Assembly (NCBI RefSeq): GCF_018617485.1
Contig: NZ_JACSKH010000001.1
Span: 62,001-126,000 of the forward strand
Length of the DNA stretch: 64,000 bases
Direction of reading: 5' to 3'
From: Exiguobacterium sp. s124
GTDB taxonomy: Bacteria > Bacillota > Bacilli > Exiguobacteriales > Exiguobacteriaceae
Position numbers and translations under genes: made by a program. Shown in pieces: positions 1 through 64,000 of the stretch. The stretch's first letter is position 1; each line of letters starts with the position of its first letter. The notes under the pieces were generated by a model. The model was given only the letters and a program-made list of their open reading frames with translations. It searched no databases and was not told where the DNA came from.

Positions 1-827
1 TTTTTAACGTACTGCGCCAAGTTTCCATCAATGCCTTGATTGCCTTCGGGATGACGTTTGTCATCTTGACAGGTGGGATTGATTTATCAGTCGGATCGAT
101 TTTAGCACTCGCATCCGCATTGGTGGCTGGCATGATGGTGGACGGTCAACATGCGGTCATGGCCGTTGCACTCGGATTGATTGCAGGTGCAGTTCTCGGA
201 GCATTTAACGGGGCTGTCATCACATACGGGAAAGTGGCACCGTTCATCGCGACATTGGCCACGATGACGATTTATCGGGGGTTGACGCTCGTCTATACGG
301 ACGGAAGACCAATTACCGGTCTCGGGAACTCTGGCTGGTTCGAGATGCTCGGACGCGGCTACTTCTGGATCATCCCAGTACCTGCATTGACGATGTTACT
401 CGCATTCGGTGTCCTTTATTTCATTTTGAAAAAGACGACATTCGGACGTCATACGTACGCGATCGGTGGGAATGAAGAAGCGGCTAAATTGATGGGGATT
501 GGCGTCAACAAGGTCAAAATCATGATTTATTCGCTATCGGGTATGCTTGCGGCACTCGCTGGCATCATTTTGACGTCACGTCTCAATTCCGCACAACCGA
601 CGGCAGGAACGTCATATGAACTCGATGCCATCGCGGCGGTCGTTCTCGGGGGAACGAGTCTTGCGGGTGGTCGCGGCTGGATTGTCGGAACATTGATTGG
701 GGCACTGATCATCGGAACGTTGAACAACGGATTGAACCTTCTCGGCGTATCTTCTTTCTTCCAACTCGTCGTAAAAGGTGCAGTTATATTGTTTGCAGTA
801 TTGCTTGATCGTCGACAAAACGCGTAA
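1..827 (+). CDS. rbsC: Ribose-type ABC transporter permease (5' end outside window)
   Basis: Membrane permease of a ribose/simple-sugar ABC importer. The reading frame is open from base 3, so the true start lies upstream and only the C-terminal 274 residues are seen. These hold several hydrophobic helices and the RbsC-family stretches around 'GGIDLSVGS' and, near the C-terminus, 'VVLGGTSLAGGRG', which is the conserved cytoplasmic loop contacting the ATPase. It is followed after 22 bases by the matching binding lipoprotein, in the usual rbs order with rbsB last. An in-frame TTG at 36 could be mistaken for a start, but the conserved sequence continues upstream of it. Family assignment is secure; the exact sugar (ribose or another monosaccharide) is inferred from family resemblance. 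Confidence 0.92.
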   Translation, partial: FNVLRQVSINALIAFGMTFVILTGGIDLSVGSILALASALVAGMMVDGQHAVMAVALGLIAGAVLGAFNGAVITYGKVAPFIATLATMTIYRGLTLVYTDGRPITGLGNSGWFEMLGRGYFWIIPVPALTMLLAFGVLYFILKKTTFGRHTYAIGGNEEAAKLMGIGVNKVKIMIYSLSGMLAALAGIILTSRLNSAQPTAGTSYELDAIAAVVLGGTSLAGGRGWIVGTLIGALIIGTLNNGLNLLGVSSFFQLVVKGAVILFAVLLDRRQNA

Positions 828-849
828 CACGCGAAAGGGGAAACGGAAC

Positions 850-1761
850 ATGAAAAAATGGACAGCTTGGCTACTTGCACTGACAATGGTACTGATGGCA
901 GCTTGCTCGACTGAACAACCGGGGTCAACGTCTGAGACGGAAACGAAAGATGGGGACTATGAAATCGGACTCTCAATCTCGACGTTAAACAACCCGTTCT
1001 TCGTCGCATTGAAAGAAGGGGCAGAAGAACAGGCAAAAGAAATGGATGCGACATTGACGGTAGCGGACGCGCAAAACGATGCCGCGAAACAAGTGAATGA
1101 CGTCGAAGATATGATTCAAAAAGGAATGGATTTGATTCTCATCAACCCGACAGATTCAGAAGCGGTCGGTGCAGCGGTTCAAGCAGCGAACGACGCCGGT
1201 ATTCCAGTCATCACGGTGGACCGTAATGCGGAAACAGGTGATGTGGTCGCGCACGTTGCTTCAGACAACGTCGCAGGTGGACAGTTGGCAGGGGATTACA
1301 TGGTTGAACTCGTAGGCGAAGGTCAAAAAGTCGTCGAGCTCGAAGGGATCCCAGGAGCTTCTGCGACGCGTGACCGTGGACAAGGATTCAACGAAGCGAT
1401 CGATGGAAAATTGGAAGTCGTGGCAAAACAATCTGCAAACTTTGACCGTGCAGAAGGATTGACGGTCATGGAGAACATTTTGCAAGACAATAAAGACATC
1501 GTCGCTGTATTCGCACATAACGATGAAATGGCACTCGGTGCCGTTCAAGCGCTTGAAGCAGCTGGAATGAGTGATGTCAAAGTCATCGGATTCGATGCGA
1601 CAGACGATGCGGTCAAAGCAGTTGAAGGTGGGACAATGGCAGCGACCGTCGCACAAAAACCGGCTGAAATCGGAAAACTCGGTGTAGAAGCGGCCATCAA
1701 CCACTTGAGTGGTGAAACGGTGGAAGCGAACATTCCGGTAGAACTTGAATTAATTAAATAA
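850..1761 (+). CDS. rbsB: Ribose-type ABC transporter substrate-binding lipoprotein
   Basis: Extracytoplasmic sugar-binding protein (periplasmic-binding-protein fold type I) that delivers substrate to the upstream permease. It has 303 residues. The start ATG at 850 follows a 'gaaagggga' ribosome site. Residues 1-19 form a lipoprotein signal peptide ending in the lipobox 'LMAAC', so Cys19 should be lipidated. The mature part shows RbsB hallmarks: 'ISTLNNPFF' near the N-terminus, 'VADAQNDAAKQVNDVEDMI', 'DRNAETGDVVAHVASDN' and 'AHNDEMALGA'. It ends the operon and is followed by an intrinsic terminator. Ribose is the best guess for the ligand; related proteins bind allose or galactose. Confidence 0.92.
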   Translation: MKKWTAWLLALTMVLMAACSTEQPGSTSETETKDGDYEIGLSISTLNNPFFVALKEGAEEQAKEMDATLTVADAQNDAAKQVNDVEDMIQKGMDLILINPTDSEAVGAAVQAANDAGIPVITVDRNAETGDVVAHVASDNVAGGQLAGDYMVELVGEGQKVVELEGIPGASATRDRGQGFNEAIDGKLEVVAKQSANFDRAEGLTVMENILQDNKDIVAVFAHNDEMALGAVQALEAAGMSDVKVIGFDATDDAVKAVEGGTMAATVAQKPAEIGKLGVEAAINHLSGETVEANIPVELELIK

Positions 1762-1770
1762 TCAAGATGA

Positions 1771-1815
1771 AACCTCACGGTGCCTCGATTTCGGGTAGGG
1801 CTTCGTGAGGTTTTT
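1771..1815 (+). terminator. Intrinsic terminator of the rbs operon
   Basis: Nine-base stem 'aacctcacg' (1771-1779) pairs with 'cgtgaggtt' (1804-1812) and runs into a T tract, ten bases after the rbsB stop codon. Confidence 0.85.
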
Positions 1816-1911
1816 GAATATTCACATATCCCCCTTCATAAATTGGATAGGAACTCCCTTTTTCAGGGTATATCTAGGTAAAATACAGGAAGGGGGAGTC
1901 GTTTCTTCTTT

Positions 1912-2970
1912 TTGAGAAACGCAACACATATGTATAAGCTCAAACCGGTGTTTAAAGAACGTATTTGGGGTGGTCGTCAGCTAGAGACGTTATTTCATCT
2001 TTCGTTACCGGAAGGGAAAATCGGTGAGTGTTGGGCTGCCTCCGCACATCCAAGCGGAATGACCACTTTTGAAAACGGACCATATGAAGGGCAAACGTTA
2101 GCGGATTTATGGGATGCACACCGATTGGAGCTATTCGGTCCGTATCCATTCGCAACGTTCCCCCTACACGTCAAACTACTCGATGCTCGTGCCTATTTAT
2201 CGGTACAAGTTCATCCGAACGATGAGCAGGCACAACGTCTGGAACAAGAAGAGTTTGGGAAAGAGGAGTGTTGGTACGTGTTAGACGCAGAACCAAATGC
2301 CGAGATTATCGTCGGCCACACGTTCCGAACGAAACAAGATGTGTATACATGTGTGCAACAAAAAGAATGGGCGACTCGTCTAAAGACGCAAGCCGTAAAA
2401 AAAGGAGATTTCATTTACATTCCGAGTGGAACGGTACACGCGCTCGGTCCAGGTGTCGTATTGCTCGAAATTCAACAGACGAGTGACCGGACGTATCGAC
2501 TCTATGACTTTGATCGCGTAGACGATACGGGAAATCTTCGTGAACTTCATATTGAAAAAGCCGTCGAAGTGATGAACATTCCGGATCGTCGGACAGATGA
2601 ACTCGTGCGGACGAATTTGGAAGATGCGTTGACGACCGAATTGATTTCAAAACCATCGTTCACCATCATGAGACACCAAGTGAATGGAACCCCAGCCATT
2701 TTAGAACAGTCGGAAACGTTTCGATTGATCTCGGTCGTTTCAGGAGAGGGATTCGTTCAAGGTGAGGACGGTACACAAGCAATCCGAGCGGGTGAACATT
2801 ATTTCGTTCCAAAAGGAAAAGGACCTCACTTGTTTACCGGAAAGGTAGAAATCGTTACAAGTGAAGTCCCTGTTCCAACGACGCATCGTGTCAGTACTGT
2901 CTATCAAGTGGAGACGGTACAGGACAAGCATCGTCGAGTGTCCAGTCGTTTGAATACTGAACCTCGATGA
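1912..2970 (+). CDS. manA: Mannose-6-phosphate isomerase, class I (zinc cupin)
   Basis: Interconverts fructose 6-phosphate and mannose 6-phosphate in the cytosol, feeding mannose into glycolysis or supplying GDP-mannose synthesis. The 352-residue product has the class I signatures 'SVQVHPND' and 'EECWYVLDAEPNAEIIVG', plus 'IPSGTVHALGPGVVLLEIQQTSDRTYRLYDF', which supply the zinc ligands and active site. It is somewhat longer than the roughly 315 residues usual for Bacillus ManA. I chose the TTG at 1912 because a strong 'aggaaggggga' lies at 1887-1897; the ATG at 1930 has no ribosome site close by but would also give a normal N-terminus. Its last 80 bases overlap the 3' end of the convergent manC gene. 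Class and reaction are clear; the start is less so. Confidence 0.93.
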   Translation: MRNATHMYKLKPVFKERIWGGRQLETLFHLSLPEGKIGECWAASAHPSGMTTFENGPYEGQTLADLWDAHRLELFGPYPFATFPLHVKLLDARAYLSVQVHPNDEQAQRLEQEEFGKEECWYVLDAEPNAEIIVGHTFRTKQDVYTCVQQKEWATRLKTQAVKKGDFIYIPSGTVHALGPGVVLLEIQQTSDRTYRLYDFDRVDDTGNLRELHIEKAVEVMNIPDRRTDELVRTNLEDALTTELISKPSFTIMRHQVNGTPAILEQSETFRLISVVSGEGFVQGEDGTQAIRAGEHYFVPKGKGPHLFTGKVEIVTSEVPVPTTHRVSTVYQVETVQDKHRRVSSRLNTEPR

Positions 2971-4228
2971 AGACGACATCTTCATGAGCTTTGAGCGTGT
3001 GAGCCGCACCGCGTTGGATTGAGATGACGTCGGTCGGCTTCGCCTCAAACGATTGACCGTCAATCGTCACGGTCGCTGTTCCTTGAAGTAACGTCCAAAT
3101 CGTATCGGTCGCTTCATGGTAATGATAGCTGAGTTCTTTCCCTGACTGGACGAGCATCCGTCTTGTCACACTATGATGACCGTCCGCGAGTGTCTCGTGA
3201 TGAATCACTTCTGATTGTCCCCAACGCTTCCATTTGAACTTTGGATAGTCGTCAGAAGAAGCGAGATAATCTTTCAGTTGCGGGGTCGCTTCTTTCGTCG
3301 AGACAAGAATCCCGTCTGCGTTGACAGCGACGACGAGGTCTTCGAGCCCGATTCCAATCAACGGGAGGTTCAATTCGTTGATGATATGCGTGTTCGTTGA
3401 TTCGAACAGATCCACTTGGCCGTGGGTGGTTGACGTCATTTCTTCGGTCAATGTATTCCATGTCCCTAAGTCTTTCCAGTCGCCATCATAGCGGTGTACG
3501 AATACAGACTCCGCATGCTCGACGACGGCGTAGTCGAACGAAGTCTTTTCTAAATCATCGTAGCGAGTTGTCAGCTCTGAATAGGTCGTAGGCAAGTTCC
3601 GCTCTGCTAGTTCATCAAGTAACAAATGAAGCTTACACGCAAATATCCCACAGTTCCACAATGCACCTTGCTCAATCAGTTGCTCGGCCACGTCGACTGT
3701 CGGTTTTTCTTGGAACAAGCGGACGGATGATACTTGAGCGGCTTCATCTGGGACGATGTATCCGTATTTTGACGTCGGGTGAAGGGGCGTGACACCAATC
3801 AAATGTAAGGCATCGTCACTCGTCTGTACCGCTTCATCCACTTGAGGGAAATATTCGAAGAAGCGAAGATCGACATAAGCATCGACCGGCATCACGAGTA
3901 CCGTCTCATTCGGATCGACACGTTGTTCGTTCAAATAACTAGCGCCGAGAACGATGGCAGGGAACGTATCACGACGACTCGGTTCGGTGATGATATTGGC
4001 ATCGGTCCCGATTTGATAAACGATGGCATCACGTTGAAGCGCGTTTGTTAAAATAAAGGCATCCCGATCTAATTGCATGTCACTTAGTTGTGAGAAAACC
4101 CGTTCAATCATCGATTGTTTGGCACCTTCACCGTCATCAAGTAATCGAATGAATTGTTTCGAGTTGATATCGTTTGAAAGTGGCCAAAGACGCTTTCCTG
4201 ATCCACCTGATAGTAAGAGTAGTTTCAT
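2891..4228 (-). CDS. manC: Mannose-1-phosphate guanylyltransferase / type II phosphomannose isomerase
   Basis: Makes GDP-mannose from mannose 1-phosphate and GTP, the donor for mannosyl-containing surface glycans. The 445-residue protein starts with the nucleotidyltransferase signature 'LLLSGGSGKRLWP' and carries 'VLVMPVDAYV' in the catalytic domain. Residues from about 340 onward form a cupin domain of the type II isomerase class ('SYHYHEATDTIWTLLQGTATVTIDG', 'RGAAHTLKA'). Length and domain order match bifunctional ManC/AlgA enzymes, so it may also isomerise fructose 6-phosphate, duplicating the convergent manA. The ATG at 4228 follows 'aaaggg'; an upstream in-frame extension to 4273 lacks support. 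It is divergent from the receiver-domain gene with only 43 bases between starts. No phosphomannomutase gene is present in the window. Confidence 0.92.
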   Translation of the reverse strand: MKLLLLSGGSGKRLWPLSNDINSKQFIRLLDDGEGAKQSMIERVFSQLSDMQLDRDAFILTNALQRDAIVYQIGTDANIITEPSRRDTFPAIVLGASYLNEQRVDPNETVLVMPVDAYVDLRFFEYFPQVDEAVQTSDDALHLIGVTPLHPTSKYGYIVPDEAAQVSSVRLFQEKPTVDVAEQLIEQGALWNCGIFACKLHLLLDELAERNLPTTYSELTTRYDDLEKTSFDYAVVEHAESVFVHRYDGDWKDLGTWNTLTEEMTSTTHGQVDLFESTNTHIINELNLPLIGIGLEDLVVAVNADGILVSTKEATPQLKDYLASSDDYPKFKWKRWGQSEVIHHETLADGHHSVTRRMLVQSGKELSYHYHEATDTIWTLLQGTATVTIDGQSFEAKPTDVISIQRGAAHTLKAHEDVVFIEVQYSNDWTLDDACPVPSPLDRQY

Positions 4229-4271
4229 TTCGTGACACCCTTTCTCGATTAAAATTTCGGAGGTACACAAC

Positions 4272-4874
4272 ATGGCAAATTACTTACTCGTCGAACCGCA
4301 CGAGCATACGCGAAAGACATTGGCTCGTCTGTTGATGAAAGAAGGAGAACTTATTTTTGAAGCGACCGAAGCGACGGAAGCGATTGAAATTTTAGAATCA
4401 AGCGACATCGACGTCGTCATCACTGAATTAAGGCTACCCCATACGGACGGGGTCGAACTGTTATCCTACGTGAAGAAAAAGTTCCCACTCATTCATCAAA
4501 TCGTATTGACTGACTATACGCACACCCACACGTTGATTGCGGCCGTCAATTATGGGAACGTCAAGCGCATCATGACGAAACCGATGAAGATTGACGAGTA
4601 TGTGATTCGCGTCATAAAAGATGTCGGTCAACAAGCCGTCAATATGAAGACGAACAAGTATCGAGTCGCGGACATGTTGACGGAGTTTCTAGATGACCTT
4701 GGAAATGCGTATTGTTTGTTTTATGAGAGCGGAGACTTGATCAGCTCTGAAAAACTCGTTGTCCCGTTCGAGTCCGAGGAGACGAACGAATTGAAACGTC
4801 TCGTCATCCCGACTCAATACGGAGAATTTATTTTGTATCAGTCACGGGATCGTTCTTCCCGAACTTGTGGGTAA
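4272..4874 (+). CDS. Degenerate receiver-domain protein (pseudo response regulator)
   Basis: A 200-residue protein whose first 120 residues have the CheY/receiver pattern, followed by about 75 residues I do not recognise. Where active receivers carry the phospho-accepting aspartate ('DLVLLDLRLP'-like) this one reads 'DVVITELRLP', so residue 52 is glutamate. The acidic pair after strand 1 is also altered ('LLVEPHEHT': Glu8, Pro9). The switch threonine ('VLTDYT') and the lysine ('MTKPMK') are kept. Glutamate here can mimic phospho-aspartate, so it may be constitutively active or phosphorylation-independent (inference). No histidine kinase or output DNA-binding domain is seen. Ribosome site 'cggaggt' precedes the ATG. 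Its 3' end overlaps the convergent glycosyltransferase gene by 47 bases. Position between manC and glycosyltransferases suggests a role in polysaccharide control, unproven. Confidence 0.75.
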   Translation: MANYLLVEPHEHTRKTLARLLMKEGELIFEATEATEAIEILESSDIDVVITELRLPHTDGVELLSYVKKKFPLIHQIVLTDYTHTHTLIAAVNYGNVKRIMTKPMKIDEYVIRVIKDVGQQAVNMKTNKYRVADMLTEFLDDLGNAYCLFYESGDLISSEKLVVPFESEETNELKRLVIPTQYGEFILYQSRDRSSRTCG

Positions 4875-5721
4875 AGAGTTGCGATACCCCAATCATCGTT
4901 AATCGAACGTACATGTAGGCGACTCCTAGTGTTAACACAGGATGTCGTCTATATTTTTTGAGGTTGGACGGATGGTAGAGCACTGGTCTGAAGAAATACC
5001 AGCGGGCGAGCGCCTTCCGGAAGCCACCTTCCTCTGTCTCGAGCGTTTGCGGCATCACTTGGAAATAATAACGCTTCTTCTCGAGCAGATTTTGGAGCGT
5101 CACTTCCTTCTCATTATGTTTTACCGCGGTGAAGGTGGCGCGTCGGATCACGCCACCTTGTTGAATGTATCGGATTGTCGGTTGCGTCTCTTCAAAACTG
5201 ATTTGAGCGGGATTGATGCCGCCCGATGCCTCGTACGCTTCCATCCGCCAAAAGCGTGCCGCCTCGATGGAGCGGTCGTCAATCCGTTCCTCAGGGATTT
5301 GGAACAGATTTCGTTCGAATACCTTCACTTTAGAGAAAAAGTTGGTGTAAGTGCTATAAGCCTCTTCTGGGATGACGAGCGCTCCGACATCTTCATGATG
5401 TTGAAGGTAAAGCAGGCAACTCGTCAATAATCCTTCGGTCAACACCATATCCGAGTCAATGACATATAAGACGTCAACGTTTCGTTCACGGAGTTGGCCG
5501 ATTGCCTCTTTACGAGCGATTCCACGCTCACCGTGGGGAAGTGATAGGATGATGAAACGGTCATCGTCTGCCGTCAACTCCCGCATGACGTCGACCGTTC
5601 GATCGGTCGAGCCGTCATCCGCAATCACACAAACAAAATCGGCCGTTTGCTGTTGGATGGACTGAATCGTTTCTCGAATGATTTCCTCGTTACAATACGT
5701 AGACATCGCGATTCCAATCAT
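4828..5721 (-). CDS. Family 2 glycosyltransferase
   Basis: Nucleotide-sugar-dependent inverting glycosyltransferase (GT-A fold), 297 residues. The N-terminal 'IGIAMSTYCNEEIIRETI', 'VCVIADDGSTDRT' and 'DVLYVIDSDMVLTEG' (containing the DxD metal/nucleotide motif) are typical GT2 elements. Near the C-terminus is a short hydrophobic segment (around 'HPVLTLGVAYMYVRLTMIGV') that could sit on the membrane. The ATG at 5721 is preceded by 'gaaggga' and overlaps the upstream gene's stop by four bases (ATGA), showing translational coupling. It is the last gene of a three-gene operon flippase - GT4 - GT2. Donor and acceptor sugars cannot be read from sequence; GDP-mannose is a guess from the nearby manC. 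Confidence 0.88.
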   Translation of the reverse strand: MIGIAMSTYCNEEIIRETIQSIQQQTADFVCVIADDGSTDRTVDVMRELTADDDRFIILSLPHGERGIARKEAIGQLRERNVDVLYVIDSDMVLTEGLLTSCLLYLQHHEDVGALVIPEEAYSTYTNFFSKVKVFERNLFQIPEERIDDRSIEAARFWRMEAYEASGGINPAQISFEETQPTIRYIQQGGVIRRATFTAVKHNEKEVTLQNLLEKKRYYFQVMPQTLETEEGGFRKALARWYFFRPVLYHPSNLKKYRRHPVLTLGVAYMYVRLTMIGVSQLFTHKFGKNDPVTDTK

Positions 5722-6857
5722 GATGTTCTCCCTTCCTGAATCAAGATTCCTAACTTTTGATTCAACCATTGTTCAAATGCCGCACCGGTGCGACTCCATT
5801 GAAGTGTCTTCGAGAATGCGTGAGCGTCACGACGGACGGTCTCATAGTGATCAAGGTCGTTCAAACAGCGTCGCATCTCAAGTGCGAGCGCCTCCGCTGT
5901 TTGTGCCATCGTCATATAACCGAGCTTTCCATACTGAACGGCATCTCGAAGTCCCGGAGCATCGTACACAATGGTCGGTGTTCCAACGGCAGCGGCCTCA
6001 CTGACGGTCAAGCCCCAACCTTCGCGACGAGACGGGAAAAGAAGGGTTGTCGCTCGACTCATGCGTTCAAGCTTCTCTTCTTCACTGACAAATCCGAAAT
6101 AGTGGATATCCGATCGTACCTCCTCAGGTGTGATCGGATCGAGTTGTTCGGCGATGTACGCCTCGTTCTTCTTCCCGATAATCCATAGTTGCGCAGTCGG
6201 GAAGTCGCGTTTGATGGAGACAAACGCCTTGACGGCATCGTTGATTCCTTTATACGCGGACATGCGCCCAACGTATAAAAACGTAGGATGTTCTTCTTTT
6301 GCAAGCCATTCTTCTTCTAGCCACGGTGTGAAGTTGAGCCCTTCCGGCAAAATCGTGATTTGTGACTCGGGAATTCCGACGGCGACCAAGTCATTTGCCG
6401 TCGACTGACTGACGGTCAAGACATCGCTTTGCCGATAGAGGCGCAGGCGACTCGTTTCTGTCCATGCCCCCACCCATGAAACGGGAGGCGGTAGGTTGAT
6501 ACGCCAAATTTCACGCGTCAATTGGTGGATGAAGAGAATACGTTTATGTGCCGGCACATAAAATGGCGTGAAGTAATGATGTGTGTTCATTTGGTCGAGG
6601 ACGAGGTCGATTTCCTCTTCGTGCGCTTTGTAGTAGCGCCGTGCCTCTAAAATGCTCGTGATGTCTGTACCCGATCGAATATAACGAACGCCATCAATCC
6701 ATTCTTCGTCCTCGCGTCCCTCAATATGAGGGGATAGGTGGATGATGTTGTAACGAGGAGCTACGTAAGATAGCATCTCATGCGTGAATACTTCTGCTCC
6801 TCCTGCTTTCGGATGTTTGATATCTCGCCAAGATAGACATAATAAAGTGGGTTTCAT
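5718..6857 (-). CDS. Family 4 (group 1) glycosyltransferase
   Basis: Retaining GT-B-fold glycosyltransferase, 379 residues, presumably adding a sugar to a lipid-linked glycan at the cytoplasmic membrane face. Seen in the sequence: N-terminal 'WRDIKHPKAGGAEVFTHEM' (the glycine-rich loop with the acceptor-side histidine), 'LPEGLN', 'FLYVGRMSAYKGI' and the E-x7-E region 'REGWGLTVSEAAAVGTP', which binds the donor. It overlaps the flippase gene by four bases upstream and the GT2 gene by four bases downstream, so the three are one transcription and translation unit. Sugar specificity is unknown. Confidence 0.92.
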   Translation of the reverse strand: MKPTLLCLSWRDIKHPKAGGAEVFTHEMLSYVAPRYNIIHLSPHIEGREDEEWIDGVRYIRSGTDITSILEARRYYKAHEEEIDLVLDQMNTHHYFTPFYVPAHKRILFIHQLTREIWRINLPPPVSWVGAWTETSRLRLYRQSDVLTVSQSTANDLVAVGIPESQITILPEGLNFTPWLEEEWLAKEEHPTFLYVGRMSAYKGINDAVKAFVSIKRDFPTAQLWIIGKKNEAYIAEQLDPITPEEVRSDIHYFGFVSEEEKLERMSRATTLLFPSRREGWGLTVSEAAAVGTPTIVYDAPGLRDAVQYGKLGYMTMAQTAEALALEMRRCLNDLDHYETVRRDAHAFSKTLQWSRTGAAFEQWLNQKLGILIQEGRTS

Positions 6858-8041
6858 GACGATTCCTCCTTAAATTGTTGGCGTCGCTCAGAATGGAAGC
6901 GGAGACGAAGGAGCAGTGATCCTCCGAGTAAGACGACCGCTTGCGCCAAGAGCCACATCTCCATCGACTGACGGAATAGGAATAAGGCGATGAGAAAGAC
7001 GAAAAGCAGTGCCCAATACCATCGCAAGTATCGCTTGTTCCGCAATATAAATTGCAACATCGCCTCGTACTGAACGATGATGATGCCGATATAGGTGAAA
7101 ATCATATAACGTACGAAATACCCTGCCTCGTCGTATCCTTGCCCAAAGAAGATTGGTACGACCGATGGGATGATCAAGAAATACAATACTGTAATGATTC
7201 CAAGGGCTACTAATAACAAGCGGAATACGATGCGTTCGAATGATAGGAACGAATCTGTTTCGGCTGCTCGACTCAATCGTGGTAAGAGTACTTGGAAAAT
7301 CGAGAGACAGACGAACAAGACGAGCTGACTAAAGCGTAGACTGACGGAGTAATCTCCGACTAACGATGGGAAGAACAAGGTGACGAGTAAACTATCGACC
7401 GAGAAGAAGAGCGTCATGACAATTTGCACATGAATGAGTTGGAACAAGCCATGAAACTGCTTGTCACCAGCCGTTTCTGGGAAATGCGTTTGCCAGATGC
7501 TAAGCCCATATGTGAGAATCATGCCGATTAAAATCCCGATCAAAGCGAGTGTAATATCAAGCTGTTCGAGAAAGATCCATGTGACGCCCACTTTCACAAT
7601 CGCTTCGACGTAATAGGAAAGAGTGAGGGCATAAAACCGCTCATTTGCTTGTAAGACACCACGTCGGAATGACACGAGAATATGGAAAAATACTGTAACT
7701 GCAAGTAAAAAGAGGTTAATCCTAGATAAAGGAAGAATATATGGGATAAGTATAAAGAGTACACTGGATAAACCCATTGCGACGAGCAGGATGATCCGTT
7801 CGATATACCGATAGTCGGTCGCAATTTGTTGTCCCAAGTTTCGAGTAACGATCCATTGGACGGCGCTACCGATAATGAGTAGTAATCCGAGAAGAGCGAG
7901 ATAAGCATTTAAGAGACCGTAGTCTTGACTCGTCAAACCACGGGCTAAAAAGAAGTGATAGGAATAGTTAATAATATTCAATAAGGCATCAAGGACGGGA
8001 AAAATGAGTAAAATCGAATAACGACTCATAACAGCTTTCAT
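6854..8041 (-). CDS. Polysaccharide flippase-like multi-pass membrane protein
   Basis: Integral membrane protein of 395 residues, almost entirely hydrophobic helices (I estimate 12), of the MATE/MOP polysaccharide exporter type (Wzx-like). Such proteins flip lipid-linked oligosaccharide across the membrane. 'FLARGLTSQDYGLLNAYLALLGLL' near the N-terminus and 'RLSRAAETDSF' in the middle resemble this family. Start ATG at 8041 follows 'gaggtgg'; longer in-frame extensions have no ribosome site. It is the first gene of the flippase-GT4-GT2 operon and is divergent, with 46 bases between starts, from the GT2 gene at 8088. No polymerase (Wzy) is recognisable in the window. Confidence 0.82.
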   Translation of the reverse strand: MKAVMSRYSILLIFPVLDALLNIINYSYHFFLARGLTSQDYGLLNAYLALLGLLLIIGSAVQWIVTRNLGQQIATDYRYIERIILLVAMGLSSVLFILIPYILPLSRINLFLLAVTVFFHILVSFRRGVLQANERFYALTLSYYVEAIVKVGVTWIFLEQLDITLALIGILIGMILTYGLSIWQTHFPETAGDKQFHGLFQLIHVQIVMTLFFSVDSLLVTLFFPSLVGDYSVSLRFSQLVLFVCLSIFQVLLPRLSRAAETDSFLSFERIVFRLLLVALGIITVLYFLIIPSVVPIFFGQGYDEAGYFVRYMIFTYIGIIIVQYEAMLQFILRNKRYLRWYWALLFVFLIALFLFRQSMEMWLLAQAVVLLGGSLLLRLRFHSERRQQFKEESS

Positions 8042-8087
8042 ATCAACCACCTCTTTCAATTCGTCAATCCTTAAGGAGGACCATGTG

Positions 8088-9245
8088 ATGGATAAAGGTA
8101 AAGTAGTGATTTTTACAGATCGACAACGAAACATTCCGTACGCTTCGTCTATCCCGCACTATGAGCTTATGATTTCTGAATCGAATCCATCTTCTGAACC
8201 AAAGATTTCACCAGAAATTCGTGCAATGAAAGATCATATTAAAGTATATGTGATTGATTATGTTGATTATGAAATCGGATTAACGATTGCTGCGGCGCTG
8301 CGCACCTATCATCCCCAGTCATCGATTTTATGGGTTGATGACGTTATTCGACATAGAGGGAACTTCCCCTTCAATCAATTGTTAGGGAATGGGATATTTA
8401 GAATATTCTATTATAGAGAAGAGTATGCAGATGAACTGTTAGCCGAAATTCAAAATGTTATTCATCCAGAATATGCTGTGAAAAAAGGGACTGTAGCCTT
8501 TATATTACCAATTTTCAATGAAGAGAAACGGTTTTCACATATTCATGCTTTTTTGACATCCCTTACCAAAATGATTGAACGAAATTACTTACATGGGTCG
8601 ATTTATTTTGTAGATGATGCCTCTTCCGATCAATCGAAACACTTGTTACAGGAGTATCGGGATATCGTCATGAATGCGACGGACACGTTGTTCAAAATTG
8701 ATTATTTGAAGATGTATGAGTTGAAGCAGAATACGAAAAAAGCAGGTCTCTTTATCGAGGGAATGACGCATATCTCGAGCGAATATTATGTGTTCGTCGA
8801 TGCGGACAATTCGTTCAAAGTCGATGACATCGCTCAACTGTTGAGCATCGCAGAAAATGATTATTATGATATCGTCATCGGCACGAAAGATTTGACGATT
8901 GAAGATCGGAGTCTCGTCCGAAAATTCGTCAGTTTCGCAAAACGAACGATCACAAAACCGTTCCTACCAAAAGGGGTGTCGGACTCACAGACGGGTCTCA
9001 AAATCATTAATCGCCGGGCGATTCCGCGGTTACTTCCTTATTTGAGCGCAACGAGCGGGTTCGCCATCGATTTGGAGATGATGTATGCTGCCAAAAAAGA
9101 ACGCCTTCGTGTCTATCAACAACCAGTGACCTGTATCGAACGGGAGGGGTCTCACGTCGATCTCGTGAAAGATTCCATCGCATTTTTGAAGACGATGGCA
9201 CTTCTTTTACGCCGACAGCGGGCCGTCAGTCGAGCCAGACGATAA
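8088..9245 (+). CDS. Family 2 glycosyltransferase with unusual N-terminal domain
   Basis: A 385-residue protein. Residues from about 140 form a GT2 catalytic domain: 'VAFILPIFNEEKRF', 'IYFVDDASSDQS', 'YYVFVDADNSFKVDDI' (DxD motif) and 'GVSDSQTGLKIINRRA', the latter typical of dolichol/undecaprenyl-phosphate sugar transferases. The first 130 residues are an extension with alternating strands and helices ('IKVYVIDYVDYEIGLTIAAAL', 'SSILWVDD') that resembles a receiver or Rossmann fold but is not one I can name. Ribosome site 'aaggagga' at 8073-8080 fits the ATG at 8088 better than the GTG at 8085. The first 500 bases are clearly more AT-rich than the rest. A strong terminator follows. Confidence 0.85.
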   Translation: MDKGKVVIFTDRQRNIPYASSIPHYELMISESNPSSEPKISPEIRAMKDHIKVYVIDYVDYEIGLTIAAALRTYHPQSSILWVDDVIRHRGNFPFNQLLGNGIFRIFYYREEYADELLAEIQNVIHPEYAVKKGTVAFILPIFNEEKRFSHIHAFLTSLTKMIERNYLHGSIYFVDDASSDQSKHLLQEYRDIVMNATDTLFKIDYLKMYELKQNTKKAGLFIEGMTHISSEYYVFVDADNSFKVDDIAQLLSIAENDYYDIVIGTKDLTIEDRSLVRKFVSFAKRTITKPFLPKGVSDSQTGLKIINRRAIPRLLPYLSATSGFAIDLEMMYAAKKERLRVYQQPVTCIEREGSHVDLVKDSIAFLKTMALLLRRQRAVSRARR

Positions 9246-9258
9246 CATCACATCACGT

Positions 9259-9300
9259 ACAAAGCCCACGTCTCTTATTGGACGTGGGCTTTGTTTGTAC
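9259..9300. terminator. Bidirectional intrinsic terminator
   Basis: Perfect 14-base stem (9259-9272 with 9281-9294, 'acaaagcccacgtc') between the convergent GT2 gene and the small lipoprotein gene, with T-rich sequence on each side. Confidence 0.88.
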
Positions 9301-9597
9301 TCATTTGTGTGTAATCGATTCGGCAATCGAAGAATCTGTCTCGGCATAGTCGATCGTGATGACGTCTCCGACGTGCAGTGCATCAAGGTGATTCCTTTTG
9401 CCGTCAACAATCGTCGAAGACGTGAGTATCACCTCTTGTAGCGCATACTGTTCTTCAGGGTCTTGGTCGGACGGAGCAATCAATAGTGTGTATCCTTCCC
9501 GGTCTTCAATCACACTTTTTTCATCATCAATCGTACAAGCACTAAGAATCATCATACAGCCTATCAACGTCGTGAGCGCTAGAGTCCGAATCATCAT
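9301..9597 (-). CDS. Small lipoprotein, DUF3221-like
   Basis: A 98-residue exported lipoprotein. The signal peptide ends in a lipobox ('MILSAC'), predicting lipidation at Cys21. The mature region of about 75 residues ('SVIEDREGYTLLIAPSD', 'VGDVITIDYAETDSSIAESITHK') resembles the beta-rich DUF3221/YobA-type secreted proteins of Bacilli, though I am not certain. It starts only three bases after the stop of the 1471-residue membrane protein gene, so the two are cotranscribed and probably act at the same envelope site. Function unknown. Confidence 0.75.
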   Translation of the reverse strand: MMIRTLALTTLIGCMMILSACTIDDEKSVIEDREGYTLLIAPSDQDPEEQYALQEVILTSSTIVDGKRNHLDALHVGDVITIDYAETDSSIAESITHK

Positions 9598-9600
9598 GCG

Positions 9601-12600
9601 TCATCCTTTCTTGCATCGATGTCGCATCCGACGAAGGAACGGCTCTTCTTGTCGCGCGTTCCAATAGAAGAGGAACGAAAGCGGTGTGGCGAGTAACAGG
9701 AGGACCATGCCTGCGAAGTACACGAGACGTAAGACAGCATTCACCTGTACGTCACTTTCGGAAGACATGTACAGTTGTGTCACGCCGTTCAATGCGACTT
9801 CACCACGCTGCGCCCCCTCATCTGTCAAGAGTTCAAACAGCGGGGACGGAGAGTCGTTTAACGTGAATCGACCGAGCGAATCTTCGTGAGAGACCGTTCG
9901 TTTCATGACGCTTCGTTTCACATCGAGGGATTCTGCTTCTGTATTTGCGAGTAGTGGACGTTCCGTCACTTCTTCGACGGTCACTTGATCGGTCAGGAGA
10001 AGGTGATCGTAGCGGACGACATTCAAGTTTTTCATCTCGAGTCTCCCGGCATTTTCAATATTTCCCCGTGCCCAAATATGAAGCTGCATCGAGGCGGTTC
10101 CTTCTGGCGGAATCAAAATCTGTTCATAGTGGTTCCATGTCGATTTACGATATTCTTCCACTTCGCTGATAAAGTCAGTCCCAATCACGCGACGTTCCTC
10201 GTCGAGATAGTACATCTTCACGTGACGATTTCGAATCTGTTCGCTTCGTGCGTCAAAAGCAACCAAATATTCTCGGTCTGGGAGTGCTTCGATTTGTTCC
10301 GATGCGAAGATGTACCAGTCACAAGAACAAGTCGGTTCGTAGGATGCGATAAACGTATCGTCTTCTACTGTCGATTCGAACATATCGTCTGTAATAGACA
10401 CACAAGTCGCACACGTGGCGGCAGCCTCAGGCGTCGCAAGTGGTTCAGTCACCACAATCTCGTTCGGGTCGAACTTTCGTAAATCCTCCAGCTCGATTCG
10501 TGATGGCACGCGACTTTCCACAGCTAGTTCGAGCGTGTACGATCCCGGTTCCATCTCAAATGTATTCGGTGTCCAACGTTTCATAGTCGGGTGGACGCCG
10601 TCGAGTTCCTGAAGTTTGTACGGGAAATCACGACGCAAGGAATCATATGTGACCGTCTTCGACCCGATCTCGGTTTTTACATCAGGCAGTTGCCGCATCG
10701 CCGTGACATCGATTGTTTCTTCTTGGACGACATCTTCGTCCTGAAGGAGACGCAAGCGGACCGTCCCATCTGTCGACACAGGCGGTGTCAGATTGATATG
10801 GAATCGATAATTACCGGGTTCTGCCACATCAATCGTACGAGACAATGTGCCGGACGTGAGTGAGACACCTTTCCCGAAACTGAGCGACGGATAGTTACGC
10901 TCGGATTGGATTGTGCCGCTATAATCAAAGTCTTGTTCTCCTTCGAGCACCATGAACGTATTCGTTGGTGCTAGTACGTTTTCGAGAGATTGCTGTAAAG
11001 ATGTCCATTCGTCTTCGGGCAAGAAGACGATATTTTGAATCGCGTTAAAACCGACTGTATTCTCAACGGTGATGGTCGTCTCTTCCGTACCGACATCATG
11101 TATCCCGAGCGGTACCCATTCAAGACGTGCGCCCGTTTGCCGAGTCGTTTCGACGATTTGCTTGTCATCGTTGATGGTGACATCAAGCTGTCCGCCACTC
11201 TGATTCATCAAGACACGAGCGAATCCGATATAGCGACCCGGCGGTGTCTCTTTTGTGATGGAGAACGTATTCGGGACCATATGCGACTCGAAGCTCTCGA
11301 TTTGTACATCGTGAACCCACCAATACGTCTTTCGTTCTGGTTTTTGATAACTCAATAAGTCGATGCGCATCGTCTCGGCCGCTCGTGGTGTCACGTATTC
11401 CCCGCGAAGGTGAATCCCGTCTAAATTTCCGGAATCTCTTGGTGCCACGACGTAGGTTTGGTCGATTTCTTCTCCGGATGCGTCAAAGAAGCGAACTTTG
11501 ACGTGCAAGCGGTCGACGCCTCGACCTGATGCGACGATATCGAACCGATACGCGTTATTCGGGAGTGCCGGCAACAGACCGGACTTCGCGACTTGCCAAA
11601 TATAGTTCGGGTCTCCTTTTGCGACCTCCGCTTGTAGAAGTGGTAAATCGTTCGTCGAAGACAATGGATTTGGGGACAGGTCAACGATATCCGGATTATC
11701 CGCTTTAAAGAACGTCTCATCCTCAAGCATCGAATTGAATGAAGCGACTTGCTTTGTCGGTAAGTCGTCGAGCTCGTACGGTGGGGCATCGATGCGGGCA
11801 GAAGCGAAAGATAATCCGACGCCGTCTCCGAAATCAAGGTCGAACGCAGGGTCTTTCACGCCTTGCGTCTGTTGATACCAACGCCAGTCACTGTTCGCGA
11901 AAAGAGTCTTGCCCCACGTGAGAAACGGATTGGCGGAATCAATCGCTTCGAACGGCTTCCAGTAATAGTCGTCCGGAACCTGGCTGAGGAGCATATCTTT
12001 TTGCTCAATCATCTCAATCGTGTCATCTGGACGAATCCACTCAAAGTCGTCGCTATGTCGCTGTGTCGTGAATAGAATCGATTGCTTCCCTTGCTCATAT
12101 CCAGGCAGTGTCCCATATGTGATGGATCGATCGATTCCGTAAGGCGTCACGATGAGCTGGGGCACGGTCCGGTCGGTGAGCGGGGCGACGACATCGAATA
12201 AGGTGAACAGTCCGACTTGTTTCGTCCGCAGTAAGTCACGTTGCGAGGCAAGCATCTCTAAGTTGAACTGTTGACGTTCCTCCATCCCTAAATATTCATC
12301 TCGATACGCGAACTGGTTGACACCGAACACTTTGATTAAGTTGCTCGCCTCGTCTGAACGTCCTGTGTCGAGGAGATACTGAAGGAGCGAAAACAGATAG
12401 CGAATCGCAGGCGTAGATCCTTCATGATGGAACACCGTGTTTTCGAGAGAACTATACACATGGAAGTCCCCAGTCGGTTTGACCGTCTCACCGAGTGCGG
12501 GGTTTTGATTCCATTTTGGTGTCGCAACGCCGGTGATCGGCTGCGTCATCTCATCGGCAACAGGGAACTGAAGCCATTTCCCTTCGACCTCATTTTGGAC

Positions 12601-14016
12601 GGTCGCATATTCTTCAGGCACATCGACGGGCTTATAAAAACCTTCCATATAGACGGTACGATACGGATGAATAAAGAGTGTCAATGCAACAAAGCTGCCG
12701 ATGAAAAGGATGCCGCGATAGAGCGGTCGGGGAATTGCCTTGGACTGTCTGGCATCGACAATTCCAATCCCAAGTGCGAGCAGTAGACTGTAACTTACGA
12801 TCAACAGCCCGACAAGTTTATTTGGGTCACGGAACATTGGACCAATCAACGGTGTGTACGTGACGAGCGCGACGAATGCAGTTGCTACCCATTCATATGT
12901 CCCGGTCGCAAAGATGATCAGACCAACGCCGAGTAAGCCGAAGAACAAGTGAATCGGTCGTTTATAGCTACCGAGAAAACCGATTGCGATGAAGAAGAGC
13001 AAGACACCACCCGCTACCCAAAACGTCAACGGTAGTGTATGCAAGTCAAACATCGGCCACCAGTAACTGATTGTATAGAGTACGTTCTCGATGGACGAGT
13101 TGCGACTGAACAACATCAACGTCTCGGTGACGTTAATATTATGTTGGGATGCCTGTGCTCCGAATAGGATGGAACCGACATACATAAAGAACCAGTAGCC
13201 GTTGAACAAGATAAACACGAATCCGACTGCCGTGATGAGCCGGACGTAGTAGAAGAAAAACGATTTGAATGGCAATGTCTTCCGTTCCGTCCAAAGCGTT
13301 TTGAGTACGATGAGACCGAGCATGATGCCCATATAAATGGCTGAGAAGAAAAAGTAATGAATCCCGGCCGACATGAACATGAACGTCACAGACAATCCGA
13401 TGGCATCAATCCAGATTCTCGGGGAAAGTCGTTTACCGAATGAGAAATCAGGGTCCAGCTGCTTTCGGAATTTTGGGTCGAACAAGTTGAAGAAGAGTAG
13501 GAGTGCGAACGGGAATAATGCATACCCGCATAAAAGGTAAATGTGTTGGATACGTGTGATGATCCATGGATTCAACGCATAAAATAGACCGGCGAGCGTG
13601 AATGTCATGAGCGTCATCAATTGAAAATGTTTCGTGATATAAATCGAATGGAGTCGTTTGACGAGCGCATACATGCTGAGCGCCGACATAACAAGCAACG
13701 ATAAAATGAATGATTTGATCAAAAACGGTCCAGATGCACCAAACAATAGACTCAGTCCATAAAGAGGTGCGATAAAGACAAGTCGAGGAACGTTCAACAA
13801 TGTCGTCGTGCTCCATCGCTCATTCCAGGCACCAAAAATCTCTTCGATATAACGGTCAGACGATAGACCGAAAGCGATATCGCTAAAGACGACCATTCCC
13901 GGAGAAAACAGCGGGTACGCATAGACGAATATGCATAACATCATAATCGTCAAGGCGATGAGATCGTAACGGTACGTATGCAGACCGTTTCGTAGAGTGG
14001 ATAAGATGCGTTGCAA
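9601..14016 (-). CDS. Giant membrane protein, GT-C/YfhO-like with large extracellular region
   Basis: A 1471-residue protein. The N-terminal roughly 480 residues contain about a dozen hydrophobic helices with short loops, an arrangement seen in GT-C-fold lipid-linked-sugar transferases (YfhO- and AftD-like); the first outer loop carries 'GMVVFSDIAFG'. Then comes about 950 residues of probably extracellular beta-rich sequence with aromatic patches suggestive of carbohydrate-binding modules, a cluster of cysteines ('CATCVSI', 'CSCDW'), and a final helix ('LVYFAGMVLLLLATPLSFLFYW') with a basic tail. I chose TTG at 14014-14016 because 'aaaggagg' lies ten bases before it; the in-frame ATGs upstream have no ribosome site. 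The downstream lipoprotein is three bases away. It may transfer or remodel the glycan made by the neighbouring cluster (inference). Confidence 0.75.
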   Translation of the reverse strand: MQRILSTLRNGLHTYRYDLIALTIMMLCIFVYAYPLFSPGMVVFSDIAFGLSSDRYIEEIFGAWNERWSTTTLLNVPRLVFIAPLYGLSLLFGASGPFLIKSFILSLLVMSALSMYALVKRLHSIYITKHFQLMTLMTFTLAGLFYALNPWIITRIQHIYLLCGYALFPFALLLFFNLFDPKFRKQLDPDFSFGKRLSPRIWIDAIGLSVTFMFMSAGIHYFFFSAIYMGIMLGLIVLKTLWTERKTLPFKSFFFYYVRLITAVGFVFILFNGYWFFMYVGSILFGAQASQHNINVTETLMLFSRNSSIENVLYTISYWWPMFDLHTLPLTFWVAGGVLLFFIAIGFLGSYKRPIHLFFGLLGVGLIIFATGTYEWVATAFVALVTYTPLIGPMFRDPNKLVGLLIVSYSLLLALGIGIVDARQSKAIPRPLYRGILFIGSFVALTLFIHPYRTVYMEGFYKPVDVPEEYATVQNEVEGKWLQFPVADEMTQPITGVATPKWNQNPALGETVKPTGDFHVYSSLENTVFHHEGSTPAIRYLFSLLQYLLDTGRSDEASNLIKVFGVNQFAYRDEYLGMEERQQFNLEMLASQRDLLRTKQVGLFTLFDVVAPLTDRTVPQLIVTPYGIDRSITYGTLPGYEQGKQSILFTTQRHSDDFEWIRPDDTIEMIEQKDMLLSQVPDDYYWKPFEAIDSANPFLTWGKTLFANSDWRWYQQTQGVKDPAFDLDFGDGVGLSFASARIDAPPYELDDLPTKQVASFNSMLEDETFFKADNPDIVDLSPNPLSSTNDLPLLQAEVAKGDPNYIWQVAKSGLLPALPNNAYRFDIVASGRGVDRLHVKVRFFDASGEEIDQTYVVAPRDSGNLDGIHLRGEYVTPRAAETMRIDLLSYQKPERKTYWWVHDVQIESFESHMVPNTFSITKETPPGRYIGFARVLMNQSGGQLDVTINDDKQIVETTRQTGARLEWVPLGIHDVGTEETTITVENTVGFNAIQNIVFLPEDEWTSLQQSLENVLAPTNTFMVLEGEQDFDYSGTIQSERNYPSLSFGKGVSLTSGTLSRTIDVAEPGNYRFHINLTPPVSTDGTVRLRLLQDEDVVQEETIDVTAMRQLPDVKTEIGSKTVTYDSLRRDFPYKLQELDGVHPTMKRWTPNTFEMEPGSYTLELAVESRVPSRIELEDLRKFDPNEIVVTEPLATPEAAATCATCVSITDDMFESTVEDDTFIASYEPTCSCDWYIFASEQIEALPDREYLVAFDARSEQIRNRHVKMYYLDEERRVIGTDFISEVEEYRKSTWNHYEQILIPPEGTASMQLHIWARGNIENAGRLEMKNLNVVRYDHLLLTDQVTVEEVTERPLLANTEAESLDVKRSVMKRTVSHEDSLGRFTLNDSPSPLFELLTDEGAQRGEVALNGVTQLYMSSESDVQVNAVLRLVYFAGMVLLLLATPLSFLFYWNARQEEPFLRRMRHRCKKG

Positions 14017-14087
14017 GCCCGATCTGCCTCCTTTCATAACGTATGTCATCTATTTCGCCAAACGTCGGACTATCCCTGTCTAATCAA

Positions 14088-14118
14088 AAAAGAGACAGCC
14101 GATTCCGGCTATCTCTTT
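14088..14118 (-). terminator. Intrinsic terminator of the araC-type regulator gene
   Basis: Stem 'aaagagacagccg' with 'cggctatctcttt' (one G-U type mismatch) followed on the minus strand by a T run. Confidence 0.8.
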
Positions 14119-14155
14119 ACGACATGGAGTTAATAGATTGATGAAAACTCTTCCA

Positions 14156-15058
14156 TCAAATTAAACGATATTGAGAAGGGGTCATTCCTGTTTTGTTTTT
14201 AAAGAGTTTACTGAAGTACTGCGGATATTCAAAACCTAGTGTGTAGGCAATTTCACTAACAGAATGTGAGGTACTAAGAAGCTCGTTTTTGGCTCTATCG
14301 ATTAACATATAATGAATATGTTCTTGTGCACTTTTCCCTGTTTCTTGCTTCAACATATCAGACAGGTAATCAGGGGACATCCCTATTTTATCAGCACATT
14401 GTTTTACAGTTGGAAGACCTAGATCGCTAGCTTTCCCGGAATCAAACCAATCTATGAGGTGAGCTTCAAACATTGATACAAGATCACTATTGTGAGCTGT
14501 CCTAGTAATAAATTGTCGACTATAAAATCTTTGGGAATAATTGAACAGTAGCTCTAGCTGTGACACAATGACTTCTTTCGTGAATACATCAATATTACTT
14601 GAATATTCTTCTCGAATTTGGTCAACTAATGCACTGATGATACTTTTTTCTTTTTCGGATAAATGGAGAGCTTCATGAACATTGTAGTGGAAAAAGGTAT
14701 ACTCAGACATTTTTTTTGCTAGTTTACTGTGACGTATCAGTTCTGGATGAAAGATCAACGCCCATCCGGAAGAGGTTGTATCATCAGTACTACTCATAGC
14801 TTGGTTGGGTCCGACGAACATCATTGACCCTTCACTAAAATCGTAAGTGTTTCTGCCATATTTCAACTGTCCGCAAGGGAAATCTTTTACACTTACCATA
14901 TAAAAATCAAAAACTGCTAGTCCATCATTCTTTTCATTTGCACCTTCTTGAGGTTGAACATCCTCCCAATTGAAAATACTAATATGAGGATGTTTAGGCG
15001 GAGCTAGTCCAAGAAGCTTATGCATTTTACTTATTGATTCGATCCTAACAGTATTCAT
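14156..15058 (-). CDS. AraC-family transcriptional regulator
   Basis: A 300-residue transcription factor. The last 100 residues carry the double helix-turn-helix of the AraC/XylS family ('TVKQCADKIGMSPDYLSDMLKQETG', 'SVSEIAYTLGFEYPQYFSKLFKNKTGMTPSQYR'). The N-terminal part fits a cupin-like sensor ('YDFSEGSMMFVGPNQAM'). ATG at 15058 follows 'aggaga'. It lies in an AT-rich block with the Hsp31-like and dehydrogenase genes downstream-to-upstream on the same strand and probably controls them (inference from proximity). Related AraC proteins paired with such genes respond to reactive aldehydes or to disinfectants; the signal here is unknown. Confidence 0.9.
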   Translation of the reverse strand: MNTVRIESISKMHKLLGLAPPKHPHISIFNWEDVQPQEGANEKNDGLAVFDFYMVSVKDFPCGQLKYGRNTYDFSEGSMMFVGPNQAMSSTDDTTSSGWALIFHPELIRHSKLAKKMSEYTFFHYNVHEALHLSEKEKSIISALVDQIREEYSSNIDVFTKEVIVSQLELLFNYSQRFYSRQFITRTAHNSDLVSMFEAHLIDWFDSGKASDLGLPTVKQCADKIGMSPDYLSDMLKQETGKSAQEHIHYMLIDRAKNELLSTSHSVSEIAYTLGFEYPQYFSKLFKNKTGMTPSQYRLI

Positions 15059-15136
15059 AATAATTCTCCTGATATGATTTATTTTTTCTTAAAATTCAAT
15101 TCAAACGATTTTTAACATGGAGACTACCCATATTTA

Positions 15137-16015
15137 TTATTGTGCCAGTTCCTTTAGTAAAGTATCAGCTACTAATTTTCCAAGTTGATCACATGCTCTA
15201 GGACTATCCCCGGAGTAGAGTTTTCGATCAACATGTACTGCGCCTTCAACTTTTTTATTAATAAAACTCAAACCTTGTTCAGAAAGTTTTTCACCTTGAT
15301 ACCAAGGTAGTTTTCCAGGCAAATATCCTAATGAAGGTGATTGTCTGTCAACACTGTCTGGGAAAATAGCCATCTTATAACCTCTGTATGGGTGAGGATC
15401 ACTCGTATTTACTGATGCAGCCAAGAGTGCAGCCGGACCGTGGCAAACAGTGACCATATAACGGTCAGATTGATGAATCCAACGTATGAGTTTCCCAACA
15501 TGTTCATTCGTTGGTAAACCAACCATCGAACCATGACCACCCGGTAAAAAGAGCGCTACATAGGGGGAGTCATCATTTAAGTCTCCGCGACCAACCATAT
15601 CTTGAAGTGAGAGTGGTTGATCAAATTTCGATTTCTTTTCTCTCATAAATGCGAGAACTGCATGATCTTTTCGTGGGATCGACCATTGTTCTAGAACTGC
15701 AGATGAACCTGTTGGCGTCACTACATCAAAATCAAATCCTGCATTCGTTAAATGCATCAATGGAACCGCAGTCTCTTGAACGTTATTTCCAGTAGAAAAT
15801 AAAGAACCGTTTTCCATCTTGAAGTAGCGTTCTTCCGTACAGAGCACTAATATTTTTTTATTCCCTTTGTATTTCCCGGCAACACGTTTGTTATGCGTAT
15901 AGCCACTTTTTTTATCCACACCTAACAGTATTCCGAGTGGTGAAGGAATAAATCCTCGACCATTTTTTTCTTTAGTTGGGGCAATTCCTAGCGCTTTCTT
16001 TACAACTGTTGCCAT
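15137..16015 (-). CDS. hchA: Hsp31/HchA-like glyoxalase III and chaperone (DJ-1/PfpI superfamily)
   Basis: Cytosolic 292-residue protein closely resembling E. coli Hsp31, which converts methylglyoxal to D-lactate without glutathione and has holdase activity. The nucleophile elbow 'VTVCHGPAALL' holds the catalytic Cys-His pair, 'FLPGGHGSM' precedes it, and the following 'MAIFPDSVDRQSPSLGYLPGKLPWY' and 'VHVDRKLYSGDSP' match the Hsp31 subgroup rather than plain PfpI proteins. Length equals the family norm. It lies 16 bases after the dehydrogenase gene on the same strand and shares its AT-rich composition, so they are probably one operon for aldehyde detoxification. Confidence 0.9.
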   Translation of the reverse strand: MATVVKKALGIAPTKEKNGRGFIPSPLGILLGVDKKSGYTHNKRVAGKYKGNKKILVLCTEERYFKMENGSLFSTGNNVQETAVPLMHLTNAGFDFDVVTPTGSSAVLEQWSIPRKDHAVLAFMREKKSKFDQPLSLQDMVGRGDLNDDSPYVALFLPGGHGSMVGLPTNEHVGKLIRWIHQSDRYMVTVCHGPAALLAASVNTSDPHPYRGYKMAIFPDSVDRQSPSLGYLPGKLPWYQGEKLSEQGLSFINKKVEGAVHVDRKLYSGDSPRACDQLGKLVADTLLKELAQ

Positions 16016-16031
16016 TGCGACTCCTCCTTGA

Positions 16032-16850
16032 TTATAAATCGTATGATTTTCTCATATACTCTACAAATTGCTCATCTGTTTCACTTGAGTATCGATTTCC
16101 CAATGTTGCTCTCGCATCATTTCCGGATATATAGCGCAACTGGTCGCTACCATCTGTTGCTGCTTCCCAAATAACATCCGCTACTTCTTGAGGGTTTTGG
16201 TTTCTAGAAGTATCCATATTGGACATTGCTTCTATGAATGACTCTATAAGTGGTTGATATTCCTCTAGACTTTCATCATTTGAAAAAACAAAAGATCTTC
16301 CGCTAAAATCTGTATTCACTCCACCTGGTTCAATGAGTTTGACCCGAACACCAAAAAGGCGTACTTCAAAATGTAATGCCTCGGAAAGTCCCTCGACAGC
16401 CCATTTTGAACCATGGTATAGAGAACCAAAAGGGAATGCCATTCGTCCTCCGATGGATGATACGTTTACTATTGTTCCATCTTTGTGTTCTCGCATGATA
16501 GGTAGTACTTCTTTAATGACTTCAGCTAATCCAAATAGATTTACATCAAATTGTCTTCTTAATACATCCATCGATGTAGCCTCTAGAGGACCATAAGCGC
16601 CATAACCTGCGTTGTTAATCAAAACATCTATTTTTCCAAAATGTTCTACTGTTTCTTTAACTGCACGCTTAATTGATTCTGAATCAAGTAAATCAAGCTT
16701 TGTGACAAGAACACCATCTCCTTCAAGGTCGGTGCCATCTTGTGTGTTTCTCATTGTAGCCACTACATTCCAACCTTCACCCTTGAAACGCTTCGCCGTC
16801 GCCTTCCCAATACCACTTGACGCACCTGTAATGAACACTGTTTTTTTCAT
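16032..16850 (-). CDS. Short-chain dehydrogenase/reductase
   Basis: Classical NAD(P)-dependent SDR of 272 residues. It shows the cofactor motif 'TGASSGIG' at residues 8-15, 'NNAGYGAYG', a catalytic serine in 'VSSIGGRMAFP' and the Tyr-x3-Lys motif 'YHGSKWAVEG'. Start ATG at 16850 is preceded by 'aaaaggagga'; a longer in-frame reading to 16904 lacks one. First gene of the AT-rich dehydrogenase-Hsp31 pair. Members of this subgroup often reduce aldehydes or ketones, which fits the neighbouring glyoxalase, but the substrate is not readable. Confidence 0.9.
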   Translation of the reverse strand: MKKTVFITGASSGIGKATAKRFKGEGWNVVATMRNTQDGTDLEGDGVLVTKLDLLDSESIKRAVKETVEHFGKIDVLINNAGYGAYGPLEATSMDVLRRQFDVNLFGLAEVIKEVLPIMREHKDGTIVNVSSIGGRMAFPFGSLYHGSKWAVEGLSEALHFEVRLFGVRVKLIEPGGVNTDFSGRSFVFSNDESLEEYQPLIESFIEAMSNMDTSRNQNPQEVADVIWEAATDGSDQLRYISGNDARATLGNRYSSETDEQFVEYMRKSYDL

Positions 16851-17012
16851 ATAAATCCTCCTTTTAAAAGTCCTATAACATTTCTTTTTATAAAATATTT
16901 TCAAAATGACATTTATTTATTCATATTATAATTTAGAAAAAAGTATGGCGTCTTATACGAATCTGATGAACTTCAATACAAATCCAGAATTTCAAATGAT
17001 TTTCTGTACAAC

Positions 17013-17058
17013 AAAAAGACGCTAATTCTCGAAACGTAAAGAGAATCAACGTCTTTTT
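17013..17058 (-). terminator. Intrinsic terminator of the kyn operon
   Basis: Stem 'aaaaagacg' (17013-17021) plus inner 'attctc' pairs with 'gagaat' and 'cgtcttttt' (17050-17058). A/T tracts flank both sides; the kynB gene on the minus strand ends 44 bases upstream of it. Confidence 0.8.
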
Positions 17059-17101
17059 AGACATGCTGCAATCACTTTTTCGTACCAGTCCAAAAACTCG
17101 T

Positions 17102-17722
17102 TCACATAGGGCGAAGCAGTGCGCGAACGGGGCTTCCGTCGCCTTCGACAATCGGGAGAGGGACGGCGTTCAAGTCATAATCTCCCGGTAAGATGTCGTC
17201 TAGGACGAGCCCTTCTAATATATGGACGCCATTTCGTGCTAACGCATGATGGGCGCTCATCTCTTTGCTGTCAATCGCATCAACGGATGGCAAATCGAGT
17301 CCAATCAAGAAAATCCCTAGTTCCCCGAGGCGATCGGCAAGAGACGGCGTCAGTTCAGGAATCGTCTCTGGAAAGACGCGTTTATCTGGCCAACCATCTG
17401 TCTTCAAAATGAGACGTTCGACCCCGGTCAAGTCATGACCGTCCAAGTCAGAAGCTTCAATTTTAGACTTATGCGGCAGATGAATGACGCGTGCCGGACC
17501 AATATAGAGGGAAGGGTCGAGATTGATGACGCGTTTTCCGTGATCATCGAAGTGGAAAGGTGCATCGATATGTGTCCCGACGTGTAAACTCATCGTCACT
17601 TTCCCGACATTGACCGAACCGCTCTGTGCCATCGGCCAAGCAATCTCGTACGAAAACTTCGTGTCTCCCGGCCATGTCGTCACGTCGGCATGAAGCGGTT
17701 GTGATACATCAATCCATGTCAT
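17102..17722 (-). CDS. kynB: Kynurenine formamidase (arylformamidase)
   Basis: Hydrolyses N-formylkynurenine to kynurenine and formate, the second step of tryptophan breakdown. The 206-residue protein has the metal-binding cyclase-family motif 'HVGTHIDAPFHF' near residue 50, 'DVSQPLHADVTTWPGD' at the N-terminus and 'GLDLPSVDAIDSKEMSAHHAL' further on; all are typical of bacterial KynB. It is the last gene of the kynU-kynA-kynB operon, 15 bases after kynA. Confidence 0.94.
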   Translation of the reverse strand: MTWIDVSQPLHADVTTWPGDTKFSYEIAWPMAQSGSVNVGKVTMSLHVGTHIDAPFHFDDHGKRVINLDPSLYIGPARVIHLPHKSKIEASDLDGHDLTGVERLILKTDGWPDKRVFPETIPELTPSLADRLGELGIFLIGLDLPSVDAIDSKEMSAHHALARNGVHILEGLVLDDILPGDYDLNAVPLPIVEGDGSPVRALLRPM

Positions 17723-17737
17723 TTCGTTCAGCTCCTC

Positions 17738-18577
17738 TTATAGTGATGTCCGGACCGTCCAAAGCTCAGGGAAGAAACGATGGTCAAGCACGCGGCGTAA
17801 GTAGTTCACGCCAGACGAACCGCCTGTCCCCATTTTCTGTCCGATGATTCGTTCCACAGTACTCATATGGTTGAAGCGCCACATCTGTTGCTGGCTACCG
17901 ATATCGAGTAGCTTTTCACCTAATTCATATAAATCCCAATACGTCTCGACGTCTCGATAGACCTCGACCCACGCCTTCTCGACACTCTCGTTCCATTCCC
18001 AATCCTGTGTGACATCTCGTTCGAGCACGCTCGCATCAATCGACAGACCACGCCGATGCATTTCACGGACGGTCACATCATAAATGCTAGGGGCTTGAAG
18101 CGAGCCTTCGAGCAGTGGATACAGCTTTTCATCATGCGCATAAACACTGAGTGTGCGCGCGTTTTTAAAACCGAGCGCAAATTCGATTTGTCGGTTCTGG
18201 TAGGACTGAAAACCGGATGAAGAGCCGAGCTCGTCCCGGAACTCCAAATACTCTGCCGGAGTCAACGTCGCAAGGACGCCCCATGATTGGATCAGTTGCT
18301 GCTGAATCTTCGAGACACGGGCGAGCATCTTGAATGAGCGCTCGAGTTCCCCGTTCATGATAGCGGTTGTGGCCGCCGTCAATTCATGCAAGATGAGCTT
18401 CATCCATAACTCACTCGTCTGATGGATGATGATAAACAACATCTCATCATGGTGGTCGGAAAGACGATGCTGACTCGACAAAATTGGGTCGAGCTGAAGG
18501 TAGTCACCGTACGACATGTCTTTCGAGAAGTCGGTTTGAATCGTTTTTTCCACTTTATGTTCCATACGTTCACTCAT
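17738..18577 (-). CDS. kynA: Tryptophan 2,3-dioxygenase
   Basis: Haem-dependent dioxygenase that opens the indole ring of L-tryptophan to give N-formylkynurenine. It has 279 residues, the bacterial norm. Signatures seen: '[16 protein letters not shown]', '[20 protein letters not shown]' (substrate and haem pocket), '[17 protein letters not shown]' and '[29 protein letters not shown]', whose histidine is the axial haem ligand. It lies 12 bases after kynU and 15 before kynB. Confidence 0.96.
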
Positions 18578-18589
18578 GTCGGTTCCCCC

Positions 18590-19864
18590 TTATGCGACTA
18601 CTTCACGGACGTTCTCGAACGCCTCATATTCTTTGTCATCCATGATTTTCTTCAACGTTACAATCACGTCATACACATCGGTGAACGTGTTATACAGTGC
18701 GACCGGTGCGAGACGAATGATATTCGGTGCCCGGAAATCTGGGATGATATGATGTTTCTTCAATGCTTTACAGATGCGTGCCGCCTCTGGGTGCTCAAGG
18801 CTCAAATGGGCACCGCGTTGACGTGTGTCCGTCGGGCTGCCGATAAAGAATCCGTGTGGTGCCAGCATGTCTTCGATCAAATCTATCATATACGTCGTGA
18901 GTGCGAGCGATTTTTGACGAATCGCTTCCATTCCGACCTCATTAAACATCTCGAGAGCGCCAAGTTGCGGAGCGAGACTCATGACGTGTGGCGTCCCGAT
19001 TTGGAACGCACCGGCATGCTCAGCCGGTGTCATCGTATGGTCCATATCAAACTGTTTGTCTTTGCGTGAACCGAACCATCCAGCGAGTCCCGGTGCCGTG
19101 CCGAAGTGACGTTCATGTACGAATAAACCGCCTACCGTTCCTGGACCACCGTTCAAATGTTTGTAGTTGCACCAGTAAGCGAAGTCGACACCCCATTCAT
19201 GGAAGTCGTGAGGGATGGCGCCGACGGAGTGACAAGCATCGAATCCAATTAAAATATCGCGTTCGTGCGCAGCTTTCGCTAGGCGAGGCATATCTAAAAT
19301 TTGACCACTCCGATACAGGACGGTCGGTAACACGATGAGCGCAATCTCGTCGGTCATTGCGGCAATCAAATCGTCCTCTACTAAGAAGCGCCCGTCCGGA
19401 CTGTCTACTTGAACGAGATGTTCTGATGGGTCGAGCCCGCGTAGTTCGAGCTGACTCTTCAAAGCATAAATATCAGACGGGAAGGTGAGGGCGTCTGCCA
19501 AAATCTTCGTACGCTTGCCTTCTGGCTTAAAGAAAGAGGCGACGAGTTGATGCAAGTTCACCGTCGTCGAACCGGTGACCATAACTTCTTCCGGCTTTCC
19601 ACCGATGAGCGGCGCATTCAGTTCGGCCAACTCTTCGGACAAGTTGAACCAAGGGTGACGCCCCGACATCCAACCGTCAATCCCGAGCTCTTTCCAGTCT
19701 GCAAGCGATTCAAGGAGCGTGCGCTCGGCTCGTTTTGATAAGAGACCGAGTGAATTCCCATCCATATAGATCCCGTCTTCCGGTAAATAAAACTCTTCCC
19801 GATACGATGCGAGCGGGTCTTGTTTGTCTAGTTGTTGTGCGTAAGCACGTGTGAAATCTTTCAT
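18590..19864 (-). CDS. kynU: Kynureninase
   Basis: PLP-dependent hydrolase that cleaves kynurenine to anthranilate and L-alanine. The 424-residue protein has '[16 protein letters not shown]', '[36 protein letters not shown]' with the PLP lysine in 'YKHLNGG', and the C-terminal small domain. ATG at 19864 follows 'aagggggaaaatgggg'. First gene of the operon behind a promoter at 19906-19934. No anthranilate-degrading or NAD-synthesis branch genes are nearby, so the product is anthranilate, which could be recycled to tryptophan or secreted. Confidence 0.95.
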
Positions 19865-19905
19865 GTCCCCATTTTCCCCCTTTTAAAGCTGTGTACGTTG
19901 TCAAA

Positions 19906-19934
19906 ATCGTAGCAATCGGACATAAGGAAGTCAA
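19906..19934 (-). promoter_or_regulatory. Sigma-A promoter of the kyn operon
   Basis: On the minus strand a -35 TTGACT (19929-19934) and -10 TACGAT (19906-19911) are separated by exactly 17 bases, about 40 bases before the kynU start. Confidence 0.65.
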
Positions 19935-19961
19935 TAAACAACGAGGTGGCGACGACTCAAA

Positions 19962-19992
19962 CAAAAACCGCTCAAGCATGATCTTGAGCGGT
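19962..19992 (-). terminator. Intrinsic terminator of the BCCT transporter gene
   Basis: Perfect ten-base stem 'accgctcaag' (19967-19976) with 'cttgagcggt' (19983-19992), followed on the minus strand by TTTTTG. Confidence 0.87.
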
Positions 19993-20004
19993 GAAGAATG
20001 CGCC

Positions 20005-21519
20005 TTACTTTATTTTTCGTACATTCTCTTGTCGGAGTAACTTGAATAGTGTGAAGACCATCAAGAGAAGAATAATCGTAAAGGGCAAGGCAGAAATCAA
20101 CGACGCAGTTTGAAGTCCTTCTAAGCCACTCGCAATCAATAGGACGGCAGCGATTCCTCCTAATAGAACACCCCAGGCGATTCGAACAGGGAGGGGAGGG
20201 TTTAGACTTCCGTTTGTCGTCATACTACTGATAATGTAGGTGGCGGAATCGGCCGACGTGATTAAGAACGTCAAAATTAATAGAATCGACAAGACGGACA
20301 GGATGAAACTGAACGGGAGCTCGGCAAACGTCACAAACAAAGCGCTCGTCACATCCGCATTGACGGCTTCGGCAATCGACGTCCCTTCGAATAAATCTAG
20401 ATGTAGGGCAGTGCCACCGAATACGGCAATCCATAAGAGTGCGATGAACGGAGGAACGATGAGGACACCGACGATGAATTCACGGATGGTCCGTCCTCGT
20501 GAGACACGTGCGACGAACGCTCCGACGAACGGTGACCAGGCGATGGCCCATGCCCAGTAAAAGATGGTCCAATCCTGTACCCATGTCCCTTGCTGATACG
20601 GTTGTAACCGAAGACTATAACGAATGAAATTTTGTAAGTAGTCACCTAAGCCAAGGGTGAGGGTTTCTAAAATGAAGATGGTTGGACCGGCAAAGAAGAC
20701 AAAGACCATCAAGACGAGGGCGGTCCCTAAATTGATATTACTCAACCATTTGATGCCACGATCGAGCCCAGTCGTCGTCGATGTTAAAAAGAGAGCAGTC
20801 AAGACGACGATGATGGCGACTTGCATCCAAGCGGTGTTTGGGAGCCCGAACACACTGTTTAGGCCACCGTTGATTTGAAGAACACCTAAACCAAGTGACG
20901 TCGCGACACCCATGACAGTGGCGATGACCGCTAAAATATCAATCGTCTGGTTCAATGGTTGTTTGTACGGTCGTTCTTTGATAAGCGGTGAGAGGCTAGT
21001 CGAGATGAGTCCATCCGCATTACGACGGAACTGGAAGTAGGCGATGATCAGTCCGACAATCGCAAAGACGGACCATTGACTGACACCCCAATGGAAGAAC
21101 GAATAAGCCATCGCAAGACGTGCTCCCTCAACCGTCAGTGCTTCCGTATCCGCGTACGGTGGCGTAAAGAAATGACTCATCGGCTCGGCAACACCCCAAA
21201 AGACGAGTCCGACACCGAATCCAGCGGAGAATAACATGCCGATCCAGGTGAAGAACGGATATTGTGGACGATCGTCATCCTTTCCGAGACGGATTTTTCC
21301 GTATTTACTGAACGCTAAAAAGATTAAAAAGAGCACAAACAAGAAGACGGATAGTAAATAGAACCAACCGAACGAGCGAGTCGTAAAGTTGAAAATGGAT
21401 CCTGCGATCGAAGCAAACGTGGTTGGAGCGATGGCTCCGAATAGAACGAGTAAGGCGATTAAACTTGCTGAAATGTAAAAGACGCGATTCAAACGTGGCT
21501 TTTGTGTAGAATCTTTCAT
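20005..21519 (-). CDS. BCCT-family betaine/choline/carnitine transporter
   Basis: Secondary transporter of 504 residues with 12 predicted membrane helices, importing a quaternary amine such as glycine betaine, generally sodium-coupled, for osmotic protection. The family hallmarks are present: 'GMLFSAGFGVGLVFWGVAEPM' (helix 3, substrate/sodium glycine-rich stretch) and the tryptophan-rich 'WTIFYWAWAIAWSPFVGAFVARVSRGRTIREF' (helix 8 aromatic cage). The glycine stretch reads GFGVG rather than the commoner GMGIG. Monocistronic with its own terminator. Closest type is probably OpuD-like; specificity is inferred. Confidence 0.93.
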   Translation of the reverse strand: MKDSTQKPRLNRVFYISASLIALLVLFGAIAPTTFASIAGSIFNFTTRSFGWFYLLSVFLFVLFLIFLAFSKYGKIRLGKDDDRPQYPFFTWIGMLFSAGFGVGLVFWGVAEPMSHFFTPPYADTEALTVEGARLAMAYSFFHWGVSQWSVFAIVGLIIAYFQFRRNADGLISTSLSPLIKERPYKQPLNQTIDILAVIATVMGVATSLGLGVLQINGGLNSVFGLPNTAWMQVAIIVVLTALFLTSTTTGLDRGIKWLSNINLGTALVLMVFVFFAGPTIFILETLTLGLGDYLQNFIRYSLRLQPYQQGTWVQDWTIFYWAWAIAWSPFVGAFVARVSRGRTIREFIVGVLIVPPFIALLWIAVFGGTALHLDLFEGTSIAEAVNADVTSALFVTFAELPFSFILSVLSILLILTFLITSADSATYIISSMTTNGSLNPPLPVRIAWGVLLGGIAAVLLIASGLEGLQTASLISALPFTIILLLMVFTLFKLLRQENVRKIK

Positions 21520-21652
21520 AGATGTCTCCTTTCAAAAAATATTATGTAGCACTAATAAACCGTTCCCTAATCTCCACATTGCAAACAGGAAGCGCGTTTA
21601 ATCGTGTTTTGTGGAGTTGAATCGGGAAAAGAAACAAAGAGGAGGGAATGCT

Positions 21653-22501
21653 ATGAAATTGATTGCCATTGATTTAGATGGAACGCTGTTATCGCGCACC
21701 GGTGTGATTACAGAGGCGAACCAGGAAGCGATTCGTCGTCGGCAAGAGGATGGTGATATCGTCGCGATTTGTTCAGGACGCTCCATCCATGATATCGAGG
21801 AACTGTTGAAGAGAAGTGACCTCGTCTGTCCGATTTTGTCAGGTAACGGAGCAATCGGCTTTTATGAGAACGAGCGAATTTACTATCATGCGATGGACCA
21901 AACAGTTGTAGACGAGCTATGGGAGATTGCGAAGGCGGACGATGCGTACGTCGAATTTTATACAAATGCGGGAGTGAAGGTGCTCCGTTCGGGAAGCGAC
22001 TTACTAAAGCGGGAACTTGATGAAGTATTGCCGCATGATCAATCGTTCACCCGCGAGTGGGCAGAACGTGAGATTGAGATTCAAAATGAGCAATTCGGTC
22101 TGACGTATATGGATTCGATGGAAGACATCGACTTTGCACGAGATGAGGTGTACAAGGTGTTTGTCTACTCGTTCGATCGCCAAAAGCTACATCGTTTGCG
22201 CAAAATCTATGAACCACGGAACGATATTTTAATTACCACGGCGGGGTGGACGAAAATTGAGATTGGACACCCACATGCGAGTAAAGGGGCAGCATTAAAA
22301 CAGCTAGCGGAACATTATCAGATTTCGATGCGTGATGTCGTCGCAGTCGGAGACAATTTGAACGATGTGTCGATGTTTGAAGTGGCAGAGACGAGGATTG
22401 CGATGGGGAATGCTGTGGACCCGCTAAAAGATTTGAGCACACATATTACAAAAGATGTGGAAGAGGACGGGGTCGCTTACGCCCTGACGCATTATGTGTA
22501 A
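21653..22501 (+). CDS. Cof-type HAD phosphatase
   Basis: Cytosolic HAD-superfamily phosphohydrolase of subclass IIB, 282 residues. Motif I 'IDLDGTLL' has the nucleophile Asp near residue 8, motif II is 'ICSGRS', the lysine is in 'HASKGAAL', and motif IV is 'AVGDNLNDVSMFEVA'. Such enzymes dephosphorylate sugar phosphates, flavin precursors or PLP. ATG at 21653 follows 'aggagg' at 21640-21645; further upstream in-frame codons are unsupported. Transcribed alone. Confidence 0.92.
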   Translation: MKLIAIDLDGTLLSRTGVITEANQEAIRRRQEDGDIVAICSGRSIHDIEELLKRSDLVCPILSGNGAIGFYENERIYYHAMDQTVVDELWEIAKADDAYVEFYTNAGVKVLRSGSDLLKRELDEVLPHDQSFTREWAEREIEIQNEQFGLTYMDSMEDIDFARDEVYKVFVYSFDRQKLHRLRKIYEPRNDILITTAGWTKIEIGHPHASKGAALKQLAEHYQISMRDVVAVGDNLNDVSMFEVAETRIAMGNAVDPLKDLSTHITKDVEEDGVAYALTHYV

Positions 22502-22997
22502 ACAGGATTATGGAGAAATCGTGAACGAGGGTTGAACCACGCTTAAAACGGATATTGTATACATGTAACCATTCACTTTCTGAAATGAGTCGGGGAACGG
22601 GTAGGCACTTTCGTCACCTGTAGCTGATGGCAGAAGGCGGATGGGAAAGTCCATGTGAACGTGAATCGTGTATTCCAAACGATGATGCGTCGGCCTCTGC
22701 TTGCCATCCGAGCAAGCATACCAGACAGACTGTTTGTATAAGGAATTCCACATGATCCGCGTCAGAAGTGGACATCATAGGTGCCAAGTCCTGCCGTGCC
22801 CATTCAATCAAAACGGTCTACGAGTCACTTGTTCGATTTCATTTCGTTTGATGGAAGACGACTAGTGAGCCAATAGACAACGAACCGATTCGAATGATGC
22901 GTCACGCTGGCTTGGACATCTCTAGTCGAACCAAATCATAGATGGGACGGTCAATCGAGCGGGGCTTGGTTGGATGAAAGTCCGGGGACTAGAGAAT
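22502..22997. other. Gene-poor interval with possible decayed coding remnant
   Basis: About 500 bases with no convincing gene. On the minus strand two overlapping frames (22614-22811 and 22508-22753) read as plausible protein ('DADHVEFLIQTVCLVC' then, after a frame change near 22690, 'YTIHVHMDFPIRLLPS'), with codon choice like local genes, which could be a frameshifted relic. I recognise neither piece. The interval ends at a strong terminator on the plus strand, which could alternatively mean an unrecognised plus-strand transcript. Confidence 0.3.
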
Positions 22998-23030
22998 CAA
23001 GAAAAGCGCCGAGTGAGGGCGCTTTTCTTG
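22998..23030 (+). terminator. Intrinsic terminator
   Basis: Perfect 13-base stem 'caagaaaagcgcc' (22998-23010) with its complement (23018-23030). It lies 500 bases after the last plus-strand gene, so what it ends is unclear. Confidence 0.75.
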
Positions 23031-23070
23031 TGGTATCCTATGGGAGGAATGCAATCGATGGAGGGATGAC

Positions 23071-23235
23071 ATGCCAAAGCTATATTGGTTCGGGACGTTC
23101 CTTAGTGGAATGATTCTGTTGACGACGGGAACGATGGAAGGTCTTTATCGCCTACTCCCGATCGGGCTGATGGCCATCGCGGTCATCGGCTATCTCATAC
23201 AGACTCGATTCGAGCAAAAGAAGCGGCGCCCTTGA
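23071..23235 (+). CDS. Small two-helix membrane protein (54 aa)
   Basis: A 54-residue protein starting at ATG 23071 behind 'gaggga'. It begins MPKLYWFGTFLSGM and has two hydrophobic segments (roughly residues 4-20 and 27-43), then a basic tail ('FEQKKRRP'). Its stop lies inside the terminator shared with the convergent ABC-F gene. Not recognised; likely a genuine short membrane protein because ribosome site, hydrophobic pattern and terminator all agree. Confidence 0.6.
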   Translation: MPKLYWFGTFLSGMILLTTGTMEGLYRLLPIGLMAIAVIGYLIQTRFEQKKRRP

Positions 23236-23251
23236 TTGGGTGCCGCTTCTC
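23218..23251. terminator. Bidirectional intrinsic terminator
   Basis: Stem 'agaagcggcgccc' with 'gggtgccgcttct' (one wobble), covering the end of the 54-residue gene and ending two bases from the ABC-F stop codon. Confidence 0.75.
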
Positions 23252-23252
23252 T

Positions 23253-25097
23253 TTATAGGGATTCGAGTAAACGTGTCATCACGTCATCGATTTCTATTTG
23301 CAGTGCATCGACTTGTTGCTGTAGCGCCATCAACTCATCAAGGTCGTTCAATTCGTTCATCTGCTCAAGCAATGCCCGGTGTTCCGTCTCTAATTGGGTC
23401 AAATGCACTTCCTCATCAATCGTAGCTGATGCAGATGTCGTCTGCTTCACCGATTTGGATGGTTTGACGGGTTCCGTTTTTGATTCCTCTTTCGGTTGTT
23501 GTCCCCGTTTTTCGAGGGCATAGGCGACGTTGCCTTCAAATCGTGTCATCGTCCCGTCAAGCCAATACGTGATCGGGAACAGCTTATTTAAGAAGTAACG
23601 ATCGTGGGAGACGGTGACGACCGTTCCAGGGAATCGTTCGAGCGCTTCTTCAAGCGCCTCTCTCGATTCGATATCGAGGTGGTTCGTCGGCTCGTCTAGG
23701 ACGAGGACATTGATTTCTTCATGGACGAGGATGGCGAGCATGAGTCGCATCTTCTCACCACCGCTCAAATTTGAGACAGGTTTAAACACGCTCGGTCCGT
23801 AGAACAAAAACTGGGCGAGGAGGTGTCTCGCTTTTCCTTCATCGACTGCAATCCGGTCTCGGAATGCTTCGATCAACCGATGTGATTCATCGAACGTGAT
23901 ATGTTGCGACAAATAGCCGATTTTGGCTTGGTCGGCGCGCCTTACGGTTCCGGTTTGCGGCATGACTTCACCGAGTAACATCTTCAAAAGTGAAGATTTC
24001 CCACTCCCGTTCGGTCCGACGATGGCGACACGTTCCCCATGCCCTGTATAAAAGTGCACGTCTTCAAATAAGGGACGGTCATAGACGAGTGTCACATCAC
24101 TCACTTCGAAGACGTCACGTCCGGTCCGACCGTTCGTCGTGAAGTGGATGTTCGGTTGGTCGGCTTCGAGTTGTGGTTTCTTTATTCGTTCAATCCGTTC
24201 GAGTGCCTTTTCCATCGATTTGGCGCGACGATAAAATTTTTCGTTCGGTGGATGACCTTCGTTGGCCCATTGGCGCAATTGCCGAATCGTTTCTTTCATC
24301 TTTTTAATCTTCTTTTGTTGCTCGGTATACGCATGGAACTGGTCGAGTAGCTGCTTTTCTTTTTGTGCGACGAAATCCGTATAGTTGCCAGGATAACTCG
24401 TCAATTCCCCGTCTTCACATTCGACGATTCGCGTAGCAACCGCATCTAAGAAGACTCGGTCATGAGAGACGATGAGGAGCGCAGAGGCGTAATCCTGTAA
24501 ATAGGATTCGAGCCACGTCATCGCTTCTAAATCCAAATGGTTCGTTGGTTCATCTAAAATGAGTAGCTCCGGCTCTTGAAGAAGCGCCAAGGCGAGACCG
24601 ATTTTCGTTCGTTCCCCACCGCTCAACGTATCGAACGGTTGGTCCACGAATGAGGTCAGCTTTAGCCCGTCGATCATCGCACTGATTTTTGATTCGTAGA
24701 CGTATCCGCCCGCATGTTCGAATTGTGCTTGGACGGTACCATACGATTCGAGAAGACGTTCGAGTTGTTCAGACGTCGCCATCTCCTGCTCGAGACGAGA
24801 CATCTTCTCGCGAAGACTAAGCACGCCCTCGAAGGCAGTAAGGAGCACGTCGCGTCCGCTATGACCGGGATAGTCGGGAAGTTGGACTAAATAGCCGATG
24901 GAGAGTCGCTGCCGACGGTAAATTGTGCCGGCATCATGCTCTTCAGAGCCGACAATCATGCGTAACAGCGTCGTTTTGCCACTTCCGTTTCGGCCGACGA
25001 GCCCGACTCGTTCATTTTCGTTTATCAATAAATTCGTATCTGTGAGAACGGCGTGACCGCCATATTGTTTTTGAATGTGTTGAAGATCAATCAACAT
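23253..25097 (-). CDS. ABC-F family ATPase (ribosome-associated, possible antibiotic-resistance type)
   Basis: Soluble protein of 614 residues with two ABC ATPase domains and no membrane helices. Walker A motifs are 'GRNGSGKTTLL' and 'GPNGSGKSSLL', signatures 'LSGGERTKIGLAL' and 'LSGGEKMRLMLAI', Walker B 'LLILDEPTNHLDL' and 'VLVLDEPTNHLDI'. The linker (about residues 230-310, rich in charged residues) is the P-site tRNA interaction motif region, and the C-terminus is a coiled coil of about 55 residues. ABC-F proteins act on the ribosomal E site and either ease stalled translation or displace antibiotics. The leader peptide plus tandem terminators upstream argue for drug-inducible expression and hence a resistance role (inference). 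Overall closest to the YdiF-like subgroup. Confidence 0.9.
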   Translation of the reverse strand: MLIDLQHIQKQYGGHAVLTDTNLLINENERVGLVGRNGSGKTTLLRMIVGSEEHDAGTIYRRQRLSIGYLVQLPDYPGHSGRDVLLTAFEGVLSLREKMSRLEQEMATSEQLERLLESYGTVQAQFEHAGGYVYESKISAMIDGLKLTSFVDQPFDTLSGGERTKIGLALALLQEPELLILDEPTNHLDLEAMTWLESYLQDYASALLIVSHDRVFLDAVATRIVECEDGELTSYPGNYTDFVAQKEKQLLDQFHAYTEQQKKIKKMKETIRQLRQWANEGHPPNEKFYRRAKSMEKALERIERIKKPQLEADQPNIHFTTNGRTGRDVFEVSDVTLVYDRPLFEDVHFYTGHGERVAIVGPNGSGKSSLLKMLLGEVMPQTGTVRRADQAKIGYLSQHITFDESHRLIEAFRDRIAVDEGKARHLLAQFLFYGPSVFKPVSNLSGGEKMRLMLAILVHEEINVLVLDEPTNHLDIESREALEEALERFPGTVVTVSHDRYFLNKLFPITYWLDGTMTRFEGNVAYALEKRGQQPKEESKTEPVKPSKSVKQTTSASATIDEEVHLTQLETEHRALLEQMNELNDLDELMALQQQVDALQIEIDDVMTRLLESL

Positions 25098-25130
25098 AAT
25101 AGGTTCCTCCTAAGTTAGGGCCTATCAAAA

Positions 25131-25158
25131 AAACCGAGCGCAAAGAAGCGCTCGGTTT
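25131..25158 (-). terminator. Leader terminator T2 before the ABC-F gene
   Basis: Perfect 11-base stem 'aaaccgagcgc' with loop of six, followed on the minus strand by seven T residues, lying between the leader peptide and the ABC-F ribosome site. A second upstream segment 'caaagcgc' could pair with its loop side to form an antiterminator. Confidence 0.8.
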
Positions 25159-25196
25159 AGAGAGAGAGGCGCTTTGTCGTATATTCAGCAATGTCT

Positions 25197-25219
25197 AAAA
25201 AAGGACAGACGGGTCCCTT
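25197..25219 (-). terminator. Leader terminator T1, immediately after the leader peptide
   Basis: On the minus strand 'aagggac' pairs with 'gtccttt' (25213-25219 with 25200-25206, one G-U) and runs into a T tract. Its 5' arm begins two bases after the leader stop codon, so a ribosome paused at the end of the leader would cover it. Confidence 0.6.
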
Positions 25220-25221
25220 GA

Positions 25222-25299
25222 TTAAGCGACATCGTGAAAAATCGCACGCAAAATGTACAAATGTTCAGTTGTCCAATGCGTACGTCCGACAAATTTCAC
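25222..25299 (-). CDS. Leader peptide of the ABC-F attenuator (25 aa)
   Basis: A 25-codon reading frame starting with GTG at 25299, seven bases after 'aaaggagg', and ending TAA at 25222. The peptide begins MKFVGRTHW and ends AIFHDVA. It sits between a promoter and two terminators ahead of an ABC-F gene, the arrangement used by vmlR/vga-type genes in which antibiotic-slowed ribosomes on the leader prevent termination. Which residues stall is not readable. A longer in-frame extension to 25425 would run through the promoter and has no support. Confidence 0.65.
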   Translation of the reverse strand: MKFVGRTHWTTEHLYILRAIFHDVA

Positions 25300-25332
25300 C
25301 TTTCTCCCTCCTTTCCATTTATCTATGTCTTG

Positions 25333-25361
25333 ATTGTAAGCGTTTTTCATACAGCTGACAA
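25333..25361 (-). promoter_or_regulatory. Sigma-A promoter for the ABC-F leader
   Basis: Minus strand -35 TTGTCA (25356-25361), 17-base spacer, -10 TACAAT (25333-25338). Transcription would begin just before the leader ribosome site. Confidence 0.7.
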
Positions 25362-25423
25362 CGAAAATAGAGGAAATCGAAGCGATGACGTCGTATATAG
25401 TCGCCATTGAGGGGGACGAGAGC

Positions 25424-26323
25424 ATGAGGAAAGAATGGTTAGGGGCACTCAGTTTAACACTTGCGGCGAGTATATGGGGCGGGATGTATGTGGTCAGTAA
25501 GTATGCGCTCGCTTATATCGAACCGTTTACGTTCGTCTGGTTACGATATGCGGTCGCATTTACCGTGTTATTCGTTGTCTGGCTTCGGTTTGGACGGGAA
25601 TCGATTCGGCGGACGGATTGGAAATGGATCGGACTCGTAGGTGTCATCGGGTATGTCGCCTCGATTTCGTTTCAATTTATCGGGACGAAGCTATCGGATG
25701 CGCATACCGGATCTCTCGTGACCGCAGCGACGCCGGCGTTCATGGTTTTATTCGCTCGAATTTTGTTGAAGGAACGATTGACCCCAGTCAAAATCGGGGC
25801 GCTCGGACTGGCGACGGTCGGTGTTCTCATTGTGGTTGGTTGGGAAGGGGAAGGGACGTATCGCTTAGGTAGTTTTATACTCGTATTAGCCGCCGTGACG
25901 TGGGCGCTCATGTCTATCTATGTAAAAATCGGAACACAGACTTTATCGACGTTGACGCTCACGACGTTTGCGATTGGAGTCGCCTGGTTGTTGATGACCC
26001 CTTTGATGAGTATGGAGGTCATGCAAAACGGCTTTCCGGAATTGAATGGTGTCCTTTGGCTCAGTGTCCTGTATATCGGTATCGTATCGACGGCAGGGGC
26101 GTTCTTCTTTTGGAACAAAGGGCTTGAGTTGATGGATGCGAGTGTCGGGTCACTCTTTTTCTTCTTTCAACCATTGGTCGGAGGGACGCTCGGATGGCTC
26201 GTCTTGAATGAGACGCTTCATCTGAATTTCTTTATTGGTGCCGGTTGTATCATGACGGCCGTGACGTGGTCGACGCTCGCAGAACGACGACAACAGCTGC
26301 CCATTTCAGAACGCAATCTTTAA
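25424..26323 (+). CDS. EamA/DMT-family exporter
   Basis: Membrane protein of 299 residues with ten predicted helices in two EamA repeats, of the drug/metabolite transporter superfamily. Features include 'AASIWGGMYVVSKYALAYIEPFTFVWLRYAVA', 'TAATPAFMVLFARILLKERL' and 'FFFFQPLVGGTLGWLVLNETLH' at the ends of the repeats. ATG at 25424 follows 'gaggggga'; an upstream in-frame ATG at 25385 is possible. Members export amino acids, nucleobases or similar metabolites; substrate unknown. Divergent from the ABC-F unit and ended by a bidirectional terminator. Confidence 0.9.
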   Translation: MRKEWLGALSLTLAASIWGGMYVVSKYALAYIEPFTFVWLRYAVAFTVLFVVWLRFGRESIRRTDWKWIGLVGVIGYVASISFQFIGTKLSDAHTGSLVTAATPAFMVLFARILLKERLTPVKIGALGLATVGVLIVVGWEGEGTYRLGSFILVLAAVTWALMSIYVKIGTQTLSTLTLTTFAIGVAWLLMTPLMSMEVMQNGFPELNGVLWLSVLYIGIVSTAGAFFFWNKGLELMDASVGSLFFFFQPLVGGTLGWLVLNETLHLNFFIGAGCIMTAVTWSTLAERRQQLPISERNL

Positions 26324-26368
26324 TCAAAACGGTCGCCCTCTAAAAATCGGGGCGACCGTTTTTGATTA
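26322..26368. terminator. Bidirectional intrinsic terminator
   Basis: Long stem 'aatcaaaacggtcgccc' with 'gggcgaccgtttttgatt' between the convergent EamA gene and the 60-residue membrane protein gene. Confidence 0.88.
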
Positions 26369-26548
26369 AAAGCCGTGATGATCGAGCTTGTCTTGTTCGC
26401 GTTTCATTTCGAGTTGGAGACGTTGGATGGCAAGTTTCTCTTCCTCAATTTTTAGGCGACGCTCTTCGACACTGGCTTTTTTCATCTTGATTATTGTATC
26501 TGAACCAATTGCTGTAACAACGATGACCATAACCATAATAAAAACCAT
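26366..26548 (-). CDS. Small membrane-anchored coiled-coil protein (60 aa)
   Basis: Residues 1-17 are a membrane segment ('MVFIMVMVIVVTAIG'), residues 20-55 a highly charged helix with heptad-like spacing ('EERRLKIEEEKLAIQRLQLEMKREQ'), so it is a one-helix anchor with a cytoplasmic coiled coil. 'aaggagga' precedes the ATG. It lies 15 bases after the oxidoreductase gene on the same strand, probably cotranscribed. Function not recognised. Confidence 0.7.
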   Translation of the reverse strand: MVFIMVMVIVVTAIGSDTIIKMKKASVEERRLKIEEEKLAIQRLQLEMKREQDKLDHHGF

Positions 26549-26563
26549 AGATTCTCCTCCTTA

Positions 26564-27469
26564 TTAAGAGAATAAATTCGCAACAAGTCGCTGTGTCTCG
26601 AGGGCGACACGACCGTCTGTTTGAATCGGCGTATCATCGATGAGCGCAGAAAGGAAGTGGTCGATTGCCCCTTGGAATCCTCGCTGGGTGAGTGTCGTGT
26701 CCCACGATCCAAATGTTTCGACTTCATGTCGTCCATCTTTGAAGCGATGTAATGAGATCATCTCATCCACAGACAATCGTTCTCCGTTACGAACGATGGA
26801 GACGTGCTCATGGTTCGCGCCGGCCGAGCGATGCATCGATGTCGTGTGCATCCCATGCTCATCTTGCCAAACGTGGCGGGCGAAGCGGAGTTCCTGTTTG
26901 GCATTGACCTCGACTTGACCAGAAACAAGTCGAAGCTCGTTTCCGGCGAGAAAGCGTAACGTATCGACGACATGTAGATAGTCGTCAAGTAGCGTGAACG
27001 TCACATCATGAGGACCGATGCCGTCCTCTCGATGTTTCACCACATCAATCATATGCGCAGGTGACTCCTGTTGGAGACGTTTGTACATCGGGGCGAAGCG
27101 TCGATTGAATCCGACCATCAACTTGCGACCGAGCCGTTCGGCTTGCTCGACGAGTTGTTCCGCCTCATCCAATGTTGCTGCGAGCGGCTTATCGACATAC
27201 ACGTCGATTCCGCGCTCTAGTAAATACGATACGACGTCATAATGGGTTTCAGTCGAACTATGTACGAAGGCCGCATCGACCGATGAGGTGAGTTCACTTA
27301 GCGTATCGAACGAGGTCATCCGATACGTTTGGCAAATGCTCTCCCGTTTAGATTTATTCGGAGAAAAGGCACCGACCACGTCAACACGTGGGTGGTTCGC
27401 GAGGATCGGTACATACGCTTTTTGGGCAATGTTACCAAGTCCGACGATACCGATTTTAAGTTTTCCCAT
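26564..27469 (-). CDS. Gfo/Idh/MocA-family oxidoreductase
   Basis: NAD(P)-dependent sugar-type dehydrogenase of 301 residues. The Rossmann motif 'IGIVGLGNIAQKAYVPIL' is at the N-terminus and 'VDKPLA' corresponds to the E/D-K-P motif that carries the catalytic lysine. The C-terminal half is the alpha/beta substrate domain ('GFNRRFAPMYKRL'). ATG at 27469 is placed eight bases after 'aaaggag'; a GTG nine bases earlier is too close to it. Substrate unknown. Confidence 0.88.
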   Translation of the reverse strand: MGKLKIGIVGLGNIAQKAYVPILANHPRVDVVGAFSPNKSKRESICQTYRMTSFDTLSELTSSVDAAFVHSSTETHYDVVSYLLERGIDVYVDKPLAATLDEAEQLVEQAERLGRKLMVGFNRRFAPMYKRLQQESPAHMIDVVKHREDGIGPHDVTFTLLDDYLHVVDTLRFLAGNELRLVSGQVEVNAKQELRFARHVWQDEHGMHTTSMHRSAGANHEHVSIVRNGERLSVDEMISLHRFKDGRHEVETFGSWDTTLTQRGFQGAIDHFLSALIDDTPIQTDGRVALETQRLVANLFS

Positions 27470-27500
27470 CCTATCCACTCCTTTGGTCCATCATAACAAA

Positions 27501-27528
27501 AAAAACCGGACGGCAGATGCGTCCGGTT
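27501..27528 (-). terminator. Intrinsic terminator of the sigma/anti-sigma operon
   Basis: Stem 'aaccggacg' (27504-27512) with 'cgtccggtt' (27520-27528), followed on the minus strand by a run of eight T. Confidence 0.87.
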
Positions 27529-27534
27529 AGGGAA

Positions 27535-28257
27535 TTATAAACTCGCACTTAAGACCATTTCACCTTGTGGTGTCTCGTTTCCGCGATTCGGTTCTTTCGT
27601 GACGGCGACCGTATCCCAGTCGACGTCGACTTCATCCGAGTCGAGCGTATAGATGACGGTCCCGTTGCCTTTGTCGTCTGTGACGAAGGCGCCGGTCGGG
27701 ATTGGGGCGTTATCTTTTAAGAGCCACACTTGGTACACTTCATTGTCGTCGAGTGAGGCTAAGCCGTTCGTTTGGACAATCAATTGAGTCGTACCGCCTT
27801 GCTCTGCAAGATAAGCGGTCCCTTCCGATTCACCCTCAAGTGGAATCGTTTCGGTCAATGCGATGCCAGGTGAGTCGGGTTGATTGGTGAGTAAATACCC
27901 GTTTCCAATCAAAGAGAGAAGGAGCGCTGCCGCGAGTGTGACCATTCCCCAGACAGGTACTTTCCGTTCTCGTTTTGTTTTGAAAGGTGTGACAGGTGGA
28001 ACGGGATCAGATGTCACAGAAGATGTTACAGGTTCATTGTCTTCTTCTTCGAATACACGATCGAGGACACGTGCTTTCATGCCTCGGGGTGGTTCAATCG
28101 GAGTAGACAAGAACGCGACGCCACCGACGAGTGCTTCGAGTTGTTCGAGCTCTTCTTGACAATCTTTACACGAAGCCAGATGTTGTTCAAATTTCGCTCG
28201 CTCATCTTCTGATAGATGTTGGTTGAAATAGTCAATCAATTGGTCGCATGCGTTCAT
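27535..28257 (-). CDS. Transmembrane anti-sigma factor (zinc-binding, RskA-like C-terminal domain)
   Basis: Membrane regulator of 240 residues that should hold the ECF sigma factor encoded just upstream. Residues 1-45 form an anti-sigma zinc finger ('FEQHLASCKDCQEEL', H-x3-C-x2-C). After a basic linker there is one membrane helix ('VPVWGMVTLAAALLLSLIGNGYLL', near residue 115), and the outer domain of about 100 residues ('YLAEQGGTTQLIVQTNGL', 'YQVWLLKDNAPIPTGAF') matches RskA-type anti-sigma proteins. Four-base overlap with the sigma gene. Release would need proteolysis in response to an envelope signal that cannot be read here. Confidence 0.92.
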   Translation of the reverse strand: MNACDQLIDYFNQHLSEDERAKFEQHLASCKDCQEELEQLEALVGGVAFLSTPIEPPRGMKARVLDRVFEEEDNEPVTSSVTSDPVPPVTPFKTKRERKVPVWGMVTLAAALLLSLIGNGYLLTNQPDSPGIALTETIPLEGESEGTAYLAEQGGTTQLIVQTNGLASLDDNEVYQVWLLKDNAPIPTGAFVTDDKGNGTVIYTLDSDEVDVDWDTVAVTKEPNRGNETPQGEMVLSASL

Positions 28258-28814
28258 TGTTCTACCTCCTTTCCGATGAATTCATGGGATAACTGTTTCC
28301 TCAGTTGCTTCAGCGCTAGTCGGACCCTTCCTTTCACTGTACCAAGCGGGATGCCACATGCATCAGCAATCTTTTGCTGACTTAATCCTTGGAAGTACAT
28401 GAGTCGGACGACTTGCTGTTGTTCGGCCGGAAGTGTCGCCATGGCCGTCTCGATTTGAGCGCGTTCTTCTTGCCATTCCACTTCTTTTTCAACGGATGGT
28501 GAGTCAGAAGGGATAGCCTCGGCGTAAGATTCATCTAATTGTAAATCAGGTTTACGCTTTCGAATCAAGTCGATGGCCACGTGGCGGCTCATCGTAAAGA
28601 GCCAAGACCTGAATTTGCCTTTCGAGTCATCATAGACGCCACCGCCGCGCCACAACTTGATAAATACTTCTTGCATGGCTTCTTCGGCTAAATCGCGATC
28701 CTTTGTCAGCTGTAGAACAAAGGCGTATAAAATTCGCTCATACCGATCATACAATATTTCGAGCGCTTCTTTGTCCTTTTGTCGGACACGCTCGTATAAT
28801 TCTAAGTCAGTCAT
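28254..28814 (-). CDS. ECF-type RNA polymerase sigma factor
   Basis: Alternative sigma factor of 186 residues. Region 2 ('EALEILYDRYERILYAFVLQLT', 'AEEAMQEVFIKLWRG', 'FRSWLFTMSRHVAIDLIRKRK') binds -10 DNA and core polymerase; region 4 ('LPAEQQQVVRLMYFQGLSQQKIADACGIPLGTVKGRVRLALKQL') recognises -35. Between them is the ECF linker. ATG lies six bases after 'aaaggag'. Cotranscribed with its anti-sigma. The SigK/RskA-like pairing suggests oxidative or envelope stress, but target genes are not evident. Confidence 0.94.
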   Translation of the reverse strand: MTDLELYERVRQKDKEALEILYDRYERILYAFVLQLTKDRDLAEEAMQEVFIKLWRGGGVYDDSKGKFRSWLFTMSRHVAIDLIRKRKPDLQLDESYAEAIPSDSPSVEKEVEWQEERAQIETAMATLPAEQQQVVRLMYFQGLSQQKIADACGIPLGTVKGRVRLALKQLRKQLSHEFIGKEVEQ

Positions 28815-28862
28815 AACATACTCCTTTGCGCAGAAGGGATGTCCCTTGTATTGATCTAACGG

Positions 28863-28892
28863 ACAAAATAGAAAAATGGATGACTATTTTGT
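28863..28892 (-). terminator. Weak AT-rich terminator hairpin
   Basis: Stem 'acaaaatag' (28863-28871) with 'ctattttgt' (28884-28892), overlapping the stop codon of the upstream minus-strand membrane protein gene; no long T run. Confidence 0.4.
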
Positions 28893-29150
28893 GTGACTAT
28901 TTATTGAACATGTTGATGATTGGCTTGGAAGTCTCGTATAAATGAACAATCGTAATTTCTCTGAAAAGGTATAGGTGATGGCGCTCAGCCCTACCGCTGT
29001 CACGAGCATCAATCCGATAGCGATCAAGGGAGAACTGACCGTTATCCAAAAGAAATAGGATCGAATGCCGAGTAGAAAAGCGAAAACAATGAAAAATCCT
29101 GTAATCAGGCTACTCACTTGGCAATATACTTGAAAGATACGTTGAATCAT
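28884..29150 (-). CDS. Small membrane protein, unrecognised (88 aa)
   Basis: Predicted two- or three-helix membrane protein ('LITGFFIVFAFLLGI', 'WITVSSPLIAIGLMLVTAVGL'). The ATG at 29150 follows 'agaggagg', a better fit than the in-frame ATG at 29171, which it overlaps. Lies upstream of the sigma factor gene on the same strand but separated by a hairpin. No family recognised. Confidence 0.6.
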   Translation of the reverse strand: MIQRIFQVYCQVSSLITGFFIVFAFLLGIRSYFFWITVSSPLIAIGLMLVTAVGLSAITYTFSEKLRLFIYTRLPSQSSTCSINSHTK

Positions 29151-29212
29151 AAGATGCCTCCTCTGTTTCATTGTACTATAGGAGAAAGAGAAAACGATAA
29201 GGAGACGATACG

Positions 29213-30013
29213 ATGAAGCGATTTACGAATGAAGGAAACATACTCATTTGTTTTGACTTTGATGAGACTTATTTTCCTCATGCATGTACGCCAGCTCAAT
29301 TGGCATCCGTGCGTCGTCTTGAAGATTTTCTAGAGCGACATTCCTCCAAATTTTCGACAATGTGGGTGACGGGAAGCTCTCTAACGTCATTACATGAAAA
29401 AGTAAAAAGGGCGAATCTTCGCTTTTGGCCACATCGAATTGCTTCGAGTCTTGGGACGGAGCTCTATCGAATCGATGCGGACGGGACGTTTTTTGAAGAT
29501 AGGATGTATCAACAGTCGTTCCCGAGCGATTTTGTGTCTCGTGTGGAACGCATCGTAGCACAAGTCGAACAAATGAGGATCGGTCTGGAAGAACAGCCAG
29601 GGAATGGGACAAGTCCTTGGATTCGGAGTTATTACATACGCCATCAACAATGGAAATGGAGAGAAGGCGTCCAAGTGCTAGCTGATGAAGAGGGCATTGC
29701 CGTCAATATGAGTCGATGCAATCCGAAAGCGGGTGACCCTGCTGATGCATTCGATGTCGATTTTTATCCGAAGCATGCGGGGAAAGTATCAAGCCTAGAA
29801 TATGTATACGCCACTGCTTCCTTTTTACGAGAAGATACGTACGCTTTTGGTGACAGTGGGAACGACATTGGCATGTTGAAACATGTGGGGAACGGATATT
29901 TAGTGAACAATGCAACCGAACAAGCAAAACGAATGTATTCAAAGGTGACAACAAAATCTTATGCGGAAGGTATTTTAGATGTGCTAGAAACGGATGTTTC
30001 TTCTTTCATATGA
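29213..30013 (+). CDS. HAD-IIB phosphatase, NtdB/sucrose-phosphatase-like
   Basis: HAD-superfamily phosphatase of 266 residues. Motif I is 'FDFDETYFPH', where the usual DxDGT is DFDET, a form I associate with NtdB-like kanosamine-6-phosphate phosphatase and related sugar phosphatases; motif II is 'WVTGSSL'; motif IV 'AFGDSGNDIGML'. ATG at 29213 follows 'aaggaga'. The last 55 bases overlap the 3' end of the convergent sigma-region-2 gene. Substrate is probably a sugar phosphate (inference). Confidence 0.85.
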   Translation: MKRFTNEGNILICFDFDETYFPHACTPAQLASVRRLEDFLERHSSKFSTMWVTGSSLTSLHEKVKRANLRFWPHRIASSLGTELYRIDADGTFFEDRMYQQSFPSDFVSRVERIVAQVEQMRIGLEEQPGNGTSPWIRSYYIRHQQWKWREGVQVLADEEGIAVNMSRCNPKAGDPADAFDVDFYPKHAGKVSSLEYVYATASFLREDTYAFGDSGNDIGMLKHVGNGYLVNNATEQAKRMYSKVTTKSYAEGILDVLETDVSSFI

Positions 30014-30264
30014 TGCAAAATTTGTTCTAACGAACGCATAAGGGTTGCACGCACTGTTTCTGTATGAGGTTCGAAGTTGAGGCGTTGTTGCCAGACGCGA
30101 CAAAATAAGTCGGTTAAAGCCGCCTCAGCAGTCGCGGGATGATGATTTAAATGGAGCGCGTATCGATAGAGTAGATTTTCATAGCGAGCATATAAATGTT
30201 CTAGGGCTTGTCGATTCTTTAAACGGATTTGATCGATCAGGCGCTCGTCGAGTGTAGGAAGCAT
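29959..30264 (-). CDS. Stand-alone sigma-70 region 2-like protein (101 aa)
   Basis: Resembles only the region 2 half of an ECF sigma factor: 'DQIRLKNRQALEHLYARYENLLYRYALHL' and 'AEAALTDLFCRVWQQR' line up with 'ERVRQKDKEALEILYDRYERILYAFVLQL' and 'AEEAMQEVFIKLWRG' of the neighbouring sigma factor. There is no region 4. ATG at 30264 lies six bases after 'gaaaggag'. Overlaps the convergent phosphatase gene by 55 bases. It may be a truncated sigma factor now acting as a core-polymerase binder, or a relic; the intact frame and ribosome site favour a working gene. Confidence 0.65.
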   Translation of the reverse strand: MLPTLDERLIDQIRLKNRQALEHLYARYENLLYRYALHLNHHPATAEAALTDLFCRVWQQRLNFEPHTETVRATLMRSLEQILHHMKEETSVSSTSKIPSA

Positions 30265-30301
30265 ATGCAACTCCTTTCGCATGGAATGAGGATTCAACAG
30301 T

Positions 30302-30348
30302 AAAAAAGAATAAGGAACTTTACTTGGATAAAGCATCCTTTTTCTTAT
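30302..30348 (-). terminator. AT-rich terminator of the zinc-ribbon protein gene
   Basis: On the minus strand an imperfect stem around 'aaggatgcttta' and 'taaagttcctt' is followed by 'attctttttt', 70 bases after the stop codon at 30420. Confidence 0.5.
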
Positions 30349-30419
30349 TTCACTAATTTGAGGTCATTCAAACAAAAGGATGTGAAAAACGGCAAACGAA
30401 TATGCAACTACTTACCCAT

Positions 30420-30635
30420 TCAAAACGTGTGATAGCAATTCGGACAAGTCTGTGCATCTCCTGGAGCACGTTTAAACGACGTTTTGCACTTCGGACAAGT
30501 GACGGTCTCACTCTGTTGATTAAACAAACTGCCACGGTTGAATAGAATATTGCGAAGGTTCGGTAACGCGAGTGCGGCGAAAATCATCGCGCCGAATAAA
30601 AAGACCGCTAAAATCAGTAACAAAACATAGGTCAT
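30420..30635 (-). CDS. Membrane protein with zinc ribbon (71 aa)
   Basis: One N-terminal membrane helix ('VLLLILAVFLFGAMIFAALAL'), then a soluble tail with two CxxC knuckles ('TCPKCKTSF' and 'TCPNCYHTF'), a treble-clef/zinc-ribbon arrangement on the cytoplasmic side. 'gaaaggaaagaag' precedes the ATG. Not recognised beyond that; such proteins often serve as small membrane regulators. Confidence 0.72.
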   Translation of the reverse strand: MTYVLLLILAVFLFGAMIFAALALPNLRNILFNRGSLFNQQSETVTCPKCKTSFKRAPGDAQTCPNCYHTF

Positions 30636-30758
30636 GGTCTTCTTTCCTTTCTTGTTGAATTTCCTTCATCATAATCGAAATTTGAGTAAGCGAACAGCTT
30701 ATCCATAGAAACAAGAACAAATGTTCTGTATAATGGAGTTAAAGGAGGGGAAAGCAGG

Positions 30759-30992
30759 ATGAGAGAAGAATTGTTACGATGGATGCGTTCGGGTCTGGTC
30801 ACGGAGATGGTATATGTGGATCGACATGGGGCGTTTTCAAAACGGCGGGTCAAATTGATTAAAATGCAAGGGGAACATGTCGTGGCGTGGGATTTGAATA
30901 AACGGGCTAGACGAACGTTTCGAATCGAACAAGTTCTTGCCTGTCTTCCTATCAACGAACGAGTGAGAAAGCGGAAGGTGGAGATTGGATGA
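30759..30992 (+). CDS. WYL-domain-like small protein (77 aa)
   Basis: The whole protein looks like a shortened WYL domain: 'VTEMVYVDRHGAFSKRRVKLIKM' followed by 'HVVAWDLNKRARRTFRIEQVLAC', the latter matching the R-x-F/FRL-DRI end of WYL ligand-sensing domains, but without the DNA-binding helix-turn-helix that usually precedes it. 'aaggagggg' lies before the ATG. It overlaps the next gene by four bases (ATGA), so the two are translationally coupled and may work together. Confidence 0.65.
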   Translation: MREELLRWMRSGLVTEMVYVDRHGAFSKRRVKLIKMQGEHVVAWDLNKRARRTFRIEQVLACLPINERVRKRKVEIG

Positions 30993-31189
30993 TTGCCTTA
31001 CCGAAATTAGCTGCACCAGCCCGAAGAGCTCTGGCGTCAAAAGGAATCGAGTCCTTAAGTCAACTGTGTCACTATACGCGTCATGAGGTGGAAAATTGGC
31101 ACGGAATCGGACCGAATGCCATCAACATCCTACAAATGGAGTTAACCAAACATCATCTCGCATTCAAAGAAGAGGAACCTAGTACGTGA
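30989..31189 (+). CDS. Helix-hairpin-helix protein resembling RNA polymerase alpha C-terminal domain (66 aa)
   Basis: A 66-residue protein with the pattern 'LAAPARRALASKGIESLSQLCHYTRHEVENWHGIGPNAINILQMEL', i.e. two helix-hairpin-helix motifs as in the alphaCTD of RNA polymerase and in small Bacilli DNA-binding proteins. Coupled to the WYL-like gene through a four-base overlap. Likely binds DNA (inference); pathway unknown. Confidence 0.72.
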   Translation: MIALPKLAAPARRALASKGIESLSQLCHYTRHEVENWHGIGPNAINILQMELTKHHLAFKEEEPST

Positions 31190-31210
31190 AAGTGACGTCT
31201 AGGTTTTTTT
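31176..31210 (+). terminator. Intrinsic terminator of the WYL/HhH pair
   Basis: Stem 'aacctagtacgt' with 'acgtctaggtt' followed by seven T, overlapping the end of the second gene. Confidence 0.85.
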
Positions 31211-31339
31211 CGTGAAGTGATTGCTTTTCATTGAAAACGGGAAGTAATATATTTGTCATCTCAATTGCCGTTAAAATCTAGTAACATGACGATAAGGTTT
31301 ATACACCTAGCGACACCCATGAGAAAGGACGTACACAGC

Positions 31340-32800
31340 ATGAGAACGAAACGTTTATCCGCCATTTTACAAAATGAGATGGATGACATGAAGCTTGATC
31401 CATGGGTGACCGGAGTCGAAACAGACTCCAGGAAGGTCAGTTCAGGGAATGTCTTTATTTGCATTCGCGGCTACACGGTCGATGGACACAAGTTTGCGGA
31501 AGACGCCGTGGCCAATGGTGCGAGTGCGGTCATCTCAGAATATCCACTCGATCTCGATGTACCGAATGTGGTTGTTGCCGATACGAAGCAGACGGCAGGA
31601 GCGGTTGCGAGTGTTTTTTATGACCATCCGTCTCATCGGATGCGCATATATGGTGTGACAGGAACGAATGGAAAAACAACAACAGCGACACTGACATACG
31701 ATTTATTACGTCTTTCAGGACAACGCGCTGGAATCGTCAGTACGATTGGCGCTCGTTTTCTTAATCAGACGATTGAAACGGCCAATACGACTCCAGAAGC
31801 AGTCGTCTTACATCGTATTTTAGCGGATATGGTCGATGCTGGTGTCACGGATTGTGTGCTTGAAGTGTCATCACATGCATTGATGGAAGGCCGCGTGGCC
31901 GGAATCCATTTTCATGCAGCCGCCTTTACAAACTTGACGCATGATCATTTAGACTACCATCGTTCGATGGATGAATATGCCCGGGCGAAGGCGCGATTGT
32001 TTGAACAGGTAGAAGTGACGAATGGTGACGCGATCGTGTTAAATGCGGAAGACCAGGCTAGCCGAGTGATGGCTGAGTTTGCACCGACGCGCCGAGTCAT
32101 TATGTATAGCACTAGAGAAGAAATAGAAGCCGATATTCAGGTCATTTGGCGAGAGGATACGGTTCTTGTTCATATGAAAGAATTTAAGCTAGAAGTACCC
32201 GTGCGATTTATGGGTGCGTTCAATGCGGCGAATTTGGCAGCAGCGATCGGACTCGTCTCAACATCTGATATGGCCCTTCGAAAGATTGTCTTGAATGTAC
32301 CAGGACTGACGTTACCAAAAGGACGTCTCGAGCGCCTCGACACAGAGGATGCCGAAATCTATATCGATTATGCACACACCCCAGACGGTTTAGAGAAGTG
32401 TTTGTCCACGTTACAACAAGATGATGGGTCTCTCGTCGTCGTCTTAAGTGCGGCAGGAGACCGGGACCCGACGAAGCGTCAAGATATGGGGCGCATCGCG
32501 AGTCAATATTCGAACGAGGTCATCGTCACCGTACATGACGTCCGTATGGAGAACCCGAAACAAATCGTTGATGATTTAGTAAAAGGACTTCAGCCGAACG
32601 TGAATTACGTGACGTTTGAAGCGAGAGAAGATGCGCTTCGCCATGCCGCGATGCAAGCATTAAAAGGGAAGCGAGTCGTTGTCGTCGGTAAAGGACATGA
32701 CCACGTCGAGCGAATCGGTCGACATTCGATTCCATTCAATGAATCGGATATTCTCTTGGAAGAATTGAAAAAACAAAAAGGGCAGGAACCTGCCGTTTAA
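31340..32800 (+). CDS. murE: MurE-family UDP-MurNAc-peptide ligase
   Basis: Mur ligase of 486 residues, adding the third residue (or another amino acid) to UDP-MurNAc-dipeptide in peptidoglycan synthesis. Seen: N-terminal 'TGVETDSRKVSSGNVFICIRGYTVDGHKF', ATP-binding 'GVTGTNGKTTTATL', 'TNLTHDHLDYH' and the C-terminal ligase domain with 'IDYAHTPDGLEKCL'. The site that reads DNPR in diaminopimelate-adding enzymes is 'HDVR' here ('VTVHDVRMENP'), so the amino acid added is uncertain. ATG at 31340 is behind 'aaagga'; no support for the frame's longer 5' extension. It stands alone, away from mur/fts genes, so it may be a second MurE copy (inference). Confidence 0.88.
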   Translation: MRTKRLSAILQNEMDDMKLDPWVTGVETDSRKVSSGNVFICIRGYTVDGHKFAEDAVANGASAVISEYPLDLDVPNVVVADTKQTAGAVASVFYDHPSHRMRIYGVTGTNGKTTTATLTYDLLRLSGQRAGIVSTIGARFLNQTIETANTTPEAVVLHRILADMVDAGVTDCVLEVSSHALMEGRVAGIHFHAAAFTNLTHDHLDYHRSMDEYARAKARLFEQVEVTNGDAIVLNAEDQASRVMAEFAPTRRVIMYSTREEIEADIQVIWREDTVLVHMKEFKLEVPVRFMGAFNAANLAAAIGLVSTSDMALRKIVLNVPGLTLPKGRLERLDTEDAEIYIDYAHTPDGLEKCLSTLQQDDGSLVVVLSAAGDRDPTKRQDMGRIASQYSNEVIVTVHDVRMENPKQIVDDLVKGLQPNVNYVTFEAREDALRHAAMQALKGKRVVVVGKGHDHVERIGRHSIPFNESDILLEELKKQKGQEPAV

Positions 32801-32801
32801 C

Positions 32802-32829
32802 AAAACGATGACGTTTGTCATCGTTTTTT
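32802..32829 (+). terminator. Intrinsic terminator of the murE-like gene
   Basis: Eleven-base stem 'aaaacgatgac' with 'gtcatcgtttt', loop of four, then a T run. Confidence 0.88.
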
Positions 32830-32896
32830 AATGTGTGAAGACCATCAAAGAAGGCAATACATAATAGTGTAGTAGAATTGAAGGAGGAGAATAGAC

Positions 32897-33241
32897 ATGT
32901 CAGTTTTGTACAAAGAATTTACAAATGATGAAGAAGTCGTAACCGCCGTTCAATCGATGAAATCAAATGGGATAGATGAATCCAACATTTACGTCATCAC
33001 ACATGACGATGACAGAAGTAAACGTGTTGCGGACAACGCGGATGCGAACACCGTTTCTGCGAGTGACGTCGGCTTGGGGACAGCCGCTAAAAACATGTTC
33101 CGCAAAAAAGGGGACGAACTTCGCGCAGAGTTCCAAGAGCTCGGCTTCACGAAAGAAGAGTCGGAACGTTTAGAAGAAAAGTTAGATCAAGGAAAAGTGC
33201 TCGTCGTTGTGAAAGATGCACCGGCCGGCTTTACCATCTAA
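32897..33241 (+). CDS. YflT-type general stress protein (heat-induced)
   Basis: A soluble 114-residue protein like Bacillus general stress protein 17M (YflT). Typical are the N-terminal strand-helix 'VLYKEFTNDEEVVTAVQSMKSNGI', 'NIYVITHDDDRSKRVADNADANTV' and the C-terminal 'EESERLEEKLDQGKVLVVVKD'. 'aaggagga' precedes the ATG. In Bacillus the family is under SigB; I could not find a clean SigB promoter here. Biochemical function is unknown. Confidence 0.87.
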   Translation: MSVLYKEFTNDEEVVTAVQSMKSNGIDESNIYVITHDDDRSKRVADNADANTVSASDVGLGTAAKNMFRKKGDELRAEFQELGFTKEESERLEEKLDQGKVLVVVKDAPAGFTI

Positions 33242-33271
33242 TTCCACACCATGGAGAATAGAGAGAAAAAG

Positions 33272-33304
33272 AGGCTGAATCGCCAGAGCGATTCAGCCTT
33301 TTTT
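33272..33304 (+). terminator. Intrinsic terminator (shared with convergent gene)
   Basis: Stem 'aggctgaatcg' with 'cgattcagcct' followed by T6, 31 bases after the stress protein gene and eight before the convergent oxidoreductase stop. Confidence 0.88.
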
Positions 33305-33311
33305 GATGTGC

Positions 33312-34304
33312 TTAGCGAAGACGGACAACGGTGCGACCGCTCAACTCGCCACGCATCATCGCTTCGGCGTGACGTGGGACGTCGTGTAACGGAATCTCAT
33401 GGATCATGTCGTTCAACACTTTTGGATCAATGAGTTCCTCAAGGCGTTCCCATGCATTTGTACGGCGTGCCATCGGTTGCATGACCGAATCGATTCCAAT
33501 CAGTTTCACCCCGCGTAGGATGAACGGATAGACGCTCGTCGGTAAATCTGCTCCTCCGACGAGACCGCATGCGGCGACCGCACCCTCGTAACGTGTTTGG
33601 CTTAAAATGTTGGCGAGGGTATTCCCGCCGACCGAATCGATGGCGGCATCAAAACGTTGTTTCGCCAGTGGACGAACCGGTCCTTCTAATTCGCTTCGGT
33701 CGATGATGGTCTCGACACCGAGTGAACGTAAGTAAGGTGAATCTGTTTTACCAGTAGAGGCGACGACGTGATAGCCAAGACGGCGAAGCAACGTGATGGC
33801 GAAGCTCCCAACTCCACCCGTCGCGCCTGTGACAAGCACTTCTTCACCCGGACGAACACCGGCATGCTCGAGTGCGTCAATGGACAACATGGCGGTGAGT
33901 CCTGGCGTTCCGATTGCGATGGCGTCCCTCATATTCATCCCTTTTGGTAATTTGACGAGCCAGTTACCAGGCACTTGGGCGTATTGACTGAAACCGCCGA
34001 AATGACGCTCTCCGATTCCGAAACCAGTGGCGATGACCTCATCGCCGACTTTGATGTCGAGATGGTCCGATTCGACGACGGTGCCTACGAATTCACAACC
34101 TGGAATGAACGGGTAATGGCTCACGATTTTACCTGATGACGTTAATCCGAGTGCGTCTTTATAATTCAATGCGGAGTAGTGAACTTCCACCAAGACGTTC
34201 CCATCCTCTTCTTTTGGAAGCACGTCAGCTTTTACTTCTTTCACTTCGGCATGAAGGTGTTCATCGTGCTGGTCGAGCACGAGTGCTTGGAATGACTCAT
34301 TCAT
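33312..34304 (-). CDS. YhdH-type quinone oxidoreductase / acrylyl-CoA reductase family
   Basis: Zinc-free medium-chain dehydrogenase of 330 residues using NADPH. 'YSALNYKDALGLTSSGKI', 'PFIPGCEFVGTVVES', 'VLVTGATGGVGSFAITLLRRLGY' (cofactor loop) and 'DSVGGNTLANIL' match the YhdH/YhfP group. ATG at 34304 is eight bases behind 'aaagagg'; upstream in-frame ATGs are too near it. The YhdH family reduces acryloyl-CoA or quinone-like electrophiles; exact substrate unknown. Transcribed alone. Confidence 0.92.
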   Translation of the reverse strand: MNESFQALVLDQHDEHLHAEVKEVKADVLPKEEDGNVLVEVHYSALNYKDALGLTSSGKIVSHYPFIPGCEFVGTVVESDHLDIKVGDEVIATGFGIGERHFGGFSQYAQVPGNWLVKLPKGMNMRDAIAIGTPGLTAMLSIDALEHAGVRPGEEVLVTGATGGVGSFAITLLRRLGYHVVASTGKTDSPYLRSLGVETIIDRSELEGPVRPLAKQRFDAAIDSVGGNTLANILSQTRYEGAVAACGLVGGADLPTSVYPFILRGVKLIGIDSVMQPMARRTNAWERLEELIDPKVLNDMIHEIPLHDVPRHAEAMMRGELSGRTVVRLR

Positions 34305-34447
34305 CTGCATAACCTCTTTTCCTATGGATGTTCTCACTCTAAGACTCTTTCCCGTACAAAATAAAATATATGCACGAATCTTTAGGGGGAATCGGGTAGA
34401 GAGTGGTACAATAGAGGGGATTCAAATTGCGTAAGGAGGAATGTAGT

Positions 34448-34870
34448 ATGCGGCACGATGACTATGAGTTTGACGATGTAGAAGTAGAAGAAGGCGAATT
34501 GTTCAACGTATACGATATTCTCCCGCCAGACGGAACAATCCTCGAGATGGCAACCGCTGAAGAAATGGTTCGGGCGGCCGAATTAGAAGCGAAACACCAT
34601 GCGCTTCAACGACTTCAGGACTCAAACTTCCAGCTATCAGGTGTTTCGTTTAAAGAACTCCTGACAGAATTTGAACGGTTTGAGCAAGAGTCAATGGAGT
34701 TTTGGACAGGGGTATATAACCGGTTACGCATTCCTTGGGCGTGGACGATTCGGATCGATGTGGCCAATGGCCCGATTCACGTCGTAAATGATCGCGATAT
34801 TTTTATCGACGAAGATGACTTTGAAGAATATGATGTCGACGATTTATTAGATGAATACGAAGAAGACTGA
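34448..34870 (+). CDS. Acidic hypothetical protein (140 aa)
   Basis: A very acidic cytosolic protein; both ends are Asp/Glu-rich ('YEFDDVEVEEGELF' and 'DEDDFEEYDVDDLLDEYEED'). The middle ('FKELLTEFERFEQESMEFWTGVYNRLRIPWAWTIRID') is helical with aromatic residues. ATG at 34448 follows 'aaggagga'; the in-frame TTG at 34427 overlaps that site. I do not recognise the family. Codon use is like its neighbours. Confidence 0.75.
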   Translation: MRHDDYEFDDVEVEEGELFNVYDILPPDGTILEMATAEEMVRAAELEAKHHALQRLQDSNFQLSGVSFKELLTEFERFEQESMEFWTGVYNRLRIPWAWTIRIDVANGPIHVVNDRDIFIDEDDFEEYDVDDLLDEYEED

Positions 34871-34873
34871 ATC

Positions 34874-34915
34874 AAAAACGTCTTTCCCTCATTCAGATGG
34901 GAAAGACGTTTTTTT
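34874..34915. terminator. Bidirectional intrinsic terminator
   Basis: Stem 'aaacgtctttccc' with 'gggaaagacgttt' plus T7, between the acidic protein gene and the convergent 70-residue membrane protein gene, overlapping the latter's last codons. Confidence 0.88.
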
Positions 34916-35101
34916 GTCGTGAAACAGGTCGCTACGTACTCGGGCAAGCTCAGTTGCTCCGAAAAATAGTCCGACACTACACAATAGTGCGACCCCGCTC
35001 ACCATCGCCCCGACGACAGCGGTATCCCCGATCATCGTGAACGACATCGTTAAACTGAACAAGCCAAATAACAGTAATCCTCCGGCAATGGTCTTCATCA
35101 T
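34889..35101 (-). CDS. Small membrane protein (70 aa)
   Basis: Two hydrophobic segments ('IAGGLLLFGLFSLTMSF' and 'AVVGAMVSGVALLCSVGLFFGA') then a charged tail. ATG at 35101 is behind 'aaaggg'. Its 3' end runs into the shared terminator. Family not recognised. Confidence 0.65.
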   Translation of the reverse strand: MMKTIAGGLLLFGLFSLTMSFTMIGDTAVVGAMVSGVALLCSVGLFFGATELARVRSDLFHDKKTSFPSE

Positions 35102-35181
35102 GATCCACCCTTTCACATGTCTATGAAAGTAGTGTAGACGGTTTATCGGCAGTGGGGTTGTTTTATTTTTGACTAGGTAAA

Positions 35182-35889
35182 TTATTTGATTAAGTCATAA
35201 ATCGAATACGTCTTGCCATTTTCAAGGGGACGGTCAATCAACTGTTCGGCGAATACACGCGCGACCGTCTCGGGAGAACGGAGGCGTCCTTCTGTTTCGT
35301 ATGAACGGAACTGTTCGAGGTCCGCGAACGCCTCTTCCGAAGAAGAACGAATCTCCGCTTGCATCGACGTATCCATCACACCGGGATTAAAGAGCGCCGC
35401 GCGATGCGGTGTACCGTCGAGTTCAAGTGCCAGCGTTTCCGTGAAATGGTCGAGTCCAGCTTTCGTACCACAGTACGCGCTCCAACCTGAAATCGGACGT
35501 TTGGCCGCACCAGACGTCACATGAATCAACTTGGTCGGTTTGTTAAAAGAGAGGACCGCATTCGCTAACAGCATCGGCGCGAGTAAGTTGGCGTGAACAT
35601 GCGCCGTCACTTTCGTCCCATTCAACTGTCCGACACGATGAATCGGTTCGATCCATGCTGCATTTTGAACGAGAAGGATTGAATCGGCACTCTCGAATAG
35701 CGGAGTGATTTCTTCGATGGCTGTCTCGATTCCTGAGACGCTTGAGAGATCGACAGAACGTTGTTCGAACGTGACGTCTTCTGCCTTTGAGCGTGAGAGT
35801 CCGACAACTTCGTAACCTCGAGATTGTAGTTCTTGGGCGATGGCACGACCGAGACCACGCGATGCCCCAGTGACGAGAGCGAGTTTCAT
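35182..35889 (-). CDS. Short-chain dehydrogenase, sepiapterin/benzil reductase type
   Basis: NADPH-dependent SDR of 235 residues similar to Bacillus YueD (benzil reductase). Motifs: 'VTGASRGLGRAIA', 'VQNAAWIEP' (variant of NNAG), serine in 'HVTSGAAKRP' and 'YCGTKAGLDHF' (Tyr-x3-Lys). C-terminal 'FNPGVMDTSMQAEIR'. Lies 11 bases after the acetyltransferase gene, the third gene of a serine hydrolase - GNAT - SDR operon. Physiological substrate unknown. Confidence 0.9.
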   Translation of the reverse strand: MKLALVTGASRGLGRAIAQELQSRGYEVVGLSRSKAEDVTFEQRSVDLSSVSGIETAIEEITPLFESADSILLVQNAAWIEPIHRVGQLNGTKVTAHVHANLLAPMLLANAVLSFNKPTKLIHVTSGAAKRPISGWSAYCGTKAGLDHFTETLALELDGTPHRAALFNPGVMDTSMQAEIRSSSEEAFADLEQFRSYETEGRLRSPETVARVFAEQLIDRPLENGKTYSIYDLIK

Positions 35890-35900
35890 ATATATTCCTC

Positions 35901-36290
35901 CTATTCGTGAATGGTTTTCCGAAACCCGTAAAACGGACGGAATCGTAGTTTTTCATAATATGTGTGAGAAGCTTGGCTCGCCAGCATTTCAAGACGCGTT
36001 TCGGGGTATAGCGCATGGACATGTTGGAGAAGCTGTTCACCAAGACCACGTTTTCGATAGGCAGAAGCGACCAATAGTTCACACACATATAGACTGACTG
36101 TCGTATCGGTCAATCCACGCAAATAAGCGATAATCTCCCCATGATCAGACTCCATGACGTAGGTGACGTTCGATTGACGCCACGCTTCACGGGTCAATTC
36201 ATGTCGTTCAACGAGCTGAGTCCAACCCTCCTCACGATTGAGTCGCTGGATGTGTTCAAAATCTTGTGAGACATATGGACGGACCTTCAT
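35901..36290 (-). CDS. GNAT-family N-acetyltransferase
   Basis: A 129-residue acetyltransferase. The acetyl-CoA loop is 'VASAYRKRGLGEQLLQHV' (R-x-x-G-x-G type), preceded by the strand 'TVSLYVCELLV'. ATG at 36290 follows 'ggaga' and overlaps the serine hydrolase stop by four bases. Acceptor unknown. Confidence 0.85.
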   Translation of the reverse strand: MKVRPYVSQDFEHIQRLNREEGWTQLVERHELTREAWRQSNVTYVMESDHGEIIAYLRGLTDTTVSLYVCELLVASAYRKRGLGEQLLQHVHALYPETRLEMLASQASHTYYEKLRFRPFYGFRKTIHE

Positions 36291-37303
36291 TCGAATTTCT
36301 CTCCAATCTGTGTTTCGATTTGCTTCATCACGTCGAACGCGCCATCGGACTGATTGGCACATACGACAGAAATGATATCGGTTTCCGGATAGTAACCGGA
36401 ATGAAAACTGACACCCGGGTCATATCCCATTACATGATATTTAAAGATATCCCCTGTCGCATGATGCTGAATCCAAAGTCCATATCCATAGCTCCCACCT
36501 CGGTCATTGACGGTGACGTGTGGTGTGAGGAGGCGCGCCGTGGAAGACGCATCAAGAAGTTGATGTGAAAGCAATGCCTGCCAAAATCGGGTCATGTCTT
36601 GAACGGTCACAAAAGCCCCACCGTCTGCTCCGCCCTTAATTGGAATCGCATATTGATTCGTACGCCACGTTCCGTCCTTGTGGTCGATATAGCCGAGCGC
36701 TGTTTTAGCAGGCAAGGCATCGAGTGAGAAATATCCGGAATCGCTCATGCCGGCAGGCTGAAAAATCGATTGCTCGACATAGTCGGTGAAGGATTGCCCG
36801 GTCACTTCTTCGACAATCAACCCTAACAGGATATACCCCGCATTGTTGTAAGAGAATCGGGAACCTGGTTCATTCCGCATCGCTTTTTGTTGAAATAACG
36901 GTAAAAAATCACGTAGCTGTCGAAGCCGATACATCGGAACATTGCGCCATAACGCTTCGAAGTCGTCAGAGACGGACTCATCAAAATAGTCCGGGATGCC
37001 CGACGTATGGGTCAACAGCTGATGCACCGTGACTTGGGACGAAACGTAAGGCAAGTCGAGTGTCTGAAAGGACTCAAGTGAAGTTGAAAAAGAGAGTCGA
37101 TCTCGTTCGACTAACTGACAAATGGCGATCGCCGTGAACAGTTTACAGCCAGAAGCGATCCCGAACCTTGTCGTCACATCATGATGAATCTGTTCGGAAC
37201 GATTGGCGTAGCCGAAGGATTGATGAATGGACGTGTCTAGGCTCGTGACGGAATAGACGCCAGAGAACGCTTCGTCCACTGTTACATGTGTAAAGTTTTT
37301 CAA
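36287..37303 (-). CDS. Beta-lactamase-fold serine hydrolase (class C/AmpH type)
   Basis: A 338-residue member of the penicillin-binding/beta-lactamase superfamily without an evident signal peptide. The catalytic S-x-x-K is 'SGCK' in 'GIASGCKLFTA', and the Y-x-N is 'FSYNNAGYILLG'; 'VHQLLTHTSGIPDY' is a conserved family stretch. I take the TTG at 37303, five bases after 'ggagg', over the in-frame ATGs upstream, which lack one. Such enzymes hydrolyse esters or D-amino-acid peptides. First gene of the hydrolase-GNAT-SDR operon. Confidence 0.85.
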   Translation of the reverse strand: MKNFTHVTVDEAFSGVYSVTSLDTSIHQSFGYANRSEQIHHDVTTRFGIASGCKLFTAIAICQLVERDRLSFSTSLESFQTLDLPYVSSQVTVHQLLTHTSGIPDYFDESVSDDFEALWRNVPMYRLRQLRDFLPLFQQKAMRNEPGSRFSYNNAGYILLGLIVEEVTGQSFTDYVEQSIFQPAGMSDSGYFSLDALPAKTALGYIDHKDGTWRTNQYAIPIKGGADGGAFVTVQDMTRFWQALLSHQLLDASSTARLLTPHVTVNDRGGSYGYGLWIQHHATGDIFKYHVMGYDPGVSFHSGYYPETDIISVVCANQSDGAFDVMKQIETQIGEKFE

Positions 37304-37474
37304 AAGGACCTCCAGAGTGTGAGTCATCAAGTACTTCGACTATATCATGTACCTCGAGATCATCCATAAATTTACTCAATATTCAAAAAAACATTTACCA
37401 AATAACAGGAATTGAAACAGGTGTCTGACCTCGAACGTGGTACGATATGGGCGAATAGAGAGGAAGTGTGTTCA

Positions 37475-38374
37475 ATGACGCTATTCTTTTTAGGGATACT
37501 CGTTGGATGTTTGATTGTTTTGTGGCTACATAAGCGTCAACGGCTACATCCACAGACGCTTTCGTTCATGCATTTCGGGAACCAAACGAAAGATGTCATC
37601 TATATTTTTGAAACGAAACCGATGTGGCGTTTTCGGTATATCAGTCCTTCCTTAGATTTATATTTGGGGGAAGGGACGGTCATGCGTAGTTATGCAGATG
37701 CGCAGGAATGTTTCCGTAGAATCCATCCGGATGATCGACGGCTGTTGCTAGACAAAGTGATGGGGCGTGTCGACTATGAAGAAGCGATTCTTCAACGGTG
37801 GCGTACGAATGAAGGCACCTATGTATGGTTTGAGGAGTATACGACTCCGATTTATGAAGACGGTCAGATTGTGGCGGTTCAAGGTGTTATTCGAAACATC
37901 GAGGCGGCCATGACCGAGCGTGAGCGTCTGCTGTATGAGAGTCGGCATGACAGTTTGACCGGTGTCTTCAATCGTCGGGCGTTTGAAGAGACAATTGGTC
38001 AAGCGGAAGGAGTGACCGACGTTGGGATCATCGTACTCGATGTGAATGATTTAAAAATCGTGAACGATGAGGAAGGGCACTCTGCCGGTGATTGTTTATT
38101 GAAGCGTGTCGGTAGCCTCCTTCAAACCATCGAGCCCTCTGTCTATCGGATTGGAGGAGATGAGTTCGTCTTGTTTCTTCAGATGATGTCGGAAGAGGCG
38201 TGCAAGAAGATGGTCTGTAAAATCGAAACGACATGCAGGAAAGAAGGAATCTCAGTTGCCATCGGGTTGGCCTGGGCATCCTGTCCAGAATCGATTGAAG
38301 TACTCTGGCAAGAAGCAGATGATGCGATGTATGAACAGAAGCAGCAACAAAAAAGAGATCTTCTTGACGTCTAG
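37475..38374 (+). CDS. Diguanylate cyclase with PAS sensor and membrane anchor
   Basis: Makes cyclic di-GMP from two GTP. Of 299 residues, 1-18 are a membrane segment ('LFFLGILVGCLIVLWL'), about 35-140 a PAS domain ('FRYISPSLDLYLG', 'FRRIHPDDRRLLL', 'VRNIEA'), and about 150-295 a GGDEF domain with an intact active site 'RIGGDEFVLF'. No inhibitory RxxD is evident in front of it. ATG at 37475 follows 'gaggaa'. Single gene with terminator. The signal sensed by PAS is unknown. Confidence 0.9.
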   Translation: MTLFFLGILVGCLIVLWLHKRQRLHPQTLSFMHFGNQTKDVIYIFETKPMWRFRYISPSLDLYLGEGTVMRSYADAQECFRRIHPDDRRLLLDKVMGRVDYEEAILQRWRTNEGTYVWFEEYTTPIYEDGQIVAVQGVIRNIEAAMTERERLLYESRHDSLTGVFNRRAFEETIGQAEGVTDVGIIVLDVNDLKIVNDEEGHSAGDCLLKRVGSLLQTIEPSVYRIGGDEFVLFLQMMSEEACKKMVCKIETTCRKEGISVAIGLAWASCPESIEVLWQEADDAMYEQKQQQKRDLLDV

Positions 38375-38392
38375 TCCAAGAAGGTCTCTTTT
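38351..38392. terminator. Bidirectional intrinsic terminator
   Basis: Stem 'aaaagagatcttcttg' with 'caagaaggtctctttt' between convergent diguanylate cyclase and symporter genes. Confidence 0.85.
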
Positions 38393-38394
38393 CA

Positions 38395-40173
38395 TTAGCT
38401 ACTCGCTTCCTCTACTTCAGGCGGTTCTTCACCTAAGTTGTTGAGGTAGCGTTCATATCGTGCGAGTCCATAGCGATAAGATGCCCAGATCAGAAGGGTC
38501 GTCACGGCAATGAGTCCAATCGTCAATGGAGCGAACCAACCAGAAACAATCCCGTCTGCGTAGGCGAGTCCGATTGGTGAGAAGACGAGATAGACGAAAA
38601 TCATCGAAGCGACAAGCAAGATTGAAGTCGATAACGCGTGGCGCCACGGTTTGACCCGTCCGAGTTCGATTCGAATCGGATTGGCTTGAAGCATCGGTCG
38701 TACACGCGCAAAAATGAGCATGATGCCTGTCTCGACAACGAAGAGAATGCCGTAAATATGGATAAAGTTAATCCCGATTTCTACTCCAAACCATTGTTTC
38801 GTTCCCCATACGAGGAAATAGTAAGCGATGACGTGGAAGAAGACGACGGTCTTCGCGGCAATCGGTGGAACACGTTTAACGAGCATACCAATCAGGACAA
38901 TGACGAGTATTGGAATGTTGAAGAAGCCTGTGAAACGTCGAATCAAATCCCATAACCCGTCTGGTGCATACATGAGGTTCGGGGCGACGAAGAACGAGAC
39001 GAGTGCCACGAACGTGCCGAACCATTTGCTGACGCGAATCAAATCTTGGTCAGAGGCATTCGGCTTGAACTTTGGTTTATAAATATCGAGGACGAACAGC
39101 GTCGCGATACTATTTAACAGTGAGTTAAATGAGCTGAACACGGCACCGAGTAAGACGGCAAGGAAAAAGCCCATGAGCCACATCGGTAACAGTTCAGCAA
39201 TCAAGCTCGGATACGCCAAATCGGCTTTCTCGACGTTCGATCCATACAAATGAAACGCGATGACCCCAGGCAAGAGCATAAAGATGGGAACGAGTAATTT
39301 CAAATAGCCAGTGAAGAGTACTCCTTTTTGTCCTTCTGCCAAGTTTTTTGCGCCAAGGGCTCGTTGAATTACGTATTGGTTGAGCGCCCAGTAGAACAAG
39401 TTCGCAAAAATCATCCCGGTGAAAATGGACAGGAACGGAACCGAGTCGTTGGCTGAGCCGATGGCATTCAATTTTTCAGGGTTTGTCGTCGCAATGGTCT
39501 TCATCCCGTTCAAAAGATTCCCGTCACCTAACGCGAGGAAACCGAGTGTCGGAACGAGAAAACCGATGATGATAAGACCAATCCCATTCAACGTGTCGGA
39601 AACGGCAACTGCGCGAAGACCTCCAAAGATCGCATAAATCGCACCGATGATCCCGATGAACCAAACAACAATCCAAAGCGACTGCTCAAAGCTGATACCG
39701 AGAAGGGCAGGCACGTCGAACAGTTGAAGGACGGCCAATCCACCCGAGTACAGCATAGACGGAATCGTGACACACATGTATCCGAGTAAAAACAATAGGA
39801 CGGTCAAACGACGAACGTCCTCGTCATAGCGCTGACTTAGAAATTCAGGGATGGTCGAGATCCCGATGCCAAGAAAGCGTGGCAACAAAAAGAGGGCCAT
39901 GATAATTGCGGCAATCCCCGCCGTGACTTCCCAAGCCATGGCCGACATGTTCCCGGCGAACGATTGACCGTTCAAGCCGATCAATTGTTCTGCTGACAAG
40001 TTGGTCAACAGGAGTGACCCCGCGATAAAGACACCTGTCAGTCCACGACCGGCCAAAAAGTAGTCATCGGCACTTTCGACTTTTCCTCGCGTCATGCGAT
40101 ACGAGACGTAGGCGACGAGTGCCATGAACGCGGCACCGGTCACGAGTATGTAGAGCACTTGTTGAATCGTCAT
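38395..40173 (-). CDS. Sodium/solute symporter (SSS/SLC5 family, sugar type)
   Basis: Membrane protein of 592 residues with about 14 helices of the LeuT fold. It resembles vSGLT/YidK: 'DDYFLAGRGLTG', 'LTNLSAEQLIGLNGQSFAG', 'YAIFGGLRAVAVSDTLNGIGLIIIG' (sodium site) and 'ALNQYVIQRALGAKNLAEGQKG'. Likely imports a hexose or related solute with sodium. Single gene, no sugar kinase next to it. Substrate inferred from family only. Confidence 0.9.
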   Translation of the reverse strand: MTIQQVLYILVTGAAFMALVAYVSYRMTRGKVESADDYFLAGRGLTGVFIAGSLLLTNLSAEQLIGLNGQSFAGNMSAMAWEVTAGIAAIIMALFLLPRFLGIGISTIPEFLSQRYDEDVRRLTVLLFLLGYMCVTIPSMLYSGGLAVLQLFDVPALLGISFEQSLWIVVWFIGIIGAIYAIFGGLRAVAVSDTLNGIGLIIIGFLVPTLGFLALGDGNLLNGMKTIATTNPEKLNAIGSANDSVPFLSIFTGMIFANLFYWALNQYVIQRALGAKNLAEGQKGVLFTGYLKLLVPIFMLLPGVIAFHLYGSNVEKADLAYPSLIAELLPMWLMGFFLAVLLGAVFSSFNSLLNSIATLFVLDIYKPKFKPNASDQDLIRVSKWFGTFVALVSFFVAPNLMYAPDGLWDLIRRFTGFFNIPILVIVLIGMLVKRVPPIAAKTVVFFHVIAYYFLVWGTKQWFGVEIGINFIHIYGILFVVETGIMLIFARVRPMLQANPIRIELGRVKPWRHALSTSILLVASMIFVYLVFSPIGLAYADGIVSGWFAPLTIGLIAVTTLLIWASYRYGLARYERYLNNLGEEPPEVEEASS

Positions 40174-40364
40174 ACAATCCCCTCACTTCTTACTTATGTT
40201 TTATATGTATTTGTAGGAAATACCCTAAAGTGTCAGAAAGTAGTCCCTTTATCTTGATAGAATGATAGAAAGTCATGGATTAGGGCATAGATTAGTTGAG
40301 CTACCGTTGTGCTCGATTAGAAAATCAAGAGGGTTGAATAGATGAATCGATAGGGGGAGTTTTT

Positions 40365-40982
40365 TTGAAGAAGTGGACAATCGGAATAATATCTGTTGTA
40401 GCGGTAGCAGGTTATGTCATTTTTGGTGAAATGCTTAAAGAAGTAAACACGAGTGATTTGGCTGTGACCGAAAGCTTTCGACATATAGACGAATTAGCTA
40501 CACGTTCGCCGGTCGTCATTGTCGGAGAAGTGGACCGTCCCCCGAGACCTTTTGAATATCATTCGGTTAATTTCTTCGAATCACGCATTCAAGTGGAGGA
40601 GATATATCGAGACGTGAGTCATGAGCTGACGCGAACTGATACAATCACCCTCCTACAAAATGATATGGAAGAAGACCCGCTCGTCAAACAGGGTGAGAAA
40701 GTTTTACTGTATTTACAGCCATATGAAGGACCTGTAATCCAAAAAGCGTATCGGATCGTCGGTCTACAACAAGGACACTTCAAAGTGAGTCAGGCGGGGA
40801 CATTGACTTCGGTAGGAGCATCCAACCTCTATCAAAAAAGCGGATTAAGTGCTGAATTAAGTAAACTAGAGACATTATTGAAAGACAATCCTTATATGTC
40901 AGAACATAACGACGTGATGACGGATGAAGACATTGAAGCTTTTAACGAAACGCAAAAACGTCTGTTAGAAAAATCTCAATAA
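40365..40982 (+). CDS. Secreted or membrane-anchored protein, unrecognised (205 aa)
   Basis: Starts at TTG behind 'gggggag'. An uncleaved or cleavable N-terminal signal ('KKWTIGIISVVAVAGYVIFG') is followed by a soluble outer region in which 'RSPVVIVGEVDRPPRPFEYHSVNFFESRIQVEEIYR' and 'GEKVLLYLQPYEGPVIQKAYRIVG' suggest a small beta barrel. No family name can be given. Followed by a terminator. Confidence 0.7.
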   Translation: MKKWTIGIISVVAVAGYVIFGEMLKEVNTSDLAVTESFRHIDELATRSPVVIVGEVDRPPRPFEYHSVNFFESRIQVEEIYRDVSHELTRTDTITLLQNDMEEDPLVKQGEKVLLYLQPYEGPVIQKAYRIVGLQQGHFKVSQAGTLTSVGASNLYQKSGLSAELSKLETLLKDNPYMSEHNDVMTDEDIEAFNETQKRLLEKSQ

Positions 40983-41016
40983 AAGCGACGCTGAAAAAAT
41001 CAGCGCCGCTTTTTTA
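40983..41016 (+). terminator. Intrinsic terminator
   Basis: Stem 'aaagcgacgctga' with 'tcagcgccgcttt' (one mismatch) followed by T6; lies between two convergent genes. Confidence 0.85.
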
Positions 41017-41035
41017 GTGGGAATTAAAAAAAATG

Positions 41036-42394
41036 TCATAAAAACTGAAGCATAGACGTTGCGACCGTGAAGTAGATGATGAGACCGAGATTGTCCATCA
41101 GTGTCGTAATGAACGGTCCGGATGCGACGGCAGGGTCTAACTTCAAGCGGTTGATTAAGAGCGGGACGATCGTTCCAATCATCGTGGCGACACTGAGCGC
41201 GGCGAAAATGGAAATCCCGACAATGAAGCCGATGAGCATGTTGTCATACAAAATCGTGATGACCCCGAAGATGACAATCATACAGGCGATTCCTAACAGG
41301 ATACCGGTCCCGAGCTCGCGTCGAATCATCTTCATGACGTTCTTACGATTGATCGTACCGAGCGCAATCGAGCGCACGGCGACGACAAGGGACTGGGTGG
41401 CCGCGTTCCCGGCAGACCCCATGACAAGTGGCATGAAGACAGCAAGTAGCACAATCGTTTCAAGCGTGTCTTCAAAGCTACCAATCGTTGAGGCGGTAAT
41501 CATACCAAGAAACATGAGGCTGACAATCCACGGGGCGCGTTTCTTTGCTGCCTCAAGCGGACTCATGTTGATATCGGACGACCCCTTCGTCGCCGAAAGT
41601 TCTTCAAAGTCTTCTGTCGTTTCACGCTCGATGACGTCTAACACATCATCGACCGTGATGATGCCGAGTAGCTTTTGCTGGTCATCCGTGACAGGAAGAG
41701 CCAACAAGTCATACTTTTGGACAATCCGAGCCAAGTCTTCCTGGTCGGTCATGACGTTTGCCGAGATGACGCGGAATCCCATGATGTCTTCGATTTTCGC
41801 ATCGAGTGGCGCGACAATCAAATCACGTAAGGAGACGACGCCAACGAGTTGATGCGTTTGGTCGACCACGTATAAATAATAAATCGTTTCGGCATCTGGA
41901 CCGAGGTCACGTAGCTCTTCGAGGGTCAGTCCGACCGTCTTATTCGCTTGAAGGACGACGAATTCGGTCGTCATGAGCGCACCGGCTGTCTCTTCCGGGT
42001 ATTGCATCAAATCTTTAACTTCCTGTTCTTCGATATCATCCATCTGTTCGAATAGCGTATCCATGAACACGTCGGGAAGTTCCCGCATCAAGTCGGCTGC
42101 GTTATCCGAATACATCTCATTTAAAATACGGACAGCGTACGGCTGAGGTGTTTCTTGAATAAATGTACACTGTTCATCTAACGTCAGTTTTTCGAACAAA
42201 TCGGTGAACACCTCTGGAGAAATCGTGCGATACACGAATGCACGCTCACGTTGATCAAGTTCGATAAAGTGATCGGCCTGTTCACCAGGGTGGAGGGAGA
42301 GGAATAGGTCTTGAAAATCGACTGGATCTCCCTTTTGAATCAATGTACGGAGTGCTGCTTCATGTTCGTTGTATTGCATTTCTTCTATTTTCAT
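41036..42394 (-). CDS. mgtE: Magnesium transporter MgtE
   Basis: Magnesium channel of 452 residues. Domain order: N-terminal helical magnesium-sensing domain (residues 1-130), two CBS domains (130-250, including 'GVVSLRDLIVAP' and 'LLGIITVDDVLDVIE'), connecting plug helix, then five membrane helices with 'PLVMGSAGNAATQSLVVAVRSIALG' in the pore region and 'LKLDPAVASGPFITTLMDNLGLIIYF' at the conserved magnesium site Asp. The domain set closes the channel when cytosolic magnesium is high. No M-box riboswitch could be seen in its 280-base upstream region. Confidence 0.95.
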   Translation of the reverse strand: MKIEEMQYNEHEAALRTLIQKGDPVDFQDLFLSLHPGEQADHFIELDQRERAFVYRTISPEVFTDLFEKLTLDEQCTFIQETPQPYAVRILNEMYSDNAADLMRELPDVFMDTLFEQMDDIEEQEVKDLMQYPEETAGALMTTEFVVLQANKTVGLTLEELRDLGPDAETIYYLYVVDQTHQLVGVVSLRDLIVAPLDAKIEDIMGFRVISANVMTDQEDLARIVQKYDLLALPVTDDQQKLLGIITVDDVLDVIERETTEDFEELSATKGSSDINMSPLEAAKKRAPWIVSLMFLGMITASTIGSFEDTLETIVLLAVFMPLVMGSAGNAATQSLVVAVRSIALGTINRKNVMKMIRRELGTGILLGIACMIVIFGVITILYDNMLIGFIVGISIFAALSVATMIGTIVPLLINRLKLDPAVASGPFITTLMDNLGLIIYFTVATSMLQFL

Positions 42395-42542
42395 ATGCTC
42401 ACATCCTGATCTCTCACATTTTTCAACTTATTCTCCGGATCTCAAAAAAAGTTTTTCATCTTTTTTTGGGAGAGGGTATTCATCGTCCATACATCTCATT
42501 TCCCCTTGTCATGACGCCAATTTTTCATGCATTGTTTGTTCA

Positions 42543-42556
42543 TTCACAAAGGTGAA
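42543..42556. promoter_or_regulatory. Short perfect inverted repeat upstream of arcA
   Basis: 'ttcac-aaag-gtgaa', 120 bases before arcA and within the 281-base mgtE-arcA interval. It could be a regulator site (ArcR or ArgR), but spacing differs from the usual TGTGA-N6-TCACA, so this is tentative. I see no other structure in the interval. Confidence 0.25.
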
Positions 42557-42675
42557 CATTTATACACAGTAATGTGGAATCCCTAACAGGTGAAGTGCCG
42601 GATTAGACATTCGCAAATTTGGTAAAGTGATAAGGTAAGGGTAGTCACACACCCGAATCACAAGGAGGAAGCGAG

Positions 42676-43947
42676 ATGATCTCAATGACGAATCAACCGA
42701 TTTCACAAGATACGACGCTGAAACATCCGATTCATGTGTATTCAGAAATTGGAGAATTAAAAACGGTATTACTGAAAAGACCGGGTAGGGAATTAGAAAA
42801 TCTCACCCCGGAATATTTAGAGCGCCTCTTGTTCGATGATATTCCCCATTTACCGGTCATTCAAAAAGAACACGACTATTTTGCGAGTGCGCTCCAAAAT
42901 CGCGGTGTGGAAGTCCTTTACCTCGAAAAACTAATGGCTGAGACGTTGTCACTCCCCGGTGTTCGCGAAAAGTTTGTCGCGGATATCTTATCGGAGTCTA
43001 AATCAAATATCAACGGCTCTTACGAAACATTAAAAGAGTATTTACTCGGCTATGACAATGAGACGTTGATTGAAACGGTGATGGCCGGTATCCGAAAATC
43101 GGAAATCAAACCGGAGAAACGCCGACATTTGCACGAAATGATTGAAGATACGTACCCCTTCTTTTTAGATCCTATGCCAAACCTCTATTTCACACGAGAT
43201 CCGGCCGCTGCAATCGGTCAAGGTCTCTCCATCAACCGAATGAAAGAACCGGCACGTCGCCGTGAGTCACTCTTCACGCAATATATTATGCGCTATCACC
43301 CACGCTTTGCGAAACATGATGTTCCGATTTGGTCAGACCGCGACTATCGATTTGCGATGGAGGGCGGAGACGAGCTCGTCTTATCGAAAGAAGTTGTCGC
43401 CATCGGCATCTCTGAACGAACGACTGCTCAAGGAATCGAACGGGTCGCCCTCAATTTGCTTAAACATGGAGACAGCTTCAAAAAAGTGATCGCCATCGAA
43501 ATTCCGAAATCCCGGGCATTCATGCATCTTGATACCGTCTTTACGATGGTCGATCATGACAAATTCACCATCCATCCGTTTATTCAAGGACCTGAAGGCA
43601 AGATGAATATTTTCGAGCTTTCACTAAATGCAGAAGGCGAATTGCAGATTACACAACATACTGATTTGTTGAAAGTGTTAAAAGACGTCCTCGGCTTACA
43701 GGAAGCGACGTTGATTCCTTGCGGCGGCGGTGACCCGATCGCAGCGGCTCGCGAACAGTGGAACGATGGATCGAATACGCTCGCCATCGCCCCAGGTGTC
43801 GTGGTCACATATGACCGGAACTACGTATCAAATGAACTGCTCCGTAAAGAAGGCGTCGAAGTGATCGAAATCATGTCGAGTGAACTATCGCGCGGACGTG
43901 GGGGTCCACGTTGCATGAGCTGTCCGATTATCCGTCAAGACATCTAA
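42676..43947 (+). CDS. arcA: Arginine deiminase
   Basis: Hydrolyses arginine to citrulline and ammonia, first step of the ATP-yielding arginine deiminase pathway. 423 residues. Motifs include '[23 protein letters not shown]', '[17 protein letters not shown]', '[10 protein letters not shown]', '[12 protein letters not shown]' and the C-terminal '[12 protein letters not shown]', whose Cys413 is the catalytic nucleophile. 'aaggaggaag' precedes the ATG. First gene of arcABDC. Arginine and anaerobiosis usually induce it through ArgR and ArcR. Confidence 0.96.
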
Positions 43948-43968
43948 ATGTGATAAGGAGGAAGCAGT

Positions 43969-44997
43969 ATGTCTACAACGTTCAATTTTGATTTGAAAGG
44001 TCGTCACTTTTTATCGTTAAACGAGTTTTCTGGTGAAGAAATCAATTACTTGATCGATTTGTCTGCTGCATTCAAACGTCAAAAGAAACAAGGCATCCCA
44101 CATCGGATTTGTGAAGGGAAAAATATCGCCCTTCTATTTGAAAAACCGTCGACACGGACGCGTTGTGCGTTCACGGTCGCCGCAATCGACTTAGGGATGC
44201 ACCCTGAATATTTAGGCAAGAACGACATCCAGTTCGGGAAGAAAGAATCGGTACGCGATACGGCCATCGTTCTCGGACGCATGTTTGACGGCATTCAATT
44301 CCGCGGCTTCGCCCACGAGACGGTCGAAGGTCTCGCGAAAGATGCTGGTGTACCGGTTTGGAACGGATTGACCGATCTCTATCATCCGACACAAATCTTG
44401 GCTGACTTTTTGACAGTGAAAGAACAAAAAGAAGAACTTGCCGGAATCAAATTCGTGTACGTCGGCGACGGGCGGAACAACATGGGGAACACCCTCTTGA
44501 TCGGCGGTGCAAAAGTAGGGATGGATATGCGGATTTGTGCCCCGAGATCACTTTGGCCGTCTGAAGAGATCGTGGATTATGCGAAATCTGTTGCCGCCGA
44601 AACAGGTGCCGTCATCACATTGACGGAGAGCATTGAGGAAGCGATGGACCAGGCGGACGTCGTCTACACAGATGTATGGGTGTCGATGGGTGAAGAAGCG
44701 GCCTTCGCAGAACGGATCGAACTGTTGCGACCATATCAAGTGAACATGGATATGCTTCAAAAGAGCGGGAACCCGGACATCATGTTCTTGCATTGCCTCC
44801 CTGCCTTCCACGACCTAGAAACGGAAGTCGGTCGGGCGATTCACGAACAATACGGGTTGACGGAAATGGAAGTGACTGATGAGGTGTTCCGCAGTCGTCA
44901 CTCGTTCGTATTTGATGAGGCGGAAAACCGCATGCATACCATCAAAGCGGTGATGGCGGCAACGCTCACGGAGACACGCGAATGGCTTGAACGTTGA
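43969..44997 (+). CDS. arcB: Ornithine carbamoyltransferase, catabolic
   Basis: Splits citrulline with phosphate into ornithine and carbamoyl phosphate. 342 residues with '[12 protein letters not shown]' (carbamoyl-phosphate site), '[11 protein letters not shown]', '[12 protein letters not shown]' and '[10 protein letters not shown]' (ornithine site). Its place after arcA, 21 bases downstream, marks it as the catabolic enzyme rather than biosynthetic ArgF. Confidence 0.95.
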
Positions 44998-45050
44998 CGG
45001 CGAGGGGAATGTCCCCTCCCGTTTCAAAATAAGCGAAAGGGATGAGTAGA

Positions 45051-46526
45051 ATGTCTACGAAGTTGGAGCATGACTCAGGTGGTTCGGCTGGAGTACATCC
45101 TGACAAGCAAGATAAGCGGTTAGGTCTCGGAGCGTTGACGGCACTTGTCGTCGGATCAATGATTGGTGGTGGCGCCTTTAACTTGGCAGCCGATCTGGCG
45201 CAAGGTGCGAATGCGGGTGCCATTCTCATCGGATGGGTCATCACCGGAATCGGGATTATCGCGCTCGGTCTCAGTTTTCAAAATTTGACGATGCGTCGTC
45301 CTGATTTAGATGGTGGTGTGTATAGCTATGCACGGGCAGGTTTTGGCTCGTTCGTCGGATTTAACTCGGCATGGGGATATTGGTTATCTGCCTGGCTCGG
45401 AAACGTGGCGTATGCGACACTGCTGTTCAGTTCGGTCGGTTATTTTTTCCCGATTTTTGAAGGGGGGCAAAACATTGCCTCCATTGTTGGAGCATCCATC
45501 ATGCTGTGGCTCGTGCATACGCTCATCCTACGAGGGGTGCATGAGGCCTCGATGATCAACATCGTCACAACGATTGCCAAGCTCGTTCCGATTTTTGCAT
45601 TCATTACGATTACGCTGTTCTTCTTCAATCTCGAAAACTTCACCTTCGATTTTTGGGGGCAAGGCGGCTTCTCATGGGGAAGTGTTCGCGACCAGGTTGT
45701 CTCGACAATGCTCGTCACACTTTGGGTGTTCATCGGTGTTGAGGGTGCGGTCGTCCTCTCGGGTCGTGCCCGTAAGCGCTCTGACGTCGGGAAAGCGACC
45801 GTGATCGGATTACTCGGAACACTCGTCATTTATCTACTCATTTCCGTCATGTCGCTCGGTCTCATGACACCGGAAAACGTGGCGAACGCCTCGCAACCGG
45901 CAATGGCTTACTTGCTCGAATCGGCAGTCGGTCCGTGGGGCGCGATGCTCATCAACGGCGGATTGGTCATCTCCGTACTCGGGGCATGGCTCGGTTGGAC
46001 GCTTCTCGCGGCTGAAATTCCGTTCGTCGCTGCGAAAGATGGTGTGTTCCCGAAATGGTTCACGAAAGAGAACAAAAATCAGGCACCCGTCAACGCGCTT
46101 TGGTTAACGAACGGGTTGATTCAACTGTTCCTCTTCACGTTCTTGATTTCAGATGCCGCATACAATTTTGCTTTCTCACTTGCATCAAGTGCCATTTTAA
46201 TCCCATATGTGTTCTCGGCATTTTACCAAGTGAAAGTATCGAAAAATGGGATCGGTTATAGCGCTGGCGAACGTAGAACACGGGATTTGACGATTGGATT
46301 GGTCGCTTCCATCTATGGACTCTGGCTCATTTACGCCGCAGGAATTGATTATTTACTCCTGACAACCCTTCTATACGCACCAGGAACCCTTCTCTACATG
46401 AAAGCGCAACGTGAGAATGGCATCAAGTCACTCAACAAAACGGAATGGCTGGTCGCCGGTGTTTTGACCGCACTCGCCATCTTTGCAGTCGTTCGCATAC
46501 TATCTGGTAATATCTCAGTCATCTGA
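45051..46526 (+). CDS. arcD: Arginine/ornithine antiporter
   Basis: Membrane exchanger of 491 residues in the APC superfamily with about 12-13 helices, importing arginine against ornithine. '[27 protein letters not shown]' is the first-helix substrate-binding unwound region. ATG at 45051 sits nine bases after 'aaaggg'; an in-frame ATG at 45042 is too near. Between arcB and arcC as in many Bacilli. Confidence 0.93.
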
Positions 46527-46540
46527 TCGGGGGTATCGAT

Positions 46541-47503
46541 ATGGGAAAAAAACGTGTGGTCATCGCCTTAGGCGGTAATGCGATTCAACAAGGGAAAGAT
46601 GCGACAGCTGAAGCACAAATGCGGGCGGTCGAGGCGACGGCGGAATCTCTCGCCACACTCATCGCGGAAGGGTTCGACGTCATCATCACGCACGGGAACG
46701 GGCCGCAAGTCGGAAATTTGATGCTACAACAAGCCGCGTCAGACAGTCCGGCAACGCCGGCGATGCCTCTCGATGTATGCGGTGCGATGACGCAAGGGAT
46801 GATTGGATACTGGTTTGAAAACGCGCTGACGAAAGCACTCCGTGCGCGCGGTCTAGAACGAGAAGTGGCTTCACTCGTCACACGAAGCGTGGTCGATCCG
46901 AATGATAGCGCGTTCCATCATCCGACGAAGCCGATCGGTCCATTTTATACGGAAGAAGAGGCACTTCATCTCGAACGGACGACCGGTTACGTATTCAAAG
47001 AAGACGCAGGACGGGGACATCGTCGTGTCGTCCCGAGCCCGGTTCCGGTGCAAATTGCCGAACATGCCGTCATTCGAACGCTCGTCGAAGCGGGACACAT
47101 CGTCGTCGCCTCCGGTGGCGGTGGTATCCCGGTCATGGAGACAGCAGAAGGGTACGTCGGCATCGAGGCGGTCATCGATAAGGATTTTGCGGCTGCGAAA
47201 CTGGCGGACCTCGTCAACGCAGACGTATTGCTCATCTTGACCGCTGTCGAACATGTGTATGTCAACTTTGGAAAGCCAGATGAGGTGGCGCTTCAGGAGA
47301 CGTCAAAAGAGCAGATGGAGACGTACATCGCAGAAGGGCAGTTCGCTCCGGGTAGCATGTTACCGAAAGTGAGAGCGGCACTGCAGTTCGCGGAATCTGG
47401 TACGAACCGGGTTGCCATCATCACTTCACTCGATCAGGCGTTAGCCGCCATTGATGGGGATGCCGGAACACGCGTCCGCTTGGCTCCTTCGCTTCAACAA
47501 TAA
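46541..47503 (+). CDS. arcC: Carbamate kinase
   Basis: Transfers phosphate from carbamoyl phosphate to ADP, giving ATP, carbon dioxide and ammonia; the energy-conserving last step. 320 residues with '[12 protein letters not shown]', '[15 protein letters not shown]', '[11 protein letters not shown]' and '[12 protein letters not shown]'. 14 bases after arcD, followed by a terminator. Confidence 0.96.
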
Positions 47504-47509
47504 CAATGT

Positions 47510-47539
47510 GTCGCAAACGTGAACCGTTTGCGACTTTTT
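47510..47539 (+). terminator. Intrinsic terminator of arcABDC
   Basis: Ten-base stem 'gtcgcaaacg' (47510-47519) with 'cgtttgcgac' (47525-47534), then T5. Confidence 0.88.
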
Positions 47540-47605
47540 GTTTTCTGTCGCCATTCATGGGGAAGGAATGTTGTATGCCAAAAATGAGATTGCTATCATA
47601 TTCAG

Positions 47606-47619
47606 TGTAAACGTTTGCA
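47606..47619 (+). promoter_or_regulatory. Probable cre (CcpA) site before the GH31 gene
   Basis: TGTAAACGTTTGCA matches the cre consensus TGWAANCGNTNWCA except for one position, 46 bases before the start codon. Predicts glucose repression of the glucosidase. Confidence 0.6.
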
Positions 47620-47664
47620 CTTATTTCAGGAAGGAAGTGACGGAGAGCGGAGACGCTCGGATGT

Positions 47665-50007
47665 ATGCGCCTATTCGAAGAAAATCATGTGTATCAGTCG
47701 TGGATGAGACCAAAAGCAAGGGACGAGGCAATCGTTCAAGGAAGCTGTTATCGCTTCACCGTATTGACGAGTCAGTTGATTCGAATGGAGTACGCAGAGG
47801 ACGGGGTTTTTGAAGACCGTGCCACCCAAGTGGTGTGGAATCGGGAATTTGACGTTCCACAGTTTCGTGTAATTGAAGACGAGACCGAGCTTCAAATCAT
47901 CACCGAACATATCCACTTATATTATACGAAAGGTCCGTTCGCACCGAACACGCTCTATGTAGATGTGAAAGGGAACTTTAGTACGTACTATAGCCGCTAC
48001 ATGTTCAATGGTCCGGAACGAACACTGAAAGGGACGGCTCGGACGCTAGACCATGTGGACGGGGCGACTGAATTGGAAGAAGGAATCCTCTCCAAACAAG
48101 GGTATGCAATCATTGACGATTCGTCCTCGTTCTTAATGACGGATGACCGTTTCGTCGAGCCGAGACGTAAAGGAATTCATGACATCTATTACTTTGGGTA
48201 CGGCCATGACTATAAGCAGGCACTTCGAGATTTTTACACGTTGACGGGCCCGACGCCGATGCTTCCGCGCAAAGCGCTCGGGAACTGGTGGAGCCGCTAC
48301 TGGCGATACGACGAAAAAGAATATAAGGCGTTGATGCGTCGTTTCAAGTCTGAAGACGTCCCGTTCTCGGTCAGCGTCATCGACATGGACTGGCACGTGA
48401 CTGACATTCCTGAAGAGTACGGGAGTGGCTGGACGGGTTACTCGTGGAATAAAAACTTGTTCCCCGAGCCGAAGCGTTTCCTCAAGTGGTTGAAAGACGA
48501 GGGGATGATGGTGACACTGAACCTGCATCCCGCCGACGGGGTCCGTGCGTTTGAAGATCAATATGCAGCGATGGCTGAGGCGATGGGTGTCGATCCGGAA
48601 TCGGGGGACCGCATCCCGTTTGATTTCTCAGACAAGCGATTCATTCAAGCGTATTTTGAACAGATGCATCACCCACATGAAGCGGACGGCGTTGATTTTT
48701 GGTGGATCGACTGGCAACAAGGATCGACGTCGAAGATGGAAGGACTCGATCCGTTATGGATGCTGAATCATTATCACGCCATCGATATCGCCCGTGACGG
48801 CAAGCGTCCACTCATTTTCTCTCGATACGCAGGACCGGGAAGCCATCGTTACCCAGTTGGATTCTCGGGAGACACGATCATCTCGTGGGCATCACTCGCC
48901 TTCCAGCCGTATTTCACGGCAACAGCCACAAATATCGGCTACGGATGGTGGAGTCATGACATTGGAGGGCATCATCGTGGTAAAAAAGACGATGAGCTCG
49001 CCGCGCGTTGGGTCGCATATGGGGTGTTTAGTCCGATCATGCGTCTCCATTCGACGTTCAGTACGTTCAACGGAAAAGAGCCTTGGCGTTTCGGAATGGA
49101 AGCCGAACAGTCGATGAAACGATTTTTACGACTGCGCCACCAACTCATTCCGTACTTGTATACGATGAACTATCGCAATCATGCCGACTCATTGCCGCTC
49201 GTGCTACCGATGTATATCGAACACCCTGATGACGACGTGGCTTATGAGGTGGCGAATCAGTTTTATTTCGGAAGTGAACTCATCGTCTCCCCGATCGTTA
49301 CGCCGATGGACCGACAGCTTCACATCGCCAGTGCGAACGTGTGGTTGCCAAAAGGAGAATGGTTCGACTTCTTCACGGGACATCGTTATGAAGGGGACAA
49401 GTCGATTCGGGTGTTCCGTGGACTTGAGGAACAACCGGTCTTCGCCAAAGCAGGTGCCATCATCCCGATGATGCCGCATACACCGCATGCGAACGATACG
49501 GGGAATCCGAGTGATCTCGAAGTACTCGTATTCCCAGGTGCCTCGAACACGTTCACGATGTATGAAGATGACGGGGAGAGCCGAGATTATGAGAACGGGG
49601 CGTCGCTTGAAACAACGTTCACGCTCGATTGGGAAGCGCGTACGCTCCACATCGAGACGTCGGGTGATTTGACACTCGTGCCGGCGGATCGAACGTTGAC
49701 GATTCTTGTCCGTGGGGTCGTCGGGGAAGGGGACTATGATGCGGAGACGCAAACGTTACACATCCCACTCGGTGAATGGAAACAGGAACAGACCGTGACA
49801 CTTCCTGTCGAAGTGACGCAGAACGCACATCGACTCGACCGTCTCTATCGGTTCTTAGACCGTGCTGAAATCGCCTATGATTTAAAAGATCGCCTGTATC
49901 AGATGGCGACGACAAAGACACGTCTCGAGGCATGGTTGTTTGACCTTCATGCGTTAGAACTCGAGCGTGATTTGCAGGATGCACTGTTGGAACTCATGCT
50001 GGACTGA
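47665..50007 (+). CDS. Alpha-glucosidase-type GH31 glycoside hydrolase
   Basis: Retaining alpha-glycosidase of 780 residues, cytosolic (no signal peptide). N-terminal beta domain, then a TIM barrel with 'VIDMDWHVTDIP', the nucleophile region 'VDFWWIDWQQGS' and the acid/base region 'GFSGDTIISWASLAFQPYFTATATNIGYGWWSHDIGGH', and C-terminal beta domains ('LIVSPIVTPMD'). It therefore cuts alpha-linked glucosides or galactosides. The ATG at 47665 has only a moderate ribosome site ('ggag', about 10 bases away). It lies between the arc operon and arcR but is bounded by a terminator and its own cre. Confidence 0.9.
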   Translation: MRLFEENHVYQSWMRPKARDEAIVQGSCYRFTVLTSQLIRMEYAEDGVFEDRATQVVWNREFDVPQFRVIEDETELQIITEHIHLYYTKGPFAPNTLYVDVKGNFSTYYSRYMFNGPERTLKGTARTLDHVDGATELEEGILSKQGYAIIDDSSSFLMTDDRFVEPRRKGIHDIYYFGYGHDYKQALRDFYTLTGPTPMLPRKALGNWWSRYWRYDEKEYKALMRRFKSEDVPFSVSVIDMDWHVTDIPEEYGSGWTGYSWNKNLFPEPKRFLKWLKDEGMMVTLNLHPADGVRAFEDQYAAMAEAMGVDPESGDRIPFDFSDKRFIQAYFEQMHHPHEADGVDFWWIDWQQGSTSKMEGLDPLWMLNHYHAIDIARDGKRPLIFSRYAGPGSHRYPVGFSGDTIISWASLAFQPYFTATATNIGYGWWSHDIGGHHRGKKDDELAARWVAYGVFSPIMRLHSTFSTFNGKEPWRFGMEAEQSMKRFLRLRHQLIPYLYTMNYRNHADSLPLVLPMYIEHPDDDVAYEVANQFYFGSELIVSPIVTPMDRQLHIASANVWLPKGEWFDFFTGHRYEGDKSIRVFRGLEEQPVFAKAGAIIPMMPHTPHANDTGNPSDLEVLVFPGASNTFTMYEDDGESRDYENGASLETTFTLDWEARTLHIETSGDLTLVPADRTLTILVRGVVGEGDYDAETQTLHIPLGEWKQEQTVTLPVEVTQNAHRLDRLYRFLDRAEIAYDLKDRLYQMATTKTRLEAWLFDLHALELERDLQDALLELMLD

Positions 50008-50055
50008 AAAAGGGGGGCGACCCCCTTTTGTCATGTCAGAAAACTGTCGGAATTA

Positions 50056-50067
50056 GAAAGCGCTTTC
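50056..50067. promoter_or_regulatory. cre (CcpA) site before the ArcR gene
   Basis: Perfect palindrome GAAAGCGCTTTC, the core of the catabolite-responsive element, placed just upstream of a TATACT -10 box (50082-50087), where bound CcpA would block transcription. Confidence 0.72.
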
Positions 50068-50119
50068 AATAAAAATCCCATTATACTGAGGATAGAAGAG
50101 TAGAAAAGAGGGGATGCAC

Positions 50120-50809
50120 ATGCGACACATGTGGACGATTGACGATTTACGGCAGTTGACGCTATTCGCGACATGTCCGAGTCGAACGCTTGAACAGCTG
50201 ATTCCGCACGTCTATTGCCGAACGTATCGGAAAGGGCAACTGTTGTTCATGGAAGGGGATCCGCGAGAACGTGTCTATTTCTTGATGAGCGGTTACGTCA
50301 AACTCGAACGGATGAACGAGAATGCGACCCATCATTATGCCGACTATGTGAAACCGAAACAATTTTTTCCTTACAACGGTTTATTCACGGGGGAAGACTA
50401 TCGTCATACGGCCGAGGCCGTGACGGACATTGAGGTCATCTATATCCCGACGGATCGATTTGAGCGGTTCGTGTCCACGCAGTCGAGCATGTTGCTCTAT
50501 ATCATCAGCCAGATGAACCGGATTCTCGATTTGCATGAGCGTCGTGTCCAAGAAATCATCACGCCAAGCGCGAAAGAGCGTGTCATCAATACGCTCCATT
50601 TCTTAATTGAAGATTTAGGAGAGCCTGACGAACAAGGCGTTCGTGTCCGCTGCCCATTCACTGCGATCGAACTCTCTCGTCTGTCCGGAACGTCCCGGGA
50701 GACGGTTTCGACGATTTTAGCCAAACTCCGAAAAGAAGATGTGCTTCGCATGGATGCCCATCAACTCGTCATCGGGCATCCTGAATATTTTGAACAAGAC
50801 AGCGATTGA
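50120..50809 (+). CDS. arcR: Crp/Fnr-family regulator, ArcR-type
   Basis: Transcription factor of 229 residues: cyclic-nucleotide-binding-fold domain ('YRKGQLLFMEGDPRERVYFLMSGYVKLER'), dimer helix, and C-terminal HTH ('FTAIELSRLSGTSRETVSTILAKLRKEDVL'). No Fnr-type N-terminal or C-terminal cysteine cluster is present, so it does not sense oxygen by an iron-sulphur cluster. ATG at 50120 is chosen over 50114 for spacing to 'gagggg'. Placement after arcABDC supports ArcR, activator of arginine catabolism under oxygen limitation; it could also act on the adjacent cydDC promoter. Confidence 0.82.
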   Translation: MRHMWTIDDLRQLTLFATCPSRTLEQLIPHVYCRTYRKGQLLFMEGDPRERVYFLMSGYVKLERMNENATHHYADYVKPKQFFPYNGLFTGEDYRHTAEAVTDIEVIYIPTDRFERFVSTQSSMLLYIISQMNRILDLHERRVQEIITPSAKERVINTLHFLIEDLGEPDEQGVRVRCPFTAIELSRLSGTSRETVSTILAKLRKEDVLRMDAHQLVIGHPEYFEQDSD

Positions 50810-50834
50810 CGCCACTCAGATGAGGGCGTCTTTT
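50808..50834 (+). terminator. Intrinsic terminator of arcR
   Basis: Stem 'gacgcc..ctca' with 'tgag ggcgtc' followed by T4, overlapping the stop codon. Confidence 0.75.
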
Positions 50835-50856
50835 ACATACTCAAACGAGCGGAGCG

Positions 50857-50903
50857 TTCGCTTCAAAACGTAGCATATTGTATAATTAGTGATGAATCTC
50901 ACA
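50857..50903 (+). promoter_or_regulatory. cydDC promoter with Fnr/ArcR- or Rex-like operator
   Basis: A consensus -10 TATAAT (50881-50886) with a weak -35 (TTCGCT, 50857-50862) is followed at once by AGTGA-tgaatc-TCACA (50888-50903), which differs from the Crp/Fnr consensus TGTGA-N6-TCACA at one base and also resembles a Rex half-site pair. Sitting at +1, it would favour repression. Confidence 0.5.
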
Positions 50904-50940
50904 AAGCAATGGAATTGTAAATAGAGAAAGGATGAATGCA

Positions 50941-52656
50941 GTGAAACGACTGCAAGCCCTTGCTTTCGCTGAAAGAAGTCATATCATTGGACTCGTGTTG
51001 TCTGCGATCATGATTGGACTATCGATTTTAGCGCAAGCGTATTTAATCGTCGACATCGTCGATCGAATCTTTTTAAAAAACGAATCATTCGAAGCCATCC
51101 TTCCGGCTTTACTGTGGCTCGTCCTTGCCTTGTTGGCACGAGCGCTTTTCGGCTACGTATCGGGACGCATCGGTGCGAGTTTATCCGAAAAAGCAAAACA
51201 GGCATTACGCCTACAATTGTTGGATCGGTATGCCACGAGCCCCGTTGAGTCGTCCTTGACGGGTCAGTCCGGGAAGAAAGTCAGCGTGTTCATGGATGCA
51301 GTTGATGAGGTGGACGCTTACTTTAGCCAATACTGGCCACAAGTCATCCAAACATCGATTATCCCGCTTCTTATTTTGGTCGTCGTCTTCAGCCAACACT
51401 GGATCTCAGGAGTCATCATGATGGTGACGGCACCGTTCATCCCGCTGTTCTTCATCATCATCGGGATTGCGACCCAGAAAAAATCGGAAGAACAAATGGA
51501 GAAGATGAACCAATTCTCCGGTAAGTTTTTAGATGTGTTACAAGGATTGACGACGCTCAAGCTTTACAATCGCACCGAGCAAGAAGCGAAGGCGATTGAG
51601 AAGAGTAGCCTCGACTTTCGGGATGCGACGATGGTCGTCTTAAAGACGGCGTTCTTATCGGGACTCATGCTCGAATTTATCTCGATGCTCAGTACCGGTG
51701 TCGTGGCGTTAGAAGTCGCGTTACAGATGGTCGTTTGGGAGAACCTGACGTTCTTTTCTGGCTTCTTGATTCTCGTGTTGGCGCCGGAGTATTACTTGGC
51801 GATTAAAGATTTAGGAAGTGCCTTCCATACGGGACGTGGAAGTATGGGTGCGGCAGAAAGAATCTTTGACGTATTAGACGCCCCGGATGATCGCATCGAA
51901 TGGGGATCGAAGTCACTTCGTTCACGGACACCGGACCTTGAGCTGGAAGATGTATCTTTCGAATATGCAGGCGGACGTTTTGCGCTTCAGCCGTTGAGCG
52001 GTCGGATTCCTTCTGGCACCCACCTGGCCTTAGTCGGCGCAAGCGGGTCCGGGAAGACGACAGTGCTCAACGTCATTTCCGGACTCTTGCAAGTGAAGTC
52101 GGGACGCGTCCTCGTGGACGGTGAGCCACTTCATTCGTTTGACGAGTCCGTCTGGTATGGAAACATTGCCTATATCTCACAAAACCCCTATCTATTTGCC
52201 GGGACGCTTGCCGATAATATCGCATTAGGCGAAGAAGGCGACGAGCTCGCGTTACGAGAAGCAGCAGATGCGGCAGGACTTTCTGAGGTGATCGACCAGT
52301 TACCGAATGGAATCTGGACGGAGCTTGGAGAAGGCGGGTTCGGTCTGTCAGGCGGTGAGCGACAACGTCTCGCACTTGCCCGAGCGTTCTTTAAACGACC
52401 AGGCATCCTACTGTTCGATGAACCGACGACAGGTCTCGATTTGAAGACCGAGCAGATTGTGAGACGTTCAATCGCTGAGCTGTCGAAAGAGGCAACGTTA
52501 ATCACGGTGGCACACCGTCTGCATACAATCAAAGAGGCAGATATGATTTGGTTTATGGAGGATGGGAAGCGCATCGCAGAAGGGACGCATGATGCGTTGC
52601 TCGCTGTTCCAGAGTATGCGGAACTATTTGCGCTTCAGAAAGGGGTGAGCCGATGA
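50941..52656 (+). CDS. cydD: Thiol reductant ABC exporter subunit CydD
   Basis: Half of the heterodimeric CydDC exporter that moves thiols (cysteine/glutathione-type) or haem-related cargo and is required to assemble cytochrome bd oxidase. 571 residues: six membrane helices (1-320), then ATPase with 'LVGASGSGKTTVL', 'LSGGERQRLALARAF' and 'ILLFDEPTTGLD'. GTG at 50941, nine bases after 'gaaagg', is better spaced than ATG at 50932. Four-base overlap with cydC. No cydAB next to it. Confidence 0.9.
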   Translation: MKRLQALAFAERSHIIGLVLSAIMIGLSILAQAYLIVDIVDRIFLKNESFEAILPALLWLVLALLARALFGYVSGRIGASLSEKAKQALRLQLLDRYATSPVESSLTGQSGKKVSVFMDAVDEVDAYFSQYWPQVIQTSIIPLLILVVVFSQHWISGVIMMVTAPFIPLFFIIIGIATQKKSEEQMEKMNQFSGKFLDVLQGLTTLKLYNRTEQEAKAIEKSSLDFRDATMVVLKTAFLSGLMLEFISMLSTGVVALEVALQMVVWENLTFFSGFLILVLAPEYYLAIKDLGSAFHTGRGSMGAAERIFDVLDAPDDRIEWGSKSLRSRTPDLELEDVSFEYAGGRFALQPLSGRIPSGTHLALVGASGSGKTTVLNVISGLLQVKSGRVLVDGEPLHSFDESVWYGNIAYISQNPYLFAGTLADNIALGEEGDELALREAADAAGLSEVIDQLPNGIWTELGEGGFGLSGGERQRLALARAFFKRPGILLFDEPTTGLDLKTEQIVRRSIAELSKEATLITVAHRLHTIKEADMIWFMEDGKRIAEGTHDALLAVPEYAELFALQKGVSR

Positions 52657-54371
52657 ACTCGCTTTGGACAATCACAAAATGGATGATGCGTGAGAAGAAA
52701 GATATCCTTCTCTCCATCTTCTTTGGATATGCAGCTGGGATCGCGGCGGTCGCCTTGTTTGCGGCAAGTGGATACCTCGTATCACGTGCGGGTCTCGTCC
52801 CGCCGCTGTATGCACTCATGGTACCTGTCGTCCTCATCAAACTGTTCGGGGTCATTCGGGCAGGTAGTCGTTATCGGGAGCGTCTCGCGTCACACCGAGC
52901 GACGTTTACGATTTTGAGCGAGCTACGTGTCCGTTTTTATCGACAACTTGAACCGCTCGTCCCGTCGATTTTTGCGAAATATCGGAGCGGGGATTTACTT
53001 GCACGTGTCGTCGGAGACGTCGAGAGTCTGCAGAACTATTTCCTTCGTGTGTTTTATCCGCCGATCATACTCGTGCTTGTTTTCTTAAGCACCATCTTTT
53101 TTGTCACGTTCTTCTCGTTTGCGGTCAGTGTATGGATCCTACTCGGTGTACTCGTCACTGGATTCTTGATTCCACTTGGCTTTGCTCAGATTCGTGCTCG
53201 TCATGACGAGACGATTCGCGCATTGCGCGGAGATGTATCGATTCAATTGACAGAAATGATGTACGGATACCGAGATTTGAAGCTTCATCATCAACTTGAC
53301 CGGACGAAGCAGGCCGTCTATACACGAAGCGAGCGATACATGGAAGCAGAGCGAAAAGACACGACCAACCAGTTTTTCAACTCCGCGCTCGTCGTCGCCG
53401 CCTCTTTACTCGTCTCATGGGGTGTCTTGGCGATTGGAGCATATCAAGTGGTGGAGGGAGACTTGAACGGGTTGTTCTTGGCGATGCTCATCATGATGTC
53501 GCTCACAGCATTTGAGAATACGACACCGATGGCCGTGTTCCCGGGTCATTTTGCTGACAGTAAGCAAGCCGCTGATCGATTGTTTGAAGTGACGGAACCG
53601 AGTGAAGCGATTGAGGCGCTTGAAGCAAAACGACAGGACGTGACCTTCACGATGTCCCCATCGATCTCATTTGAGCATGTTCGCTATCGCTACCCGGACA
53701 CGTATCGGGACGTGATCGACGATGTCACGTTACACATCCCAAGCGGTTCGAAGACGGTCATCGTCGGGCCGAGCGGATCTGGGAAGTCCACGTTACTTCA
53801 ACTTTTATTGGCGTTCGTTCGAACAGAAGATGGAACGATACGATTAGATGATCAAAACTTGAATGATTTGAAACAGACTGCAATCTGGCAGCATGCGAGT
53901 GTCGTCTTGCAAGACAATCACTTCTTTTATGGAACAGTACGTGAGAATTTGGCACTGGCCGGTGAATTTAGTGATGAAGAGATGCTTGTGGCGCTTGAAC
54001 GTGTCCGTTTATCGTTTGCGCTTGATGAACCGGTCCTTGAGAAAGGAGCGAACTTGTCAGGTGGAGAACGGCAACGTCTGGCGATTGCACGAGCCCTTCT
54101 GAAAAATGGGCTGATGTGGTTGCTCGATGAACCTACTTCAGCGCTTGATGCCGGAACGGAAGCGCACGTCTTTTCTGAACTGTTGAATCAAGCTGGTGCA
54201 GGGACGCTCATCCTCGTGAGTCACCGCTTGACGGGACTCGAAGCCTTCGACCAAATCGTTGTGATGGAAGCTGGGCGGATCGTTGAAGTCGGTTCGTATG
54301 AAGAACTGATGACGAAGCGAGGTATGTTCTACGAATTGAAACAAATCGAACAAGAAGTGTTCGCATCATAA
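52653..54371 (+). CDS. cydC: Thiol reductant ABC exporter subunit CydC
   Basis: Second half of the CydDC exporter, 572 residues. Six membrane helices in the first 310 residues, then the ATPase domain with 'IVGPSGSGKSTLLQLLLAF', 'NLSGGERQRLAIARALL' and 'MWLLDEPTSALD'. Coupled to cydD by ATGA overlap. Its stop codon touches the bidirectional terminator that also ends the predicted antisense-strand small RNA. Confidence 0.9.
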   Translation: MNSLWTITKWMMREKKDILLSIFFGYAAGIAAVALFAASGYLVSRAGLVPPLYALMVPVVLIKLFGVIRAGSRYRERLASHRATFTILSELRVRFYRQLEPLVPSIFAKYRSGDLLARVVGDVESLQNYFLRVFYPPIILVLVFLSTIFFVTFFSFAVSVWILLGVLVTGFLIPLGFAQIRARHDETIRALRGDVSIQLTEMMYGYRDLKLHHQLDRTKQAVYTRSERYMEAERKDTTNQFFNSALVVAASLLVSWGVLAIGAYQVVEGDLNGLFLAMLIMMSLTAFENTTPMAVFPGHFADSKQAADRLFEVTEPSEAIEALEAKRQDVTFTMSPSISFEHVRYRYPDTYRDVIDDVTLHIPSGSKTVIVGPSGSGKSTLLQLLLAFVRTEDGTIRLDDQNLNDLKQTAIWQHASVVLQDNHFFYGTVRENLALAGEFSDEEMLVALERVRLSFALDEPVLEKGANLSGGERQRLAIARALLKNGLMWLLDEPTSALDAGTEAHVFSELLNQAGAGTLILVSHRLTGLEAFDQIVVMEAGRIVEVGSYEELMTKRGMFYELKQIEQEVFAS

Positions 54372-54537
54372 AAAGACGAGCAGCCCCGTCGGTGGGCTGC
54401 TCGTCTTGTTTTTGGCAAATATGGGTGCAACAAATGGGGGTTGTCGCAGCAATGCTTTCAAAAAGTGTGTCGTGGAGGGGAATCCACGTGACGTGATGTG
54501 TTTGGGGAACGTGCACGTCAAGCTTTTGGGAAGCTAC
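54370..54537 (-). ncRNA. Predicted Fur-regulated small RNA with C-rich hairpin loops
   Basis: About 168 nt, transcribed opposite to cydDC. From its 5' end it folds into four consecutive hairpins: 54521-54535 (5-bp stem, loop CCCAA), 54490-54519 (6-bp stem GACGTG/CACGTC, large loop with UUCCCC), 54471-54488 (6-bp stem CGUGGA/UCCACG, loop UUCCCC) and 54427-54447 (7-bp stem with one G-U, loop CCCCCAU), then the terminator. There is no convincing reading frame with a ribosome site. C-rich single-stranded loops able to pair with GGAGG-type ribosome sites are the hallmark of Firmicute trans-acting RNAs such as FsrA, IsrR and RoxS. The Fur box in its promoter suggests an iron-sparing function. All by inspection; no expression evidence. 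Confidence 0.65.
54373..54412. terminator. Bidirectional terminator (cydC and the small RNA)
   Basis: Perfect 14-base stem 'aagacgagcagccc' (54373-54386) with its complement (54394-54407), T5 on the plus side and T5 on the minus side. Confidence 0.88.
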
Positions 54538-54543
54538 ATCTAG

Positions 54544-54573
54544 AGTATAGTTGATAACGATTCTCATTGTCAA
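54544..54573 (-). promoter_or_regulatory. Promoter with embedded Fur box for the small RNA
   Basis: Minus strand -35 TTGACA (54568-54573) and -10 TATACT (54544-54549), 18-base spacer. The spacer contains GATAACGATTCTCATTGTC (54553-54571), 15 of 19 matches to the Fur consensus GATAATGATAATCATTATC. No protein gene starts downstream on either strand. Confidence 0.75.
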
Positions 54574-54628
54574 TAAGAAAGGTAAAAAAAGACCCATCCA
54601 TGCGAACATGTACGGGACTCTGTTTTGC

Positions 54629-55153
54629 TTAGTTCGAGGCGACGCCTTTTCGAACGGTGAAGCGAATGAGACTGAACAAGTATCTCGTGAAAAAGAGAGC
54701 GAACGCGTAAAATAGCGCGATGAACGGTGACTGGAGATGAATACCCGGGATGTTCATCAAAAACTCTAACACGAGAATCGATAGCAAGAATACGTAAAGG
54801 GCAGCGTCTAAATAAAGTGGCATAAGACGACCACGCTGATGCCAAAACGTACGAATGAGTGGTGCCACGATCATTCCGATAATCCGTTCAGCAAAACCGA
54901 TACTGAGCACGGCGATCAGGAAAGATGGGACGGTGTTAAATGCTACTAAATCTGAGAATACGAATCCTGAAATCAATAAGAGTGGGCCGATGACGATCAT
55001 CATCGAGAGCGACGTACGGAAGAAAATCCATAAGTTTTGTTGAATCGAACGAATTCCCCCGAGTGCCGATTGTTGAAGCGTCTTCCCACGTTTATAGTCA
55101 ATCGCAAACGCGCTGATAAACATAATTCCAAACAAAGATAACAAAACTGACAT
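54629..55153 (-). CDS. Multi-pass membrane protein, unrecognised (174 aa)
   Basis: Five hydrophobic helices separated by short basic loops ('SVLLSLFGIMFISAFAIDYKRGK', 'SMMIVIGPLLLISGFVFSDLVAF', 'YLDAALYVFLLSILVLEFLMNIPGI'). ATG at 55153 lies after 'aaaagggga'. Stands alone between the small RNA promoter region and the diguanylate cyclase. Family not recognised. Confidence 0.7.
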   Translation of the reverse strand: MSVLLSLFGIMFISAFAIDYKRGKTLQQSALGGIRSIQQNLWIFFRTSLSMMIVIGPLLLISGFVFSDLVAFNTVPSFLIAVLSIGFAERIIGMIVAPLIRTFWHQRGRLMPLYLDAALYVFLLSILVLEFLMNIPGIHLQSPFIALFYAFALFFTRYLFSLIRFTVRKGVASN

Positions 55154-55281
55154 GAACGATGTTTCCCCTTTTCTGAATAAATCCTGATGTACCAATCTGA
55201 ACCAAAGTCTAGCCTAGTTTAACGATTCATTTCGAGAAAGTAAAGCGAGAAAACATGTTCAAGTGTGAAGTGTTCAATCGA

Positions 55282-56358
55282 TTAAGAGGCGAGGATGAAG
55301 CGATTTCGTCCAGACTCTTTTGCGTGATATAACGCTTCATCTGCGTGCTTCAATACACTATCGATTTCAATATCGTTCGAGTGACAGGCTCCAAGCGAAA
55401 CGGTGATGTGTAGCGTTCCTGCGCTCGTCTCAAACGGGAACGACGAAACCTTTTCTCGGATAGATTCTGCGAGGCGAGACACTTCATCTCGCGTAGCGTG
55501 AGGCATGACGATTAAAAATTCTTCACCGCCGAAGCGACCGACCAAATGCCGCTCTTCACTTTCATTGACGAGCAGCATACCGAGTTCACGTAACACATCA
55601 TCGCCGACGTCGTGCCCATACGTATCATTCACTCGTTTGAAGTGATCAATATCGACTAAGATTAACGCATATTCTTCTGCCTCGACCGTCAAGTTGGCCA
55701 TCGCTTCATTCAAGAGACGACGGTTGGCAATCCCAGTGAGTGCGTCCGTTCGCGCAAGCTGTTGTTGATGTTGGACGTTCTCGAAATGGCGGCGTAGTTC
55801 GAGAAGCAATCGATAGGCAGCACAAGAACCGCCATATGACATGAGTGTATAGACGATTAAGACGGGATAGAACAGATTGAGCGGTAGCGCGGTATAGATA
55901 GCTGCCCCGAAGATGGCGATGCTAATCGTTGTAAAAACAAGTAAGGTGGAACGCGTGTTATCCATACGTTTACGCAAAATGCCTGTCGCCCCGACTAACA
56001 CAATCATTGTCGCGATGGCAAGATAGAGACCGAGCATAGCTCCATCTGTAAAAAAGAGGACCAGGAAGCGCCCCGTCAATAAGATGACACCCGCGACAGC
56101 TCCGCTTACCCAGCCGCCAAACAGAACGGCGAGTATGATTGGAATGTTGCGCAAGTCGATGAGCACGCCTTCGAGAGGTAAGGCATTGACTAACAATAGG
56201 ATTGCAATGCCTCCGGTTTGTACACCGAGCAAGATTCTGCCTTTTAGTGGGGATTGTGGTGTCAAACGAGGGCGATTGCGGAACGGTAAAAAGGAAATCG
56301 TGAAGAGCGTGAACAAGATACACAGGTTGATAAAGAATGCATTAACGATTGTGAGCAT
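55282..56358 (-). CDS. Membrane-bound diguanylate cyclase (5TMR-type sensor + GGDEF)
   Basis: Cyclic di-GMP synthase of 358 residues. The N-terminal 190 residues hold about six helices resembling the 5TM-5TMR_LYT sensor ('DLRNIPIILAVLFGGWVSGAVAGVILLTGRF'). A short coiled linker leads to the GGDEF domain with 'RTDALTGIANRRLLNEAM', 'DIDHFKRVNDTYGHDVGDDVLRELG' and an intact active site 'GRFGGEEFLIV'. ATG at 56358 follows 'aaggggga'. A TnpB element sits about 40 bases upstream and may have displaced its promoter. Confidence 0.92.
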   Translation of the reverse strand: MLTIVNAFFINLCILFTLFTISFLPFRNRPRLTPQSPLKGRILLGVQTGGIAILLLVNALPLEGVLIDLRNIPIILAVLFGGWVSGAVAGVILLTGRFLVLFFTDGAMLGLYLAIATMIVLVGATGILRKRMDNTRSTLLVFTTISIAIFGAAIYTALPLNLFYPVLIVYTLMSYGGSCAAYRLLLELRRHFENVQHQQQLARTDALTGIANRRLLNEAMANLTVEAEEYALILVDIDHFKRVNDTYGHDVGDDVLRELGMLLVNESEERHLVGRFGGEEFLIVMPHATRDEVSRLAESIREKVSSFPFETSAGTLHITVSLGACHSNDIEIDSVLKHADEALYHAKESGRNRFILAS

Positions 56359-56382
56359 CGAAGGTCCCCCTTATCCTGTATG

Positions 56383-56475
56383 GAAATATTTAGTTACAGT
56401 TTGAACTACCCCCACCTACGCTTCGCTTGGAGGTGGAGGATTCCTGAGTTATCCTCTCTAACGAGAGAAACCTGA
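56383..56475 (-). ncRNA. Predicted omegaRNA (reRNA) scaffold and guide
   Basis: The RNA from the 3' end of tnpB through the right end would carry the scaffold hairpins, and the 16-18 bases beyond the element (about 56400 down to 56383) would serve as guide. Position follows the established TnpB rule; the 5' end, probably inside tnpB, was not determined. Confidence 0.5.
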
Positions 56476-57764
56476 TCAGGCTAGCCCCGTCGTCCCGACG
56501 GTTGAAGAAGCCAAGATGCGTTCGGCTTCTAATTTCAAGTTCAGTCCCGCGTTCACATCCCGGTCGTGGTGGACCCCGCAGTTCGGGCATGTCCATTCAC
56601 GCAAGCCGAGATGCTTCACGTCTTTGTGTTGATGGCCGCAACCCGAACACGCTTGGCTCGAGGCGAAGGTCTTCCCGACCTTCACGACGGTCTTCCCGTA
56701 CCAGTCGGCCTTATACTCGAGCATGCGGAAGAACGCCGACCAGCTGACCTCGGAGATTGACTTGCTCAACTTGCGGTTCTTCTGCATGTTCTTCACCTGC
56801 AGGGTCTCGATGCCGATGACGTCGTGGTTTTTGACGATCTCGGTCGACACCTTGTGCAGGAAGTCGGCGCGTTTGTTGGCGATTTTCTCATGGATGCGGG
56901 CGACTTTCCGCTTCTGCTTCTGATAGTTCTTCGCCTCGGAGAGTCTCACCTTCTTGTTCAGGGCGATGCGCTGGCGACGGGACAACTTGCGCTGTTCGCG
57001 GGCTAGCTTCTTCTCGAGCGTACGGAAATAACGGTCGTTCTTGTACAATGTGCCGTCCGATAGAACGGCAAAGTTCTTCAGCCCGACGTCGACGCCGACC
57101 GATGAACCGGTCTTCGGCAGTTCACCGATTTCCCGCTCTACGAGAAGGGAGACGAAGTATTTGCCCGAAGCCGTGCGTCGGATCGTGGCGTTCAGGATGC
57201 GGCCCTCGACCTGTCTCGAGTTGGCGAACCGTACCCACTTCAGCTTGGGGAGTTTGAGTTGATTCCCGACGATCGAGACCTCGGGGAGCTGGGACTTGCC
57301 TTGGATGTTCGCCGTATAGGATTGGACGGGGTGTCGCTTCGACTTGAAACGGGGATGATTCCCCTCCTTCTTGAAGAACTTCTTGTACGCGTCGGCCAGG
57401 TGTTTGACACTGTTCTGGACGGCCGTGCTGTCCACTTCCGTCAACCAACTGAATTCTTGTTTGAGCATGGGAAGTGCTTTCGAGCAGGCATCATACGACA
57501 GTCCCTTGCCGGTCGCTTCATAGGCCGCGTCCCATTTCGCCAGGAAGTGGTTGAACACGAACCGGGAACAGCCGATCGTCTTGGCGATCAGGACCTCCTG
57601 TTCCTTCGTCGGATAGATCCGAAACTTGTAAGCCTTGTGCTTCACCATGATGTTCACCCCCTTGAAGGAATCATACCCGAAAGAGAGGCAGGCAATTCAT
57701 CTCCCACTTTCACTAGGGTTTTGCCCTGAACGTTTAGAAGTGGGAGTATTCTCACCTAATTTTG
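56400..57764 (-). mobile_element. IS200/IS605-family TnpB-only element (IS1341 type)
   Basis: Contains tnpB and both ends but no tnpA. Right end (56400-56475): hairpin CTCTC/GAGAG and a longer hairpin CCACCT/AGGTGG, ending near 'gttcaaa', the usual 3' part of the reRNA/omegaRNA. Left end: hairpin 'ctcccactt' (57701-57709) with 'aagtgggag' (57738-57746). The sequence next to the left boundary, minus strand TTTAT (57765-57769), is a plausible target-adjacent motif. Boundaries are estimated to within a few bases. It can move only with a TnpA supplied elsewhere. Confidence 0.75.
56476..57648 (-). CDS. tnpB: TnpB, RNA-guided nuclease of IS605-type element
   Basis: A 390-residue, full-length TnpB. 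RuvC catalytic residues are visible: Asp in '[16 protein letters not shown]', Glu in '[11 protein letters not shown]' and Asp in '[10 protein letters not shown]'. Between the last two is the zinc ribbon 'CSGCGHQH...CPNCGVHH'. The N-terminus '[17 protein letters not shown]' and '[12 protein letters not shown]' are the wedge/RNA-binding region. ATG at 57648 follows 'aaggggg'. All catalytic residues are intact, so it should be active. GC content is higher than that of flanking genes, consistent with transfer. Confidence 0.92.
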
Positions 57765-57946
57765 ATAAATCATGTTGTCGAAAACAGGTAGGATTAACCT
57801 GTGAACTAAAATATAAGTACCTTTGATTAGAATTCAAGTCCAACCCCAATTACTCCTCTTCGGTTTCACAGACATGTTTCAACTTTTAGAACTTTCGCTA
57901 TCGAAAATCGAAAGTTTGGTATGATAAGAGAAAAGGAGGACTGTCC

Positions 57947-58129
57947 GTGCGTTACTGGGATCATTTTAAACGAGCGTTTATTCCGATTGCGCTCATTTTG
58001 ATTGGATTAGCGATCTTTTATACTTTATCGGCTCGAGATAACATGGTGTTGACGCTTTTAGGGGCTGCGATTGTAGGAGTCATCTTATTTTTAGTGATGC
58101 GTCATGTGAACCAAGTCGAAGAAGACTGA
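57947..58129 (+). CDS. Small two-helix membrane protein (60 aa)
   Basis: GTG start behind 'aaaggagga'. Two membrane helices ('[17 protein letters not shown]', '[19 protein letters not shown]') and a short acidic tail. Not recognised. The region between the TnpB element and this gene shows nothing else. Confidence 0.65.
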
Positions 58130-58130
58130 A

Positions 58131-58161
58131 GCGAGAACACATTTTGTGGTTCTCGTTTTTT
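58131..58161 (+). terminator. Intrinsic terminator
   Basis: Stem 'cgagaac-aca' with 'tgtggttctcg' (one bulge) and a T6 run. Confidence 0.75.
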
Positions 58162-58211
58162 GTTGTCTGATGACTTTTTTGGGTACACTACAAAGTAAGG
58201 AGGGATTTTTT

Positions 58212-59162
58212 ATGGCAAAAGCTACATTTGCGGGAGGCTGTTTTTGGTGCATGGTCAAACCGTTTCATAAATATGAGGGGGTCGAACGTGTCATTTCCGG
58301 ATACACTGGAGGACATGTCGATAACCCGACGTATCAACAAGTCTGTTCAGAGACGACGGGACATTTAGAGGCGGTCGAGATCACGTTCGATCCTGAGGTT
58401 ATCTCTTATGAGGAACTGCTCCGCATCTATTGGCGTCAAATCGACCCAACTGATGGTGGGGGACAATTCAACGATCGTGGCGAATCGTATCGTCCGGCCA
58501 TCTTCTATCATTCAGAGGAGCAACGCGACGCAGCCGAGCGCTCGAAACAAGAAGTGGAAGACTCAGGGCGATTTGAACGTCCGATCGAAGTCGACATCCG
58601 CCCTGCGAAAACGTTCTGGGAAGCGGAAGATTACCATCAGGACTATTATAAAAAGAATCCGTTCCGCTACGAGATGTATCGGGTCGGATCGGGTCGCGCG
58701 AAGTTCATCAAAGAAGCATGGAGTGATCGTAAGCAACAACAAGCACTCCGTGAGCGCTTGACACCGATGCAATATAAAGTGACGCAAGAAAATGGAACGG
58801 AACCACCGTTTCAAAATGAATACTGGGACGAAGAGCGGGAAGGGTTGTACGTCGACATCGTCGATGGAACGCCACTGTTCACATCTCATGATAAATTCCA
58901 GTCAAATTGCGGATGGCCGAGTTTCTCACGTCCAATCGAGGAGAAACGGGTTGATTTGAATATGGATACGACGCACCACATGGTTCGGACAGAAGTCCGT
59001 TCAAAACAAGGTGACAGTCACCTCGGTCACGTGTTTGACGACGGACCGAAAGAACTAGGCGGCTTACGCTATTGCATCAACTCGGCTGCTCTCCGATTCA
59101 TTCCTGTAGAGGAGCTTGAAGAGGCTGGGTACGGGGAATATAAACACTTATTCAACAAGTGA
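58212..59162 (+). CDS. msrAB: Fused peptide methionine sulfoxide reductase MsrA-MsrB
   Basis: Repairs both S- and R-methionine sulfoxide in proteins. 316 residues. MsrA (1-160) has '[14 protein letters not shown]', where Cys10 is catalytic, and '[13 protein letters not shown]'. MsrB (about 180-310) has '[11 protein letters not shown]' and catalytic '[12 protein letters not shown]'; it lacks the CxxC zinc pairs, so it is the zinc-free form. ATG at 58212 follows 'aaggaggg'. The DUF2252 gene begins 13 bases later. Confidence 0.95.
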
Positions 59163-59175
59163 AGGGGAGAGCCGT

Positions 59176-60462
59176 ATGTTCACAGCCGTCAAACAACAAA
59201 TTCGGTGCGAGACGATCGGGACCGTCCTTGATTTTTATGACCAGTCGATTCGTCATCTTTCGGAAGAAGCGAGACAAGAGAAGTATGCGAAGATGAGTTC
59301 GAGCCCGTTCTCATTCTTTCGAGGAAGTTCACACTTGTTCTATTATGACTTTGCGAAAGTTCCGATCGCGTTTGACACAGGTCCCGAGCACCCGACGTTC
59401 ATTCAAGGAGACTTGCACTTTGAAAATTTCGGTGTGTTCGAGGACGGTGCCGGTACGATCATTTATGACGTAAACGATTTTGACGAGGCGTACATCGGAT
59501 CATATTTGTTCGATTTGTTGCGGATGGCGGTCTCTGTCGATTTGTTCGCGGCCGAGTCTGGGTTTGATGGAAAAGCGGCCATCGAGGCGTTCGCCCGCTC
59601 TTACGCAGAGTCGATTGAGAAGCATGCGAACGGGCAAAGTGAGCATATTCAATTTACGAAAGAGAATACGTGTAAAGCCGTGAAAAAAGTCATTAAAAAA
59701 GCGGAGAAAAAGAAGGACGAATTCATGTCCGAACGAACGGAAGTACGGGACGAGGAACGTTACTTTTCAACGAGTGAGGATTTGATTCCCCTTTCATCAG
59801 GTATGCGCGAGAAGATCGAGACGGCCTGGGGAGATTATCTGTCTTCTTTGTCAGAGGAGCATCGTCATCACGCCGATCATTATGAAATCAAAGACATTGC
59901 CATCAAGCTTCAAAGTGGAACGGCTTCTATCGGTCTAGAGCGTTACTATATTTTGATTGAAGGAGCCGACAAAGAGCACGATGAAGATGTCATTTTAGAA
60001 ATGAAACAGGCACAATCTGCCGTCCCATCGCTCTTTTTGCCGACGCATCCGCTATTTGAGAACGGATTATCGCATCAAGGAGCGCGTGTCGTGGCCGCAC
60101 AGCGGGCAATGGTCCATAGTCGTGATCCATATCTCGGTTATTTGACGATTGATGGAAAAGAGTATTATGTAAGGCAGCGCTCACCTTATAAGCGCAAAGT
60201 GAAGGCGAAACACATGAAAGATGAGAAGTCGCTCATCGAGACGTTGAAAGTGCAAGCGCAAATCACAGCGAAGATTCACGCACGGGCCGATGCGACGTCT
60301 GACGCGTTGGATTATACGGCGAGTGAACGAATCGCGGCGGCAATCGGTGACTCTCCGTCCCTGTTTATTCGACAGTTATCGAGATGGGCTGATTTTTATG
60401 CGAATCAGGTTCGCTTTGACTACGACGCCTTTTTGAATTGGGTCGAATCAAGGAAGCGTTAA
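59176..60462 (+). CDS. DUF2252 family protein
   Basis: A 428-residue cytosolic protein with the kinase-like DUF2252 pattern: 'SPFSFFRGSSHLFYYDF', 'IQGDLHFENFGVFEDGAGTIIYDVNDFDEAYIGSYLFDLLRMAVS' (resembling the aminoglycoside-phosphotransferase HxDxxxxN and DxD motifs) and 'YYVRQRSPYKRKV'. ATG at 59176 is behind 'aagggga'. Likely binds nucleotide; substrate unknown. In an operon with msrAB. Confidence 0.88.
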   Translation: MFTAVKQQIRCETIGTVLDFYDQSIRHLSEEARQEKYAKMSSSPFSFFRGSSHLFYYDFAKVPIAFDTGPEHPTFIQGDLHFENFGVFEDGAGTIIYDVNDFDEAYIGSYLFDLLRMAVSVDLFAAESGFDGKAAIEAFARSYAESIEKHANGQSEHIQFTKENTCKAVKKVIKKAEKKKDEFMSERTEVRDEERYFSTSEDLIPLSSGMREKIETAWGDYLSSLSEEHRHHADHYEIKDIAIKLQSGTASIGLERYYILIEGADKEHDEDVILEMKQAQSAVPSLFLPTHPLFENGLSHQGARVVAAQRAMVHSRDPYLGYLTIDGKEYYVRQRSPYKRKVKAKHMKDEKSLIETLKVQAQITAKIHARADATSDALDYTASERIAAAIGDSPSLFIRQLSRWADFYANQVRFDYDAFLNWVESRKR

Positions 60463-60524
60463 GGAAACTTGCGAATCGAAGGGGAAATCCTGCACAATGG
60501 AAGCGTAAAGGATGTGTAAGGACC

Positions 60525-60803
60525 ATGATTACAGAACAACAAGTCATCGCTCAGATGCGTCAAGTGATGACACAGATTGAGTCATCGACGGGCGAAGTAC
60601 AAAAGCGTCATTTGGCAAAGTTGATGGGCTTTTGCGAACTGCTATTAGCGGAGACGTCTGAAGCGAAGGGTGTCAGCACGGCACAAGCGACGATACCGGC
60701 GAGTGAATCAAAACCACCGCTCGATCGTCAGATGGCCGCCTTCCTAGGGATTCCAATGGAAGAAGACGAACAACCTAAATCGGATTCATTGCTCGATTTT
60801 TGA
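60525..60803 (+). CDS. YwdI/DUF5327 family protein (92 aa)
   Basis: A small helical protein: 'VIAQMRQVMTQIESSTGEVQKRHLAKLMGFCELLLAE' matches the N-terminal helices of Bacillus YwdI, followed by a linker and acidic tail ending 'DSLLDF'. ATG at 60525; the ribosome site 'aagga' is close. Follows DUF2252 by 62 bases. Function unknown in the family. Confidence 0.75.
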   Translation: MITEQQVIAQMRQVMTQIESSTGEVQKRHLAKLMGFCELLLAETSEAKGVSTAQATIPASESKPPLDRQMAAFLGIPMEEDEQPKSDSLLDF

Positions 60804-60832
60804 ACCACATGTGCATCACATGTGGTTTTTTT
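60803..60832 (+). terminator. Intrinsic terminator of msrAB-DUF2252-ywdI
   Basis: Eleven-base stem 'aaccacatgtg' with its complement, loop of three, then a T7 run. Confidence 0.87.
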
Positions 60833-60847
60833 GTGGAATCACTTTCA

Positions 60848-60875
60848 TTGACTTAAATACCTTAGGGGGTATAAT
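60848..60875 (+). promoter_or_regulatory. Rhodanese promoter with CsoR/CstR-type operator
   Basis: -35 TTGACT (60848-60853), 16-base spacer, -10 TATAAT (60870-60875). The spacer holds ATACC-ttaggg-GGTAT (60857-60872), closely like CsoR (copper) and CstR (persulfide) operators of the TACCC..GGGGTA type. Confidence 0.65.
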
Positions 60876-60911
60876 GGGTGTAAGAAATGAAAATCAAATG
60901 GAGGCGTGAAT

Positions 60912-61277
60912 ATGTTGGACTTTCTTTTTGTAGCGGTCGTCATTGGACTTGTGTATTTCTGGTGGAGTCGCCGAAACAATGTTAAAACGGTCTCGACGGA
61001 CGACTTGAAACGAAGAATCGCGGAAGAGCGGAACATTCAACTGTTGGACGTGCGTGAGCCGCATGAATACCGCGGAGGACATATTAAGCAAGCGAAAAAT
61101 GTGCCTCTTTCAGGATTTGGGAACGCGCAAGCGAAATATCCGAAGGAAAAAGAGCGTCCTGTCTACGTGATCTGTCAAAGTGGCATGCGTAGCCAACGCG
61201 CCGCAGCGATGCTCAAGAGTGCCGGATATACCGACGTCTATTCTGTAAAAGGCGGAATGAATTTCTGGCGAGGATAA
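60912..61277 (+). CDS. Membrane-anchored rhodanese (sulfurtransferase)
   Basis: A 121-residue protein with an N-terminal helix ('LDFLFVAVVIGLVYFWW') and a single rhodanese domain ('LLDVREPHEYRGGHIKQAKNVPL', catalytic loop 'VICQSGMRSQRAA' with the persulfide-forming cysteine, 'VKGGMNFWRG'). ATG at 60912 lies seven bases after 'atggagg'. The operator in its promoter suggests induction by sulfane sulfur or copper. Single gene. Confidence 0.92.
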   Translation: MLDFLFVAVVIGLVYFWWSRRNNVKTVSTDDLKRRIAEERNIQLLDVREPHEYRGGHIKQAKNVPLSGFGNAQAKYPKEKERPVYVICQSGMRSQRAAAMLKSAGYTDVYSVKGGMNFWRG

Positions 61278-61283
61278 TGGACG

Positions 61284-61314
61284 CGACTGAACGAATCGGT
61301 TCAGTCGTTTTTTT
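61284..61314 (+). terminator. Intrinsic terminator of the rhodanese gene
   Basis: Stem 'cgactgaac' (61284-61292) with 'gttcagtcg' (61299-61307), then T7. Confidence 0.87.
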
Positions 61315-61391
61315 GTCACTACGTTTTCCCTTTTGCATTTTCGGGGATTCTGCTACGGTAGGGAGAGAGTGAAAGAGAGGGGATCAATCCA

Positions 61392-62024
61392 ATGGCAGTG
61401 ATTTTATTTGATATCGATGGCACGTTAGTAGATACGACAGGACCGATGACACAAGCAATTCATGAGGCGCTTGAGGAACTTCCTCATCTTCCGAAACCGA
61501 GTGAAGAAGCAGTCCGCTCAGGATACGGCTTGGCAGGTAACGCATTTTGGGAGCATGTTATTCCAGAAGCGTCGCTCGAAGAGATTCGTTTCATTCGCAG
61601 ATTGCGTCACACGACGCTCGAGAAGACGATGGAAGGGCAGAACGTCTTATTCGATGGAATTCGTGACATGTTGGAAACACTTCACGAACAAGGCCACACG
61701 TTGACGACGGCGAGTAACTGCGGCGTCCATTACATGAACCTGATTTTAGATACGCAACAGATTCGTTCATATATGACGGCGCCGGAATGCTTGGAGTCCG
61801 TCAGTGGCGAGAAGAAAGCAGACATTCTGACGGCGCATCGGGTCCGTCACGGTGAGGCGGACTATATTATGGTCGGCGATCGCAAATCGGATGTCGAGGC
61901 AGCACGGGCGCACGATTTTCCGGTCGTCTTGACAGGATTCGGATTCGGAAATGAAGAAGAGTGGGCGCTTGCGGATCACGTCATCAAGTCACCGAACGAT
62001 TTAGTCGAATGGGTCAACCGATAA
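61392..62024 (+). CDS. HAD phosphatase, phosphoglycolate-phosphatase-like
   Basis: HAD subclass I hydrolase of 210 residues. Motif I 'LFDIDGTLVDTTG', motif II 'TTASNCG', lysine in 'GEKKAD' and motif IV 'MVGDRKSDVEAARAH'. The helical cap lies at residues 18-85. Resembles Gph/PpaX; substrate uncertain. Ribosome site 'gagaggggat'. Confidence 0.88.
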   Translation: MAVILFDIDGTLVDTTGPMTQAIHEALEELPHLPKPSEEAVRSGYGLAGNAFWEHVIPEASLEEIRFIRRLRHTTLEKTMEGQNVLFDGIRDMLETLHEQGHTLTTASNCGVHYMNLILDTQQIRSYMTAPECLESVSGEKKADILTAHRVRHGEADYIMVGDRKSDVEAARAHDFPVVLTGFGFGNEEEWALADHVIKSPNDLVEWVNR

Positions 62025-62025
62025 G

Positions 62026-62060
62026 AAAAGGCTTGTCGCACATGTCGACAAGCCTTTTTT
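62026..62060. terminator. Bidirectional intrinsic terminator
   Basis: Thirteen-base stem 'aaaaggcttgtcg' with its complement, T run on each side, between the HAD gene and convergent gabD. Confidence 0.85.
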
Positions 62061-62072
62061 GTATGCCTCTAT

Positions 62073-63485
62073 TTACAACCCGAGTGAGATGTATTTGACT
62101 TCTAAAAATTCTTCGATGCCGTGGTGACCACCTTCACGGCCGAGTCCGCTCTCTTTCCAACCACCGAAAGGCGCTTGAGGAGTTGACGGTAGCCCATCGT
62201 TCACACCGACAATCCCATACTCTAACGACTCTGCTAAGTAGACGGCTTCATTGATGTCTTGCGTGAATAGATAGGCGGCTAATCCGAACGGCGTATTGTT
62301 CGCCCGTTTGATCACTTCGTCGAGTGAATCGAATGTCGCAATCGGTGCGACCGGTCCAAATGTTTCTTCGTTCATGCAGAGCATGTCTTCGTTCGCGTAA
62401 CGGATGACCGCCGGACGAATGAAGAGCCCATCTAACACTTCGCCACCGTACACTTCACCGCCACGAATTTGAGCGTCCTCGATGTGTTTTTCGACTTTAC
62501 TAAGCGCGTCATCGTCGATGAGTGGACCGATATCGACACCTTCCTCTAATCCGTTCCCGACTTTCAACGCTTCGACCTCTTTGATGAAACGCTCCGAAAA
62601 TTCATCGACGACGGCTCGTTCGACATAAATTCGGTTCGCACAGACGCATGTCTGTCCACCGTTACGAAACTTCGTGGCGACCGCTTGCGGGACAGCTTTA
62701 TCCAAGTCCGCCTTGGCCGTGACGATGAGCGGGGCGTGACCACCGAGTTCGAGCGAAATCTTTTTCATCGTGTCCGCAGCGTCACGCATGAGCATCTTCC
62801 CGACTTCGGTCGACCCTGTGAACGTCAACTTACGAACTCGTTTGTCCTGTTGCCACGCTTTGACGATATCGGAGGCTTGTCCTGTCACAAGATTGATGAC
62901 CCCTTTTGGGATTCCTGCCTTATCGGCCAATTTGATCAATTCGATGGCGGTCAGTGGCGTTGCCGATGCGGGTTTCATGACGACCGTACAACCTGCAGCG
63001 AGTGCCGGAGCGACCTTGCGGGTAATCATGGCAGCCGGGAAGTTCCATGGCGTGATGGCAGCGATAACGCCGACCGGTTGCTTGATGGCAAAGATCCGCT
63101 TCTTATTCGATGAGGCGGGAATCGTCTCCCCGTACACCCGTCGACCTTCTGCTGCATACCAATCGATAAAGCCGTTCGCATAGTTGATTTCGCCGATGGC
63201 TTCTTTGAGCGGTTTTCCTTGTTCCTCGACCATCGTCCGTGCGAGCTCTTCCGTATGTTCTGCAATCAATCGGTGCCACTCATTGAGGAATTCCCCACGT
63301 TCTTCTGCAGTTTTTTGTTGCCATTCCTGTAGTGCTTCATGCGCTGCGTCGACGGCTTGAGTCGCTTCCTTCGTATCACTTTTTGTCACGACAGCCATGA
63401 CATTGCCAGTGGCTGGATTACGTACCTCGATTGTTTGTCCGGTTTCTGTCCATTCCCCGTTAATATAGTTTTTCTCTTCTCGCAT
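62073..63485 (-). CDS. gabD: Succinate-semialdehyde dehydrogenase (NAD(P)-dependent)
   Basis: Oxidises succinic semialdehyde to succinate, joining GABA breakdown to the TCA cycle. 470 residues with 'TPWNFPAAMITRKVAPALAAGCTVVMKPAS' (cofactor), 'FTGSTEVGKML', catalytic Glu in 'LELGGHAP', catalytic Cys in 'GGQTCVCANR', and 'NEETFGPVAPI'. The C-terminal 'GGWKESGLGREGGHHGIEEF' is GabD-typical. No gabT neighbour, so related aldehydes could be the substrate. Confidence 0.9.
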   Translation of the reverse strand: MREEKNYINGEWTETGQTIEVRNPATGNVMAVVTKSDTKEATQAVDAAHEALQEWQQKTAEERGEFLNEWHRLIAEHTEELARTMVEEQGKPLKEAIGEINYANGFIDWYAAEGRRVYGETIPASSNKKRIFAIKQPVGVIAAITPWNFPAAMITRKVAPALAAGCTVVMKPASATPLTAIELIKLADKAGIPKGVINLVTGQASDIVKAWQQDKRVRKLTFTGSTEVGKMLMRDAADTMKKISLELGGHAPLIVTAKADLDKAVPQAVATKFRNGGQTCVCANRIYVERAVVDEFSERFIKEVEALKVGNGLEEGVDIGPLIDDDALSKVEKHIEDAQIRGGEVYGGEVLDGLFIRPAVIRYANEDMLCMNEETFGPVAPIATFDSLDEVIKRANNTPFGLAAYLFTQDINEAVYLAESLEYGIVGVNDGLPSTPQAPFGGWKESGLGREGGHHGIEEFLEVKYISLGL

Positions 63486-63577
63486 CTTGATTTCCCCTTT
63501 CCAAAAAGTGCACAGTTAATTAGAGGATACCCGTTTTTCTAGAACGCACACAATTTTCCAAAAAATGAGGGGATACT

Positions 63578-64000
63578 ATGTGGATCATCATCGTCGGCTA
63601 TTTAGTCGGGGGCCTACTCGGGGGTAGGTTATATGGGTTACTAAGTGGACATGATTTAGCGACATCTGGTTCGAAAAATACGGGGGCACGCAACGCGAAC
63701 CGCATCGGAGGAGTGAAGGCATTTCTCATCGTATATGGATTCGACGTGCTCAAGACGATTGTTGTCTTACAGATGAGCGGACCGTATTTTTGGCAGACGG
63801 CGCTTGCGCTCACGCTCGGTCATATTTATCCGTTTTGGCGAATCCGCGCGGGCGGGAAGGGATATGCCGTTTTTTCTGGAATCATATGGGCATACGACCC
63901 GTGGTGGTTTATCGGGGGTCTCCTTGTCCTGTTGCTGTTGATTAAAGGAACAGGTAATTCCCGTGAGACGGGACTAGTAATGCTCGTCTTACTTCCACTC
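63578..64000 (+). CDS. PlsY-like glycerol-3-phosphate acyltransferase (3' end outside window)
   Basis: Open to the window edge; 141 residues seen. ATG at 63578 follows 'gagggg'. It shows PlsY elements: 'LSGHDLATSGSKNTGARNANRIGG' (motif 1, acyl-phosphate/glycerol-phosphate site) and 'LTLGHIYPFWRIRAGGKGYAVFSG' (motifs 2 and 3), with hydrophobic helices between. Motif details differ from housekeeping PlsY (GAR instead of GAT), so this may be a second copy. Confidence 0.85.
   Translation, partial: MWIIIVGYLVGGLLGGRLYGLLSGHDLATSGSKNTGARNANRIGGVKAFLIVYGFDVLKTIVVLQMSGPYFWQTALALTLGHIYPFWRIRAGGKGYAVFSGIIWAYDPWWFIGGLLVLLLLIKGTGNSRETGLVMLVLLPL

Follow-up and report, generated by a model that had tools for sequence, protein, structure and literature searches.

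The cst operon of Staphylococcus aureus comprises genes for a sulfurtransferase, a persulfide dioxygenase, TauE, and SQR. S. aureus CstR has been judged likely to control one operon directly (cited part of PMC5480029), whereas in the genome analyzed here the operator stands at three separate core promoters, one of them before a rhodanese gene that stands alone, at a great distance from cstR. In Bacillus licheniformis, the CstR-like protein YrkD represses sulfane-sulfur genes, and treatment with elemental sulfur frees the DNA; the cited text describes a single cluster of 11 genes in which YrkD controls two promoters, and a remote single-gene unit is not part of that account (PMC9918477). Enterococcus faecalis CstR, according to the excerpted text of PMC9405070, controls the rhodaneses RhdA and RhdB as well as CoAPR, a CoA-persulfide reductase that contains a rhodanese domain. 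CoAPR is close to a fusion protein encoded beside cstR in our genome, although the fusion adds TusA and DsrE-type domains (Pfam), and the rhodanese studied here differs from the E. faecalis arrangement in having its own promoter elsewhere in the genome.

Operators of a comparable kind have been described for CsoR-family regulators. The type 2 operators of Streptomyces lividans CsoR, a copper regulator, are G-tract pseudo-palindromes with a TAC-X9-GTA inverted repeat (passages cited from PMC3902906); the operator described below is likewise a G-tract pseudo-palindrome with TAC/GTA half-sites, but with X8 in place of X9. For Thermus thermophilus TTHA1953, a CsoR-family repressor of sulfur-oxidation genes, the tested oligonucleotide has ATACC/GGTAT half-sites, yet the consensus given in the cited portion of the article, TACNNTACNNNNGTANNGTA, lacks the G-tract and differs in spacing from our operator (PMC10318464). 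Elemental-sulfur disproportionation was reported for Exiguobacterium in 2025, and rhodanese-like genes were pointed to, with neither a regulator nor a particular gene named in the part of that report cited here (PMC12510457). Among the matches listed from the open-licence literature, none was seen to describe a CstR regulon for Exiguobacterium.

A candidate CstR operator within a rhodanese promoter

The window, that is, the whole 64 kb stretch of Exiguobacterium DNA under analysis, reads TTGACT-TAA-ATACCTTAGGGGGTAT-AAT at positions 60848-60875. This element combines a -35 hexamer (TTGACT, 60848..60853, forward strand), invariant in the orthologous promoters of 19/19 genomes, with a -10 hexamer (TATAAT, 60870..60875, forward strand), both identified by promoter scan, and with a predicted CstR-type operator, ATACCTTAGGGGGTAT (60857..60872, forward strand), which has the form TAC-X8-GTA with a five-G tract and is present at the gene in all 19 genomes. 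The initial annotation had described ATACC-N6-GGTAT as exactly filling the -35/-10 spacer. The element is real, but the wording is only nearly right, because a gap of 3 nt separates the -35 hexamer from the operator, which in turn shares its final three bases with the beginning of the -10 hexamer, the spacer itself being the 16 nt at 60854-60869. The promoter is overlapped by a G-tract pseudo-palindrome with TAC/GTA half-sites, as expected for an operator of a CstR regulon, in this instance with the spacing X8.

The exact pattern ATACC-N6-GGTAT matches once in the window, compared with a chance expectation of 0.018 under a first-order Markov model, which for the stricter form ATACC-NNA-GGGGGTAT gives 7e-5 on both strands. 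When as many as two mismatches are allowed, the window count is at chance level (15 versus 13.9 expected), which leaves the exact site as the informative one. A promoter scan of 60400-61450 returned this promoter alone, with 11/12 hexamer matches; since shuffled sequence gives 1.4 promoter-like matches per region, such a match is weak evidence when taken alone.

Downstream of the element, a ribosome-binding site read from the sequence (GGAGG, 60900..60904, forward strand) precedes the ATG at 60912 of a 121-aa single-domain rhodanese (60912..61277, forward strand; Pfam PF00581, E 4.7e-23). The domain is accompanied by an active-site loop, CQSGMR (CxxGxR), at residue 88, and by a hydrophobic N-terminus with a hydropathy of 1.95 across residues 1-19, all consistent with a rhodanese that is probably membrane-anchored. 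Terminator-like hairpins were found by hairpin scan on both sides of the gene, one after the upstream gene, assigned to DUF5327 by Pfam (60802..60828, forward strand), and one closing the rhodanese unit (61283..61308, forward strand); these are two hairpins, compared with 0.8 in shuffles. Flanked in this way, the rhodanese is probably transcribed as a single-gene unit, in line with the single-gene operon suggested initially. Elsewhere in the window, at 56476-57657 on the reverse strand, an ORF resembles, by eye, a TnpB/OrfB-type transposase.

CsoR-family repressors and further operator copies

The genome searched (2,818,669 bases in 15 contigs) contains two CsoR-family (PF02583) genes, with E values of 1.6e-29 and 5.5e-26. 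Both lie far from the window, which agrees with the earlier proposal that the repressor is encoded elsewhere, and the homologues that it had called for are present. One of the two (C1:1993263-1993499) encodes a copper-type CsoR that matches CsoR 4m1p (E 3e-27), has a Cys-His-Cys pattern (YCVD...HMRKC), and adjoins genes for a P-type ATPase with an HMA domain (copA) and a small HMA protein. The other (C2:287686-287922) encodes a CstR-type protein with a Cys-Asn-Cys pattern (ECRD...NLEQC), in which Asn replaces the copper-ligand His four residues before the second Cys. Its best alignment is to PDB 7mq1/7mq2 (E 5e-16); a figure legend in the cited portion of PMC9774590 gives 7MQ2 the name CstR, while the molecule name given by the depositors of 7mq1/7mq2 is CsoR. 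No NCBIfam CstR model was found over its cut-off. The gene is linked to sulfurtransferase genes, namely a divergent rhodanese and a CoA-disulfide-reductase-rhodanese-TusA-DsrE fusion.

Four exact ATACC-N6-GGTAT sites occur genome-wide, and three of them have the form ATACC-NNA-GGGGGTAT. The first of these is the rhodanese promoter of the window. The second (C2:288099) has cstR, followed by a 143-aa gene, on one side and, on the other, the divergent rhodanese gene together with that of the 833-aa CoA-disulfide-reductase-rhodanese-TusA-DsrE fusion (domains by Pfam). The third lies between membrane rhodanese-TauE and, divergent from it, a rhodanese together with a metallo-beta-lactamase-rhodanese protein, the latter resembling persulfide dioxygenases. 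Further copies of the operator, which the initial annotation had proposed to look for, are in this way found both at the sulfurtransferase/dioxygenase-like promoter and at the promoter of cstR itself, and at the latter in 19/19 genomes.

The fourth site, ATACCCTAATTGGTAT (C1:428423), probably differs in nature from the other three; the gene next to it has a weak, sub-cut-off match to MerR (E 0.0087). The identical 16-mer is in 10 of 17 genomes among the matches listed. With one of four genome sites adjoining a weakly MerR-like gene, the bare pattern ATACC-N6-GGTAT was rejected as too loose a marker of CstR, and the G-tract form was used in its place. Nor is the operator a mere companion of every rhodanese, since 6 of the 11 ORFs that hold the 13 rhodanese-domain matches of the genome are in operator-bearing units, and 5 are not.

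Conservation across Exiguobacterium and other genera

The orthologous rhodanese was found in all 19 Exiguobacterium genomes searched, as was its promoter-operator, with the first base of the operator 52-56 nt before the start codon. In one genome (G012, C1:677662-678023), the rhodanese is split across two frames by a frameshift or a sequencing error, and its operator is intact. Invariant columns make up 24/28 of the promoter-operator, compared with 3/40 upstream and 0/22 downstream, and this conservation is a stronger test of the element than the chance expectation. The G-tract form ATACCNNNGGGGGTAT occurs at 65 sites in the 19 genomes, all of which were read in their genomic context, and at none in the reversed control. 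Three core promoters, each present in 19/19 genomes, account for 57 of the 65 sites: those of the window rhodanese (19), of cstR and the divergent rhodanese with the CoA-disulfide-reductase fusion (19), and of membrane rhodanese-TauE and the divergent rhodanese with the dioxygenase-like protein (19). In all 57 core sites, position 8 is A and the operator continues as AWT, completing a -10 box TATAWT; both features lie outside the search pattern, and the remaining invariant columns, X8 included, follow from it.

The other eight sites are divided between two kinds of loci. Four, in four genomes, lie between the gene of an SQR-like flavoprotein and a divergent membrane protein gene; in one protein of each kind scanned, the flavoprotein matched Pyr_redox_2, with FCSD_central under the cut-off, and the membrane protein had no Pfam family over the cut-off. 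The remaining four, in 4/19 genomes (L093, L095, L098, L127 reverse strand), directly precede the start codon of a gene for a transporter of the CitMHS/sodium:sulfate type, from which neighboring ABC-transporter genes diverge. They are doubtful as operators, because AGGGGG just before a start codon could be a ribosome-binding site.

Beyond the genus, the promoter-embedded pattern was searched over named genomes and returned 70 stretches; the pattern fixes X8, and the search is therefore uninformative on other spacings. Exiguobacterium contributed 14 of these, all with a rhodanese directly downstream (14/14). Among the 56 stretches from elsewhere, 18 had a CsoR-family or rhodanese-type ORF and 38 had neither, so that outside the genus the pattern alone is not diagnostic of a CstR site. 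In five records labeled Slackia, Actinomycetes, Coriobacteriaceae, or Coriobacteriia, a thioredoxin-like gene (WCGPC, judged by eye) follows the site, and a CsoR-family ORF lies about 1 kb away. In five Nitrospira stretches, TTGACAATTATACCTGTTCAGGTATAAT stands before a small gene that is HigB-like by eye.

Outside the genus, the same spacing occurs before unrelated genes and also before copper genes, namely CsoR in Listeria and, by eye, a P-type ATPase in Sporolactobacillus. The copper genes favor a reading in which the window site is bound by the copper-type CsoR encoded in this genome, making the rhodanese part of the copper response; CsoR operators, too, are G-tract pseudo-palindromes with TAC/GTA repeats (excerpt of PMC3902906). 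We consider this very unlikely, as the copper-type CsoR sits with copA behind a different promoter element. The csoR-copA promoters of the genus keep their own conserved block, TTGACAC-NN-TTA-NN-GGGTAGGGGTATATT, in 19/19 genomes, and 18 of the 19 promoters, when aligned, have TAC-X9-GTA. The 57 core sites, which stand at sulfur genes, have TAC-X8-GTA instead. No ATACC-N6-GGTAT was found in the 19 aligned csoR-copA promoters, the window site does not share their form, and copper was accordingly set aside as the main reading. Binding of the window site by both paralogues, with the rhodanese answering persulfide as well as copper, appears just as improbable: the half-sites and G-tracts of the two kinds of promoter are alike, but each kind holds a separate, conserved form, and little to no cross-binding has been reported for two CsoR-family paralogues of T. 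thermophilus (cited portion of PMC10318464). That a strong promoter merely happens to contain this palindrome, or that some unrelated regulator, for example of MerR type, binds there, is scarcely credible, even with promoter-like matches common by chance and the bare pattern present next to a weakly MerR-like gene outside the sulfur loci, given 19/19 conservation within an otherwise variable region and a strict G-tract form that has 57 core copies at sulfur loci and is absent from the reversed control.

A comparison with 19 genomes of the sister genus bears on the pairing of repressor and site. A third CsoR-family gene is encoded in 16/19 of these genomes, and in 16/16 of those an ATACC-N6-GGTAT site lies 81-88 bp from its PF02583 match; a G/C run of at least 4 is present in 14 of these 16 sites and lacking in two. 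The genomes without the third gene lack such a site (3/3) and hold one site only, ATACCCTGTTAGGTAT; the ATACCCTGTTAGGTAT form also occurs away from the third gene in 6 of the 16 genomes that have it. Those three genomes still encode another Cys-Asn-Cys paralogue, which counts against the pairing; a second Cys-Asn-Cys paralogue of the sister genus has a differing promoter element, ATACC-N5-GGGCAT in 10 of 11 promoters read.

The cst-type genes of Exiguobacterium are distributed over three loci, whereas in the sister genus they are clustered together in the six loci examined (of 16 genomes with the gene). Each of these clusters (6/6) encodes CstR, a DsrE-type protein, a membrane rhodanese, a rhodanese, a TusA/rhodanese-type protein, and a 378-aa partly dioxygenase-like protein, and TauE is present in 5/6. 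A quick rhodanese tree, from which the genome rhodanese at C1:1001257 was left out, places the rhodaneses of the window, the TauE locus, and the sister-genus cst clusters in one group, with open forks and with long branches meeting. Neither the rhodanese nor DUF5327 was found within 1.5 kb of the HAD-gene homologue in 19/19 genomes of the sister genus.

Predicted regulation and its meaning for Exiguobacterium

The site, its conservation, the operator common to the core promoters, the repressor gene with its residue pattern, and the linkage to sulfur genes are all directly observed. Taken together, we regard it as highly likely that the window element serves as an operator for CstR and that the rhodanese under its control responds to persulfide. 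That the rhodanese responds to sulfide or persulfide, as the initial annotation had put forward, is supported by comparative genomics through the shared operator, the sulfur-gene linkage, and the CstR-type repressor. The rhodanese very probably belongs to a persulfide-controlled gene set of a known kind, scattered over several places in the genome, as its predicted switch matches those before the bacterium's other sulfide-detoxification genes.

For binding, repression, inducer, enzyme activity, and membrane topology, the following scheme draws on characterised relatives. Without per- or polysulfide, CstR produced from another locus would bind between the -35 and -10 hexamers, at the G-tract and the TAC/GTA half-sites, and would block RNA polymerase. 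Per- or polysulfide would cross-link the two cysteines of CstR through interprotomer sulfur bridges, on which CstR would release the DNA. The rhodanese would then be produced along with the dioxygenase-like enzyme, the TauE-type exporter, and the fusion of rhodanese with CoA-disulfide reductase, and at the membrane's inner face it may accept sulfane sulfur and hand it on.

The mechanism itself is already known, and a new kind of mechanism is not revealed; what is modestly new is the predicted dispersed CstR regulon. A broader proposal, which we advance tentatively and hold to be rather unlikely, would have a dispersed CstR regulon of 3-5 promoters in Exiguobacterium, with core operators fused to the -10 box. 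A membrane rhodanese that lies within the cst cluster in the sister genus would here have a unit and an operator copy of its own, and this rhodanese would be a persulfide-induced entry step for the use of elemental sulfur reported for the genus (PMC12510457, in the part cited). The proposed regulon is specific and testable, the same operator recurring at each of the three core promoters in 19/19 genomes, and the sites of the persulfide and copper paralogues show an apparent one-base difference in spacing. For the elemental-sulfur disproportionation reported in Exiguobacterium (cited part of PMC12510457), candidate genes and a putative switch can now be named.
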